From: a virus | Length of the DNA stretch: 46,283 bases | Strand: one strand, 5' to 3' | Virus record (IMG/VR): IMGVR_UViG_3300010354_007935 | Coordinates: 1 to 46,283 of that record | In this document: positions 1 to 46,283 of the stretch, piece after piece | How positions within the stretch are numbered: the first letter of the stretch is position 1 | Layout: each line of letters opens with the position of its first letter | Position numbers and translations under genes: made by a program | Notes under the pieces: model-generated | Databases searched by the model: none | What the model was told of the DNA's origin: nothing | The model's input: only the letters and a program-made list of their open reading frames with translations

Positions 1-643
1 CAATAATGTGCCCACCGAGGCCATGAGCCGCATCGGCACACTCAATGATTGCACTGAGTTGAGGATACCCAACACCAGTTTGTATACGAGTAGTACATAC
101 ACTCCCAGGACCAATACCAACTTTAACGATATCTGCTCCACGTAAAATTAACTCCTGTGTCATGTCTGCGGTAACAACGTTACCTGCAATAATAGTGCAA
201 TGGGGAAACGTTTCTCTAACTTTTTGAACATAGTCACCAAAGCGTTCTTGGTAACCGTTAGCAACATCAATGCAAACAAAATGTATTTCAGGATATGCAT
301 TTATAGTTTGACGTAATTTTAAAAAATCATTATCACTAGTTCCTGTGCTGACAGCAAAATAATTACCGCCAATATCTTCTACAGTTGTGTCAAAATATTC
401 TATGTTGATATTTTTTACTAAACAGGTAAACATTCTATGCCTGTATAGTGCGTGAGCCATATCAAGTGTACCAACACCGTCCATATTGGATGCCATAATT
501 GGAACGCCAGTCCACTCTGTTTTACTATGTCGAAATTTATAGGTACGATTTAAGTCTACTTCTTTACGACTAGAAAGTGTACTGCGTTTAGGACGAATAA
601 GTACGTCTTTAAAATCTAATTTAATTTCGTCTTCAATTCTCAT
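1..643 (-). CDS. guaC: GMP reductase, C-terminal part cut off by the window edge
   Basis: GMP reductase catalyses NADPH-dependent deamination of GMP to IMP in purine interconversion. Translating the minus strand from the ATG at 643 gives 214 residues that run off the window. The IMPDH/GMPR barrel signature is clear: [12 protein letters not shown] near residues 48-59, an AGNVVTAD loop near 153-160, and the catalytic loop [11 protein letters not shown] with the thioimidate cysteine at about Cys183, close to E. coli GuaC Cys186. No CBS domains interrupt the barrel, which favours GuaC over IMP dehydrogenase. Roughly the last 130 residues should lie beyond position 1. Its ATG overlaps the stop of the upstream phosphoribosyltransferase as ATGA, so the two are probably translationally coupled. 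GuaC is uncommon in phages. Confidence 0.88.
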
Positions 644-1233
644 TGTTCCCACCATGCTTCATACGGGAATTCAATCCATACGTCGTTTTCAGCTTTGTTT
701 ACTTCCATACCAACAAAGTCCATACCTATTCTACATTTACTAGATAGGTTATCGACAAGGACTGCAAATTTTACATTATTATTCCAAACATGTTCCCAAT
801 CAGGATCATCAGGTAAACAACTTGCTGGCCAGTCATTCATAATCCAATTAAAGGTAGCACCGGTATCGTTAATATCGTCAACCACAAGAATATTTTTGTA
901 ACTGGGCGGCTCGGGCATTTCTAATAGACTCGATGCGGCCTCTAATACTGCACCGATGTCGTTTTCATCGTCAACATGAATTTCTTGTTTAGGATAGCCA
1001 AATGCGTCTTCAGCCATACCGCAGTCACTAACACATTCGCCGCCGTCACGCAGACTAACTTGCAAAGGTTTCATAGGAACATTTAGGTAATGGCTAATCA
1101 TGACAGCAGGCACTAACCCTCCACGGCTAATACCTACAACATAGTCTGGTCTCCAGCCACTATTACCAATATCTCTACAAAGTTTAGCAACTAACTTTTT
1201 TAAGTCTCGATCTTTAAGGATTAGCTTGTTCAT
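640..1233 (-). CDS. Purine (guanine/xanthine-type) phosphoribosyltransferase
   Basis: This 197-residue type I phosphoribosyltransferase would join a purine base to PRPP to form a nucleotide. The PRPP-binding signature [11 protein letters not shown] lies at residues 117-127, and an N-terminal [10 protein letters not shown] loop near 34-43 matches the hood and PPi loop of Gpt-like enzymes. The C-terminus ends in a WIEFPYE segment resembling the W-x-FPWE tail of bacterial xanthine-guanine phosphoribosyltransferase, so guanine or xanthine is the likeliest substrate. That assignment is inference; hypoxanthine or another base is possible. The gene overlaps folE upstream (ATGA at 1230-1233) and guaC downstream (ATGA at 640-643), forming a coupled three-gene guanine cassette. 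Confidence 0.8.
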
Positions 1234-1976
1234 CGTGGTGCAAATTCCTGTTGCATTTTAATATTGTCAAAGAATTCTTTCTTTGTTCCTATATCGTCTT
1301 TAAAAGCACCTTTGAGTACAGTAGTTTGTGTAAGACTACTATGTGCCATAATACCACGATTCTCACAACATCCGTGAGTGGCTTGGATATACACGCCTAA
1401 GTCTTTTGCGCCTGTGGCTTTTTCGATTTCCCTAGCAATGTCATTGCAAAGTTCCTCCTGGAGAGTACCACGTCGGGCGCACCACTGTGCGATGCGGGTG
1501 TACTTGCTGAGACCGATAAGTTTCTGCGCGGCAATAATACCAATATAAGCAACGCCAACAACGGGTTGGTGATGATGGCTACACATACTGCGAAGCTCGC
1601 TGCGAACAACCAGCATACCAGAATAGCGGTCCTCCGAATCATTTGGAAATGCTGTTGCGTCTGGTGCTGGGTCATATCTTCCTGCCATTATTTCGTTAAA
1701 GTACATTTTAGCAAGGCGACGGGCTGTGCCTTTACTATTAGGATCGTTTTCACGATCAATCAGCAACCGATCAAGCACCAGTTCAAATGCTGGTGTAGCT
1801 TCGTCGATAAGTTTTTCTATGTCGCCTTCGTACAAGTAGTCACTGATGTTATCACCTGCCCAAAAGCGTTTGCCTTCGCGTCGCATCTTAAAACGAATGT
1901 GATCTCCTAAGTATGCTTCTGAATATCCACCGTCGCCTGCCATTGCGTCTAGTGCTGTTTCTTTTTTATTGGTCAT
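1230..1976 (-). CDS. folE: GTP cyclohydrolase I (FolE)
   Basis: FolE converts GTP to 7,8-dihydroneopterin triphosphate, the first step towards folate or 7-deazaguanines. The start at 1976 is set by AGGAG eight bases upstream; an in-frame ATG at 1997 lies inside a promoter -10 box and is unlikely to be used. The 248-residue product has the canonical zinc and active-site motifs: MCSHHH with Cys132 and His135, IGLSKYTRIAQ, CARRGTLQEEL, and ATHGCCENRG with Cys203. The family usually has about 220 residues; the extra length is N-terminal. It heads the folE-phosphoribosyltransferase-guaC cassette behind its own sigma70-like promoter. Because QueD, QueC and a DpdA-like enzyme are nearby, a role in 7-deazaguanine synthesis is more likely than folate. 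Confidence 0.93.
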   Translation of the reverse strand: MTNKKETALDAMAGDGGYSEAYLGDHIRFKMRREGKRFWAGDNISDYLYEGDIEKLIDEATPAFELVLDRLLIDRENDPNSKGTARRLAKMYFNEIMAGRYDPAPDATAFPNDSEDRYSGMLVVRSELRSMCSHHHQPVVGVAYIGIIAAQKLIGLSKYTRIAQWCARRGTLQEELCNDIAREIEKATGAKDLGVYIQATHGCCENRGIMAHSSLTQTTVLKGAFKDDIGTKKEFFDNIKMQQEFAPR

Positions 1977-1995
1977 TGTTTCTCCTATCCGTAAC

Positions 1996-2025
1996 ATTAT
2001 ACAGATGTATTTAGGTCCTGGTCAA
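1996..2025 (-). promoter_or_regulatory. Sigma70-like promoter for folE cassette
   Basis: On the minus strand, -35 TTGACC (2020-2025) and -10 TATAAT (1996-2001) are separated by 18 bases, placing the start about 13 bases before the FolE ATG. A CTAAATA late-type box (2008-2014) lies in the spacer and contains the TAA stop of the upstream gene. Confidence 0.65.
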
Positions 2026-2220
2026 GTTTTTAACTCTTTTTCGGCATTCTTCTTTAACTTCTTTCGGAATATCAGGATGCCATTCTGCCATTCCGCAATC
2101 ATAAATTCTAACTTTTTCCTCGGGCATAGGTATTGACGCCAATAAAATTACCCAACCAATCGAAGCAACAATGGCACCTATAATGTATTTCACAATCTCT
2201 CGCTTAACAGGATCCTGCAT
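2011..2220 (-). CDS. Small membrane-anchored phage protein
   Basis: This 69-residue protein has one hydrophobic segment (about residues 10-31), followed by a soluble tail with two cysteines and the motif YDCGMAEWHPDIP, which I recall as recurrent in small proteins of marine T4-like phages. Its function is unknown. The N-terminus is probably inside, and the tail on the other side of the membrane. The start overlaps the preceding gene by 31 bases. Its last codons and TAA stop overlap the folE promoter. The hydrophobic segment and the conserved tail make a real gene likely. Confidence 0.7.
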   Translation of the reverse strand: MQDPVKREIVKYIIGAIVASIGWVILLASIPMPEEKVRIYDCGMAEWHPDIPKEVKEECRKRVKNLTRT

Positions 2221-2447
2221 AATTGTTCGTCTTTTTTAGTTTTAAAATGAAACTCCATGAAATCTTCAAACGGGTGATATATAAATCTATCACCAGGCAA
2301 ACCAAATACTTCAAGTACCATAGCGCAAGTTTCATTCCACCAAAATGTTCCTTGATTGTGCCAATCTACTCTGACACAGTAACTAAACTTGTTTACGGTA
2401 ATTACCTTTTTCGGGGATAACGTGTCTAACTCCTCCTCTTGGATCAT
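2190..2447 (-). CDS. Hypothetical phage protein overlapping the HIT gene
   Basis: The 85-residue product is not recognised. It is rich in aromatic residues (YCVRVDWHNQGTFWWNE region) and looks like a compact alpha/beta fold with no membrane segment. The only plausible start is the ATG at 2447, preceded by AAAGGAGAT. This places the first 22 codons inside the 3' end of the HIT gene in another frame, where the same bases encode the conserved RRKGDMDDP stretch. No later ATG, GTG or TTG fits. The downstream gene overlaps its end by 31 bases, so three genes are chained by overlaps. Confidence 0.7.
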   Translation of the reverse strand: MIQEEELDTLSPKKVITVNKFSYCVRVDWHNQGTFWWNETCAMVLEVFGLPGDRFIYHPFEDFMEFHFKTKKDEQLCRILLSERL

Positions 2448-2760
2448 CCATATCTCCTTTACGTCGTGGAATCATGTGTATATGTGGATACATTACAGTT
2501 TGCCCTGCCGACTCTCCAACATTTTGACCAATATTAAATCCGTCCCACCGTCCTGACTCTACACCTTCGTAACCAAATTTATATGCGGCTTTAAAACATG
2601 GCCACAAACAACCTGGTTCTAAAGTTGTTGGTACAAATAACAAATGCCCCTCCGTTACCGGATAGGCATCTCGAAAAACCCAATAGTCGTTGCTTCGGAA
2701 TTCAATTTCTTTCCACGGTGCTACTCCGTTATCTAGTGCGTTTATTAGATCGTTCTTCAT
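2383..2760 (-). CDS. HIT-family (histidine triad) nucleotide hydrolase-like protein
   Basis: HIT proteins hydrolyse or transfer nucleoside phosphates through a nucleophilic histidine; Ap4A-type dinucleotides are common substrates. The 125-residue protein has the family's EGHLLFVPT strand (about 37-45), an NIGQNVGESAGQTV stretch and the triad region YPHIHMIPRRKGD (91-103). The first histidine of the usual H-x-H-x-H is tyrosine (Tyr91), while the nucleophile position His93 and His95 are kept. The following DPRGGVRHVIP motif matches the phage and bacterial Ap4A-hydrolase-like subgroup. A role in removing alarmone-type dinucleotides or in nucleotide salvage is possible. The gene overlaps both neighbours. 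Confidence 0.83.
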   Translation of the reverse strand: MKNDLINALDNGVAPWKEIEFRSNDYWVFRDAYPVTEGHLLFVPTTLEPGCLWPCFKAAYKFGYEGVESGRWDGFNIGQNVGESAGQTVMYPHIHMIPRRKGDMDDPRGGVRHVIPEKGNYRKQV

Positions 2761-2923
2761 CTTTCATTACCTTAATTTCGTCTTGTAAATAGGCCTTATA
2801 TTCGGATAATACTTCTAATTTACGACCAGAATTTTCTCCGCCTTCGAGTAAAAGTTTTTTAATATCATCTTCCACTCGTTTAATTTTGTCTTCAAGATCC
2901 TGAATAGTAATTTCTTCGCTCAT
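2729..2923 (-). CDS. Small coiled-coil phage protein
   Basis: This 64-residue, highly charged protein is almost entirely predicted helix and coiled coil, with heptad-like leucine and isoleucine spacing through residues 7-55 and a LEVLSEYKAYLQDE core. I recall similar short helical proteins in marine T4-like phages, but no function is known. It overlaps the HIT gene start by 32 bases and the upstream gene by ATGA at 2920-2923, so it sits in a translationally coupled run. Confidence 0.72.
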   Translation of the reverse strand: MSEEITIQDLEDKIKRVEDDIKKLLLEGGENSGRKLEVLSEYKAYLQDEIKVMKDEERSNKRTR

Positions 2924-3156
2924 ACGGTTAATCCATATGCAAGGGCTTGCAGTTCTTCTTTAGTCATATTAAAACTATATGTGCTAGTATCTGAAACTTC
3001 TCCTTTATCATTAAGGCTTTCTTGAATCAGATCAATAGCAAATAGTCCTTTGGGATTGATACTTTCCCATTTTTCCATACGCAAGCGAAAGCCATCGCTT
3101 TCTTTAATAATCATTTCTTTTGCTGTACTAGCAACATCAGGGTGTAAGTTTCTCAT
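2920..3156 (-). CDS. Conserved small phage protein
   Basis: The 78-residue protein is not assigned a function. It has a charged N-terminal helix, a beta-like middle section (WESINPKGLFAIDLI) and a C-terminal TKEELQALAYGLTV helix. There is no membrane segment or cysteine cluster. It is joined by ATGA overlaps to both neighbours (2920-2923 and 3153-3156), which supports it as a genuine member of the operon. Nothing in the sequence indicates its role. Confidence 0.72.
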   Translation of the reverse strand: MRNLHPDVASTAKEMIIKESDGFRLRMEKWESINPKGLFAIDLIQESLNDKGEVSDTSTYSFNMTKEELQALAYGLTV

Positions 3157-3404
3157 TGTAGGTTCCTTTTGTGGTCTTCGTTGTTGAAAAAATTGTCAAG
3201 TTTTTCTAAAACTTCATCTGACAGTTCTTCGATGTCATCTTCGCTAAGTGGTCGGCTTCGAGCTTCGAGCTCTTCTGGAGTAAGTTCAGTAAACATAGTT
3301 GTAATTTCTTTGACGAACTCATCTAGTTCTTCTTGACTACCTTCGAAGTTATCGAAACATCCGGGTACAAATTCAATTTTAAGAGGTTTCTTTTCATCAG
3401 TCAT
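3153..3404 (-). CDS. Small acidic phage protein
   Basis: This 83-residue protein is strongly acidic, with a Glu/Asp-rich helical second half (TPEELEARSRPLSEDDIEEL region), and ends in a basic NEDHKRNLQ tail. Such acidic proteins may mimic nucleic acid or act as adaptors, but nothing specific supports this. The start at 3404 follows the stop of the tail-fibre-like gene by one base, and the end overlaps the next gene by ATGA, so it belongs to the same transcript. Confidence 0.7.
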   Translation of the reverse strand: MTDEKKPLKIEFVPGCFDNFEGSQEELDEFVKEITTMFTELTPEELEARSRPLSEDDIEELSDEVLEKLDNFFNNEDHKRNLQ

Positions 3405-3405
3405 T

Positions 3406-3801
3406 TTATTCGCCTTTTAATGATTCCCACATACGAGCCTTGCTTAATTCTTTAATGTATTCATCGTACATTTTTTTAAGTTTAGGATGCTTAGCCTCTA
3501 GTTTAACATCTCTTTCGGGAATTTGCAAGACCTGTTCAATTGTGTTTAACCGTTCTTCTAAGTCTCGACCGTTTATAACCACGTTTCCTTTGACTTCGAG
3601 AGAAGCATTTTTTTCCAGGATAACTTTTTCTTCACCGTGCGGAATTGTCAAAATAGCATTTTGATTTGAACTAACAAAGTTTGTACTAGAGTTAACCCAA
3701 CTTGTACCATTTGTTCCGCTTGCGGTCAGGAACTGCCCGGCAGTTCCGGAATAGTTAATTTTGTAATTTGGCGGATTTCCGGTATTCAAAGTATTTGCCA
3801 T
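3406..3801 (-). CDS. Tail-fibre-like phage structural protein
   Basis: The 131-residue protein has an N-terminal segment rich in Gly, Ser, Thr and Asn with the sequence GTAGQFLTASGTNGTSWVN, which resembles the repeated element that opens many phage tail-fibre proteins. A beta-rich middle follows (EKNASLEVKGNVVINGRDL), then a helical LEERLNTIEQVLQ stretch that could trimerise, and a charged C-terminus. A virion surface component is likely, but attachment to the tail is inference. The start overlaps the cupin gene by 47 bases. It is paired with a similar protein two genes upstream (4218-4664). Confidence 0.68.
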   Translation of the reverse strand: MANTLNTGNPPNYKINYSGTAGQFLTASGTNGTSWVNSSTNFVSSNQNAILTIPHGEEKVILEKNASLEVKGNVVINGRDLEERLNTIEQVLQIPERDVKLEAKHPKLKKMYDEYIKELSKARMWESLKGE

Positions 3802-4243
3802 TTTCCATCCATTTGTTCTTTACGAGAAATCCCCATTCTCGTTTGTGCGGCCCAGGCATAAACAATGTCCAACATTCGATACCTTCGGCTAGTTCTATTC
3901 TATGATAGCTGTTAGCAGAGCAAGTGCGAAAATGACCCGGGCCTCTCCAATGACACATCTCAGCAATTTTCCCCCCGTTTTTATCAAATACAGGAACCCA
4001 CTCGTAATACCCGCCTTTAAGTATTAGTGTAGCATATGGCCAAGGATGATCATGAACATCGTCGGGGTCAGATTTTAAAAACTTGTGTAAAAACACGTTA
4101 AATGGAAACCATGACCTGTCTTTAAGAAAAACATAGTATCTTTCCAAATAAGGTTCATTTTCGAGTCTGTCCATAATAACACGTTTACGTCCGCGTCGTT
4201 CCATAAATTCAAAGAACTTATTTTTTAGTGTTTGGATTATCAT
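3755..4243 (-). CDS. Cupin-fold metalloprotein
   Basis: This 162-residue protein is a single-domain cupin. The metal-binding motif HDHPWPY is at residues 64-70, followed by a second-strand motif ending at YHRIEL (His114). The family binds a divalent metal, but activity (isomerase, dioxygenase or sugar-binding) cannot be read from the motifs. In marine phages such cupins often lie near glycosyltransferases and fibre genes, as here: the glycosyltransferase at 4615-5691 is two genes upstream. A part in building or modifying a sugar is possible. It overlaps both neighbouring fibre-like genes by 26 and 47 bases. Confidence 0.78.
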   Translation of the reverse strand: MIIQTLKNKFFEFMERRGRKRVIMDRLENEPYLERYYVFLKDRSWFPFNVFLHKFLKSDPDDVHDHPWPYATLILKGGYYEWVPVFDKNGGKIAEMCHWRGPGHFRTCSANSYHRIELAEGIECWTLFMPGPHKREWGFLVKNKWMENGKYFEYRKSAKLQN

Positions 4244-4664
4244 AATCGTCCTTCACAAGATAATACGTAGTTTTAAATTTTTCAAATGCAATTTTAAGAC
4301 CTGGATATACTTCACACATTTTTTGTACTCGACTCCAATCAGGAAAATGATGTTTCCATTCGGAGTTCATAATGCTCTCCAAATTAGATATATCAAATGT
4401 GCTTATAGTTGCAGTTCCACTAGTAGTAGAGATAGTAGCATATCCACCAGCTCCGCCAATAGTTGAAATACCACTTGTACCAACAGCACCAATTGAATAA
4501 ACAGGAGAACTGGTTAGACCGGTAATTGTTATTGTGTCTGACGCAGATAGTCCACTACTCAAATTGATAGAACTAAAATCTATAGTATCAGCAGATGATC
4601 CTATAGTAATAGTATCAATTTGCGATTGTGTTAAGTAACCCGGTTGCTGAGAAAAAGTGCTCAT
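4218..4664 (-). CDS. Fibre-like phage structural protein with conserved C-terminal domain
   Basis: The 148-residue protein begins with a low-complexity Ser/Thr/Gly/Ile region of beta-solenoid or fibre character (about residues 15-95) and ends in a compact domain, HHFPDWSRVQKMCEVYPG followed by an amphipathic FEKFKTTYYLVKDDYD segment. I recall this C-terminal domain at the ends of several marine T4-like phage proteins, where it is of unknown function. The start at 4664 has GGAG at a suitable distance, although it lies 50 bases inside the glycosyltransferase gene. It is probably a virion component; the partner at 3406-3801 has the same fibre-then-helix layout. Confidence 0.68.
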   Translation of the reverse strand: MSTFSQQPGYLTQSQIDTITIGSSADTIDFSSINLSSGLSASDTITITGLTSSPVYSIGAVGTSGISTIGGAGGYATISTTSGTATISTFDISNLESIMNSEWKHHFPDWSRVQKMCEVYPGLKIAFEKFKTTYYLVKDDYDNPNTKK

Positions 4665-5691
4665 GTAAAGACTCCGTTTGTTGTTTAAGCTGTGGAAGTC
4701 TCGATTCGTAATAGTCCATATGACTCATTATTGCTCTGCATAAATCAGGTCTATAAACATTATAAGCATCCCAGCTTTCTGTCCATTTGCTTTGATATTT
4801 AAAAATATTAAAATACATCTCTGTGTAACTGAGTCTATCAGGAACCATAGGAATAGCGTCTACTACTGCGCCTTCGTAACAACTAATGCCTAAAGTTTCT
4901 TGTAGGTTGGCAGAAAAAACTAACTTGGCCTCGCCTAACAACGTGTGATATTCATGTTTTGTTAATTTTTGATCCTGACACACTACAAATTCATATTGTG
5001 GTAAGTGTGTAGCTAAGTCTCGAAAGATCTCAACTTGCTTCTCTGGAGCGATCCTATGAGGGAAAAGGATCAAGTCACGTTTCTTCATGCCTTTATATGG
5101 TGCCAATGTATCTAGCATATATTCCATTGGCCAGCCTGTGCGTACAATTTTACCATCTTTTATATATGAAAGTTTTGCTGTTTCAAAATCTATACCTAAT
5201 AGATTATGACAAAACATTTCAATATGAAAGTCTGTGGCAAAATAGTTATGGTCGATAGCATGAAAGAAACTTTTTTCAGCATAACGTACCCACGGAGCGT
5301 TGCCAATAAGGCGTCCTAAAAAGTCTTGAGGATCATAGCTACCAGCATGCCATAGTGCGTGAATAGTTACAGGTATCTGTAACAGTTCACTCATATATTT
5401 TAAGTTTATGATACCAGGATGCCAAGCATCAGTAAACAAAAAATGATCGCCAGGCTTAACTGCTCCGGATGTAAATAAGCGACTAAATTCCTCAACTTGA
5501 CGAGACTTGTATATATTAGTCCCGCCAAAATTGAGAAAGGCACCAGGAGTAGTGGCACTAGGAATATCTTCAGGACCAGAGATAACTTGAATCTCATGTC
5601 CTGCCCTTTTAAAAATTTTGGGTACATGTTCTTTCCATTGTGCAGTATATCGAGTTTCAACTGCTTCTAAGTCTACAACATAAACGGTCAT
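4615..5691 (-). CDS. GT-B fold glycosyltransferase
   Basis: The 358-residue protein has two Rossmann-like halves. The C-terminal half carries the retaining GT4-like nucleotide-sugar site: PHRIAPEKQ with Arg213 and Lys218, then an E-x7-E motif, ETLGISCYE, with Glu265 and Glu273. It should transfer a sugar from an activated donor. The acceptor is unknown: phage DNA, virion protein or host lipopolysaccharide are all possible. Neighbouring genes include a cupin, two fibre-like proteins, a Gfo/Idh/MocA oxidoreductase, an MDR dehydrogenase and, further upstream, a UDP-sugar dehydrogenase, which suggests a sugar-modification theme. It overlaps the upstream gene by ATGA. Confidence 0.85.
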   Translation of the reverse strand: MTVYVVDLEAVETRYTAQWKEHVPKIFKRAGHEIQVISGPEDIPSATTPGAFLNFGGTNIYKSRQVEEFSRLFTSGAVKPGDHFLFTDAWHPGIINLKYMSELLQIPVTIHALWHAGSYDPQDFLGRLIGNAPWVRYAEKSFFHAIDHNYFATDFHIEMFCHNLLGIDFETAKLSYIKDGKIVRTGWPMEYMLDTLAPYKGMKKRDLILFPHRIAPEKQVEIFRDLATHLPQYEFVVCQDQKLTKHEYHTLLGEAKLVFSANLQETLGISCYEGAVVDAIPMVPDRLSYTEMYFNIFKYQSKWTESWDAYNVYRPDLCRAIMSHMDYYESRLPQLKQQTESLHEHFFSATGLLNTIAN

Positions 5692-5945
5692 TGTACATAC
5701 GACCTATTATTACCGCTACGGTTATATTCCCCACGAGGCTTACGTGTATTATCCCAAGCCTTCTTTGGCTTTAGACTTTTTTCGTAGTTGCGCCATACCC
5801 AACTTGCTCTGTTATAAAGATCAGCTTCGTTAAACGGAGCCATTTCCATGCAACAAAAGTTGCGGAATGATTCCAAATCGTCAAAGATTTTGACAATATC
5901 CGGACGTTCACTGAAATAAGAAATTTCTTTATAATTTTTAGCCAT
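5688..5945 (-). CDS. Conserved small phage protein
   Basis: This 85-residue basic protein contains the pattern FRNFCCMEMAPFNEADLYNR followed by a Trp-rich WVWRNYEK segment, a pattern I recall from short marine T4-like phage proteins. The C-terminus is Arg/Asn/Gly-rich and probably disordered, so nucleic-acid contact is conceivable. The start has AAAGGAAAG upstream. It ends in an ATGA overlap with the glycosyltransferase. Function unknown. Confidence 0.75.
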   Translation of the reverse strand: MAKNYKEISYFSERPDIVKIFDDLESFRNFCCMEMAPFNEADLYNRASWVWRNYEKSLKPKKAWDNTRKPRGEYNRSGNNRSYVQ

Positions 5946-5959
5946 TATAGCTTTCCTTT

Positions 5960-6355
5960 TTAATACTTAATAAATGAACCATTTTCTCCGTCTTCGGAGA
6001 CCTCAATCCAAACTTCACGGTCTGGATACCTTGCATGAATCTGAGCGTATAAATCATCACTCATCATCTCGCAACTTTTATAATCTAACGACAATACACC
6101 TTCGTTGCTAGAATACAGTTTTTCGAGCCATCGCTTGAATTGTATAAATTCCACATCTCGGTCATTGTGGGTAACACTAAGATAAACCCTAAAATGAAAG
6201 ATATGGCGATGAGGATGGCCCAAGAACGAAACGTCATATTCGTCTCCAGTAGCTAAGTTGGGGTCAGTTAATGCCGCTGGGTATTTGTGAATACCTTCCT
6301 TACGAAATGTGACCCAAATCATTTTGTTAGGACGGATGTCTTGCTTAATAATCAT
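5960..6355 (-). CDS. queD: QueD-like 6-carboxytetrahydropterin synthase
   Basis: QueD converts dihydroneopterin triphosphate to 6-carboxy-tetrahydropterin, the second step of preQ0 synthesis. The start at 6355 is chosen because it makes an ATGA overlap with the preceding gene and has AGGA upstream. The 131-residue product shows a divergent pterin-synthase fold: HPHRHIFHF for the metal-binding His pair, DVEFIQFKRWL where the family has VDFxxLK, SCEMMSDDLYAQI in place of the PTAENLA helix, and IEVSEDGENGSF near the end, where the substrate-binding Glu lies. Divergence means that PTPS activity cannot be excluded. The FolE, QueC and DpdA-like genes in the same window support the 7-deazaguanine role. 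Confidence 0.82.
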   Translation of the reverse strand: MIIKQDIRPNKMIWVTFRKEGIHKYPAALTDPNLATGDEYDVSFLGHPHRHIFHFRVYLSVTHNDRDVEFIQFKRWLEKLYSSNEGVLSLDYKSCEMMSDDLYAQIHARYPDREVWIEVSEDGENGSFIKY

Positions 6356-6885
6356 GTTGGAGTATCCTGTGTATATTGATCCCAATAAGTGTATTTGTCT
6401 TTACTCATCAGGCTTGGAAGATGATGTGTCCAAACACCGGGATTGGTAGCACCCCAAGTGCGGTCATCGATTTTAAGTGTTGCATTGTAATTGTAAAGTT
6501 TAATGTAAGGCAACTTTACACTAATCATAGGAATAAATCTATCATGCTCGGTCCATCCATCTTCATGGATTTCTTCGGCATATTTTACATCAAAGTCTAA
6601 CGTAACCCAATAGCCGGCTTTAAGACAACCCATAATGCGGTCGTCCCAAGTTTTCCATTCTTCATAAGTGCTAGGATTAAAACTTTGGCTAGTACCAAAA
6701 TAAATTTGTTTGATTCGTTTAGACTCGTCTAGCATGGACTGTGTTTCATCTGCCTTACGCAGAATTTCTTCTAGAGGAGGAGTACCTACTACAAATAATG
6801 TGTACATTCCATAGGCAATCGTGTGTTCTACTTCGTAGCCTGTGAAGTATACAATACCTTGCCGTTCTTCTGTATTCAATCCCAT
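6352..6885 (-). CDS. Unassigned phage protein coupled to QueD
   Basis: This 177-residue protein of unknown function is well structured: FTGYEVEHTIAYGMYTLFVV near the start, a central WVTLDFDVKYAEE strand region, then VKLPYIKLYNYNATLKIDD and GATNPGVWTHHLPSL. I recall homologues in marine T4-like phages, often near the pterin synthase gene. The start at 6885 has GAGG upstream; a longer reading that would add a CGWC motif lies inside the MDR dehydrogenase and has no support. The stop overlaps the queD start as ATGA. Strict coupling to queD hints at a role in the deazaguanine pathway, but there is no radical-SAM CxxxCxxC motif, so it is not a normal QueE. Confidence 0.75.
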   Translation of the reverse strand: MGLNTEERQGIVYFTGYEVEHTIAYGMYTLFVVGTPPLEEILRKADETQSMLDESKRIKQIYFGTSQSFNPSTYEEWKTWDDRIMGCLKAGYWVTLDFDVKYAEEIHEDGWTEHDRFIPMISVKLPYIKLYNYNATLKIDDRTWGATNPGVWTHHLPSLMSKDKYTYWDQYTQDTPT

Positions 6886-7772
6886 TTGATATAACCTCTG
6901 CTGTAGCCTTCTGGACGATCTGCACCATCCGCAAATGCTTGTTGCCAATTTGTATCACGATTGTAGCTTCTTGTCCAGAAAGAATCAACCTCTAGATAAC
7001 CGTTTTCAATCCAATGTTTGGCAAAGTGCATACAATTAATAAATTCGGGATGTCTTGGACTTGGAAAAACCATAGTGCAGGCTTTCCAAAGTAGTTTTGA
7101 AAAATCTGTAGTTACAGTTTTTTGAGCACCAAAAATTACTAACGCATTTTCTCTCAAAATATCTTTATCAAAAACATCTGTTTTATTACTTAAATCGATA
7201 ACAACATCGTAGTTTGCCTCAGTTTTTTCTTGTAATATATCTCCCCAGAGGTCTTTATTATTAGATCCTACAACATCTACTTGATAAAAATAACCGTTGA
7301 GTCGCATAGTATGATACGCAACCCATGCTAAAAAACCACTACCTAAGATTAACATACGAGAATGTACACCTTGACGTTCTTCAATAAGTCGTTGCGTCTG
7401 GTTTATAAGGTTAATGCCGCATGCTACTGGTTCAAGTATGTATTTAGGAGTTGCTTCTGGTACTACAACAAATTCGTTTTTACGGACATTATAGTAATCT
7501 GCATAAGCAGGTTCTCCTCTGGTAGCAACAAAATCTCCAATTTTAACATCTTTTGTATTGCTTCCGACCTGGACTACTTGACCGAGGCCCTCGTGACCTT
7601 GCATATAGATAGGCAATGGACCAAAGGTTCCTTGCATCATATCGATATCGCTACGGCATACTCCAGTCATAATGGATTTAACAACAATTTCGTCGGGTGT
7701 ATGTTCAGGTTTTTCCCAACCACCTTCACTAAAGGTGCCTGTACCAGTAGTCATTAAAATTCTTGTACGCAT
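6876..7772 (-). CDS. Zinc-type medium-chain dehydrogenase/reductase
   Basis: The 298-residue protein is an MDR-family oxidoreductase. The catalytic-zinc region is present as TGVCRSD (Cys39) and QGHEGLG (His60, Glu61), followed by a GDFVATRGEPAY stretch and a Rossmann segment LILGSGFLAW. It is shorter than the usual 340 residues, and the four-cysteine structural zinc lobe is missing. The family oxidises alcohols or polyols with NAD(P); the substrate here is unknown, but sorbitol- or threonine-dehydrogenase-like sugars are plausible given the adjacent Gfo/Idh/MocA enzyme. Translation can start at 7772 with TAGGA upstream, or at a second ATG (7754) that overlaps the previous stop. Confidence 0.85.
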   Translation of the reverse strand: MRTRILMTTGTGTFSEGGWEKPEHTPDEIVVKSIMTGVCRSDIDMMQGTFGPLPIYMQGHEGLGQVVQVGSNTKDVKIGDFVATRGEPAYADYYNVRKNEFVVVPEATPKYILEPVACGINLINQTQRLIEERQGVHSRMLILGSGFLAWVAYHTMRLNGYFYQVDVVGSNNKDLWGDILQEKTEANYDVVIDLSNKTDVFDKDILRENALVIFGAQKTVTTDFSKLLWKACTMVFPSPRHPEFINCMHFAKHWIENGYLEVDSFWTRSYNRDTNWQQAFADGADRPEGYSRGYIKWD

Positions 7773-8641
7773 AATTTTCCTAATTGTTTATGTATCCATA
7801 AATCTTGCTCGTATTGGTTAATCCAAAATTCGTTGTTATTTAGGTTTTTAACAGCAGTCTCGATCATTTTTTTATAAGCCGATTCGGGGCACAAACCTAA
7901 TGTATGTTTTATTGCGCTACTATCTGAACTAAAGCTAATATAAACATCATCGGATTTATCGTCTTTCCAATTAGCACTTAGAATCCATTTTGTAGTTCCG
8001 CTGTAGTATTCTAATTCTGCAAAGTCGTCAACATTGTATGTTCCGTTAGGATTTATATTTCCATAATCGGTGCTACTAATGTCTTTTAGTTTATGTCGCT
8101 GTATTGCTGAAGCAAATATTCGCGTTCCTGTTTTGTAATTTGTTAAGCAGGTATAGTAACTTAGCATATGAGGCATTAGATCTCTACTAACTCCTCCGAA
8201 TGCTAATTCTCGTGTAGTGAACCAACTACCGGGGTGGGGAATACGATTTTTATTATTCCATATAACATGTACACGTTTACTACTGTCTGCTAGTCTTTGA
8301 AATTCTGCTATTTCGGGTCTATATTGATTATTCTTAACCATCATAAATCGTGTATTAGGATAATCTTCTACAAGACATTGCCAGCATTTAGCATCGACTA
8401 CGCCTGGTTTTTCAACTAGTACAATTTTACATTTATTAGCAATAGTACGAGCAATTAACTCGTGTGTATAGTTAGGAGTACAAATCACTGCAATGTCGTA
8501 ATTGTCAGTAATTTCGTCTGCTGATCGAAACGTTGCATTTTTTTCAACACTAGGATCGACAGTATCGATATCAAATCCTAAACTTTTAAAAACACTTTGG
8601 TATAGATTGCCTATACCCATGCCTATGATAAGACTACGCAT
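7754..8641 (-). CDS. Gfo/Idh/MocA-family oxidoreductase
   Basis: The 295-residue protein has the N-terminal Rossmann glycine loop GMGIGN (7-12) and the family's signature EKP (Glu77-Lys78-Pro79, in VLVEKPGV), whose lysine is catalytic. The C-terminal half fits the alpha/beta substrate domain. These enzymes oxidise or reduce sugars, inositols or nucleotide sugars with NAD(P). Together with the MDR dehydrogenase immediately downstream, it forms a two-gene redox pair next to a glycosyltransferase. A sugar precursor for glycosylation is the best guess; the substrate cannot be read from sequence. The start overlaps the upstream small gene by eight bases. Confidence 0.87.
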   Translation of the reverse strand: MRSLIIGMGIGNLYQSVFKSLGFDIDTVDPSVEKNATFRSADEITDNYDIAVICTPNYTHELIARTIANKCKIVLVEKPGVVDAKCWQCLVEDYPNTRFMMVKNNQYRPEIAEFQRLADSSKRVHVIWNNKNRIPHPGSWFTTRELAFGGVSRDLMPHMLSYYTCLTNYKTGTRIFASAIQRHKLKDISSTDYGNINPNGTYNVDDFAELEYYSGTTKWILSANWKDDKSDDVYISFSSDSSAIKHTLGLCPESAYKKMIETAVKNLNNNEFWINQYEQDLWIHKQLGKLCVQEF

Positions 8642-8882
8642 TTTTGTTTTCTTTTGATTGTTCGTATTGTTTAAATAATCTTGTTACCGGTTCCATGCGT
8701 TCAGCAAAGATGTCTGGACTGGCTTCGGCAGCACGTTGCATATCCCATTCACTAGGATAGTGTCTAAGACACCACCTAGCATTGTCTTTAACGGACTTAG
8801 GTATGCGAGGAGTAGTAAGAAGCTCTTCAAGAAACTTCTTAGTTTGTACTACTGCTCGATACCGTTCGTCAGGTAGCGTCAT
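8634..8882 (-). CDS. BPSL0761-like small protein
   Basis: The 82-residue product begins MTLPDERYRAVVQTKKFLEE, which matches the small BPSL0761-type family found in phages and bacteria. The pattern continues with PRIPKSVKDNARWCLRHYP and a helical C-terminus. Function is unknown. The start at 8882 is preferred over the ATG at 8900 because homologues, as I recall them, begin at this Met; neither has a strong ribosome-binding site. Either start overlaps the end of the DpdA-like gene, so translation probably depends on it. The position directly after dpdA makes an accessory role in that system worth considering. Confidence 0.75.
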   Translation of the reverse strand: MTLPDERYRAVVQTKKFLEELLTTPRIPKSVKDNARWCLRHYPSEWDMQRAAEASPDIFAERMEPVTRLFKQYEQSKENKNA

Positions 8883-10419
8883 GACCCAATTCCAATTCAT
8901 CTAGTTTATCAATTTCGTCTTCGGTAAACTCACCGTCGTCATTGGATTGTACAGTCTCTGTCTCTACTTCGTCAAAGAATTCGAAATACTTAGTACTCGA
9001 GTTGACAGTTTTCTTACCAATTGCACCTCGTGTACCAGGAATAGCCATCCAAAAACGACTAAAGTCCTCGATGATTTCGTCACTTTCTGCTTTACTGCTG
9101 GTAGCAAAAATAGCTTCAACTACATCTTTAAAGTAAACTCTATTGATGTTTTCTTGTACTAGCATATTTGGACACAACCCAGCATCATACTGACGGTTAG
9201 CTTCTTGTACGCTATTCAAATGTTGCCAAACATTATGGCCCATCATAATAGCATAACTAAAACTATCCCATGAAGTTTTACCTTCTTTGCCAATCTTATT
9301 TAGATCACCGGGGTTATAAATGCAAATGTCCTTGACTGGAACACCATCCATAACAGGACTAGTAGTAAAAGACTTAAAGTGACCATCTTGTACTACTGCA
9401 TCTTGGAAGAGTCTTGTGTCTTGGGCATACTTTTTGTCATCAATAGACGGCAACATGCGGTAGAGCCATTTTTGCCTATCTGCGATTTCTGTCTGGACGT
9501 AGATTTGTCCGTTTGCAGTTGCGAGGAACGGTGAGGCGCAGTCAAAAGAGATGGTAAAGTTTTCATTATGATATTTCCTTACAGCACGTTGAATGTCTGT
9601 GAGCAATAATGCCCACTCCAGTTTACTAGTTCCTAGAAAGTGCATCCAATCTTGTTTGCCTTTTTCTAGGAGACCATCATGACGAAGTGCAACAATACGT
9701 TTTAATGTAAGATGCACATCGCACATGTTCTGACCACCCATAGCCCAACCATTAAAATGGTTGCTATACTGCTTAGGGTCGCAATACTGTTTCATACGTT
9801 GATACCAGTCTTCGGCATCAGTATGATTTTCACCTTGTAAAACATTTAAGAACTTGCAATTACCGTTGCGATTTTTAATAAAGTAATCATTATTAATATA
9901 AGTTCCTTGCACCGCTTCTGCGTAAGTGCTAATACCAGTAGCTTTTTGACCAGCAGGACTACGAGCAACCCACGCAGGAATATCAAGAATCATGCCGTAG
10001 TCCATTAGACTATCCATCCAGGTTAATACCTGAGCACGTTTTTTAGCAGCCTTAGGACAATTAGGATCTTTCCAATCACCTTCCCATTTGCCTTTACCGA
10101 TTTGAAATCCACCAGAGTCGCCTAACACCCAACTTGTTCCGCGATTACGTTTACGGAACATGTCTTCACTATCGTCTTGTTTGTTAAGATCTAAATTAGC
10201 ATGTCCTGCACTATATAAACAATGGTCATAGTAGAATAGACCTTTATCAGGATCTAAAAAATTTAGACTCTCTACTCCGTTAGTAAAAGTTTTAGGCACA
10301 CGGTTAGGATCTACGTAATTTCCATAACGCTGTTTTCCGATAAATGTGCTATAAAAACCGGAAACAGCCGGAAGAAAATATGCGTAGTCGTTTTGTGCGG
10401 CTGTTAAATTACGATTCAT
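8869..10419 (-). CDS. dpdA: DpdA/TGT-like DNA transglycosylase
   Basis: The 516-residue protein belongs to the tRNA-guanine transglycosylase superfamily. It has the base-recognition motif LGDSGGFQIG with Asp101, and a second catalytic segment SFDCASP with Asp293, positions that mirror Asp102 and the nucleophile Asp280 of bacterial TGT. It lacks the CxCxxC zinc cluster expected of tRNA enzymes and has a long N-terminal region, which, with the phage context, fits the DpdA group that exchanges guanine in DNA for preQ0-type 7-deazaguanines. FolE, QueD and QueC are encoded in the same window. Modified DNA would resist host restriction. The alternative, a tRNA-queuosine enzyme, is less likely. It overlaps the TauE/SafE gene by 11 bases. 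Confidence 0.82.
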   Translation of the reverse strand: MNRNLTAAQNDYAYFLPAVSGFYSTFIGKQRYGNYVDPNRVPKTFTNGVESLNFLDPDKGLFYYDHCLYSAGHANLDLNKQDDSEDMFRKRNRGTSWVLGDSGGFQIGKGKWEGDWKDPNCPKAAKKRAQVLTWMDSLMDYGMILDIPAWVARSPAGQKATGISTYAEAVQGTYINNDYFIKNRNGNCKFLNVLQGENHTDAEDWYQRMKQYCDPKQYSNHFNGWAMGGQNMCDVHLTLKRIVALRHDGLLEKGKQDWMHFLGTSKLEWALLLTDIQRAVRKYHNENFTISFDCASPFLATANGQIYVQTEIADRQKWLYRMLPSIDDKKYAQDTRLFQDAVVQDGHFKSFTTSPVMDGVPVKDICIYNPGDLNKIGKEGKTSWDSFSYAIMMGHNVWQHLNSVQEANRQYDAGLCPNMLVQENINRVYFKDVVEAIFATSSKAESDEIIEDFSRFWMAIPGTRGAIGKKTVNSSTKYFEFFDEVETETVQSNDDGEFTEDEIDKLDELELGHDAT

Positions 10420-11368
10420 TATTAGATTTTTTCTTTAAATAAAAGCTACCTACAAATATAGCTAACATTGTAGCTAAAGTCACTATTGTTGGTACAATTA
10501 GAGGAAGATTTTTACTCATAAAGTAAAAATAATTTACTGCGTTCATAGCCAAAACAGTCCATAGCATTGTTTTCTTGTTGACCCATCCTAGTAAAATATT
10601 ACCAAAAGGTGCAAAGAACAATACTACAGGTGCTGCCGCCAGCCACATATGATAAACTTCTGGTTGTACAGCATCGAGTACTAGTCCTCTATAGGCAATT
10701 CCAAAAACAGTGACAACAGCCATTAAAACAATACTAATATCAGTACTGATTTTTTCCTTCATACCGTAGTAACATGTAAGTGCAATATAAATTAACATAT
10801 CGGATCCTGTACCAAACATAGCACTAGCACATCCTCCAATAAACGACCAAACACTAAAACTAAGTAGTCGTTCTTTACTATCAATATCTACCCGATCTTC
10901 GTTACCGTTGCCGCGTGTGAACAAGTATGCTAAAATAAACGATAGTGCCAAGCTAACAAATAACATTTGAGTTACCTTGAAAGCAACTAAATGATATATG
11001 CTAGACATAAAAATAAATCCAGCAAAATTGACTAGTGCATAAAATGGAACCCATTTAAAAGTTGATAGGCTATGACCTTTCCTGGTTAAAATCCAAATAG
11101 CTGCTGATACCATGCCAATACTTTGAATAGCTAGGCTAAAGTCTCTAGCAGCCATTGGGGTAATTTTAAAATATAAACTTAGTATTGGAAAAGCAACTGC
11201 TCCACCGCCTTCGGGAGTAAATCCTGCAATAGCAGATCCGAAAATCATCATTATTGCGTAGAGCCAGTGTGTATCATATAATGCAAAGCCCGGCCCAGTT
11301 AAAATTAAGTATAACCAAGTGATCAATACTGCGCTTGCCCATATAGGCCAAATTAGTTGTTTAATCAT
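10409..11368 (-). CDS. TauE/SafE (TSUP) family membrane exporter
   Basis: The 319-residue protein is an integral membrane protein with about eight or nine hydrophobic segments arranged as two repeats. Each repeat has the family's glycine-rich reentrant-like motif: GFTPEGGGAVAFPIL near residue 53 and FGTGSDMLIYIAL near residue 185. TauE/SafE proteins export sulfite, sulfoacetate or other organosulfur anions across the cytoplasmic membrane. The partner gene upstream encodes a DUF2061 membrane protein, and the start overlaps it by eight bases. This looks like an auxiliary metabolic gene inserted between the sliding clamp and dpdA. The substrate is unknown. Confidence 0.83.
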   Translation of the reverse strand: MIKQLIWPIWASAVLITWLYLILTGPGFALYDTHWLYAIMMIFGSAIAGFTPEGGGAVAFPILSLYFKITPMAARDFSLAIQSIGMVSAAIWILTRKGHSLSTFKWVPFYALVNFAGFIFMSSIYHLVAFKVTQMLFVSLALSFILAYLFTRGNGNEDRVDIDSKERLLSFSVWSFIGGCASAMFGTGSDMLIYIALTCYYGMKEKISTDISIVLMAVVTVFGIAYRGLVLDAVQPEVYHMWLAAAPVVLFFAPFGNILLGWVNKKTMLWTVLAMNAVNYFYFMSKNLPLIVPTIVTLATMLAIFVGSFYLKKKSNNES

Positions 11369-11570
11369 TCTTGAGACCCCATTTAATTTTTAACCATAGC
11401 CTTTCATGAATGTAGTAATCGATACTTAAAAGAATATGTAATGCGGTTGCAAATCCTGTTGCATTGCCGATATCTCCCGTGAACAAATATGTCCACAGGA
11501 TCGTAAATAACCATGCGGTTATTCTATATGTTACCATACGGGTAACAGTTCTCTTTTTAGTTTCTATCAT
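11361..11570 (-). CDS. DUF2061 membrane protein
   Basis: The 69-residue protein has two predicted membrane helices, one around residues 15-32 and one around 40-55. The pattern RMVTYRITAWLFTILWTYLF, then a short polar turn and IDYYIHERLW, is typical of DUF2061. In bacteria this domain is known alone and, as I recall, fused to or near sulfate-activation genes; function is unproven. It overlaps the clamp gene by ATGA and the TauE/SafE gene by eight bases, so both membrane genes are translated with the clamp. Together they suggest sulfur-anion handling. Confidence 0.82.
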   Translation of the reverse strand: MIETKKRTVTRMVTYRITAWLFTILWTYLFTGDIGNATGFATALHILLSIDYYIHERLWLKIKWGLKND

Positions 11571-12298
11571 TTGCTCTGTGCAGGTAAAATGTAATCGTAC
11601 TCTGCAAGTCCGCTATCGACAGTAATCATCATAGCACCTGCATCGGCAATCTTAATGGTCTTATCACCCGCTAAGTTAAGAATACTCATAACTTGAACAA
11701 CAGGCCATGCCCATGCTTGCTTTAGTTTACCAGTAACGCCTGCTTGGAAAACAAACTCGCCTGCGTGTGTGCTTGCATCGCCAAAGCTGAATACCAAATT
11801 ACCGTTGTCTGTTTTAACTTGAAAAACGGGTTCTTCGCTATGTGCGTTTGCTTGGAATTTTAGTTTTTGAATACTAGTAACTGTGGGTTCAAATTCAATG
11901 TTCCAGGTAGCACCTTTAAACTTAACTGATTTAAGTTTTTCATTAATAATTTCTGTACTCATAAAACGATAATCGTTTTCAAAGTCGCCTGCTTCATTTT
12001 CAAAGTGAAGTCCTGTTGGAATATCTTCACCGTTGCGGTTAGCAATACTTACACTAATCTTAGCTTTTTCTTTGTACTCTGGACATTTCAAATGAATGTC
12101 TAGTTTATTTAGGTTTGGCATACCAAAGACACCTTCAAATTCTTGAACTGGTGTTTTAGTTTTAGCACTAATAATAACACTACGGTCCTCTGCCATAGAC
12201 TCGATTAGTGTTTCTTTATCGTCAGCTGTGATTTTTACCAACGGAATAAATCCTAGTGCATGAGTGTGTGCTACTAGGTCTTGTAAAATGTCTTTCAT
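11567..12298 (-). CDS. 45: Sliding clamp (T4 gp45-like)
   Basis: The sliding clamp encircles DNA, tethers the polymerase and, in T4, activates late transcription. The start at 12298 is chosen because GGAG precedes it by six bases; an upstream in-frame ATG at 12310 lies only about two bases after the predicted transcription start. The 243-residue protein has the typical length of T4-type gp45 (about 228) and the alternating helix-strand pattern, with GVFGMPNLNKLDIHLKC in the first repeat and an acidic C-terminus ending AEYDYILPAQ. The clamp loader (36716-37633) and polymerase (13105-15774) are in the same window. It heads the accessory operon that includes dpdA. Confidence 0.85.
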   Translation of the reverse strand: MKDILQDLVAHTHALGFIPLVKITADDKETLIESMAEDRSVIISAKTKTPVQEFEGVFGMPNLNKLDIHLKCPEYKEKAKISVSIANRNGEDIPTGLHFENEAGDFENDYRFMSTEIINEKLKSVKFKGATWNIEFEPTVTSIQKLKFQANAHSEEPVFQVKTDNGNLVFSFGDASTHAGEFVFQAGVTGKLKQAWAWPVVQVMSILNLAGDKTIKIADAGAMMITVDSGLAEYDYILPAQSK

Positions 12299-12318
12299 AT
12301 GAATCTCCATGTTTAATG

Positions 12319-12347
12319 ATTATATTTAGGTTTTTGACAAAAGTCAA
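12319..12347 (-). promoter_or_regulatory. Sigma70-like promoter for the sliding-clamp operon
   Basis: Minus-strand -35 TTGACT (12342-12347) and -10 TATAAT (12319-12324) are exactly 17 bases apart. The -35 overlaps the TGA stop of the upstream dehydrogenase gene. The -35 is the left half of a small palindrome, TTGAC-TTTT-GTCAA, and a CTAAATA late-type box (12323-12329) overlaps the -10, so early and late initiation could share the site. Confidence 0.72.
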
Positions 12348-13108
12348 CGTATTTTATTATTGTATTCAACCGATTCTTTTAAAATAGTAAGCGGTTTATT
12401 TAGGCCATAACTGTATTTTATAAATGCAGTTGTATCTTTAGGGAAACAATGTCCACCCCATCCTCGTTCACCGTCTGGTCCAGGAACCATAGTATGGTCT
12501 GTACCAATGCGAGTATCATGGCCTAAAATTTGTCGTACGACATTAAAATCTGCGCCATTTGTTTCGCACATGTCGTAAATTTGATTAAAGAAGCTAGTTT
12601 TAACTGCTAAGAAACTGTTAGCAGTATATTTGATAATACTAGCTTCTAAATTTGTACAACCAAAGTAAAGTCTGCATTTAGGCAATGCTGGTGTAAAGAG
12701 GTCTTGCCAGAAACATTCAGGATCTTCCCCACCGATAATCATAAACGTTTGATTGGCAAAATCTTGCTCTGCTGTTCTTGCTCTTAGAAATTCTGGACTG
12801 TAAACAATGCTATGGTCGGGATATTTGCTATCTAATTCAGAAACAACATCTGGACTAACTGTACTTTTAATTAATACAGGTATATGAATAGGGCATTGAT
12901 CTAAAATGTTAGTGACTTGACTAGCATCGCATTGCCCATCAGCAGTACTTGGTGTTCCGACACAAATAATAATACCGTCTGCATCTATGTGATTTGTAAT
13001 GGTATTAGTATTAAATTTAGGATCGACAATTTCTATAGAATAGTGTTTTTTAAGATTGTTGGCAACTGCCTTACCAACAAATCCGTAACCGGCGATGATA
13101 ATTTTCAT
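12344..13108 (-). CDS. UDP-glucose/GDP-mannose-type dehydrogenase, short form
   Basis: The 254-residue protein oxidises a nucleotide sugar to the uronic acid, as UDP-glucose 6-dehydrogenase does. It has the NAD-binding loop GYGFVG (7-12), the GTPST motif near 51, the lysine-containing NSFLAVK (Lys170) and the catalytic cysteine in GGHCFPKD (Cys221). It ends just after the central domain and lacks the C-terminal UDP-sugar-binding domain of standard enzymes (about 400 residues). That could mean altered substrate use or pairing with a host subunit. It overlaps the polymerase stop by ATGA, so it is co-translated with gp43. A link to sugar modification of virion or host surface is possible. Confidence 0.85.
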   Translation of the reverse strand: MKIIIAGYGFVGKAVANNLKKHYSIEIVDPKFNTNTITNHIDADGIIICVGTPSTADGQCDASQVTNILDQCPIHIPVLIKSTVSPDVVSELDSKYPDHSIVYSPEFLRARTAEQDFANQTFMIIGGEDPECFWQDLFTPALPKCRLYFGCTNLEASIIKYTANSFLAVKTSFFNQIYDMCETNGADFNVVRQILGHDTRIGTDHTMVPGPDGERGWGGHCFPKDTTAFIKYSYGLNKPLTILKESVEYNNKIR

Positions 13109-15774
13109 AGTTCAAATAAACTGTTAAATGTGTTCTTTTCTTCTGTGCTACTAATATTCCAGTTTAGGACACCAATAAGGTTTTCTAATTTCTTATCGAT
13201 AATAGTAGCTTCCATTTCGTCATGAGCAAATGGCAAGTCTTTGAACCATTGCGGTAAACGTAACTCGTCCACAGGATAAGCAACACTAGTAAACTCTAAT
13301 GGATTAGGTTTAAGTTTACAAACAATAACCTTAGCACCGTCAGTAATATTCATACTATACTTGTCACTGAACATGCGCTTTAATGTATTCCAGTTAATAC
13401 TAGCACGAACATGACCAGGCATGTTAGCTTTGCCTTGTTTCTTTTCCTTGCTTTCGTAATCGGTAATATTGTTGGCACGTTTAGGCGAACCTTTCTCCCA
13501 ACCTGGTCTTGCTTTAAATGCAATGCGGAACTCGCTAATGTAATCTAACACTTCTTGTTCTGTAGCACCAGTTAGTACCATTTCTAAAACTTTACTTAAA
13601 AAGTCTTGGATAAATTCTGGAGTATCGCTACGCTTAAGATCTAAGCCCATAGCTTTAATCTTACCGGGTTTGCCGTCTATGTCTGTACGCTTACCTTCTT
13701 TATCGTAATAAAGAACTGCATAACGCTTTTTAGTAATAAACAACGATTTACTGCCAACAATTTCACGCCCAGCTTTAATAACTTCTCCACGTGTCTTTGG
13801 ACAATGGAAAGCGTCAAGCATAAATTGAGGGAACGTTTCATTCACGTCGCTACCAATTTGATCATACAGTTGAATAACAGTTTCCTTATTCCACGGAATA
13901 AGACCTTTATCAATATCTTTTTGCAAAGTTTTATATGCACTAAAATAACAACTGTCAGTGTCGCCGTAGATAATTGCTTTACCTACATGGTTATACTCGC
14001 CGCAAACGATTTCATTAACTTTGGAAGCCATGTGCTTTGCAATCTGACGCCCAGTAAGAGTTGTAGATTGGCCGATACGTTTATCAAAAAAGCGACAGCC
14101 AGGATTAAGAATAGCCCCATAGAGGGAGTTGAGGTTAATTTTTTTGACAAGCTGTCGTTTGTCCCAGTATTCTTCTTCGATTTTATTTCCAGCATTTATA
14201 GCCTCCTTTAGTTTGGCCTGCATCTCTTTACGTTCTGCATACCAACGTTTTAGTAGCCCTGGAATAATACCTTCCTTTTCATAAGTGAAGATTGTGCCAT
14301 TTGCTGAAAGCATCCAGGGTTGATTGCTTTCAAAAATTAATCTATATGCTTCGGCGGCACTGAGCGCATCACTAGATCCATCTTCCCAGTCGATAGTAAT
14401 GTTGGTACCGATTTCTTCGTTCATTACAGCTTCGTACTCAAGACTGCCAAATTTGCCTTCCCAAGCAGCCGCAAAACTTTTACCTTTAGCAATTTGTTCT
14501 TGAATGTACTCTTCGGTCATTGTTTGGCGTAACTGACCAACAATAGTTTCTGGGCCCATGTTTAGCGCACGAATGGCACTAGGATAAAGACTGTTAATAT
14601 CTAATGAACCGACCCAATCGTGAATACCTTCTTTAGGATAAGCGACATACGCACCGGCAGCGCCTTCGTTATCCTCACGTTCACTCATTTTAGTTCTATT
14701 AGGAACAACAAAACCTCGCCGATGACTTTCGTTAATAATAGCCTGCTCTGTTACAGCCACGGCACCCATTGTTGTCTGTAGCAGTACAGTATTTTCATGT
14801 GCCAGTGTATTGGCAAGATCCAAGAACTTTAATTTTTTATCAAGTCTGTCCAATAGCGCACAGTCTTGACGGTTGTATTCGATGAACGTTTTGAAGTCAT
14901 TGTTGTAGAGTTGATCCAATGTACCTTCGTATTGCGTTTTGCGTTCACCAAGTTCGTATTCCGCGATAGCATCCAGTCGATAGGAGTGGCGTTCTTCATA
15001 TGTGTACTTTCTGTAAAGTTCTAAACTATCTAAATGAACACGACCAATAAAGTCGTATGTTGTAGCAGTACGACCAAATTTTTCGTATTCGCGCTTTTTA
15101 GGAAACTGATTAAACAAACAAAAACGTCTTGTATCTTCTTTGCTCAATACTTTTGTAACACGATTAACAGTATAGGGAATATCAAAGCCTTCGCTGTTCC
15201 AACCTGTTAAAATATCTGCATCTTCTATCAGTGTTAGAAATGTGTTTAACAAATCGCCTTCGTTGTCAAACAACATTGTATTAGGAAATTCTTCAACTTG
15301 TTTTTTAGCTTCTTCCATAGACATCTTTTTTGGCGGAATAGCCAAGCAGACCATAGTGTCTAGCCATTGTAGGTGAACAGCGATGGCAGTGATTGGCATA
15401 AAAGCATCATCCGGTGACGCATAACCACGTTCTGGATCGAAGTCCACCTCAATATCAAAAAATGCTACATTTAATTTGGGAGCATCTTGGTTGAGATAAT
15501 TTTCACTTAGACAAACGAAGATTGGATTAATGTCAGTTTCGTAAAGTGTCTTGCTACTGTTAATAGCCATTTCTTTACGAAGTTCTTTTGTGTTCTTACA
15601 AACAATACGGCTAACAGGATCTCCGTAAATCGAAGTATGTTTGCCCTTAGCATCTTTGTAATATAAGGTGTGTTTGACAGGAATGTCTCGAAATTCCCTC
15701 TCACCTTTTTTATTGCGTTCGACAATTTTGATGATATCATTATCGCGGTCGAACCACGCATCTACGTAACTCAT
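13105..15774 (-). CDS. 43: Family B DNA polymerase (T4 gp43-like)
   Basis: The replicative DNA polymerase with proofreading. The start at 15774 has AGGAG seven bases upstream; an upstream ATG at 15804 lacks one. The 889-residue protein has all expected motifs: Exo I FDIEVDF (about 107), Exo II NSEGFDIPY (about 193), Exo III YNRQD (300-304), motif A DINSLYPS (392-399), motif B KINLNSLYG (545-553) and motif C YGDTDS (603-608). A conserved C-terminal tail should bind the clamp. Length and domain order match T4 gp43 (898 residues). The leader has a sigma70-like promoter and a hairpin with an eight-base loop, as described separately. Confidence 0.97.
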   Translation of the reverse strand: MSYVDAWFDRDNDIIKIVERNKKGEREFRDIPVKHTLYYKDAKGKHTSIYGDPVSRIVCKNTKELRKEMAINSSKTLYETDINPIFVCLSENYLNQDAPKLNVAFFDIEVDFDPERGYASPDDAFMPITAIAVHLQWLDTMVCLAIPPKKMSMEEAKKQVEEFPNTMLFDNEGDLLNTFLTLIEDADILTGWNSEGFDIPYTVNRVTKVLSKEDTRRFCLFNQFPKKREYEKFGRTATTYDFIGRVHLDSLELYRKYTYEERHSYRLDAIAEYELGERKTQYEGTLDQLYNNDFKTFIEYNRQDCALLDRLDKKLKFLDLANTLAHENTVLLQTTMGAVAVTEQAIINESHRRGFVVPNRTKMSEREDNEGAAGAYVAYPKEGIHDWVGSLDINSLYPSAIRALNMGPETIVGQLRQTMTEEYIQEQIAKGKSFAAAWEGKFGSLEYEAVMNEEIGTNITIDWEDGSSDALSAAEAYRLIFESNQPWMLSANGTIFTYEKEGIIPGLLKRWYAERKEMQAKLKEAINAGNKIEEEYWDKRQLVKKINLNSLYGAILNPGCRFFDKRIGQSTTLTGRQIAKHMASKVNEIVCGEYNHVGKAIIYGDTDSCYFSAYKTLQKDIDKGLIPWNKETVIQLYDQIGSDVNETFPQFMLDAFHCPKTRGEVIKAGREIVGSKSLFITKKRYAVLYYDKEGKRTDIDGKPGKIKAMGLDLKRSDTPEFIQDFLSKVLEMVLTGATEQEVLDYISEFRIAFKARPGWEKGSPKRANNITDYESKEKKQGKANMPGHVRASINWNTLKRMFSDKYSMNITDGAKVIVCKLKPNPLEFTSVAYPVDELRLPQWFKDLPFAHDEMEATIIDKKLENLIGVLNWNISSTEEKNTFNSLFEL

Positions 15775-15811
15775 ATTTTCTCCTATGCAATTTACGGCTT
15801 GCAAATACCAA

Positions 15812-15835
15812 TTTGTTCATTTATGGCTGAACAAA
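15812..15835 (-). other. Inverted repeat in the gp43 leader
   Basis: On the minus strand TTTGTTCA and TGAACAAA form a perfect eight-base-pair stem around an eight-base loop (GCCATAAA). It begins at about the predicted transcription start and ends 37 bases before the polymerase ATG. T4 gp43 represses its own translation through a hairpin with an eight-base loop, but that one abuts the ribosome-binding site, so the parallel is loose. A 5'-terminal RNA-stabilising hairpin is an alternative. Confidence 0.55.
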
Positions 15836-15839
15836 CCTT

Positions 15840-15868
15840 ATTGTACAATATTTATTATAATTAATCAA
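15840..15868 (-). promoter_or_regulatory. Sigma70-like promoter for gp43
   Basis: Minus-strand -35 TTGATT (15863-15868) and -10 TACAAT (15840-15845) are 17 bases apart. An ATAAATA late-type box lies within the spacer. The element starts immediately after the stop of the SGNH gene and should produce a leader of about 59 bases. Confidence 0.6.
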
Positions 15869-15869
15869 C

Positions 15870-16772
15870 CTAGAACCCATGATATGGCCTGCCGCCTTCG
15901 GGCCATACTTGTTCTGGTGGCCAAAATTCTAAACCATATTGATTACGATATTTAGGTACTGTATAAGCATCCTTTAAAAATAAGCAATAATCGTTGCCAT
16001 CTTTTTTGATTGTTTCTAATTGTTCGATCCACAAAGATTGTTCTATAGGAACAGCACCTAAATTTAATTTTGGGCGTAAAAAATTATTGAGCCAGTTTAC
16101 ATACTGTTTAGGACTAGGATGCATTTCTCTATAAAGTTTACCCGGAGATTTAGCATCATTGAAATACCAATCTAATTCTGGAAAACGATTGGTATAAGTT
16201 GCAATTGGTTCAATCCAAAAATCTTTGTGATCTTCCCATATAGTTTTGTAATAGTTTGCAAACTGTGGAATTGCATCTCTAATATCTATTGGCTGGTTGT
16301 CCGGGAATACATCGCTACTAAGTTTACACCAATCACCGATGCTAGTCATATACCAAGTACAACCGCTAGATTTTAACAGTTCTTGTACAAGGATAACAGC
16401 ATTTAAACAATGCATAATGTATCCAGGTTCATGGAAAAAAACCTTAATCCAATCATCAGTGAACACATCTCTATTAGCTGGGTAAAACATATTCCCAGAC
16501 GTTTTCCAGCCTATTGCACTTGGACGTTTAGCACAAGTTGGGTTGTAGTAGTCGTGTCTTAAATGTGTAGTCCATTGAACTATAATTACATCATCTTTAG
16601 TAAAATGATATTTACTATGACACTCTGCTACACGTTCGGCAATACCACGACACCCTATACCAGTAACACCCCAATTTTCAAATTGTTCAAATTCTAAACC
16701 GAGGAAGTCTGCCCACGTTGGATAAAATTCAGTTGCAGTATAACTACAACCAAATGTAAACAATCTTGCCAT
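15870..16772 (-). CDS. SGNH/GDSL-like hydrolase
   Basis: This 300-residue protein opens with FTFGCSYT, the block I serine motif (Ser10) of SGNH hydrolases. A VVQWTTHLRH segment follows, and a candidate catalytic pair appears near the C-terminus in EMHPSPKQYVNWL, where the family has a D/E-x-x-H. It would hydrolyse an ester, for example removing acetyl groups from polysaccharide. No signal peptide is seen, so it acts in the cytoplasm or as part of the virion. It is coupled to the DsbA-like gene upstream through a TAATG stop-start. The substrate is unknown. Confidence 0.7.
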   Translation of the reverse strand: MARLFTFGCSYTATEFYPTWADFLGLEFEQFENWGVTGIGCRGIAERVAECHSKYHFTKDDVIIVQWTTHLRHDYYNPTCAKRPSAIGWKTSGNMFYPANRDVFTDDWIKVFFHEPGYIMHCLNAVILVQELLKSSGCTWYMTSIGDWCKLSSDVFPDNQPIDIRDAIPQFANYYKTIWEDHKDFWIEPIATYTNRFPELDWYFNDAKSPGKLYREMHPSPKQYVNWLNNFLRPKLNLGAVPIEQSLWIEQLETIKKDGNDYCLFLKDAYTVPKYRNQYGLEFWPPEQVWPEGGRPYHGF

Positions 16773-17029
16773 TAGATATGTTTTGTAATATCCAAGATAG
16801 CTTCGATTTCTTCCCAGTCTTCATTGTAGGCTTTCCAATCACCTTTGTGTGCAATCTTAATTGCTTTATTGATTACGCTGGGTTTGACTTGTAGTTCTTC
16901 GGCTACTGCTTTGACGGTGTCTTTAAGACCTTCTTGTAAGTCTTCGATTTCGCGCAGAACAGTCGAGCCTTCTGCAATCAATCTCTCTAGCTTTGCCTTT
17001 TCTTCCGGCCCGTATGAACGTCCACTCAT
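16772..17029 (-). CDS. dsbA: DsbA-like DNA-binding transcription accessory protein
   Basis: The 85-residue protein resembles the T4 DsbA/late-transcription accessory type found in marine T4-like phages. An N-terminal helix, EEKAKLERLIAEGSTVLREI, is followed by LNEGL-like and DTVKAVAEELQVKPSVINKA segments and a C-terminal IAHKGDW motif. The layout is helix-turn-helix-like. T4 DsbA binds double-stranded DNA near late promoters. The gene has its own promoter placed inside an inverted repeat, and an AGGAG ribosome-binding site in one arm of that repeat. Identity with T4 DsbA is by motif recall only. Its stop overlaps the SGNH start. Confidence 0.65.
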   Translation of the reverse strand: MSGRSYGPEEKAKLERLIAEGSTVLREIEDLQEGLKDTVKAVAEELQVKPSVINKAIKIAHKGDWKAYNEDWEEIEAILDITKHI

Positions 17030-17034
17030 AAAAA

Positions 17035-17083
17035 TGACTCCTAAGTTAAAAACTAATTGTATATTAGTTATCCTTAGGAGTCA
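17035..17083 (-). promoter_or_regulatory. Inverted repeat that can hide the dsbA ribosome-binding site
   Basis: A perfect 11-base inverted repeat (plus-strand 17035-17045 and 17073-17083) encloses a second, inner 7-base repeat (17051-17057 and 17063-17069). On minus-strand RNA that reads through from upstream, the 3' arm, which contains the AGGAG site (17038-17042), pairs with the 5' arm. RNA starting at the internal promoter lacks the 5' arm, so the site stays free. Confidence 0.75.
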
Positions 17084-17084
17084 A
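17056..17084 (-). promoter_or_regulatory. Sigma70-like promoter for dsbA within the inverted repeat
   Basis: Minus-strand -35 TTGACT (17079-17084) and -10 TACAAT (17056-17061) are 17 bases apart, with a start expected near 17049. The -35 overlaps the upstream arm of the repeat and the -10 lies in its inner stem-loop. Confidence 0.7.
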
Positions 17085-17097
17085 GTGTTAGGAAGTT

Positions 17098-19065
17098 TTA
17101 TTTTCCAGTTGGTGGTTCACCAAATGCACCGTATTGTGTTGCTGTAGGAGCAAACTCATCTGCCGCAAGAACTAACCCAGTTCCTTTTGGTTTGGTATTC
17201 TCGATAGCATCGATTGTGTCTTGTGCATCTTGTAAAGTAGCTATCACTGGTTCTTCTTCGATGTCGTGGAGTTCTCCCATCAATACTTTAATTTGTTTGA
17301 TTAATTCTGCTTGCTCGGATGTTGGAGCAGCAGGAGAACTTGCTGGTTCAGTTTTTGCTGGTTCAGTTTTTGCTGGTTCAGTTTTTGCTGGTTCAGTTTT
17401 TGCTGGTTCAGTGGTAGTAGTCGCTGGCTGTGCAGATTGACCACCAGTGCTGCCAGGAGCTGTTGGTTCAGCAGCCGGAGTTTCAGATCCACCACTTAAT
17501 CCTAAACCAGCGGCTGTTCCAAGCCCTGCACCTGCTACCGCAGTTTTAACTGGATTTTTTTGCGCTACTCGAGCAATTTTTGCTCCTGCAAGTGTCGGGC
17601 CGCTGCCTGATTTTAATGCATCTCGGTATGCTGCTGGACTTCTAGGAGAAGCTACGCCTTTGAAGAAATCACGAACACCCCGTGCAGCACCAACTCCTTT
17701 GGCAGCAAGTTTATCCCAGAAACCTTCGTCTAATATGACTTCTTTATCCCAGACACTTTCCCAGATAACTTGTTTAGTTAACTCATCGGTAATTTCTACA
17801 CCTTCAATATTGTATAAATTTCCGTCCCAGTCCAGTAAGTACTCGTCTTCTAATGTTTTTTCAATTTTAGACTTGGCTTCAATTAATTCTAAACGATTTC
17901 TAAAACTTGTTATTGATCCTACAACCGATTCCTTAGTTGGTTGTGCTCCGGAAGGAATCGCTCCATTTGGCCCAAATAATTCGCCTCTTCCGGCTTTATA
18001 GTCTCTTGCTTGATTAGCAGCCAATGCTGCCCAGGATACACCTGGAACCCATCCTAATCCGGCACCAAGACCAGCAATTGCAGCTCCGACCTTGTCACCT
18101 TCTTTCCAGCGACTGTAAGCATCAGCGGCATCTGCTGCCATACCTACACCAGGGATAACTCGCGCCGCAATTTTCTTTCCTAATGTTTTACCTGCCTTAG
18201 CAGCCGCAGTACCGGCAACTTTTTCTGCATTAGATACACCAGCAGCTTTAGCAACATTGTCTACCGCAGTTGGAGCTGTTGTGGGTGCAGCTGGTGCAGC
18301 TGGTGCTACATTTGCAGCTCGTTGTTGAGCTATTTTATCTCCCACTGTGCCAAAGTTAGTCAACGGTGTTCCAGGAGCCTTTGCAGTTTGTGCCATGGCC
18401 CTTTTGCGAATTAAATCTTCGGCTGAGTCGTTAAACCCTTCTAATGTATAGCCAAAACTTTCAATTAGCTCACGTGCAATGCTTTCTCGTCTGATATCTT
18501 GCAGAGAAAAATTACTTGCAGAATCTCCCATAGTGGCTTTTAGTTTTGCTATCAGGTCTCTTAATTTAGCTAATCTTTCTTTAATAAATGCATCACTGGA
18601 ATTTCTAGCAGATACTCTTGCACTATCACCTTTGACTTTGTTGAATTCTTGACCAGCTTTGCCGCCAGTTAATAAATCTGTTAGTCCAGCAGGCCCCTCA
18701 GCATTGCGAGGTACTAGGCCTAGTTTTTGTAATGGTTCCCAATCAGAAGGTGTTGGCGGCGCAATCTGAGGTTTTTCTCCAGTTTCTCCATCCATACGCT
18801 TGCTGGCAGCAACAACATATTCTCCCTTACTATTAAACAAACCAGGAAGTCCGTGCTGATCAGCAAGTTTAGAAAGTGCTATATCTCCAGCCGTTTTAGG
18901 ATCCCATGTTGTAAATCCAGTCCAGCCGCCTTTAGCTTTATCAGCGGCTGCTTTATCAGCGGCTGTTTTTTCGACAGTTGCAACTTGTTGCAATGTTAAT
19001 GCTTGCTCGTTTACTATTCTAGATTCAATAGATTCGAGTTTTGAAATTAATGATCTTATGTCCAT
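17098..19065 (-). CDS. Large low-complexity phage structural or internal head protein
   Basis: This 655-residue protein is not assigned a known enzyme fold. It opens with MDIRSLISKLESIESRIV, similar in style to the short helical leaders of T4 internal head proteins. Alanine-rich stretches, a glycine-rich helical module near 300-350 (IPGVGMAADAADAYSRWKEG), a second similar module near 455-525 and a run of TEPAK repeats near 553-577 follow. The glycine/alanine helices could be membrane-active, as in ejected phage proteins; this is inference. The next gene upstream shares its virion-protein character. It ends just upstream of the dsbA promoter. Confidence 0.72.
   Translation of the reverse strand: MDIRSLISKLESIESRIVNEQALTLQQVATVEKTAADKAAADKAKGGWTGFTTWDPKTAGDIALSKLADQHGLPGLFNSKGEYVVAASKRMDGETGEKPQIAPPTPSDWEPLQKLGLVPRNAEGPAGLTDLLTGGKAGQEFNKVKGDSARVSARNSSDAFIKERLAKLRDLIAKLKATMGDSASNFSLQDIRRESIARELIESFGYTLEGFNDSAEDLIRKRAMAQTAKAPGTPLTNFGTVGDKIAQQRAANVAPAAPAAPTTAPTAVDNVAKAAGVSNAEKVAGTAAAKAGKTLGKKIAARVIPGVGMAADAADAYSRWKEGDKVGAAIAGLGAGLGWVPGVSWAALAANQARDYKAGRGELFGPNGAIPSGAQPTKESVVGSITSFRNRLELIEAKSKIEKTLEDEYLLDWDGNLYNIEGVEITDELTKQVIWESVWDKEVILDEGFWDKLAAKGVGAARGVRDFFKGVASPRSPAAYRDALKSGSGPTLAGAKIARVAQKNPVKTAVAGAGLGTAAGLGLSGGSETPAAEPTAPGSTGGQSAQPATTTTEPAKTEPAKTEPAKTEPAKTEPASSPAAPTSEQAELIKQIKVLMGELHDIEEEPVIATLQDAQDTIDAIENTKPKGTGLVLAADEFAPTATQYGAFGEPPTGK
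17341..17410 (-). repeat. 15-base tandem repeat encoding TEPAK
   Basis: The 15-base unit TGCTGGTTCAGTTTT (plus strand) is repeated four times in perfect register from 17341 to 17400, with a partial fifth unit. It encodes five consecutive Thr-Glu-Pro-Ala(-Lys) units, probably a flexible charged linker. The identical copies suggest recent slippage. Confidence 0.9.
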
Positions 19066-20525
19066 TATTTTTTAGCCTTCTTTTTCTTTGCGATAGCAAT
19101 CGCTGCTTGTTGAGCTGCATTGGCTGCTTCGTTAGTTGGGACACAATTAGGAACAGTACGACCGTTCTTTTTCTTTGTTCCTACTGGCTTGTAACCTTTC
19201 CAGCAAGGGTTACTATTTTTTAAAGTTTTCTTTGCTTCGTCTAATGCATCAACTAGTGCGTCAACATCGGCAAGCTCATAAAAAGGTTTTTTATGTTTTT
19301 CTTTACCTTGCTTTTGATCTTTCTTTTTATCTTTGTGGGCGCCTGCACCAGTTTGCGGACGTAGAGGGCCTTGACGAGGTTTTTGTGTAACTGGAACTTT
19401 AACAGCATTTTTGTCTTCGTCGATTTTCGGAGCCGGATAATACATACCGTCTTTGCCTAGTTCAACGCTTACTGCTCCTAGCCCTCTTATTCCAATTGCC
19501 GCCGCTGGAATCTGAATGATTTCGCCGGTACCTGGGCCTTGTGCAGTTCTCCCTGCAAATTTATAAATTTTTCCATCGATATCAATAGTGTAAGGTTCAG
19601 GACCGTTTTTAAATCTTGGATCAAATCGTTTACTTAATGGAACTGTTGCCGGTGCAGGTTCTGGACTAGGTTGTGCTCCAGACGCCCTCATCTGATCAGC
19701 AAAACTTGGAGTTCTTGTTCCGTCAGGGTTAAAAGTTACACGTTCGCTTATATTTTTCTTCAAAACACTTTCAGCAATACGTTGACCGTATTGTCTTATT
19801 AATTGTTTACGTTCAGTTTGTTTAGATTGGAATTCATCTTCGACAACTGCTACATAAGTTTTGAAAACGCTTACTTCCTCTAATTTTTCTTTTTTAGGTT
19901 GTTGATAGTGTTTCATAGCCATTTGTACCGGTAAACTTACTTTATGAGGATTGGTACCTTCATTTAAATTAGCAACTTGTTTCATTGCACGATCGTAGGT
20001 TGCTTCTTTGCCTTTATTGCCCATGGCATACAAATCTTTTTGTGATATAGGATCGTCACCGGCGGCATGTGCGCTAGGAGTCCAAGACTTGCCTGTAATA
20101 CCTTTTTCTCGTTCCATACCTAACTTACCCAGACCCATGTTATAAGCGGCTTTCATGCTGACTTCTTTCCCGGACTTGTCTTTAGTTTGACTAATGCTCA
20201 TAGGGCCTGCGCCGTAGTTCTGTGTTACATTTCCAGTTACGTGATCTGTTTCTTGACTTAAACCGCCAAAGTTTGGAGTAGTCTGTTTTATTAGTTTTCC
20301 GTCGGCACTAAAAAGGCTGACTCCAGTACCGTCAGTTATTGAATAAGTTCCATCGGGATTAGTTGTTTTTCGAGTACCATCCCCTAAATCAACAGTATTT
20401 TCCACTACCGATTGATTAATATCAGATTCACTGACTATCCGAAGAAATTTGGCCATAGAGGAAGCACCTTCTACAGGCTTTGTTGAAGCACCGTCAAAGG
20501 CCTGTAGAATTTTCTTCATATCCAT
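19065..20525 (-). CDS. Phage virion-associated protein with the CWKGYKPVG motif
   Basis: The 486-residue protein is probably a virion component. The motif NPCWKGYKPVGTKKKNGR followed by VPNCVP near residues 440-470 recurs, as I recall, in structural proteins of marine T4-like phages, where the two cysteines may pair or bind metal. Other parts are an N-terminal Gly/Thr-rich region, a helical KTYVAVVEDEFQSKQ stretch (about 225-260), a short IDIDGKIYKFAG element (about 315) resembling the domain in the gene at 21887-22492, and a lysine-rich C-terminus. It starts with MDMKKILQAFDG behind AGGATAAAAAC. No enzymatic motif was found. Confidence 0.75.
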   Translation of the reverse strand: MDMKKILQAFDGASTKPVEGASSMAKFLRIVSESDINQSVVENTVDLGDGTRKTTNPDGTYSITDGTGVSLFSADGKLIKQTTPNFGGLSQETDHVTGNVTQNYGAGPMSISQTKDKSGKEVSMKAAYNMGLGKLGMEREKGITGKSWTPSAHAAGDDPISQKDLYAMGNKGKEATYDRAMKQVANLNEGTNPHKVSLPVQMAMKHYQQPKKEKLEEVSVFKTYVAVVEDEFQSKQTERKQLIRQYGQRIAESVLKKNISERVTFNPDGTRTPSFADQMRASGAQPSPEPAPATVPLSKRFDPRFKNGPEPYTIDIDGKIYKFAGRTAQGPGTGEIIQIPAAAIGIRGLGAVSVELGKDGMYYPAPKIDEDKNAVKVPVTQKPRQGPLRPQTGAGAHKDKKKDQKQGKEKHKKPFYELADVDALVDALDEAKKTLKNSNPCWKGYKPVGTKKKNGRTVPNCVPTNEAANAAQQAAIAIAKKKKAKK

Positions 20526-20529
20526 GTTT

Positions 20530-21864
20530 TTATCCTAATAGTCTTTGTGTTAGTTCTTTGATGCGAAGAACTTCTGCAGATTCTGCTAGGCTTTCTTTCA
20601 TAGCAGGATTTGTTGGACCAGGTGTGTTGGGACTCCACTCTTTACCTTTGTTAGGACCCGAAGTTACTTTAGGGTAACGTCCTGTCTTAGGATCTTTCTT
20701 TGGAGGAGCAGTTGCGCCGTCTGGGTTTTGAGGTATTGATTCTTGAACGCTAGAAGGTTCAGGTTGATTCCAATCACCTCCATGCTTTGCACCAGATTGG
20801 CCTTTGAATGGTTCTATTTTAGGTTTAGGTTCGCCAGTACCTGCATCTGCTTGGCTCATGCCTTTTTTCTTGCCAAGAATTTTGCCAATTGGCCCTGACG
20901 ACGAAGCTACTTTAGCTGGTAGAAAAGTTTCTTTTACTTTCTTTTCTTTTCCTGTGGCCTTCTTAATTGCAGCATCTTTGTTGTCCATATATTCTTTTGA
21001 ATCTGGTTCGTCCTTGCCGTCTTTGTCCATGTCGCCCTTGTCTGCTACAGCTTCCTTGACCTTTTTATCGTTCTTGGCAAATGGATTTTTCTTTTTATCA
21101 GCAACTGCCTTTTTCATTGGCTCTTTTTTGTTGCCGTCTTTGTCCATATCTAAAAAGTCTGGCTTAGCACCTTCGTCTAATTCTTTATCGTGCTTTTTCT
21201 TTTCTTTGTCAGCTTCCTTGTCAGCCTTTTGACTTTGCCAACCTTGAACCTTTGTTGCTTTAACTTTAGCACCGCTAGGTAATTCTACTTCGCGTTCAGA
21301 CTTCTTAGCCGGTTTACGGTCTTCGCTTTCGTCTAATTCTTTGTCGTGCTTCTTGCGCTCTTTGTCGGCTTCTTTATCGGCAGCAACTGACTTAGATCCT
21401 TGTACCCTTGTAGCAGGATGCTTCTTACCACTCTTGTCAGTCCAAGTAGTTTCTTTCTTTTTAGATGCTGGGCGATCTTCAGCTTCTTTTACTGCTTTAG
21501 TATCTTGCTTCTCGGCTTGAGCTTTCTTTAGCTCTTTCATTTTTTCTTTAGCTTCCATTAGTTTGTTTCTAATGACTTGCTTTTGTTCTTCAGAATACAT
21601 TTCTGCATCGTTTAGCTTTTCGCCATACTCGCTGAATTTCATTTCGTATTCTAGATAGTGATAAACACTAGCAACATAGTCAGCGGCTTTAGTAATCTTA
21701 GCTTGTACCCAAGCTTCTAGCTGATCTTCGTCTTGAATTTGTTTGAATAGTTTTAAGCTATAATTTGCTAGTTTAAACAAATCAGCTTTAGCCATAGCAC
21801 CTTCGCGGTCATGGCCTGCGTTTGGTGTAGTAGCTGGATTATCTTGTGGCATCATATCGTGCAT
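20530..21864 (-). CDS. Phage head-associated protein with calcium-loop-like motifs and charged repeats
   Basis: The start at 21864 is chosen because GGAG precedes it; an earlier ATG at 21912 lies inside the upstream gene and before the late promoter. The 444-residue protein has an N-terminal helical domain (KLANYSLKLFKQIQDEDQLE, about 30-90), then two copies of a 37-residue charged repeat ending DKELDE, then two D-M-D-K-D-G loops (about 239 and 278) resembling EF-hand or excalibur loops without the usual position-12 Glu. The C-terminus is rich in Pro and Gly and closes with LRIKELTQRLLG. It is probably an internal head protein; function is otherwise unknown. Confidence 0.75.
   Translation of the reverse strand: MHDMMPQDNPATTPNAGHDREGAMAKADLFKLANYSLKLFKQIQDEDQLEAWVQAKITKAADYVASVYHYLEYEMKFSEYGEKLNDAEMYSEEQKQVIRNKLMEAKEKMKELKKAQAEKQDTKAVKEAEDRPASKKKETTWTDKSGKKHPATRVQGSKSVAADKEADKERKKHDKELDESEDRKPAKKSEREVELPSGAKVKATKVQGWQSQKADKEADKEKKKHDKELDEGAKPDFLDMDKDGNKKEPMKKAVADKKKNPFAKNDKKVKEAVADKGDMDKDGKDEPDSKEYMDNKDAAIKKATGKEKKVKETFLPAKVASSSGPIGKILGKKKGMSQADAGTGEPKPKIEPFKGQSGAKHGGDWNQPEPSSVQESIPQNPDGATAPPKKDPKTGRYPKVTSGPNKGKEWSPNTPGPTNPAMKESLAESAEVLRIKELTQRLLG
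21172..21441 (-). repeat. Two-copy protein-coding repeat (DKEADKE-KKHDKELDE)
   Basis: Two diverged copies at 21328-21441 and 21172-21282 each encode about 37 residues: a SGxK...AT-VQG lead followed by ADKEADKE and KKHDKELDE. They lie in the middle of the head-associated protein. The copies differ at many synonymous positions, so this is an older duplication than the TEPAK run. Confidence 0.8.
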
Positions 21865-21883
21865 GGTAAACTCCGTTATTCTA

Positions 21884-21890
21884 TATTTAT
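21884..21890 (-). promoter_or_regulatory. Late-type promoter box ATAAATA
   Basis: Minus-strand GATAAATATAG lies about 20 bases before the ATG at 21864, as expected for a T4-type late -10 box. The TAA stop of the upstream gene is part of the box. Confidence 0.55.
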
Positions 21891-22492
21891 CGTCTTTTGA
21901 CAGCACCAGCACCGAACAGATTGGGCATATCTACTCCGTTTTTAGCTGTACCGTTTGGGTTTTTTGGTTGTACTACTTTAGGCTGTGGAGGGGCTTTTGT
22001 GCCACCCGGGCCACCGGGTTTACCTAAATAGCTAGTTTTACCACGAGCTTTTCCTGGGCTGTGGTGCGGATTAACTACTGTGCCAATATTAGCAGTACTA
22101 GTTGCGCCAGCAGTAGCATTTTCTGATAAATCGTCTTCTGCACGTTTTGTTAAAAAGATTTTACCCTGTAGTTCTGGCTTATTTTTAATAATAGCTAATG
22201 CATAGCTGTTGGCACCTCTTTTCCAGTCAAAAGATTTAGGTTGTCCTTTAACTTTAAAGATTTTTCCATTGATTTTTAAATACCAAGGACCACGATCTTT
22301 ATCAATTTGTTGTTGACGGAAATTACGTTCAAAATTAGGATCGTCTTCGTGTCCTAACTCATGCTCCATTTCGCGTCGCTTAAAGTCACGACGTTCCCAG
22401 TCCATTTGTCTCTGTTCGTCGCGTTCTTGGTCCAAGGGGTTATAGTAACTGCTTCTACGACCCCAGCTTTCGTCTAAATCTGTAATTTTCAT
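21887..22492 (-). CDS. Probable internal head protein with WYLKINGKIFK domain
   Basis: This 201-residue protein begins MKITDLDESWG, which resembles a T4 capsid-targeting peptide with an L-x-E cleavage site after residue 8. A highly charged helical section (about 20-65) follows, then a small domain GPWYLKINGKIFKVKGQPKS near 70-88 and GANSYALAIIKNKPELQG, which I recall in marine T4-like virion proteins. The rest is Gly/Pro-rich and probably disordered. Its start overlaps the upstream gene by ATGA, and its stop forms part of a late promoter. A head-internal role is inference. Confidence 0.75.
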   Translation of the reverse strand: MKITDLDESWGRRSSYYNPLDQERDEQRQMDWERRDFKRREMEHELGHEDDPNFERNFRQQQIDKDRGPWYLKINGKIFKVKGQPKSFDWKRGANSYALAIIKNKPELQGKIFLTKRAEDDLSENATAGATSTANIGTVVNPHHSPGKARGKTSYLGKPGGPGGTKAPPQPKVVQPKNPNGTAKNGVDMPNLFGAGAVKRR

Positions 22493-22767
22493 ATTTTCTT
22501 CTCCCCTGTCATGTAGGGCAAACTAAACCATAATTTAAACCATTCGGGAGTGCCAGGTTTAATATTATTTTCTCTTTCAATTCTTAAGTTCTCACTACCT
22601 GTAACACTTATATTCATTCCTCGCATTTCATGAATTCTTGCATCAGCGCCTAGACCTGCAAGATGCTGTATTGCTTTTATTTCATGAATAGGATCGTCTG
22701 GTGCTAGATAACAGTCATCACCGCTGTCCTGATTTATGTGCTCTGTAGTAACTCTGTATTGTTTCAT
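22489..22767 (-). CDS. Conserved small phage protein
   Basis: The 92-residue protein has the sequence features DDPIHEIKAIQHLAGLGADARIH and KPGTPEWFKLWFSLPYM, which I recall as a conserved family in marine T4-like phages. No function is known. It is soluble and compact. It lies between dps and the WYLKINGK gene, with an ATGA overlap downstream, within the block of probable head-interior proteins, so a virion role is possible. Confidence 0.78.
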   Translation of the reverse strand: MKQYRVTTEHINQDSGDDCYLAPDDPIHEIKAIQHLAGLGADARIHEMRGMNISVTGSENLRIERENNIKPGTPEWFKLWFSLPYMTGEKKI

Positions 22768-22768
22768 T

Positions 22769-23209
22769 TTACTTCATCGTTGCTCTTAGCATCCAACTAT
22801 GTTTTTTATGTGCATCTTGACGACCTGCTAAAAAGTCGGCTAATCCGTGGTCCCCGTTTTGTTCAGCCATATCAAATGTAATACGGAAAATATTAGCCAT
22901 CTTTTCGCTATCGGCATATAATTCGGCTAACATTTGTTCAGCTGGTAACATCTCTGTTTCGTCTTTAAGTGTAGATAGCATACTAAAACGTTGAAAACTT
23001 CCAGGTGTATAAGTGCCTGCTTTGCGAATATTTTCTGCAAAGTCGTCGATGATATCATAAACTTCTTCGTAAATTTTTCCAAAAAGTTCGTGGTACTGTG
23101 GAAAGTTAGGGCCTTCAACATTCCAATGAAAGAAATGCGCCTTTAGATAAAACGCAAATTCACTAGCAAATGCTGTCTTTAATGCTAAAAAATATTTTTC
23201 CTTATCCAC
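22769..23209 (-). CDS. dps: Dps-like ferritin-fold DNA-protection protein
   Basis: Dps proteins form 12-subunit shells that oxidise and store iron and can bind DNA, protecting it from peroxide. The 146-residue protein has the inter-subunit ferroxidase signature: His28 in FFHWNVEGPNF, His40, and DDFAENI with Asp55 and Glu59. The four-helix length is right for the family (about 150-170), though it lacks the long lysine-rich N-terminal tail used by E. coli Dps for DNA binding. Its position among probable head-internal proteins raises the possibility that it is packaged in the virion. It is rare, though known, in phages. Confidence 0.88.
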   Translation of the reverse strand: MDKEKYFLALKTAFASEFAFYLKAHFFHWNVEGPNFPQYHELFGKIYEEVYDIIDDFAENIRKAGTYTPGSFQRFSMLSTLKDETEMLPAEQMLAELYADSEKMANIFRITFDMAEQNGDHGLADFLAGRQDAHKKHSWMLRATMK

Positions 23210-23211
23210 TT

Positions 23212-24645
23212 TTAAACTCCGTATTTGTTTCTTTTAACTTTTGCAACTGGACTAGTTTTATTTACATCAGCCACTTCTTGACTACGATTACCACTCCAGT
23301 TTTGTATTGTGCCTGCACCTACTTGTAGTGCAGCTTTTTTAATCATTTCAAATTCTTCGTCAGTATACGCCGAAAGCAAAGGATCTCCGCCAATCCAGTT
23401 GTCAGCTTCTATCTTTGTAGGATAATCTGGAGCGCCGGCCAGCGCAATTCCCATACGATAGTTTTTATATGCACTACCAGTACTTTGATTTAGTCCTGGC
23501 AATGTGCTAGCATTTTTCATTGCAGCTTTCTTTTCTTTATCAATAGGCTTGGTTCCGCCTTTGCCTACTTTGCCTCCAGAACCTTCTGCTAGACTCTGAC
23601 TCCTGTACTGTCTGTATGGATTCATAAAATCTTGGCCCCAAGTACCTTCTTTCACTGCCCATGCAAAATCTACAATACGTCCTTGACCACCGCCAATCTC
23701 GCCAAATAAATTACTCAGGTTCATCACTTCATCTTTGTCTGCACCTGTTCCTTCTTGTATTAAACTAACAATCCAATCTAAATTATCGTTATCAATAGCT
23801 TCTGTATATTTGGCCCAAAGTTTAGGGCTTTGAGCAATACGTTGACCTAATCTACCTAATTTTTTAACCAAGGCAAATTCACGATCTACTGGTTCAGCAT
23901 CTTCTGCCATGTTTGTTTTTGTATATTCATCATTGGGTTGATCCAACTCTGTAGGTTGTGGTTCTACTACTGATTTCTTTGAAGGTTTGACAGGGGACTT
24001 TGTAACCTTTGCAGCCTTCTGCTGATTACGTGCTTGTTGTTTTCTTGCTTTCTCTTCTTCAGCCTGCATATAAGGCAACATAAAGTGTCTAACTAACTTA
24101 AAGTAAGGATGCCCAGCAACAACAGTATCGGCGGGAACTCCTGAATATTTTTCAAAGTCCTGGGGATTGTTTTCTTTTACAGCTTTTCTAACAAGGGATG
24201 CTTCGCTCTTACGATCGGCCCGTGCCCAAACAACCTTTTTAAATTTATAATATCCATGGGGACCTTCTACACCGTTTTGTTTTTGCAAATAGGGTAAATG
24301 TATCTTCATGTCATTTTCATCTGTTACAATGTGTAAAGTTACATTTGCACCAAATTGTTTATAAACCATGACAGCTAAGGTTAGCCAAGATTGCTCGGCA
24401 ACTAAATGATCTTCAACAGCTGGATACAACGTTTTCATTGCTTCAATTTTAATATCAAACGGTAGCGGATCTTTAGGTCCCTGAGTACTTTCATTAGTAC
24501 CGACAAACCACTGAGGAAATTTTGATGCAACAGTCCATGCATGCACATGCCCAAAATGCGGAGGATTAAAACGTCCAAAGATAATTGCTACGTCTTTATC
24601 ACCGACTGCTTCATATGTATTTTCAAATAATTCTCTTAATTTCAT
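23212..24645 (-). CDS. HxGH nucleotidyltransferase-domain protein, probable internal head protein
   Basis: The start at 24645 gives MKLRELFENTYEA, forms an ATGA overlap with the upstream gene, and matches the style of T4 capsid-targeting peptides with L-F-E at residues 5-7. After it comes a nucleotidyltransferase domain with the GRFNPPHFGH motif (HxGH at about 30-33) and a downstream SEASLVRKA segment where the family has ISxTxxR. The family includes NMN and pantetheine-phosphate adenylyltransferases. A lysine-rich linker and a C-terminal region with TLPGLNQSTGSAYKNYRMG, recalled from marine phage virion proteins, complete the 477 residues. The enzyme may be delivered with the DNA; that is inference. 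Confidence 0.8.
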   Translation of the reverse strand: MKLRELFENTYEAVGDKDVAIIFGRFNPPHFGHVHAWTVASKFPQWFVGTNESTQGPKDPLPFDIKIEAMKTLYPAVEDHLVAEQSWLTLAVMVYKQFGANVTLHIVTDENDMKIHLPYLQKQNGVEGPHGYYKFKKVVWARADRKSEASLVRKAVKENNPQDFEKYSGVPADTVVAGHPYFKLVRHFMLPYMQAEEEKARKQQARNQQKAAKVTKSPVKPSKKSVVEPQPTELDQPNDEYTKTNMAEDAEPVDREFALVKKLGRLGQRIAQSPKLWAKYTEAIDNDNLDWIVSLIQEGTGADKDEVMNLSNLFGEIGGGQGRIVDFAWAVKEGTWGQDFMNPYRQYRSQSLAEGSGGKVGKGGTKPIDKEKKAAMKNASTLPGLNQSTGSAYKNYRMGIALAGAPDYPTKIEADNWIGGDPLLSAYTDEEFEMIKKAALQVGAGTIQNWSGNRSQEVADVNKTSPVAKVKRNKYGV

Positions 24646-25868
24646 GATGGTGTTCGTCCTGGGGCCCAAGTAGTAGGAACAATTTTTATGTTACCGTATT
24701 TATGATGCGGCTGTGCGTACCTAACGTAGCCCTCGCTATCGCTGTCCCAAATTTCTGGTTTTCCTTGAGATTTATAAGCAGCATAGACTTCGTCTTTCAT
24801 ATTGCGTATGTCTTTAATTAATTTTAACATACCATCGAACGCACCTGGATGTGCCTTAATCATATTAATAATATGTTGTTGTTTGTTTTTACTGACACCT
24901 TTCTTTTCCATCCAGTTTAAAAAAGTATCCCCTGTAATACTATCAAAGCTCTGTTCGTTATTAGCGTGTAAATTGCTCATAGCGTTAAAGAATGGGTAAA
25001 ATACTCCATTCTTATCAGGATCGGGTAAGCTAGCTATAAATGCATCTATAGTAGGTCCTACGCCTTCTACTTCATTAGAAACATAATCGACCAATTCATC
25101 TACTCTGCTGGTGTCTTGTCCGCTGCCTCCACTAGTGTAAATAGGACCTTGCACTATTAATCCAGCTGTTTGATTAAACATACTAAAGTCATCTAATGGC
25201 TTCTGTGCTCTATCCGGAGCACCAAATTGGTCAAACATTGCATGTCCGACAACCATTACCTTAGCCTGTGCAATTCGTTGGCCTAAATCGCTTTGTGCAT
25301 CTACATAGTATCGTGTACTGCTTTTAGGATTAGGTGCAAATGTCCACACACCTTTAGGATAACCATCCATGCGTATTAGTTTTTTGTTTAAGCCGGGGTC
25401 AACACCAAACAAACTATCAGCATATAAAAACCCTACAAAGTCTTTAGGTGTTGCTGCATCAAATAAAGGATATAGCGCAGAAAAGTTTTTAGCAAATGCC
25501 TGACGTTGTTTCATTTCGTCAGTAGTTTTAGGTTTACCGCTTTGATTTGCAATAAAGTCGTAGACACCTTCTGCACTATCTGACTTAACTCCCCTACTCC
25601 ACTGATTATGACCTGCTAATATTAGTGGGCCACCTTTAGTTTCTCTGCCCCAATAAACTTGTGGATTACCGTCCCACTTTCCTCTTACAGTAGTTGCTCC
25701 AGGCTGTTCTGTTGCTATCTCTTTAAAATGACTTAATGCTTCTAAAGCGCCAGCAGATCCTTTGAAAAATATTAAATGTTCCGGATGATTGAATGCGCGG
25801 CCATATTTCTCCATGCTGTCATCAACAGGAGCAGGTTTTGCCTCATAAAACAATTCCCTTAGTCGCAC
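24642..25868 (-). CDS. DUF6267-like phage protein with ligase-like KWDG motif, probable internal head protein
   Basis: The 408-residue protein begins MRLRELFYEAKPA, very like the first residues of T4 Alt (MELITELFDE), a packaged protein. A region near residues 60-75 reads TTVRGKWDGNPQVYWG; the K-x-D-G core (Lys64, Asp66, Gly67) followed by a strand resembles motif I of covalent nucleotidyltransferases such as DNA ligases. I recall homologues in marine T4-like phages grouped as DUF6267; that name is given with limited certainty. No other ligase motif is secure. It lies directly upstream of the HxGH protein with an ATGA overlap. Confidence 0.75.
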   Translation of the reverse strand: MRLRELFYEAKPAPVDDSMEKYGRAFNHPEHLIFFKGSAGALEALSHFKEIATEQPGATTVRGKWDGNPQVYWGRETKGGPLILAGHNQWSRGVKSDSAEGVYDFIANQSGKPKTTDEMKQRQAFAKNFSALYPLFDAATPKDFVGFLYADSLFGVDPGLNKKLIRMDGYPKGVWTFAPNPKSSTRYYVDAQSDLGQRIAQAKVMVVGHAMFDQFGAPDRAQKPLDDFSMFNQTAGLIVQGPIYTSGGSGQDTSRVDELVDYVSNEVEGVGPTIDAFIASLPDPDKNGVFYPFFNAMSNLHANNEQSFDSITGDTFLNWMEKKGVSKNKQQHIINMIKAHPGAFDGMLKLIKDIRNMKDEVYAAYKSQGKPEIWDSDSEGYVRYAQPHHKYGNIKIVPTTWAPGRTPS

Positions 25869-25870
25869 AT

Positions 25871-26245
25871 TTAGTCCTTATATTTGCCGTCGGAAAAATC
25901 TTTTTTAAGATCTTCGTACACTTTTTTACAAACTTCTTCTAAAACTGAGTCTTCGAGCTCTTCAGGAAGTTCTCTAATTTTAAATTTCTTTAGATAGCTT
26001 TTATAACTTTCTTTAACAGCATGTGTAAAAAGAGAAGGACTAGCTGACTTTTTTGCTTTGAATTTGTCAATGCAGTGGGCAGCTGGTGCATAAAAATGGC
26101 GCCTATAAATTTCGTCATCGTCATTCATAAAGAATGCAAGATCTTCTACTAAATCGTAGTTAATAACTTTTTTGTTGCCTTCGTGCCTGACAAATTCGTC
26201 GTTTTTATCAGTATTTCTGCTTTCTAATAGTTCTTTAATACGCAT
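25871..26245 (-). CDS. Small helical phage protein with capsid-targeting-like start
   Basis: The 124-residue protein begins MRIKELLESRNTD, matching the leader pattern of the next two downstream genes, with an L-L-E site at residues 6-8. The remainder is mostly charged helices (KSYLKKFKIRELPEELEDSV). It has no recognised domain. It is the first gene after a late promoter and a short leader hairpin, so it opens the late head-protein operon. Packaging in the head is inferred from the leader. Confidence 0.75.
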   Translation of the reverse strand: MRIKELLESRNTDKNDEFVRHEGNKKVINYDLVEDLAFFMNDDDEIYRRHFYAPAAHCIDKFKAKKSASPSLFTHAVKESYKSYLKKFKIRELPEELEDSVLEEVCKKVYEDLKKDFSDGKYKD

Positions 26246-26266
26246 ATTTTATCTCAAAAGTAAACA

Positions 26267-26282
26267 GTACAGATTCCTGTAC
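26267..26282 (-). other. Short leader hairpin GTACAG-GAAT-CTGTAC
   Basis: A perfect six-base-pair stem with a four-base loop begins at the transcript start predicted from the late box at 26290-26296 and ends 21 bases before the ATG at 26245. It could protect the 5' end of the RNA. Confidence 0.5.
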
Positions 26283-26289
26283 GATATTA

Positions 26290-26296
26290 TATTTAT
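26290..26296 (-). promoter_or_regulatory. Late-type promoter box ATAAATA
   Basis: Minus-strand CGATAAATATAATATC sits about 45 bases before the ATG of the 124-residue gene in a true intergenic gap. It closely resembles the T4 late -10 TATAAATA. Confidence 0.6.
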
Positions 26297-26317
26297 CGAG
26301 ATTACAATTATAAGAAC

Positions 26318-26932
26318 TTAGTTAGAAGTTTGAATCACACGTTCAATTTTGCTTATGCTGCTTCCTAAGTGCATTTTAGCCATAAGAAGCATGTTATCAC
26401 CATTGATATAAAAGTAGCAACCACCCCAACTACGAGGACGCTCTAGCATTCTTCGACAACTTTTTGTTAACTTAACTTTGTTATTAGTTGAATCAGCCCA
26501 GCTTAAAAACGCATCATGCACTTGATTAGTTTTTCCAATAGTTACTCGATAATCGTAGAACACCTTTGGAAGTATAATCGTATTTGGTGCCAATGCGTTA
26601 TTTACTGGAGGTATGGAAATATATTTGATTTTATCTTGACTTATTTTTATTAGATAATCGATATCTTTTTTATTATTAGTATAAAAACTAATCAATGGCG
26701 TTTCTACCCTAATATCAAAATTTTCAAACTTTTTAAGTGCCTTTTGCAAAGCATACGCATGAATAAAGTCATCTTCGCTTTTTGGCCCAGAAACTTTTAT
26801 TCTAGGTAGACGACCTGCTTGGAATAATGAATGCTGGCTTTTTATTTTAGTTAAAACAACATCTAAGTTTCTATCCCTAAAAGAATTAGCAAGAGCCGAT
26901 ACCAGTACAGCCTTGTACTGGTATTTCTCCAT
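26318..26932 (-). CDS. Conserved phage protein of unknown function
   Basis: The likely start is the ATG at 26932 (MEKYQYKAVLV), ten bases after the clpA stop; a TTG at 26977 and an ATG at 26962 lie inside clpA. The 204-residue protein has a basic, alpha/beta appearance: RIKVSGPKSEDDFIHAYAL, then KYISIPPVNNALAPNTIILPKV, LTKSCRRMLERPRSWGGCYF and a C-terminal LLMAKMHLGSSISKIERV. I recall homologues in marine T4-like phages but no assigned role. No catalytic motif was identified. It may be read from the clpA promoter. Confidence 0.75.
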   Translation of the reverse strand: MEKYQYKAVLVSALANSFRDRNLDVVLTKIKSQHSLFQAGRLPRIKVSGPKSEDDFIHAYALQKALKKFENFDIRVETPLISFYTNNKKDIDYLIKISQDKIKYISIPPVNNALAPNTIILPKVFYDYRVTIGKTNQVHDAFLSWADSTNNKVKLTKSCRRMLERPRSWGGCYFYINGDNMLLMAKMHLGSSISKIERVIQTSN

Positions 26933-26942
26933 AAACAACTTT

Positions 26943-29213
26943 TTAGTCAGTTTCTGTAACATTCTCTTTGCTTTCAATAGATAACAACGGAACCTTTGGC
27001 ATTTTTGGTTTAGTGATTAGCACAATATTGTTGTCTTCTACAGTAATTGTCAACCATCCACCAGATTTTAAATCACCAAAAAGCATTACCTTGGCCAGCG
27101 GTCGTTTAATTTCTTTATCAATAACTCTTGCTAACGGTCTAGCACCCATCTTAGGATCGAATCCTTTTTCAAGTAAAAAGTTAATGGCTTCTTTATCAAT
27201 TTTAATACGGATAGCTTTTTCTTTTACTTGCTCTCTCAGCTCGTCAATAAACTTACCAACAATCTTTGGCATTACATCTTTAGATAACTTTTTAAATGTA
27301 ACAACACCGTCTAGTCTATTTCTAAATTCAGGAGCAAAAAATTTCTTTAGTTCTGTATCGCTATATTCTTTTTGTTGGCTACCGAACCCAATAGTATTTT
27401 TCTCTGACTCTTGTGCGCCTGCATTAGTGGTTAGAATCAATATCAAGTTACGGCAATCAGCACGTTTACCATTACTACCAGTAATGAATCCATTATCCAT
27501 CATTTGTAGTAATACTGTGCTAACATCTGGGTGAGATTTTTCAACTTCGTCAAACAATAGAACAGCATTTGGGTTTTCTTGAATTTGAGTAATAAGTTGA
27601 CCTGCATCATCTTCAAAACCAACATACCCCGGAGGGCTACCAATTAGCTTACTAATACTGTGCTTTTCTTGATATTCACTCATATCAAAACGCAGTAGTT
27701 TAACACCTAAGTTTTTAGCAAGTGCCTTTGCTGTTTCGGTCTTACCACAGCCGGTCGGTCCCATGAATACAAAACTACCGATAGGTTTATTTTCGGATTT
27801 AAGACCTGCCTGGGCAATTAAAATTTTATCAACAACTTCAGTAAGTGCCAATTCTTGACCAAAGACTTCCTGACCTAAGTTTTCTTGTAGTGATGCAAGA
27901 TTTTTACTTTCGGTTTCTGCAATTTGTTCTTCTGGCAAGTTAACCATTTTACTAAGTTCGTACTGTATTTCAACTTCGCTAATTGTACGTTCTTCTGCTA
28001 ATTTAAGGTTAAACCTACTAGCAGCGCAATCAATTAGGTCGATAGCCTTATCAGGTAACTTTTTGTCAGTTTGATATTTCACACTGAGTTTAATAGCTGC
28101 CTGTAGTGCATCATCTTTAATTTTAACATTATGAAATTGTTCATAATATTTTTTAAGACCTTTCAATATTTGTAATGTTACTTCTTCAGTCGGCTCGTCA
28201 ACCGTGATGCGCTGGAACCGGCGCATTAGAGCACGATCCTTTTCGAAGTGTTTTCGATATTCTTCCCAAGTAGTTGAAGCAACAACTTTGATGTTACCTT
28301 TACTTAAAGCAGGCTTCATCATGTTGGCAAGGTCGTTGGCACTATTGCCACCGCTACCTGCGCCACTAATCATGTGTGCTTCGTCGATAAACAGTACAGT
28401 CTTGCCTTTCTTTTGCAATGCTTTGATGACCATCTTAAATCGTTCTTCAAAGTCTCCACGATATTTACTGCCGGCAAGCATAGCACTAATATCAAGATTA
28501 AAGACAGTATAATCTTTAAGAAACTCAGGAACAGCACCTTTGACAATATTGAAGGCAAGTCCTTCTGCTATAGCAGTCTTACCTACACCAGGGTCTCCTA
28601 CTAAGATTACATTATTTTTATTACGTCTGCCTAATGCAAGAGCAATGTTTTCAAGTTCGTCTACTCGACCGATAACAGGGTCAATCTTGTTTTTCTTAAC
28701 TTGGTCGTTTAAGTTTGTGGTAAATGCTGTCAAGGCTTTATTGCTATTTCCGTCTTGGTGTTGTTCTTCTTCATTGTCTTCGACACTACTGTTCAAGTAG
28801 TCTGCAAATTTATCTTTATCAATTCCGGCCTTTTGAATATAAAAGTATGCCCAGCTACGTTTCTCTCCCATCATTGAAAGGAATACGTCTGTAGGTTCGA
28901 TACGTTGTCTGCCGTTAAATAATACCTGCGTAAATGCACGATTAAGAATTCGTTCGACGCTTTGTGTTTTTTTAGGCTTAACAACAACATCTTCGATTTT
29001 AATTTCGTCGCATTTTGTTTGTAGATAGTCTGCTAAACGTCTACGCATGTCATCTATATCTGCGCCATATCCTTGCACACATTTAGAAAAACTTTCCTCC
29101 ATGAGCATGGCAAATAATAGATGTTCTATAGTAAGATATTCATGATGTAATTTTTTTGCTGTTTCGATAGCTTTTTCGAAAACTGCTTGCAGATTATCAC
29201 TTGGTTCAACCAT
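26943..29213 (-). CDS. clpA: ClpA-type AAA+ unfoldase
   Basis: ClpA unfolds proteins and feeds them to the ClpP protease. The 756-residue protein has the same length as E. coli ClpA (758): an N-terminal Clp-N domain (about 1-140), a first AAA+ domain with Walker A GDPGVGKT (206-213) and Walker B FIDEAH (275-280), and a second with GPTGCGKT (485-492), LLFDEVEK (552-559) and the arginine-finger FRNRLD (630-635). The ClpP-docking loop tripeptide IGF is present at 608-610 (NTIGFGSQ). No ClpP gene is seen, so it would pair with host ClpP. It follows dnaJ and has its own promoter. A full-length ClpA in a phage is unusual. Confidence 0.95.
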   Translation of the reverse strand: MVEPSDNLQAVFEKAIETAKKLHHEYLTIEHLLFAMLMEESFSKCVQGYGADIDDMRRRLADYLQTKCDEIKIEDVVVKPKKTQSVERILNRAFTQVLFNGRQRIEPTDVFLSMMGEKRSWAYFYIQKAGIDKDKFADYLNSSVEDNEEEQHQDGNSNKALTAFTTNLNDQVKKNKIDPVIGRVDELENIALALGRRNKNNVILVGDPGVGKTAIAEGLAFNIVKGAVPEFLKDYTVFNLDISAMLAGSKYRGDFEERFKMVIKALQKKGKTVLFIDEAHMISGAGSGGNSANDLANMMKPALSKGNIKVVASTTWEEYRKHFEKDRALMRRFQRITVDEPTEEVTLQILKGLKKYYEQFHNVKIKDDALQAAIKLSVKYQTDKKLPDKAIDLIDCAASRFNLKLAEERTISEVEIQYELSKMVNLPEEQIAETESKNLASLQENLGQEVFGQELALTEVVDKILIAQAGLKSENKPIGSFVFMGPTGCGKTETAKALAKNLGVKLLRFDMSEYQEKHSISKLIGSPPGYVGFEDDAGQLITQIQENPNAVLLFDEVEKSHPDVSTVLLQMMDNGFITGSNGKRADCRNLILILTTNAGAQESEKNTIGFGSQQKEYSDTELKKFFAPEFRNRLDGVVTFKKLSKDVMPKIVGKFIDELREQVKEKAIRIKIDKEAINFLLEKGFDPKMGARPLARVIDKEIKRPLAKVMLFGDLKSGGWLTITVEDNNIVLITKPKMPKVPLLSIESKENVTETD

Positions 29214-29230
29214 TTTAATTCCTTTTTGTT

Positions 29231-29259
29231 ATTGTAACTAATTTAAATTTTTAAGTCAA
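29231..29259 (-). promoter_or_regulatory. Sigma70-like promoter for clpA
   Basis: Minus-strand -35 TTGACT (29254-29259) and -10 TACAAT (29231-29236) are 17 bases apart. The -35 includes the TGA stop of dnaJ. The predicted start leaves a leader of about 11 bases that contains AAGGA. Confidence 0.68.
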
Positions 29260-30095
29260 GATATTGCTTGGTTAATCTGTCTAAGTTGGTTAATGATATT
29301 TGGATCTTTTATTACAGGTGTTCTGATTCTAACAACGCTGACAAATCGACCTCTGCTTCCATTGTGCGGATTTATAAACCCGCTATGATCGGCTGCATAT
29401 TCTGTTCCCGACTCTACTCCAGGTCGTATATCAATTTCTAATTCTTTGCCAACAATTGTTTTAACTTTTTTACGGCAACCAATCATAGCTTCGATTGGAT
29501 TAATATCAATTTCAGTATACAAATCATCATTAACCCGTTTGAACACTGGATCGGCCAAAACAACAACCGTAACATTTAAATTACCGCGAGGCAAATTGGG
29601 GTGCGAATCGTCACCGAACCCAGGGTATCGAATAGTTTCACCGTGACTTACGCCAGCAGGAACATTGATAGCTACTGTTTGTTGTCTACCACTTGGTAGA
29701 GTAAAGTTTGCTTCTAGTTGTTTACCTTGAAAACTATCCAGCAAGGTAATTTGACACTGGATATTAAGGTCTCGATTTCGTCTAGAATGCCTACCAAAAA
29801 TATCCCCGAACGGAGTATTTGCAAATGGATTATGACCAAACATATCTGCAAAATCTTGGTAATTACCAGAGTGTACATTTACTCGCGGCCCTTGGCCAAA
29901 TTGTCGTTGGTGATCGTATTCGGCTTTCTTCTGAGAGTCGCTTAATGTATCGTACGCAACACTGATATCTTTGAATTTGGCTTGGTCGCCACCTTTATCC
30001 GGGTGATGTTGATTTGCCAATTTTCTATAGGCTCTTTTTATTTCGTCGGGACTAGCATTTTGACCAACCCCTAAAATTTTATAATAATCGTTCAT
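29256..30095 (-). CDS. dnaJ: DnaJ/CbpA-type J-domain co-chaperone
   Basis: J-domain proteins stimulate the ATPase of Hsp70 (DnaK) and present it with substrates. The 279-residue protein has an N-terminal J-domain with HPD at 31-33, a Gly/Phe-rich linker (about 75-105, FGHNPFANTPFGDIFG), and two C-terminal substrate-binding beta domains (about 110-265). It lacks the cysteine-rich zinc-finger domain of class A DnaJ, so it is a class B, CbpA-like form. No phage DnaK is present here, so host DnaK is the expected partner. It lies just before clpA, suggesting a phage proteostasis module that redirects host chaperones and protease. Confidence 0.92.
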   Translation of the reverse strand: MNDYYKILGVGQNASPDEIKRAYRKLANQHHPDKGGDQAKFKDISVAYDTLSDSQKKAEYDHQRQFGQGPRVNVHSGNYQDFADMFGHNPFANTPFGDIFGRHSRRNRDLNIQCQITLLDSFQGKQLEANFTLPSGRQQTVAINVPAGVSHGETIRYPGFGDDSHPNLPRGNLNVTVVVLADPVFKRVNDDLYTEIDINPIEAMIGCRKKVKTIVGKELEIDIRPGVESGTEYAADHSGFINPHNGSRGRFVSVVRIRTPVIKDPNIINQLRQINQAIS

Positions 30096-30105
30096 AGTCG
30101 TAAAA

Positions 30106-30149
30106 ACAGGTCAAGTAAAAGTGATAATACACTATTTACATTGACCTGT
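30106..30149 (-). promoter_or_regulatory. Inverted repeat around the dnaJ promoter
   Basis: Perfect nine-base arms ACAGGTCAA (30106-30114) and TTGACCTGT (30141-30149) flank the promoter. On read-through minus-strand RNA they would form a stem with a 26-base loop, followed by UUUUU, so they could act as a weak terminator. RNA from the internal promoter lacks the 5' arm. There is no clear ribosome-binding site before dnaJ. Confidence 0.6.
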
Positions 30150-30152
30150 CAA
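30124..30152 (-). promoter_or_regulatory. Sigma70-like promoter for dnaJ
   Basis: Minus-strand -35 TTGACA (30147-30152) and -10 TATTAT (30124-30129) are 17 bases apart. The -35 forms half of TTGAC-AG-GTCAA, a short palindrome that could be an operator. Confidence 0.72.
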
Positions 30153-30161
30153 CCAGAAAAA

Positions 30162-30362
30162 TTATTTTTTCTCTGGTACTTTTTCGCCTTCTACTTTCTT
30201 ATGTACTTTGATTTTTTTACAAATTTGTACAGGCTTGCCGTCCTTACCGTTTACAACTTTACCGGCTTTGTCCTTTTTGTCTTCGCAGACTTCTTTCATT
30301 TCGCCACCAGCAAATGCTGTACTAGCTACACATAATGCTAAAAGTGCTAATATTTTTTTCAT
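30162..30362 (-). CDS. Small secreted (periplasmic) protein
   Basis: The 66-residue protein has a textbook signal peptide: MKK followed by a hydrophobic run ending STAFA, with signal peptidase I cleavage expected near residue 18. The mature part (about 48 residues) is Lys-rich and has two cysteines that may form a disulfide in the periplasm. It is the last gene of the lysis block, ten bases after the holin gene. A periplasmic or lysis-related role is possible, but nothing more specific can be said. Confidence 0.75.
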   Translation of the reverse strand: MKKILALLALCVASTAFAGGEMKEVCEDKKDKAGKVVNGKDGKPVQICKKIKVHKKVEGEKVPEKK

Positions 30363-30372
30363 TTTAATTTCC

Positions 30373-30927
30373 TTAAATTAATGGTTGAGGTTCATCTGGA
30401 ACCATTTTCTTACCACTAGCAGTTGTGGCTATTGGTGTTGTCCCCCAACTTGGTGCTGGTGCAAAACTCGTGTTTGGTGCTGTCGCTGTCGGACTAGGTA
30501 TGCCTCCAAAGCCGCCTGCGCCAAAGCCTCCTGGGGTGCTTGGTGCTCCGAAACTTGTCTGAGCTGGTGCCTGGAAACCGCCTGTTGTTGGTCCAGGAGT
30601 GCCAAATGCTGTTGGGCTACCTGATCCCATTGGTTGTAAGCCGCCATTGTTTGCGCCTCCTAATTTTTCTTGTGTTCGGCCAAATGCCGCAATGCCTAAA
30701 ACTGCGCCCATTGCAATATGGAATAATCCAGCACCTTGTAGTGTTAATGGATTCCATTGTGTAATAGGACTATGAGTCATTGTTTGTAATAAACTCCATA
30801 AGACTGGAAATATTACCATGTCCATTGTACAGACTAGCATATACATCCAGCCCATCATTGGACGCCACTTACTATTCATCCAATCTTCTTTCTTTTGTTC
30901 GCTTGCGCTCTTAACTGCTTCGCTCAT
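30373..30927 (-). CDS. Holin-like membrane protein
   Basis: The 184-residue protein resembles the three-helix holin group. An N-terminal amphipathic segment with KWRPMMGWMYMLVCTMDM, a membrane helix about 25-47, the motif ITQWNPLTLQGAGLFHIAMG and a second helix about 65-82 (AVLGIAAFGRT) match it. The C-terminal 100 residues are Gly/Pro/Thr-rich and probably unstructured, longer than in most holins. Holins open the inner membrane at the end of infection, allowing endolysin out. The endolysin and spanins lie a few genes upstream on the same transcript, which supports the role. Confidence 0.75.
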   Translation of the reverse strand: MSEAVKSASEQKKEDWMNSKWRPMMGWMYMLVCTMDMVIFPVLWSLLQTMTHSPITQWNPLTLQGAGLFHIAMGAVLGIAAFGRTQEKLGGANNGGLQPMGSGSPTAFGTPGPTTGGFQAPAQTSFGAPSTPGGFGAGGFGGIPSPTATAPNTSFAPAPSWGTTPIATTASGKKMVPDEPQPLI

Positions 30928-30945
30928 TGTTCGCTCCTATATATT

Positions 30946-31824
30946 TTATAACCCTAACTTTTTCAAAGCATCTTTTGCCATCTTGATGCCTTCTTCTGCC
31001 GCTTTAGCATCGGGTCCTGCACTTGCACCTTTGGGTAGCACACCTTCGCAGATCAGTGTGGCTACAATTGGTGCAATACCCGAACTTACAGCAACACCAA
31101 CACCTGCAGGAGTGCCCCATAGTACTGGATTACTGATTGTAGTGTTAATAGAGTTTGCTAGGCAATTAAACATTAAATTCTTATTAACCTGTCCCTTAAC
31201 ACCGGGAATTAAGAATAAACCTTCATTAATGATGTAAGCAATAGAGCAGCTTAATGCCATAGTCTGTGCTTTAGTAACTTGTTTACCTGCTTGACTTGCA
31301 AACCATGCTGCCCATGTCATGCTGGCCGCAGTTGAATTAACTGTGCCTGGATCTGCTGGAGCTGGCTTTGGAGTAAAGTATGCAACAATGCCAATGGTTA
31401 ATCCTGTGGTCAAACCAATGCGACAAGCATTGGCATCTAACCAAGCATACGCATCTTCAGCGGCCTTTTGTACAGCTTCGGCACCTTCACTATATACATC
31501 AACTGCAAACTTACTTCCTTGCTTCCATTCGTCACTGGCAACATTAATGCCTTGCTTGGCCGCCTCTTCAGTTGTCTTTGCTACAGTATTAGCAACACTG
31601 ACAGTAACGGCTGCTGTATCTTTCGCTAGGCTTTCTGCATAACTGTAAGCATCTGTTGCAGCTTTGCTAGCATCCTTGTAAACATCTGTTGCAGTTTTTT
31701 CAATTGCCTTGCCTGCATCGTTGGCAGTTTTTTCAATTGCCTTGCCTGCATCGTTAAACGCCTTACCGATATCTTTTGTGCTAGGCATTTTTGGCGCCTT
31801 AACTTTTGGCATTTTAATTCCCAT
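30946..31824 (-). CDS. Membrane-associated protein with 11-residue helical repeats
   Basis: The 292-residue protein starts with a Lys/Pro-rich segment, then long amphipathic Ala/Lys helices (about 18-125) built partly of 11-residue units such as NDAGKAIEKTA in tandem, and then hydrophobic segments near 137-152, 190-205 and 225-255 that may span or lie on the membrane. The amphipathic undecad-like repeats resemble those of membrane- or lipid-surface-binding proteins. It lies between the holin and a DUF4337 protein in the lysis block. The function is unknown; assisting membrane disruption is inference. Confidence 0.72.
   Translation of the reverse strand: MGIKMPKVKAPKMPSTKDIGKAFNDAGKAIEKTANDAGKAIEKTATDVYKDASKAATDAYSYAESLAKDTAAVTVSVANTVAKTTEEAAKQGINVASDEWKQGSKFAVDVYSEGAEAVQKAAEDAYAWLDANACRIGLTTGLTIGIVAYFTPKPAPADPGTVNSTAASMTWAAWFASQAGKQVTKAQTMALSCSIAYIINEGLFLIPGVKGQVNKNLMFNCLANSINTTISNPVLWGTPAGVGVAVSSGIAPIVATLICEGVLPKGASAGPDAKAAEEGIKMAKDALKKLGL
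31691..31756 (-). repeat. 33-base tandem duplication in the membrane-protein gene
   Basis: Two adjacent 33-base units (31691-31723 and 31724-31756) differ at one base only. Each encodes the 11-residue unit NDAGKAIEKTA. The near-identity points to a recent duplication of a helical repeat. Confidence 0.9.
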
Positions 31825-31839
31825 GATTATTTTCCTTTG

Positions 31840-32403
31840 TTACATGAATAAAAATAGGCCTTGGGCACTTAATAATAACCCTACACCTGCTACTACAAAA
31901 CTTCCCCAAAACATTGGCATACTAACTGCTAAAATACTTGCAGATAAAACAACAATAGCTAATTGATATGCTGTACTTGCATAGCCAATCCACGGACTAG
32001 ACTTTTTAGCTTCTTCACGTGCTGCTTCCATTTCTCTTGCCTTGACAGCAATTTCTTTCTTGTCAGCATCCATGCGCTCTTTTTCTGCCATAAACTCTGC
32101 TTTTAATTTTGGATCGTTAGTTGTCTTAGCGGCAATTTCGTAGCTAACGCCACGCCCTGCTTTGGCTTGATACTGTGCCCATGTATTATTAGCACCTAGT
32201 GTGTTATTAAGAACTGTAGAACTTAACTTGCCACCATACCATGCGTTTACTGCTAGTAACAAAGCAAATACGGAAATAACCATACCTGCTTTGTCTTTTA
32301 GCTTTGCTTCACGCTCGCTACGTGAACCTACTGGTGGTTTTGGTGCATCCGGGTCTTTAGGTTCTTTATTAATTAACTTTAAAATTGTATCTACTGCGCT
32401 CAT
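31840..32403 (-). CDS. DUF4337-like membrane protein
   Basis: The 187-residue protein has one membrane helix near residues 40-56 (MVISVFALLLAVNAWYG), a charged helical middle with the pattern NNTWAQYQAK and a coiled-coil-like KERMDADKKEIAVKAREME, and two C-terminal membrane helices (about 143-185). This layout is that of DUF4337 proteins, whose function is unknown. Both the soluble coiled coil and its place beside endolysin, spanin and holin genes suggest an envelope role during lysis. Confidence 0.75.
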   Translation of the reverse strand: MSAVDTILKLINKEPKDPDAPKPPVGSRSEREAKLKDKAGMVISVFALLLAVNAWYGGKLSSTVLNNTLGANNTWAQYQAKAGRGVSYEIAAKTTNDPKLKAEFMAEKERMDADKKEIAVKAREMEAAREEAKKSSPWIGYASTAYQLAIVVLSASILAVSMPMFWGSFVVAGVGLLLSAQGLFLFM

Positions 32404-32414
32404 TCATCGCTCCT

Positions 32415-32636
32415 TTAAAATCCGAATATGTTTTTCTTTGGCTCTACTAAGAATTTTTCTGCAATTGCAGCACCTTTTGCTCTTATGTGAGGATCTGGGC
32501 TAGTTAGCATTTCGTTTATTAGTGCAGTCTTAGCCATTTTTTCCATTGTTTGATCTTTAGATATAGATTTTTGTACTTCTGGATTCGTGGCACATCCCGA
32601 CAGTAATAATGCTGAGATAATTATTGCAATTTTCAT
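32415..32636 (-). CDS. Small lipoprotein
   Basis: The 73-residue protein has a signal peptide ending in the lipobox LLSGC, with lipid attachment expected at Cys15. The mature part is a short charged helix region with no recognised domain. Its start overlaps the o-spanin stop by ATGA (32633-32636). It is a second lipoprotein in the lysis block; it could be an additional outer-membrane component or a lysis modulator. Which of the two lipoproteins is the true o-spanin is inferred from adjacency to the i-spanin. Confidence 0.78.
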   Translation of the reverse strand: MKIAIIISALLLSGCATNPEVQKSISKDQTMEKMAKTALINEMLTSPDPHIRAKGAAIAEKFLVEPKKNIFGF

Positions 32637-32899
32637 TTTACGCTTTCGTATATTTTCTTTTGGGCCTCATACCATTCTTGCCAACCTTCTACTTTAGTTG
32701 AGCATTCATAATATAGTGTATAGTTATGGACTACTACTTTTAACATTTCTGTTATGGCCACTTTATCGCCTTCGATCTTTCTTAGGTTTTCGCATTTTTC
32801 TTTTAGTGCTTGCGGGACTTCTGGAAACTTAGGTTTAACAGGAACCGGTGTTGAACAAGCTACTAAGAACACAGTTAGCAGTATTGTAAGATATTTCAT
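32633..32899 (-). CDS. Probable o-spanin lipoprotein
   Basis: The 88-residue protein starts with a signal peptide and lipobox LVACS (Cys15), followed by a Pro-rich segment (PVPVKPKFPEVP) and a helical C-terminus. These are the features of Rz1-like outer-membrane spanins. It directly follows and overlaps the i-spanin candidate by ATGA at 32896-32899. Together, i-spanin and o-spanin would bridge the periplasm and fuse the two membranes at lysis. The Pro-rich stretch is typical, but it is longer than many o-spanins. Confidence 0.75.
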   Translation of the reverse strand: MKYLTILLTVFLVACSTPVPVKPKFPEVPQALKEKCENLRKIEGDKVAITEMLKVVVHNYTLYYECSTKVEGWQEWYEAQKKIYESVK

Positions 32900-33372
32900 T
32901 TCTTACCCTCCGCTGCTTTGTTCATTTCTGTTGCTGTATTATGTAGGTCAATAATTTCTTTTGGAACAGGGCATTGTTCAATGTATTTGACGATTTCTTC
33001 TTTTTTAACTACTTCTCTATCAATATATGTGACAATGTCTTTGCCCTTTTCTTTAATTATTTTTGTTTTTTCGACAACACGTTCTTGTATTTCTACATTT
33101 TTATTATTGGCCTGCTCTTCGGCTACTTTTAGTTTGGCTTCTAATTCTGCTACTTTTGCCTGCCACTTGGCTTCGTTAGCAACACCGCCTTCCATCCATA
33201 TGCCCAATAATAAAACTACAAAACCTATTATTTTTAATGGTATGTTATATTGACTAATAAACGGAATTCGTTTGAGGAACCAAGACGCTATCAATGCAAT
33301 TGCCCCTGTAATGGTCACAACATGCCAGAACCAGTCGGGTAATAAAGACAACATCCACGTAATCTGCCACAT
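32896..33372 (-). CDS. Probable i-spanin (Rz-like)
   Basis: The 158-residue protein has two hydrophobic segments (about 14-35 and 45-61) and then a long coiled coil (about 68-130, VAELEAKLKVAEEQANNKN and onwards) ending in a short tail with VPKEIIDLHNTATE. Inner-membrane anchoring plus a periplasmic coiled coil is the i-spanin layout; having two rather than one hydrophobic segments is slightly unusual. It sits between the endolysin and the o-spanin lipoprotein, as expected for a lysis cassette. Confidence 0.75.
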   Translation of the reverse strand: MWQITWMLSLLPDWFWHVVTITGAIALIASWFLKRIPFISQYNIPLKIIGFVVLLLGIWMEGGVANEAKWQAKVAELEAKLKVAEEQANNKNVEIQERVVEKTKIIKEKGKDIVTYIDREVVKKEEIVKYIEQCPVPKEIIDLHNTATEMNKAAEGKK

Positions 33373-33373
33373 T

Positions 33374-34009
33374 TTAGTGTGCCCCTAAAACATGTAAGGC
33401 GTGATTGTAATGTTTAATTCTATCATCTAAGCCTAATGTTCCGCCGTTAATTCGTTTTGTTAGTGTTAGCATATCTCCACTATCTGCCCACTGATTTAAG
33501 TTATTAGCTTCCCAGAACCAAGCGGCGCTCTGTACGCAACCCTCAAACGTTGTTAAGTGTTCGCTAGCCTCGTCTAGACTAATTTCTAAACTCTGTGCAT
33601 AACGTTCGTAGTTGCTCTTACCAGTCAGCTGTATTAGACCACGTCCGCAGAACTTCCAACCATCGCCCGACTCTTCTGGACCGTTTCCCATACGATTAGC
33701 ATATGCTCTGTTAGCAATACGTTCTGGTTGTTTTTCATATGCTTTAGCAGTAGCCATGTCTGGAAAGTAGCGAGGCCACACACGCATTAGGCTTTCTGCT
33801 TTATAATTTAAATTTTCTTTTATTGCACGATAGCCGCCTGACTCGTGTGCAGTTTGTGCTAAGAAAGCAGCTACACGAGGTGTTGTGTTAATATCATAAT
33901 CTGGTAATATTTGGCAAAGTGCCTCGTACCAGTGATCAGCATAAGGATTTTTACCAATTATTGCTGTAAATTTATCTAACGTAAAATCAAAATCAAATCC
34001 TTGTGACAT
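33374..34009 (-). CDS. GH19 chitinase-type endolysin
   Basis: The endolysin cuts peptidoglycan glycan strands to release progeny. The 211-residue protein has the GH19 core: AAFLAQTAHESGGY with the proposed catalytic Glu56, ENLNYKAE with a second acid, and the substrate-cleft motif GRGLIQLTGKSNY (about 138-150). There is no signal peptide, so it needs the holin. It forms a TAATG stop-start with the gene upstream and precedes the spanin pair. Length matches single-domain phage GH19 enzymes. Confidence 0.93.
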   Translation of the reverse strand: MSQGFDFDFTLDKFTAIIGKNPYADHWYEALCQILPDYDINTTPRVAAFLAQTAHESGGYRAIKENLNYKAESLMRVWPRYFPDMATAKAYEKQPERIANRAYANRMGNGPEESGDGWKFCGRGLIQLTGKSNYERYAQSLEISLDEASEHLTTFEGCVQSAAWFWEANNLNQWADSGDMLTLTKRINGGTLGLDDRIKHYNHALHVLGAH

Positions 34010-34740
34010 TATTGTTTCCTCTCTAGTGCTACTGCCCAGTTATTTCTTTCAAAGATAAAGGTATCTTTTACTTTTGTGATGTTGTAATTTCCAATGTATT
34101 TTGTTAGGAAAAGAATTTCGCTCACATGTTTACTTTCTAACATAATTGGACCTTGAATTTGATTGTAAACAAACTCTTTTGGCCCGCTTTCAATGATATT
34201 AAACTTTACAACATCTCCGGCGTTTCTTTTAAAAGTTATAGTTTCGTCGACAACATCTAATTCATCAACAGAACTATTGCTAAAGAAATTACTAAAGTTG
34301 TTAAAACTATTCCTGTCTGTTGCAAGTTCGTAATCTTTTTCATTAGTTGGAATATATTTTTCTAAATTTTCTAGTGTAGCCTCTATACTTTTAAAACTTT
34401 TAAAATATCGAAATTTTAGTTTATCCATGCCAGTAATTTTTTCAATACCGTCAAGCATTTCTCTAATTTCTTTTGCAATGTGTCGTGTTCTTTCTAATTC
34501 GACAAACACTTTGTAAGTTCCGTCATCAGTTTCGCCCGAACTTACATCGGCATCAACCACAAATTCAAAACCCATCTCGATAAAATTTTCTAGATCCTTA
34601 GCAGGATCTTCACCTTCAACAGTAAAACTTATAACAGCAATGTCGGCGTCGTTACCTATTTTACTTTTGTAAGAATCAACTTCAAACACTTTTTTAACAA
34701 AGTGTCTTAGATCTGCTGCACGGAGACTTTCGTTTAACAT
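34009..34740 (-). CDS. Conserved marine T4-like phage protein
   Basis: The 243-residue protein has a pattern I recall as conserved among marine T4-like phages: RHFVKKVFEVDSYKSKIG near the start, VEGEDPAKDLENFIEMG, FVVDADVSSGETDDGTYKVF, and a NNFSNFFSNSS segment. It is mostly acidic, alpha/beta and soluble. No enzyme motif is visible and no function is known. It lies between the other conserved gene and the endolysin on the late transcript. It could be a virion or assembly factor. Confidence 0.8.
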   Translation of the reverse strand: MLNESLRAADLRHFVKKVFEVDSYKSKIGNDADIAVISFTVEGEDPAKDLENFIEMGFEFVVDADVSSGETDDGTYKVFVELERTRHIAKEIREMLDGIEKITGMDKLKFRYFKSFKSIEATLENLEKYIPTNEKDYELATDRNSFNNFSNFFSNSSVDELDVVDETITFKRNAGDVVKFNIIESGPKEFVYNQIQGPIMLESKHVSEILFLTKYIGNYNITKVKDTFIFERNNWAVALERKQ

Positions 34741-34749
34741 TGATAATCC

Positions 34750-35310
34750 TTATGCTGGTGTAGCAGGAGCTGCTCCGGCTGCTGGTGCGCCTGGAGGAGT
34801 TGCTGGAGCCGATGCCACTGGAGCACCAGCCGGCGCGGCAGGTTGACCCGAAACAGGAGGCTTTTTAGTTTCTGTTTCTTCTGCCTTCATCTTAGTCATG
34901 TAACCCTTATAGATATCAAATGCTACTTTTTTAGGCATTTGAATTTCAACTATCCAGATTGGATGTCTATCTAATTTTCCTTTTTTAGTACCTGGACGAA
35001 TGTCCTCGGGAGTTTTAATTTTCCTAGGTTCTACTAAATGACTGCGTTGATATTTTACTTTACAACCTAGTTCTAATAAACGCTTGGCTGCGACAGGATT
35101 AGGCATCTTGTCTTTGGGCCACATAAACCCAGCAGTAATCCAGTGGCGATCCACTTGCGGCCCATAAGCTAATTCGCCATCAAGCCAATTTTCGTATACA
35201 TACAAGTCCATTTCTTCAAAGACACGTTCTACATCTTTAAGAATAGCCAGATTTGTATTGTTTTCGTATAGATCTTCTACATTTCGTAAAACGTCTAATA
35301 TATCGTACAT
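34750..35310 (-). CDS. Conserved phage protein with Pro/Ala-rich tail
   Basis: The 186-residue protein has a conserved N-terminal domain (about 1-145): YVYENWLDGELAYGPQVDRHW, WPKDKMPNPVAAKRL, RPGTKKGKLDRHPIWIVEI and MPKKVAFDIY, recalled from marine T4-like phages. The last 40 residues are Pro/Ala-rich and disordered. The role is unknown. It is the first gene behind the late box at 35338-35344 and thus heads the lysis operon. Confidence 0.8.
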   Translation of the reverse strand: MYDILDVLRNVEDLYENNTNLAILKDVERVFEEMDLYVYENWLDGELAYGPQVDRHWITAGFMWPKDKMPNPVAAKRLLELGCKVKYQRSHLVEPRKIKTPEDIRPGTKKGKLDRHPIWIVEIQMPKKVAFDIYKGYMTKMKAEETETKKPPVSGQPAAPAGAPVASAPATPPGAPAAGAAPATPA

Positions 35311-35337
35311 AGTTAAGATTCCAGATTATGTTGTACT

Positions 35338-35344
35338 TATTTAG
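35338..35344 (-). promoter_or_regulatory. Late-type promoter box CTAAATA
   Basis: Minus-strand GCTAAATAAG lies 28 bases before the ATG at 35310 in a true intergenic region. It matches the CTAAATA late box described for marine T4-like phages and would drive the lysis operon. Confidence 0.6.
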
Positions 35345-35399
35345 CTGGTTTAAAATCATACCGTATCGCTTTGTTTTTCTGTAAAACCTGTAAATAAAG

Positions 35400-35463
35400 T
35401 TGTAGGACCTCTGTAGTTACTGGTGGGTACCTACAAGTCCTACTTTTCTATTAAGAGTAGGAG
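35400..35463 (+). promoter_or_regulatory. phoH leader with alternative RNA stems
   Basis: Three segments can pair in two exclusive ways. State 1: TTGTAGG (35400-35406) with CCTACAA (35430-35436), plus TCCTACT (35438-35444) with AGTAGGA (35456-35462); the second stem covers the AGGAG site (35459-35463). State 2: GTAGGAC (35402-35408) with GTCCTAC (35437-35443), which disrupts both and frees the site. This has the form of an attenuator, riboswitch or thermometer. It matches no riboswitch class I can identify. No convincing sigma70 promoter was found for phoH; GTAAATA near 35391 could be a weak late box. Confidence 0.6.
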
Positions 35464-35472
35464 CACAACTAG

Positions 35473-36189
35473 ATGAGTAAAAGAGTGAAAAAACGCTTTA
35501 CGTCAGAAGTTAAGGTAATTGATTTTCAACCATATCTTCCACAAAAGAAGCAACGTGTAGTAATGTCAGCACGTTCGCCAAATCAAAAAACATACTTACA
35601 AAAACTGCAAAACGAAGAAACTAGCATTGTTTTTGCTATCGGGCCAGCCGGTACAGGCAAAACTATGTTAGCAGTTATGCACGGCATTAAGTTGTATCAG
35701 GAAGGTGTAGTTGATAAAATAGTCGTTACTAGACCCGCCGTTTCCGTAGATGAAGACTTAGGATTTTTGCCAGGTGACCTAAATGAAAAGATGGCACCGT
35801 GGACAAGGCCTATTTTTGATGTTATGGGAGAATATTATAAACAATCAGATATAGCAGAAATGCTAAAGGAAGGTGTTATTGAAATTAGTCCACTAGCCTA
35901 CATGCGAGGCAGAACTTTTAAAAATGCGTATATAGTAGCGGATGAAATGCAGAACGCTACAGTAAATCAAATGAAAATGCTACTAACCCGACTTGGTGAA
36001 GGCTCTAAGATGGTAGTAACAGGTGATTTAGCTCAAGCAGATCGTGTAAACGATAACGGCTTGATTAATTTCTGCAACCTACTCAAGGACAAACAAATGA
36101 AACATATTGACATTGTTCAGTTTGACCATAAAGATATTGAACGCCACGATGCGGTAAAGGAAGTATTATCGATCTACGGTGACTCATAA
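35473..36189 (+). CDS. phoH: PhoH-like P-loop ATPase
   Basis: PhoH proteins are RNA-linked P-loop ATPases common in marine phages, though their role in infection is unsettled. The 238-residue protein has Walker A GPAGTGKT (57-64) and Walker B IVADE (154-158), with the family's VVTRPAVSVDEDLGFLPG and ARxR-like elements. It is a single PhoH domain without an N-terminal PIN domain. It is the only plus-strand gene for more than 30 kb and is divergent from the lysis operon. Its AGGAG ribosome-binding site lies nine bases before the ATG, inside a leader that can fold. It ends at a shared bidirectional terminator. Confidence 0.95.
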   Translation: MSKRVKKRFTSEVKVIDFQPYLPQKKQRVVMSARSPNQKTYLQKLQNEETSIVFAIGPAGTGKTMLAVMHGIKLYQEGVVDKIVVTRPAVSVDEDLGFLPGDLNEKMAPWTRPIFDVMGEYYKQSDIAEMLKEGVIEISPLAYMRGRTFKNAYIVADEMQNATVNQMKMLLTRLGEGSKMVVTGDLAQADRVNDNGLINFCNLLKDKQMKHIDIVQFDHKDIERHDAVKEVLSIYGDS

Positions 36190-36190
36190 T

Positions 36191-36214
36191 AAAAGGGCTC
36201 TTAGGAGCCCTTTT
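36191..36214. terminator. Bidirectional intrinsic terminator between phoH and dCMP deaminase
   Basis: Perfect ten-base-pair stem AAAAGGGCTC / GAGCCCTTTT with loop TTAG. It has an A-tract on one side and a T-tract on the other, so it can stop both transcripts. The right half contains the last codons of the deaminase gene. Confidence 0.85.
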
Positions 36215-36719
36215 CTACTTGTTCAACTTCAATGTTTGATGATTTTAGGAATTTAATTCCTGCATCATCTCTATAAGCAGATCCAAAGTAAACACGCTTT
36301 ATTCCGCTTTGGTATATTAGCTTTGCACATTCCATGCAAGGTGCATGGGTTATAAAAATATCTGCACCTAATCCAGACTCAGAACTTCTAGCTAATTTAG
36401 CAATCGCATTGCTTTCTGCATGAAGGACTTCGGGTTTAGTTTTTAATCCGTATCTGTATTCTTCTTCGGCTTCTTCATTATATTCAACATAAGGAAACCG
36501 CTCGAGAAATTCATCAGGGTCTAACCATCCACCTGCACCTGTGTCCCATACTTTATCCTCGCAGTCGTTATCCCAGCCTGCAGGCATACCATTATAACCG
36601 ATTGAAATAATCCTATCATCTTTTACAATAATAGCACCTACATGCAATCTACGTGCATGACTGAGCTCTGCGAATGTTTCCGCAGTTTTCATGTATGCTT
36701 GCTTAAATTTGTCTTTCAT
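36201..36719 (-). CDS. dCMP deaminase
   Basis: dCMP deaminase makes dUMP for dTTP synthesis. The 172-residue protein has the zinc-dependent deaminase signature: HAESNAI with His100 and catalytic Glu102, and APCMECAKLI with Cys128 and Cys131. N-terminal VGAIIVKDDRIISIGYNGMP is typical of the family. Length agrees with T4 Cd (193) allowing for a short C-terminus. The start overlaps the clamp-loader gene by ATGA. The 3' end is part of the shared terminator. Confidence 0.93.
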   Translation of the reverse strand: MKDKFKQAYMKTAETFAELSHARRLHVGAIIVKDDRIISIGYNGMPAGWDNDCEDKVWDTGAGGWLDPDEFLERFPYVEYNEEAEEEYRYGLKTKPEVLHAESNAIAKLARSSESGLGADIFITHAPCMECAKLIYQSGIKRVYFGSAYRDDAGIKFLKSSNIEVEQVEKGS

Positions 36720-37633
36720 ACTGCCGATAGTTTAATCAATGTTGCTGCCAAATTAATTTCTGGATCCATGACTAGTGTATGATCAACAAGACCTTGTTTG
36801 ATAATAACAATAGCTTTTTCTTGTCTGGCATCATCTCCAAACATTGCAATATTATCATAGAGCCAACGATAAATCTCGTCAATCTCGTCTGGTCTAACTT
36901 GTCCGCATACTAGTTTTCTAGCTTCGGTGATTCGACCTTGTTTAAAAAGTTCAACCATTTTAAACTTATAGTCTTCTACAGCTTCGTCGCCTTTGTTAGG
37001 ACTATGTAGTTCGCCTTCTTGTATATTTTGTTGTACAGTATTAATGGTCTTTCTGAGATCTGGGTAATAGGCTGCAACAAAGTTAGCTAGTGTTTCCACA
37101 TCAAACTTAATTTGTTCTTCGTTAAGTATGTGTTCTACACGTTTAAAAAATTCAAATTGATCAGTTTTTTCAACATGGAATCCTTGGCAACGACTGTGTA
37201 GCGCAGGAATGATTTTGTTAGGATAGTTGCAGGTTAAAATAAACCTAGCGTTTGTATGATATTCTTCCATGACTCCACGAAGCGCAGCCTGTGCGTTAGG
37301 AGACAGATAGTCTGCTTCGTCTAGTAGAACAACCTTGAAAGGACTACCAAACGGAATCATTTGGACAAAATTAATAATTTTATCCCTGACATCGTCTACA
37401 GAGTTTGTTCTACTGGCGTTAATTTCTAAAATATCATGTTCTGATATATCTAACTCGTTAAGTAGAATTTTTGCTAAAGTAGTTTTGCCAATACCTGCAC
37501 TACCGCTAAACAACAAATGCGGAATACTTTGATCCTTTATCCACGTTTCAATTTGCTTTCTTTGTCCTGCATCTCGGAAAACATATCCGTTTATTTTAGA
37601 CGGACGATATTTTTCTACCCATAGTTCTTTCAT
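36716..37633 (-). CDS. 44: Clamp loader ATPase subunit (T4 gp44-like)
   Basis: gp44 forms the AAA+ ATPase core of the clamp loader that opens the gp45 ring. The 305-residue protein has Walker A GSAGIGKT (44-51), Walker B LLDEAD (103-108), the sensor TCNY (134-137) and the clamp-loader SRC motif (147-149), followed by the C-terminal collar helices. Length matches T4 gp44 (319). A gp62 homologue was not recognised here; the small gene directly upstream (37630-37860) is in the position where T4-like genomes often place other loader parts, but it is too short and different for gp62. Confidence 0.94.
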   Translation of the reverse strand: MKELWVEKYRPSKINGYVFRDAGQRKQIETWIKDQSIPHLLFSGSAGIGKTTLAKILLNELDISEHDILEINASRTNSVDDVRDKIINFVQMIPFGSPFKVVLLDEADYLSPNAQAALRGVMEEYHTNARFILTCNYPNKIIPALHSRCQGFHVEKTDQFEFFKRVEHILNEEQIKFDVETLANFVAAYYPDLRKTINTVQQNIQEGELHSPNKGDEAVEDYKFKMVELFKQGRITEARKLVCGQVRPDEIDEIYRWLYDNIAMFGDDARQEKAIVIIKQGLVDHTLVMDPEINLAATLIKLSAV

Positions 37634-37860
37634 TGCGTTACCTTAAAGTGTTCTTTAATTTTTTTAGTTATTTCATTTGCTATACCAGCGGCACGATCTG
37701 CATCGTGTGTGGTATAGATATGTTTATTATAGTTTACTGGGTCGGCGATGATTTTAAGAACATCGTCGATAATTAACTGGGCAAACTTTTCGTAATCGAT
37801 TTGCTTAACTGCATAATGGCTATAGCATTCCATTAGCATTGCTTGTAATTTTTCATTCAT
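37630..37860 (-). CDS. Small helical phage protein
   Basis: The start at 37860 (MNEKLQAMLMECYSHY) is preferred because GAGGAA lies seven bases upstream and it forms an ATGA overlap with the Zn-ribbon membrane gene. The 76-residue protein is helical and soluble, with a KQIDYEKFAQLIIDDVLKII segment and a lysine-rich end. I recall comparable small proteins in marine T4-like phages. Function unknown. It overlaps gp44 by ATGA. Confidence 0.72.
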   Translation of the reverse strand: MNEKLQAMLMECYSHYAVKQIDYEKFAQLIIDDVLKIIADPVNYNKHIYTTHDADRAAGIANEITKKIKEHFKVTQ

Positions 37861-38105
37861 ACTATTTCCTCTACTATTCCTAAGATTTCTGCTAGAATAA
37901 GCAACGCACCGCATACAGCTAATGACCCCATAATAAGGCTGACGCCTGCTGCTATTCGCACAGCACTCTTGCAAACACTGACATAAAAATGTCCCTTACT
38001 TGTATCTTTAGGCTGTATATTAATCATAGGTGGGTGGTGCGGACAACGTCCTTGTTGATAGTCACACGATGGACTATAATCTTTATTGCAAAGTTGGCAT
38101 TTCAT
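37857..38105 (-). CDS. Small zinc-ribbon plus membrane-helix protein
   Basis: The 82-residue protein starts with a possible zinc-binding pair, CQLC (3-6), then SCDYQQGRCPHHP (13-25) with further Cys and His ligands, followed by a short loop and a C-terminal membrane segment (about 48-78). I recall this CxxC...QQGRCPHH pattern in marine T4-like phages. Function unknown. The -10 box of the upstream promoter ends five bases before its ATG, so its mRNA would be leaderless or it may only be translated from read-through RNA. Confidence 0.75.
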   Translation of the reverse strand: MKCQLCNKDYSPSCDYQQGRCPHHPPMINIQPKDTSKGHFYVSVCKSAVRIAAGVSLIMGSLAVCGALLILAEILGIVEEIV

Positions 38106-38110
38106 GATTT

Positions 38111-38139
38111 ATTATAATGATAAAAAAAGGGCTAGTCAA
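38111..38139 (-). promoter_or_regulatory. Sigma70-like promoter built into the terminator
   Basis: Minus-strand -35 TTGACT (38134-38139) and -10 TATAAT (38111-38116) are exactly 17 bases apart. The -35 is formed by the loop and the first base of the 3' arm of the terminator hairpin, and the rest of that arm and the U-tract form the spacer. It should drive the clamp-loader and dCMP-deaminase genes. Confidence 0.72.
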
Positions 38140-38149
38140 TAGCCCTTTT
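38125..38149 (-). terminator. Intrinsic terminator after the GroES-like operon
   Basis: Minus-strand AAAAGGGCTA-TTGAC-TAGCCCTTTT, a perfect ten-base-pair stem followed by more T residues, begins 18 bases after the GroES-like stop. It overlaps the promoter of the next operon. Confidence 0.85.
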
Positions 38150-38166
38150 GTTCGTTTCTGCCTATG

Positions 38167-38556
38167 TCAACCAACAAACATATCCGGAGTAAACACTTGT
38201 CCTTGTTGTGTACTGCTCATATTGCCTGTGTAGACATCGTTTGGTTTCTCATCTGCTGAAAGCAAAATGCTCTTTGTTTCGACCATTCGAATGGTAATTT
38301 CGTTACCATTTTCGTCTTCAACATTGATACCTCTAGTCCATCGGCCGTGTTCGACAAGTATCCACTCACCGATGTTAACATCTCGTTGCTCTGGACCAAC
38401 TGCCCAAACACGGCCCCATCGCGGTTTGATTCCTTCACTTTTACCGTCATCACTACGAATAATAATTCCAGTTGCAGTTCGTTGCTCATCGAAGCTCATG
38501 TCTATAACTAAGACATTATCTCGTAAAGGAACGATTTTACCTTTTACTGTATTCAT
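38167..38556 (-). CDS. GroES-like co-chaperonin
   Basis: The 129-residue protein fits the Hsp10 fold: GKIVPLRDNVLVIDM at the start matches the GroES opening (PLxDRVxV), and the mobile-loop region TATGIIIRSDD and the VWAVGPEQRDVNIGEWILV stretch match the second half. T4 gp31 replaces GroES in capsid folding; a similar job with host GroEL is likely. The family is common in marine T4-like phages. The start at 38556 overlaps the previous gene by ATGA. It is slightly longer than GroES (97), with a C-terminal extension of unknown function. Confidence 0.78.
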   Translation of the reverse strand: MNTVKGKIVPLRDNVLVIDMSFDEQRTATGIIIRSDDGKSEGIKPRWGRVWAVGPEQRDVNIGEWILVEHGRWTRGINVEDENGNEITIRMVETKSILLSADEKPNDVYTGNMSSTQQGQVFTPDMFVG

Positions 38557-38822
38557 TCGTTACCTTCTGGATCCATATTGCTGATAGCTTTTTGTGTAGT
38601 AGGACTTGCTTCTTGGACTTGTTTAGAAGGCACAGCAGCTCGTAGTACTTCTTCGCGTTTTCGAATAATTTTGCCGCCAACGCCTAGTTCGTCCCCGCGA
38701 GCATTTACTTTGACATTACCAATAGCCACAGTCATTTCATTTTGCATAACTATTTTATGCATGTCAACTTCTTTGCCCTGCATTGAGCGGTAAGATGATC
38801 TTTGTTGTTCTTTCATTGCCAT
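38553..38822 (-). CDS. Conserved small phage protein
   Basis: The 89-residue protein has the pattern YRSMQGKEVDMHKIVMQNEM followed by AIGNVKVNARGDELG and GGKIIRKREEVL, which I recall as widespread in marine T4-like phages. Function unknown; scaffold-like or virion roles are possible. The start at 38822 has AGGAG seven bases upstream. It is coupled to the GroES-like gene. Confidence 0.8.
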   Translation of the reverse strand: MAMKEQQRSSYRSMQGKEVDMHKIVMQNEMTVAIGNVKVNARGDELGVGGKIIRKREEVLRAAVPSKQVQEASPTTQKAISNMDPEGNE

Positions 38823-38849
38823 ATTAATCTCCTTGGATTATCTTATTAC

Positions 38850-39365
38850 TTATCTCAGGAATTCTTCCCAGTCTAAATTATATTTGATCGGATCTATGTT
38901 GTGAATTCCAATCAAAAATAATACATAACTTGCTACGCTACTACCTCTGCCAATTCCCCAAATTACACCTTCTTTTGAACAAATATCTACAAAATATTTT
39001 AACCAGCGCAGTAGATCTAGCATGTTTCTTGCTTTGAACTGGACCAGTTCATCTTCTAAACGTGTAGTTTCTGGATCCCATGGCGGACATTGTTCTCTAA
39101 GCCAGCCTTCGATATCAAATTTTTTATATTCATCGGGCATATTCCAATCAGTCTGCATGTATCGATCAAAATCTTCTATGCTTAGATCGTCATTTGGATT
39201 GATAGGAGGAACAAAACTAAAATCTAATTGTTCTTCTAGTTTAGTAATGTTTTCGGATCGATCAACAATAACGGTATCGTTTATTGTTGGCTCGTAGCCT
39301 TTATAAACGGCATCGAACAAATCTTTCTCATTAAAAATAGGATTTTTATACTGGTCAAGTCTCAT
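38850..39365 (-). CDS. DNA polymerase III alpha-like fragment
   Basis: The 171-residue protein ends in IGRGSSVASYVLFLIGI followed by NIDPIKYNLDWEEFLR, which matches the entry to the palm domain of bacterial DnaE (G-x-GRGS-x2-S, then DP-x-KY-x-L-x-FERFL). It stops just before the catalytic aspartates of DnaE, so it cannot be a polymerase. I recall such short DnaE-like genes in marine T4-like phages. It may bind a replisome partner or nucleic acid. No frameshift is evident; the stop directly follows the conserved motif. Confidence 0.72.
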   Translation of the reverse strand: MRLDQYKNPIFNEKDLFDAVYKGYEPTINDTVIVDRSENITKLEEQLDFSFVPPINPNDDLSIEDFDRYMQTDWNMPDEYKKFDIEGWLREQCPPWDPETTRLEDELVQFKARNMLDLLRWLKYFVDICSKEGVIWGIGRGSSVASYVLFLIGIHNIDPIKYNLDWEEFLR

Positions 39366-39374
39366 GTCAACATT

Positions 39375-39605
39375 TTAGTTGACTTTGATCAGTTTGTCAA
39401 TGTCTTTTCCTTGATTGGTTAACATTTTGTCCAAATCTCTTGCCCGACGTTTACCTAATTCTTCTTTGTAGGTATTCAAAGTTAAGACTATTTGTTCACG
39501 CAATAATGGATTTGGAGTCATGAAATACTTTCTCGATAACTCGTTTATCTTGTTTTCAACTTCTGAATCTTTCAAAGACCCTAAATCTCCGATTAATGGA
39601 TGCAT
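39375..39605 (-). CDS. Conserved small helical phage protein
   Basis: The 76-residue protein is charged and helical, with the recalled family pattern LSRKYFMTPNPLLREQIVL and a basic RRARDLDKML segment. Similar proteins are common in T4-like marine phages; function unknown, possibly a virion or assembly protein. Its start overlaps the stop of the tail-associated gene by one base. Confidence 0.78.
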   Translation of the reverse strand: MHPLIGDLGSLKDSEVENKINELSRKYFMTPNPLLREQIVLTLNTYKEELGKRRARDLDKMLTNQGKDIDKLIKVN

Positions 39606-40237
39606 TAGTATTCGCCTAAAAATCTCACAAAGACAGTTTGCCCACCGTCGATACTAAACGCTTCAATAACTTTATATTTTAAAGTTGTATGGCTAACAGT
39701 CATTGTAACAGACGGAGTTGCAGTAGTATACCATGCCGACGATGTATCAGCAATAAGAGTGTTTGCTCCAGCAGCTAATGTAACAATCGGACTAGATACT
39801 AACCCAGTTTTTGCCTTGAGCATTACTCGTATAGATATTAAACTAGGATCACTCGGAGTGACCCACGTCGGCCATCCTGCATTAAATTGAATTGTAGTGT
39901 TTGAATCGATATTTGTTATATTGTAGACAGATGCATTAGATGCATTAATAATAATTGTGTTGTCACTACTACTGTTATTAACAACATTTAAAGCCATTCC
40001 TTGTAATTTACCATTTCTAATGGTACTACCGGCCATGTTATTTGAAACAACAGAATTAGTGCCATCAACTGAGGCTTTTAATACACTATTATTTTGTAAG
40101 GTAGTAATTTCAGAACCTGCTACCCCTAACGCGGTTTTAATGTTTCCAAAGTTATCTCGAAATCCTTGGGTGTCATTATCTTGCCCTGCTACAGGGTAGG
40201 TTTCATCGATTACACTTTCGTCAATTGCACTTGTCAT
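39605..40237 (-). CDS. Tail- or fibre-associated structural protein
   Basis: The 210-residue protein starts with a segment that I recall in marine phage tail proteins: YPVAGQDNDTQGFRDNF followed by NIKTALGVAGSEITTLQ, a helical N-terminal anchor. The rest is beta-rich (Ser/Thr/Asn-rich strands such as NTIIINASNASVYNIT), ending with a VFVRFLGEY strand. Fibre or baseplate attachment is likely. It overlaps the preceding large fibre gene by ATGA. Confidence 0.78.
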   Translation of the reverse strand: MTSAIDESVIDETYPVAGQDNDTQGFRDNFGNIKTALGVAGSEITTLQNNSVLKASVDGTNSVVSNNMAGSTIRNGKLQGMALNVVNNSSSDNTIIINASNASVYNITNIDSNTTIQFNAGWPTWVTPSDPSLISIRVMLKAKTGLVSSPIVTLAAGANTLIADTSSAWYTTATPSVTMTVSHTTLKYKVIEAFSIDGGQTVFVRFLGEY

Positions 40238-42864
40238 ACTGTTATCCTATCGTTTTTAAATACAAGGTATTTATCTGCTGTCTCGCCCTTGACCGAGTCA
40301 ATTATATATCTATCAACGGTATAATCTAGTAATTTAAAATCAAAACCGCTAAATTTGATATTTAAAAGTATATCGTCTGCTTTTCCAATTTTGCAATAAC
40401 AAAGAGGAACAGCTAACTGAAAATCTAATTCTTGATTGTCCCCAGGCTGTATACTACGCATCCAAAGCGGCAAATAATTACGTTCGTTTTCTAAACCGTT
40501 ACCTGCATCGTCTTCCCATTTCTTAATCCTGGCACGCCAGTTGCTTATACTATTCGGAAAATAAGATTCTCCGTTGGCAGTAGAAGTGTCATAGCCAGCA
40601 GAATCAATACTCAGTAGTAACGGGTCTAATCTACCAGTATCAAGGCCGACTTGTCCCATCTTAGCCTGTTTTGTTGCATTTGGTTTAGCATAGCCGCCTT
40701 GGTAGAAATCGTCACTCCTGTCGATGGTTTTAAGACTAGGTTCTGGGCTGTAGACGATGCTTACGGGTAATTTTTTTCCGTTGGGTTCTAACGGATCAAT
40801 CATTTCAACATAAACAACTTCATAAACTGGGGTACGTGTTCCTGGTATTAGAGCAGTTGCTTTCTTTACAGATCCAAATAGGAACCTTTTCTTCTTATGA
40901 TTTAATCCTATAGCACTTATATATTTTGCAGCATCTGTAGTTTCAATGCCGGCATATATTACCATTGATAAACTTGATTGTATTCCAAAATTAAAATCGT
41001 TTGGTCTGTAGATACTAGTTGGGGTAAAAATTGTAGTATCATCAATAAATTCTTTCCAATAATTTCTTTGTACTTTTGAAAGATAGGGTTTAGCAGTTAT
41101 GCTACTAAACACAAGTTGATTTGGTGTTTCAACTTTTATTCTGAATGTTCTAGTTGTTGCGCTATAGACCAGTTGATCTTGTGCTTTCACCGTGAAGACA
41201 TATTCGTAGTCAAAGCTAGTTGTACTACCGTCAAATGTCGTAGGAGTTGTTGCAAGATCAAAATATGTTAAACCTCCTGAAGTGGCTGTAGGATATTGAG
41301 AAATTTTTCCAACTATTTCTCCGTCGACGTTTAATGTTAGTCCTGGAGGCAATCTTCCACTTATTAGTGTATAAACAATAGTTGCAGTGGTAATACTGCT
41401 TACAGCTTCAACTTTTAATGTAGAGACAAAGTTTGCGTTTGCAGTACCTAAGTCACTCGGTGTTGCCCAATTAATAAAACTTTCTATTTCGCCTTGTAGC
41501 TTGATAGTGAACACTCTGTAGGATCGAGAAATTTCTCCGCTGGTTGCTACTCTGAATGCACTTGCTGTAAATGTAAATTCTTTTGTGATAGCTGGTTGAT
41601 AAGGTACTATGCCATAAATTTCAGCAGTAGTTTCGTCAAAGTTCATTCCTGGAGGAAGTTGACTCAATGTTCCGCTATAGAATAAAAGACCGTTGGGGAT
41701 ATCAACTCCTAACGGCTGTACCACAGTTAGTCGATATTCGTTATTGCCTAAAGAAACAACTGCGCTAATTTGATGTGTTTGAGAAGTTGCACCGGTAATT
41801 AAATTGTTAAAACAGATGTACTGCCCATATTGAGGAACGCTACTAGGGTCTTTTATTGTAATCTTTGTACCGCCAGCTACATTGTCAGTTAGTGTTTTTT
41901 TAATAGCAACCATCGATGTTTGAGCGTTAACTACTTCGATGTCGTAAAATACGTCGTAAATGTCGTAGGTATCTAATAACACAGTTACATAGTTGTTAGC
42001 CCTATAAGTGCCAAGGTCGCTTGGGGTGAGCCATATTGGATTTCTTAAATAAGTGTTATCGGCTGTGAATAGTCCAGTACCGTTTAAGATAGTTTCGTTA
42101 TCTGCTTTAAAGTAATCATCGCCGACAACAAATATACTAAAATTTCTTTTTTCAATATTGTCACCATCTGTAATTGTTACAGTAAAACCGTAATTTCGAT
42201 TTAATTTTTTTGGCGCTTTTGCTTTTAGGCTATAATCAAACGTGACTAAATCGAAGCTGTAAGAATCATATCCATTGGTAGGTTTTTGACCAAAATCAAA
42301 TGCTACAGTATCATAGTAAGTATTATCAAAAGACCCGTCACCATCGGCAGGTTTTAATGTATATGCTGGCTCAACTAGCCCGTAAATTAGACCGGTGTTG
42401 CTTAGTCGCAGCCCTGGAGGCAAAACTCCTTCGCCGCTGGCAATAAAAAATTTAATGTTGCCGTTGTAAGGTGTGAATGTATTATATGCCTCAATTTGAT
42501 AGTTAACATAACTCGAGTCGAGAACAAAAAATTGTTGCGGGATTGCAACATCTAATGGCCCAGCGGGCGTTACAAAGAATGGAACACTTTCGCCCTGTAT
42601 AGTTATATTGAATGTTCGATCAGAAATTCCAGCAAGAGAGCTTGCTCTTATACAAAAATCAAACGTTGTCGGTCTGGGAACTTGATAGGCACTACCAATG
42701 ATTTTATTTCCCGATAGCCGTAGCCCTGGTGGCAACTCGCCGGATATAACTTTAAAGGTAATACCAGAACTAGTCGATACTGGTAGCAAAATTTCTTGCT
42801 GGGTATTTTCAGAGAAATTCCCTAGACTGTAACCAGACGATTGAGTCCAAACATTTAAAGGCAT
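40234..42864 (-). CDS. Large fibre protein with four Ig-like (He_PIG) repeats
   Basis: The 876-residue protein has at least four copies of the putative-Ig motif LPPGLxL...G-x-I-x-G (near residues 45-60, 155-170, 405-420 and 505-520), with WATPSDLGT-like turns near the start of repeats. Such repeats form stalks in phage fibres and adhesins. Between and after them lie beta-rich sections, with a C-terminal domain of different character (about 590-876) that may attach to the virion or bind a receptor. It lies between two other fibre genes. Attachment to the baseplate or neck is not known. Confidence 0.82.
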   Translation of the reverse strand: MPLNVWTQSSGYSLGNFSENTQQEILLPVSTSSGITFKVISGELPPGLRLSGNKIIGSAYQVPRPTTFDFCIRASSLAGISDRTFNITIQGESVPFFVTPAGPLDVAIPQQFFVLDSSYVNYQIEAYNTFTPYNGNIKFFIASGEGVLPPGLRLSNTGLIYGLVEPAYTLKPADGDGSFDNTYYDTVAFDFGQKPTNGYDSYSFDLVTFDYSLKAKAPKKLNRNYGFTVTITDGDNIEKRNFSIFVVGDDYFKADNETILNGTGLFTADNTYLRNPIWLTPSDLGTYRANNYVTVLLDTYDIYDVFYDIEVVNAQTSMVAIKKTLTDNVAGGTKITIKDPSSVPQYGQYICFNNLITGATSQTHQISAVVSLGNNEYRLTVVQPLGVDIPNGLLFYSGTLSQLPPGMNFDETTAEIYGIVPYQPAITKEFTFTASAFRVATSGEISRSYRVFTIKLQGEIESFINWATPSDLGTANANFVSTLKVEAVSSITTATIVYTLISGRLPPGLTLNVDGEIVGKISQYPTATSGGLTYFDLATTPTTFDGSTTSFDYEYVFTVKAQDQLVYSATTRTFRIKVETPNQLVFSSITAKPYLSKVQRNYWKEFIDDTTIFTPTSIYRPNDFNFGIQSSLSMVIYAGIETTDAAKYISAIGLNHKKKRFLFGSVKKATALIPGTRTPVYEVVYVEMIDPLEPNGKKLPVSIVYSPEPSLKTIDRSDDFYQGGYAKPNATKQAKMGQVGLDTGRLDPLLLSIDSAGYDTSTANGESYFPNSISNWRARIKKWEDDAGNGLENERNYLPLWMRSIQPGDNQELDFQLAVPLCYCKIGKADDILLNIKFSGFDFKLLDYTVDRYIIDSVKGETADKYLVFKNDRITV

Positions 42865-42867
42865 ATT

Positions 42868-44442
42868 TTATCCTATGCGATACCATGCTGCTACAGGAGA
42901 TGCTCTGAACACATATTTAAATGTTGTTCCTGCCGTTGCCGACCCTGAGAAGGAAGGTATCACTGTTGGAGATCCACCAACAGCTAAAACTACAGTATCT
43001 TGAACAATACTAAAAGAACAGACCTGTCCGTCAACCGGTGTACTAGGTAATGTCAGTGTAGCAGTAAGTCCAGGATTCTGAACAAGTAATACGTTTGTAG
43101 ATGTTGTAGTACTTAATGCATAGCTGGCACTTGCGGTAATACTGATGTAACTAGGAGCAATAATTTCCAAACCGTTAGTCTTTACAGAACCGTAGAATGT
43201 AGCTTGCTGATTGCTGTCAATTTTTACAGCATCGGTTAGTGTACCAGAAACTGCATTTGCTGTTTGGAAAGTAAATGCCCCAGGCACCTTGGATGTTGCT
43301 ACAGTTGAATCGGCTGTGATTTTTAAAGTTGCTGCAACCGCAGCACTAGTGCCATCTCCGCCATACCACTTGAATATTTGTAATTCGTCACCGGATAACA
43401 CACTGGTTGGCGAAGTTAAAGTTCCTCTATAGCGTAATACATTAAAGCTCTGTCCAAAGCTAGTATTTGCATAAGTTCTAAGAGTCACCTGTGCAGACGC
43501 AGCAGTTTGTCCTGAATTCGTAGTTGTTGTGTTAATAGCCAGTTGTCCTGAATTCAGAGGATCTAGCGGCCTAATATTTGTGTACTCTGACGCTAGCGGT
43601 CCAATAAAAAACAATCCGTTATCAAACAATTTTGCAGTTCTTAATAAATTACCGTTTTGTGTTTCTGTTGCAAAAATTAACGATCCAGGAACAATTGGCT
43701 CTAACCTTGCTGTTGTTGCACCAGTGCCAAATGTACCCGGGTCACTGGAATAAAACAATGTCATCTGTGTAGTAGTGCTAGAAAATACTCTAAAAGCGCC
43801 ATTATAATTGGCATTAGAATTTCCAGAAATTTCATAAGCCCTTGACTGAGTTGGTGCAAATGGCTGTGCAACAAAACTATATGTTACATAGTAAGGGCCT
43901 GTTCCAGTTTTACTAACAAAGTTTACAGCAAAGGCCGGACCTTGTTGAGTTGGTGCAGCACTGACAAGCGAAGATATTGAGGTGATTGAATCAAATAATA
44001 CACCGTTGTACGCTTCGTAAGTAGTACTGCCAACAAAGTCTCCAGACTGTACAATTTGTGGATTGTTTAATGTTCCTCTGGATCTTGAAAAAGTCAAAGA
44101 ACCGCTTAAGGTTGTTCCGCTATAGGCAGAATTTAAAACAACCATCGGCCGTGCAGTACTTTCGTTTGTAACAGTTAATGTTCCGCGACTAATCTGCAAA
44201 AGGTTTGTAATTTCGCTAAAACTTAAATCCGGTGATCCTTGTAATTCAGCACCGTTGCTTTGATAAAATGCCAGGTTTCCAAGGCTTGCTCCAGGATTTA
44301 CACCCGAAATTAATTTACCTCCTAGGGTAGATCCATCACCAACAAATATTTTTTTTGTATCTGTCGTATATAACAATTCTCCCTCAGAAGGTGTTATTGT
44401 TAGTCTTGCAACGTCTGTTCCACGTCTTAATTTTAATGCCAT
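42868..44442 (-). CDS. Tail-fibre protein with hyaluronidase-like/Mtd-type N-terminus
   Basis: The 524-residue protein begins KLRRGTDVARLTITPSEGEL followed by LYTTDTKKIFVGDGSTLGG, the classic trimeric tail-fibre N-terminal motif (RRGT...P-x-EGE...D-x-x-x-GDG). The rest is a Ser/Thr/Gly-rich beta fibre with several short repeats, ending with a compact SATAGTTFKYVFRASPVAAWYRIG segment. It is probably a receptor-binding or fibre-shaft protein. It lies in a row of four fibre genes. No intramolecular chaperone domain is seen. Confidence 0.82.
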   Translation of the reverse strand: MALKLRRGTDVARLTITPSEGELLYTTDTKKIFVGDGSTLGGKLISGVNPGASLGNLAFYQSNGAELQGSPDLSFSEITNLLQISRGTLTVTNESTARPMVVLNSAYSGTTLSGSLTFSRSRGTLNNPQIVQSGDFVGSTTYEAYNGVLFDSITSISSLVSAAPTQQGPAFAVNFVSKTGTGPYYVTYSFVAQPFAPTQSRAYEISGNSNANYNGAFRVFSSTTTQMTLFYSSDPGTFGTGATTARLEPIVPGSLIFATETQNGNLLRTAKLFDNGLFFIGPLASEYTNIRPLDPLNSGQLAINTTTTNSGQTAASAQVTLRTYANTSFGQSFNVLRYRGTLTSPTSVLSGDELQIFKWYGGDGTSAAVAATLKITADSTVATSKVPGAFTFQTANAVSGTLTDAVKIDSNQQATFYGSVKTNGLEIIAPSYISITASASYALSTTTSTNVLLVQNPGLTATLTLPSTPVDGQVCSFSIVQDTVVLAVGGSPTVIPSFSGSATAGTTFKYVFRASPVAAWYRIG

Positions 44443-44456
44443 TGTGTTCTCCTACC

Positions 44457-44966
44457 TTAGAAGGTACCTAAATCAAATTGACTGGTGTTTGGGTTTGTAA
44501 ATGATCCTAAATCCAAATCTACGTAGTTATTTGTAGAATCTAGAAGTTGTACTAGAGCGTTTAAAACCCGTATATCTATTCCGTAAACTGTTGTTTGCAC
44601 ATCACCAGTACCTACAATATTGTTTGTGCCAATATTTAAATTTCCACCTAGTTGTGGACTAGGATCATTAACTAATTGGAAAGTTCCGGCAATATTTACT
44701 GTATTTGCAGTATTTGTAATAGCTATTCCGCTAGACCCAGTGATGCTTTTAAATTTTAATACATTATCTACTTTACTAGGACTGGCGACAATACTAGCAC
44801 CCGCCCCTAAGCTAGCGGCGTCCATGGCTCCTAAGTTGCCATTTATTAGAGTTATTGTGTCTTTAATTTTTAAAAACGCAGTTCTAATGTCGTCACCGGT
44901 GCCGTCGTTTGCATAAGTTCCTACATTCAGTATTAAATTGCTGGGTATTGTATATCCGTTGGCCAT
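44457..44966 (-). CDS. Short tail-fibre-associated protein
   Basis: The 169-residue protein has the motif NVGTYANDGTGDDIRTAF near residues 15-32 and KIKDTITLINGNLG, familiar from marine phage tail or fibre genes, followed by a Ser/Thr/Asn-rich beta region ending in SQFDLGTF. The N-terminal helical part resembles that of the protein at 39605-40237. It is the first gene after a late box and heads the fibre operon. Confidence 0.78.
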   Translation of the reverse strand: MANGYTIPSNLILNVGTYANDGTGDDIRTAFLKIKDTITLINGNLGAMDAASLGAGASIVASPSKVDNVLKFKSITGSSGIAITNTANTVNIAGTFQLVNDPSPQLGGNLNIGTNNIVGTGDVQTTVYGIDIRVLNALVQLLDSTNNYVDLDLGSFTNPNTSQFDLGTF

Positions 44967-44986
44967 AGTTTGAGCTCTCTTTTAAG

Positions 44987-44993
44987 TATTTAG
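44987..44993 (-). promoter_or_regulatory. Late-type promoter box CTAAATA
   Basis: Minus-strand TGCTAAATACTT lies 21 bases before the ATG at 44966 and is positioned to drive the fibre operon. Confidence 0.6.
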
Positions 44994-45007
44994 CAGGATC
45001 TTAGGTA

Positions 45008-45014
45008 ATAAATA
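45008..45014 (+). promoter_or_regulatory. Possible late box ATAAATA for the queC cassette
   Basis: Plus-strand TAATAAATATC ends four bases before the ATG at 45019. If functional, it would give an mRNA starting at or after that ATG, so it may not serve this start. Confidence 0.35.
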
Positions 45015-45018
45015 TCGC

Positions 45019-45477
45019 ATGAATATACACGCAGATAAAGAGTTTTGGACTACATTAAAATGGCCTGCTGCACCCAATGAGGACGATTTTCGTGTATTTG
45101 CAAAATATTGTACAGGGCGTGTATTATTGCTTGGTAGTACTAAGCTTCTGCTTCCTCTGGCAACAGAAGCTTGGGATTTAGATCCTAAATATGACGATCC
45201 TAAAATTAAAAACAAGGATTGGTTTTCCCTAAACGAGCATTGGGATACAATAATAATTGATGGCGGCTTGGCATTTGGTAAAGAATTTACAGAGCGTGTT
45301 CTTAATGTAGTTATTCCTAATTGTAATTGCTTTGTAGCTCGTGCTTTTCTAAACCCTAACTGGCCTACAAAATATGCGGTGTACTTTCCTCGTGCCGAAG
45401 AACTAACACCGCAGCCTGAAGAACACCCTATTAACGAAGTTTACACATTTTTCATATGGAACAACAAACAATCTTAG
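45019..45477 (+). CDS. Small Rossmann-like (methyltransferase-like) protein paired with QueC
   Basis: The 152-residue protein has a nucleotide- or SAM-binding pattern: GRVLLLGSTKLL as a glycine loop, AWDLDPKY with an acid after the second strand, and WDTIIIDGGLAF where class I methyltransferases have motif IV. It is short, has no identifiable target-recognition part, and could be a non-catalytic Rossmann protein. It lies on the plus strand, opposed to the fibre genes, and overlaps queC by 22 bases. Because it is linked to queC, a role in making or modifying a 7-deazaguanine is a reasonable guess, unproven. Confidence 0.65.
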   Translation: MNIHADKEFWTTLKWPAAPNEDDFRVFAKYCTGRVLLLGSTKLLLPLATEAWDLDPKYDDPKIKNKDWFSLNEHWDTIIIDGGLAFGKEFTERVLNVVIPNCNCFVARAFLNPNWPTKYAVYFPRAEELTPQPEEHPINEVYTFFIWNNKQS

Positions 45478-46046
45478 CCATGTACTCAGGCGGTTTAGAC
45501 AGCCTAGGCATGGTCTACAAACTGCTAACTGAAGAACAGTACAAAAACTACAAGTTACACATTCACCACGTTCACCAGCGTAATGTTGAGAACCGTGATC
45601 GTGCGGAAGCTATCACAGTAGAAATGGCTCTAAAAGAACTAGAGAGATTAGGTTACAGTTTTGTCTACAGTGAAAGCGAAATAGGCACACAACCCTATAA
45701 CGGACAGTTTATGTATGATACGGACAGCATCAATTTCTTTGCGGGTTATGTTTGTTCAGTAAATCCTAATATTGTAAAAGTTGCCATGGGTATGCAGAGA
45801 AACGATGCTAGTCAACGATTAGAAGAACGCCGTATTCGTGCTAATAAAATCCTACAGGCATTTACACCTGCTGAAAAGATATTTCCTGTAATTGACATGA
45901 CCAAACGTGAGATCTACGATATGCTACCAGAAACGCTACGTAATATGTTTTGGAGTTGTAGAACTCCTGTCTACACTGAAAAAAATATCGCACCCTGTGG
46001 AAGGTGCGATACTTGTTTAAAACTTAAAGAACAAGGTATTCGTTAA
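45456..46046 (+). CDS. queC: QueC-like 7-cyano-7-deazaguanine synthase
   Basis: QueC turns 7-carboxy-7-deazaguanine into preQ0 using ATP and ammonia. The 196-residue protein has the PP-loop SGGLDS (11-16) of the adenine-nucleotide alpha-hydrolase fold and the QueC C-terminal zinc site: Cys168, Cys181, Cys184 and Cys187 in WSCRTP...PCGRCDTC. Length is slightly below E. coli QueC (231). The cassette sits on the opposite strand between fibre genes. An intrinsic terminator for the opposing transcript is encoded within the codons of its zinc site. It completes most of the preQ0 pathway with FolE and QueD. Confidence 0.9.
   Translation: MEQQTILAMYSGGLDSLGMVYKLLTEEQYKNYKLHIHHVHQRNVENRDRAEAITVEMALKELERLGYSFVYSESEIGTQPYNGQFMYDTDSINFFAGYVCSVNPNIVKVAMGMQRNDASQRLEERRIRANKILQAFTPAEKIFPVIDMTKREIYDMLPETLRNMFWSCRTPVYTEKNIAPCGRCDTCLKLKEQGIR
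45979..46011 (-). terminator. Intrinsic terminator for the fibre transcript, antisense within queC
   Basis: On the minus strand, TATCGCACC and GGTGCGATA form a perfect nine-base-pair stem with an eight-base loop, followed by seven T residues (complement of 45979-45985). It lies 32 bases after the fibre stop at 46043. The same bases on the plus strand encode the QueC zinc-binding cysteines. Confidence 0.8.
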
Positions 46047-46283
46047 TCCCAAGATCCGCCACTCTGTTGCCATGCGCCATCTGTGAAGATTAGTGTACAG
46101 AATCCACGGCTGTCAAAATATGTAGCGTTAGCATCATTGAATATTTTAAACGGAATTAGTAGTCCACTTGTACCTACAGTACCATCTATTCTATAGTTGG
46201 CCACTACAACACCTATGCTTGAAGGTGATGCTCCGTCCTGCATAACTAGATACATAACCTGTCCATCAACGCCGTTTGCTAGG
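46043..46283 (-). CDS. Tail-fibre-like protein, C-terminal part only
   Basis: The reading frame is open to the window edge; the N-terminal part lies beyond 46283. The visible 79 residues include GVDGQVMYLVMQDGASPSS and a FDSRGFCTLIFTDGAWQQS segment, which resemble the C-terminal trimeric domains of phage fibre proteins. The stop codon overlaps that of the convergent queC through the palindrome TTAA. It is probably the last gene of the upstream fibre operon, ended by the terminator described above. Confidence 0.75.
   Translation of the reverse strand, partial: LANGVDGQVMYLVMQDGASPSSIGVVVANYRIDGTVGTSGLLIPFKIFNDANATYFDSRGFCTLIFTDGAWQQSGGSWD

Follow-up and report, generated by a model that had tools for sequence, protein, structure and literature searches.

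The closest described systems are those of phages that encode a transglycosylase of the DpdA type. Enterobacteria phage 9g has DpdA1 together with FolE, QueD, QueE and a QueC, while Vibrio phage nt-1 has DpdA2, a TGT-superfamily enzyme without zinc motif that is encoded with 7-deazaguanine synthesis genes, including QueC. Phage nt-1 carries dPreQ0 in its DNA and phage 9g, whose QueC is a fused Gat-QueC, is reported to contain dG+ (Hutinet et al. 2019, PMC6884629). Sugar is added to modified phage DNA by DNA glucosyltransferases of the T4 type. These enzymes have a GT-B fold. Campylobacter phage CP220 is reportedly highly modified with dADG, and Cui et al. 2023 are said to have predicted a decarboxylase of 7-carboxy-7-deazaguanine (CDG), DpdL, as well as further DpdA subfamilies.

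The window analysed here is a stretch of 46,283 nucleotides, the first 46 kb of a virus record of 110,283 bases (IMG/VR record IMGVR_UViG_3300010354_007935). It encodes a TGT-superfamily protein, called TGTx in the following, at the head of an operon:

8869..10419, minus strand: TGTx, DpdA-like transglycosylase of the TGT superfamily, 516 aa (AlphaFold2 fold, catalytic residues, own clade)
8634..8900, minus strand: w88, small BPSL0761-family protein (NF041728, 68 bits, cut-off 35; conserved position)
7754..8641, minus strand: MocA, NAD-binding oxidoreductase of the Gfo/Idh/MocA type (PF01408, 8e-7)
6876..7772, minus strand: ADH, alcohol-dehydrogenase-like protein (PF08240, 4e-12)
6352..6948, minus strand: p198, conserved operon protein (present at most related loci, see below)
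5960..6385, minus strand: DpdLq, small protein, candidate CDG-converting enzyme (phrog_17812; invariant residues; near-exclusive with QueC)
5688..5945, minus strand: open reading frame of 85 aa between DpdLq and GTx (ORF list; 4-base overlap with GTx)
4615..5691, minus strand: GTx, predicted GT-B (GT4-type) glycosyltransferase, 358 aa (model, GT4 matches, conserved motifs)
1230..1997, minus strand: FolE, GTP cyclohydrolase I (PF01227, 1e-37)
640..1233, minus strand: PRT, purine-type phosphoribosyltransferase, possibly for guanine salvage (PF00156, 3e-11)
2..655, minus strand: GuaC, GMP reductase, cut by the contig end (NF003470, 1.8e-97 on 218 aa)

The transglycosylase TGTx

TGTx is genuine as a gene: a single open frame, as read in an earlier note on this DNA, with an ATG start and on the minus strand, which that note had not given. 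As a single sequence the protein has no useful family match among Pfam, PHROG, NCBIfam or PADLOC models, phmmer with the protein found no match among PDB sequences, and hmmsearch of the PDB with a 69-row profile gave nothing useful. An AlphaFold2 model built from an alignment of 69 diverse relatives (mean pLDDT 91.3) has the TGT fold: the best 50 Foldseek matches and the best 50 VIA-align matches are all tRNA-guanine transglycosylases, the best with Z 18.7 over 305 residues at 16% identity. In a profile alignment, D101, D146, Q195, G229 and D293 of TGTx align with the bacterial TGT motifs DSGGFQ, the FD aspartate, QG, GG and FDC; we take them to be the counterparts of D102, D156, Q203, G230 and the nucleophile D280 of Z. 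mobilis TGT. All three aspartates, including those of the DSGGFQ (D101) and FDCASP (D293) motifs seen earlier, are invariant in 69/69 diverse relatives.

TGTx thus shares fold and catalytic Asp, Gln and Gly positions with bacterial Tgt, but differs from it in sequence (about 14-16% identity), in its clade and in the zinc site: CxCxxC, already noted as missing from TGTx, is found in 0/69 of its relatives. In profile comparisons (hhalign), TGTx has the highest similarity to DpdA2 (E 2.9e-9), followed by TGT (7e-8); the TGTx profile gives just 18-25 bits with the DpdA2 of Acidovorax phage ACP17. There is no detectable profile similarity to the DpdA of phage 9g (hhalign probability 0.2-0.4%), and searches of the 9g record with the TGTx profile and of CP220 for TGTx returned no match. 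When a phylogenetic tree is constructed, TGTx proteins (95/93), tRNA TGTs (100/99) and DpdA2 proteins (100/99) form separate groups, with long branches that make the deep order unsafe. A position of the protein among tRNA TGTs, which the earlier note had named as refuting its reading, was not seen. TGTx, clustering apart from nt-1 DpdA2 in well-supported clades and lacking recognisable similarity to 9g DpdA, belongs to neither the DpdA2 nor the DpdA1 subfamily. It is a candidate DpdA in the broad sense, with TGT fold, catalytic aspartates and 7-deazaguanine synthesis genes encoded alongside. These sequence comparisons place TGTx in a distinct branch of enzymes predicted to swap guanine for a 7-deazaguanine, apart from tRNA TGT and DpdA2.

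The modelled fold, shared with tRNA TGT, does not by itself fix whether the substrate is DNA or tRNA. TGTx could be an enzyme that alters host or phage tRNA during infection, and the tRNA of some organisms contains glycosylated queuosine. However, the zinc motif is absent from all 69 relatives, the TGTx clade lies outside the tRNA TGTs, the genes lie near a DNA polymerase gene both in the window and in Pseudomonas phage PA5oct, and bacteria that carry TGTx also have a separate housekeeping TGT. In addition, TGTx is exchangeable with DpdA2, whose phage nt-1 has dPreQ0 in DNA (PMC6884629): the partner genes of TGTx are found in ACP17, Xanthomonas phage X1 and Synechococcus phage BUCT-ZZ01 with a recognised DpdA2 as the transglycosylase. 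We consider a tRNA substrate very unlikely. The central idea of the earlier note, that a phage system for DNA modification with 7-deazaguanine includes a DpdA-like transglycosylase, is well supported by this exchange together with fold, active site, phylogeny and the conserved operon, and a DpdA-like DNA-modification function is highly probable.

Operon structure and conservation

The operon is compact, with mostly overlapping genes running from 10419 down to about 3400 on the minus strand: TGTx, w88, MocA, ADH, p198, DpdLq, the 85-aa frame and GTx follow each other with an overlap at every junction except one, and FolE, PRT and GuaC lie farther down the same strand. In IMG/VR relatives the order TGTx-p198-DpdLq-GTx-FolE-PRT-(QueE) is conserved on one strand with TGTx at the head. 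The pathway genes had been described as split over 45 kb and two strands; this apparent dispersal was caused by mis-assignment of QueD and QueC (see below).

Conservation was counted in a near set of 13 loci (8 kb downstream) and a distant set of 43 loci (5 kb downstream), both picked by TGTx alone; since loci were gathered by similarity, the counts describe the TGTx family rather than phages at large, and records are often fragments. DpdLq, GTx and p198 are each present in 13/13 near loci and FolE in 11/13; at distant loci GTx is found in 42/43, DpdLq in 40/43, p198 in 38/43 and FolE in 31/43. Two of the three distant loci without downstream DpdLq have it upstream instead. The protein p198 has no Pfam match, and a homologue adjoins DpdA2 in ACP17. 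The w88 gene, which overlaps TGTx, is frequent in near relatives, if not universal. MocA is optional (7/13 near loci), as is ADH, which in our counts always occurs together with MocA.

FolE, predicted earlier from 1230 to 1976, was borne out by its Pfam match. PRT (10 of the 13 near loci) has its best NCBIfam matches to XPRT/HGPRT, under the cut-offs, and its counterpart in BUCT-ZZ01 is annotated xanthine-guanine phosphoribosyltransferase; GuaC is present in a few loci only. In many relatives QueE follows FolE/PRT. No QueE was found in the source record, itself a fragment; the left end of the record cuts through GuaC, and a queE gene may be situated past it. The QueD of the record is outside the window at 65153-65566 (60 bits, above the Pfam cut-off).

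Other genes of the window are phage-like, among them the DNA polymerase (13105-15804). A TauE/SafE-like membrane protein (10409-11368, minus strand; PF01925, 7e-13) overlaps the start of TGTx and is not common to the related operons examined. Elsewhere in the record, the minus strand has two adjoining very long open reading frames of 3607 and 1444 aa at about 46-61.5 kb (L006:4657-15480, L006:44-4378) and four consecutive radical-SAM genes at about 70.1-74.9 kb (L007:8068-12871), three of which pass the cut-off for twitch-domain radical SAM proteins (NF033640, 322-370 bits). Two further radical-SAM genes are at 93.4 and 108.8 kb; none of the radical-SAM genes is QueE.

DpdLq and QueC

The gene at 5960-6385 had been read as QueD (5960-6355). 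Neither this protein nor 31 relatives pass a PTPS/QueD family cut-off, with no QueD/PTPS match in Pfam, NCBIfam or PHROGs, and QueD was thus rejected; the protein belongs to phrog_17812 and is called DpdLq here. Invariant residues are H23, H49, H51, H63, E69, S94, E96, E121 and D122. A first hhalign comparison with a small QueD set gave a probability of 1.4%, and a larger QueD set gave a weak match (47.6%, reversed control 0.1%). The invariant His/Glu pattern and this weak match fit, but do not prove, a QueD-like T-fold, and a remote relationship is possible. DpdLq occurs in 26 phage records and is near folE, queE and/or queD in all 11 annotated neighbourhoods inspected. In Vibrio phage Bakedbeans (L333:14212-15363) and Chryseobacterium phage MA9V-3 (L338:14464-15345) it is the C-terminal part of longer proteins.

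The proposed QueC (45456-46046, plus strand) lies 35 kb away from the operon and is a short PP-loop ATPase, in which an SGGLDS loop and a complete set of QueC-like zinc-type cysteines are present. It scores 30.2 bits on PF06508 (cut-off 22) but only 22.5 bits on TIGR00364, against an equivalog cut-off of 150.3, and 0/10 related environmental records have a PF06508 match; it was rejected as the QueC of the pathway on both grounds. Among phages, a relative was found in Saccharomonospora phage PIS 136 alone (27%).

Whole-record searches found no QueC in 14 DpdLq-bearing or related records (PA5oct, Sinorhizobium phage Phosso, ACP17, RHph_I1_18 and ten environmental relatives). Conversely, nt-1 and Vibrio phage 2.275.O have a strong QueC and no DpdLq was detected in the stretches examined; in nt-1 there is also no GTx near DpdA2. 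L116, the sole distant locus with neither DpdLq nor GTx, carries a QueC-like gene in which the motifs are complete, and its TGTx branches, with weak support, with that of 2.275.O. Among seven further DpdLq phages, partial PP-loop signals are seen in two, X1 (16 bits) and D479 (32.8 bits); the latter, a partial QueC-family match, exceeds the Pfam cut-off and counts against a replacement of QueC. Since QueC and DpdLq almost never share a record, the most economical interpretation is a replacement of QueC by DpdLq, with CDG as the source of the base.

A more conventional DpdA system would have a host QueC, an enzyme that is often host-encoded, complete CDG to preQ0; TGTx would insert preQ0 or a closely derived base, and the functions of DpdLq and GTx would lie elsewhere. 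TGTx does resemble DpdA2, the transglycosylase of the dPreQ0-containing phage nt-1 (PMC6884629), and one TGTx phage, Vibrio 2.275.O, has QueF and QueC in addition to FolE. Both the near-universal presence of DpdLq and GTx in the operon and the near-exclusive occurrence of QueC and DpdLq argue against this arrangement, which we regard as quite unlikely. The absence of QueC from related operon phages also contradicts the preQ0-derived base of the earlier note. From the gene contents, the modified base is probably made from CDG rather than preQ0, and we expect with some confidence that the base itself is not preQ0. DpdLq may be the DpdL of Cui et al. 2023, and TGTx and DpdLq could coincide with some of the DpdA3, DpdA4 and DpdL proteins of that study.

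The glycosyltransferase GTx

GTx, like DpdLq in its proposed role as a small protein replacing QueC, was missed in the earlier note, and these two are the more novel parts of the system. The single sequence has no Pfam match, while 32/64 relatives match PF00534 (Glycos_transf_1). The AlphaFold2 model (pLDDT 95.4) has a GT-B fold and is closest to GT4-type enzymes (Z 26.5, 318 residues, 3.1 A). E273, R213 and K218 are present in 64/64 relatives and E265 in 58/64, with Asp in the other six (EX7E motif and donor-site Arg/Lys). Model and motifs identify GTx as a predicted intact GT-B glycosyltransferase. GTx shares the GT-B fold with the T4-type DNA glucosyltransferases, but its resemblance is to GT4 retaining enzymes (BshA, MshA, sucrose-phosphate synthase), and its gene goes with 7-deazaguanine genes rather than hydroxymethylcytosine genes.

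GTx accompanies TGTx as well as, in ACP17, X1 and BUCT-ZZ01, DpdA2 and DpdLq. Because these associations hold whichever transglycosylase is present, a role in the 7-deazaguanine pathway is likely from gene context, and the hypothesis that suggests itself is sugar hypermodification of the base. A difficulty is the acceptor: at position 7, plain 7-deazaguanine has no obvious hydroxyl or exocyclic group for a sugar. Either such a group is retained in the product of DpdLq, therefore, or GTx acts on something else. The base could then be plain 7-deazaguanine or CDG, with GTx acting elsewhere, for example on another base or on a host surface molecule, and six DpdLq phages (RHph_I1_18, Bakedbeans, Ahp1, D479, phiST and MA9V-3) have no GTx in the stretch examined. 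Such a separate target is at odds with the ties of GTx to two kinds of transglycosylase, with the overlap of its gene with operon genes and with bacterial loci, in which GTx is tied to TGTx and a relative of a precursor transporter; we consider it unlikely, if well worth keeping in view. For glycosylation of the modified base we are close to undecided, leaning slightly against. The literature searched holds nothing that joins a glycosyltransferase to phage 7-deazaguanine; key work of 2023-24 lies outside this search, and novelty is provisional. For jumbo phages, one review has predicted deazaguanine only and the paper on phage Callisto makes no mention of DNA modification.

Distribution in phages and bacteria

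Tblastn searches identified TGTx homologues, all annotated as hypothetical, in PA5oct-like Pseudomonas jumbo phages (36% identity), Phosso (28%) and Vibrio phage 2.275.O (29%); PA5oct, MIJ3, Callisto, Paride and Phosso are cultured carriers. One query of IMG/VR returned 568 related stretches, and a distant query matched a number of stretches that can be given only as a lower bound. Several jumbo phages have the operon, as do considerably more than a hundred different virus fragments from the environment. With 568 related stretches and a fixed gene order, chance is excluded as the origin of the system. In a virus record of 223 kb (G005), the TGTx frame (162825-164441; L348) holds one in-frame TAA.

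Relatives of TGTx are also encoded in genome contigs of bacteria and archaea, at 43 loci. At seven loci in alphaproteobacterial chromosomes (L276, L281, L283, L285, L286, L288, L289), all without folE or queE, TGTx and GTx adjoin a Vut_1/queuosine-precursor-transporter relative, a match below curated cut-offs. This set is possibly a bacterial DNA-modification island. Integrases are found near some alphaproteobacterial TGTx loci, and large proteins of 634, 642 and 897 aa recur beside TGTx in these bacteria. A PADLOC scan of bacterial TGTx neighbours gave nothing useful.

Proposed pathway

We propose that TGTx is a post-replicative DNA-guanine transglycosylase. FolE, QueD and QueE would make CDG, which DpdLq, in place of QueC, would turn into 7-deazaguanine or another non-preQ0 base. 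TGTx would then swap guanine in phage DNA for this base, using D293 as nucleophile and D101, and GTx would glycosylate the modified base or its 7-substituent from a sugar nucleotide that the MocA/ADH pair, where present, might tailor. Transglycosylation would release one free guanine per insertion, to be recycled by the phosphoribosyltransferase, together with GuaC where present. The likely benefit of the altered guanine would be protection against host restriction. We hold this explanation as a whole with moderate confidence. A broader proposal is tentative and, taken in full, somewhat doubtful: a glycosylated 7-deazaguanine might be present in the DNA of many phages from aquatic habitats and of PA5oct-like Pseudomonas jumbo phages. 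CDG would be its source, with no preQ0 step; a transglycosylase branch not assigned before would insert it, and a dedicated GT-B glycosyltransferase would add the sugar. The related set of transporter, glycosyltransferase and transglycosylase may do the same in alphaproteobacterial chromosomes.

If this is true, a transglycosylase branch missed by standard annotation joins the DNA-camouflage repertoire of phages. The system points to a route around preQ0 and to a glycosylated purine-type base in phage DNA, neither of which was found described in the literature searched, and it would give a concrete reason to examine the DNA of therapeutically interesting P. aeruginosa jumbo phages for modified bases.
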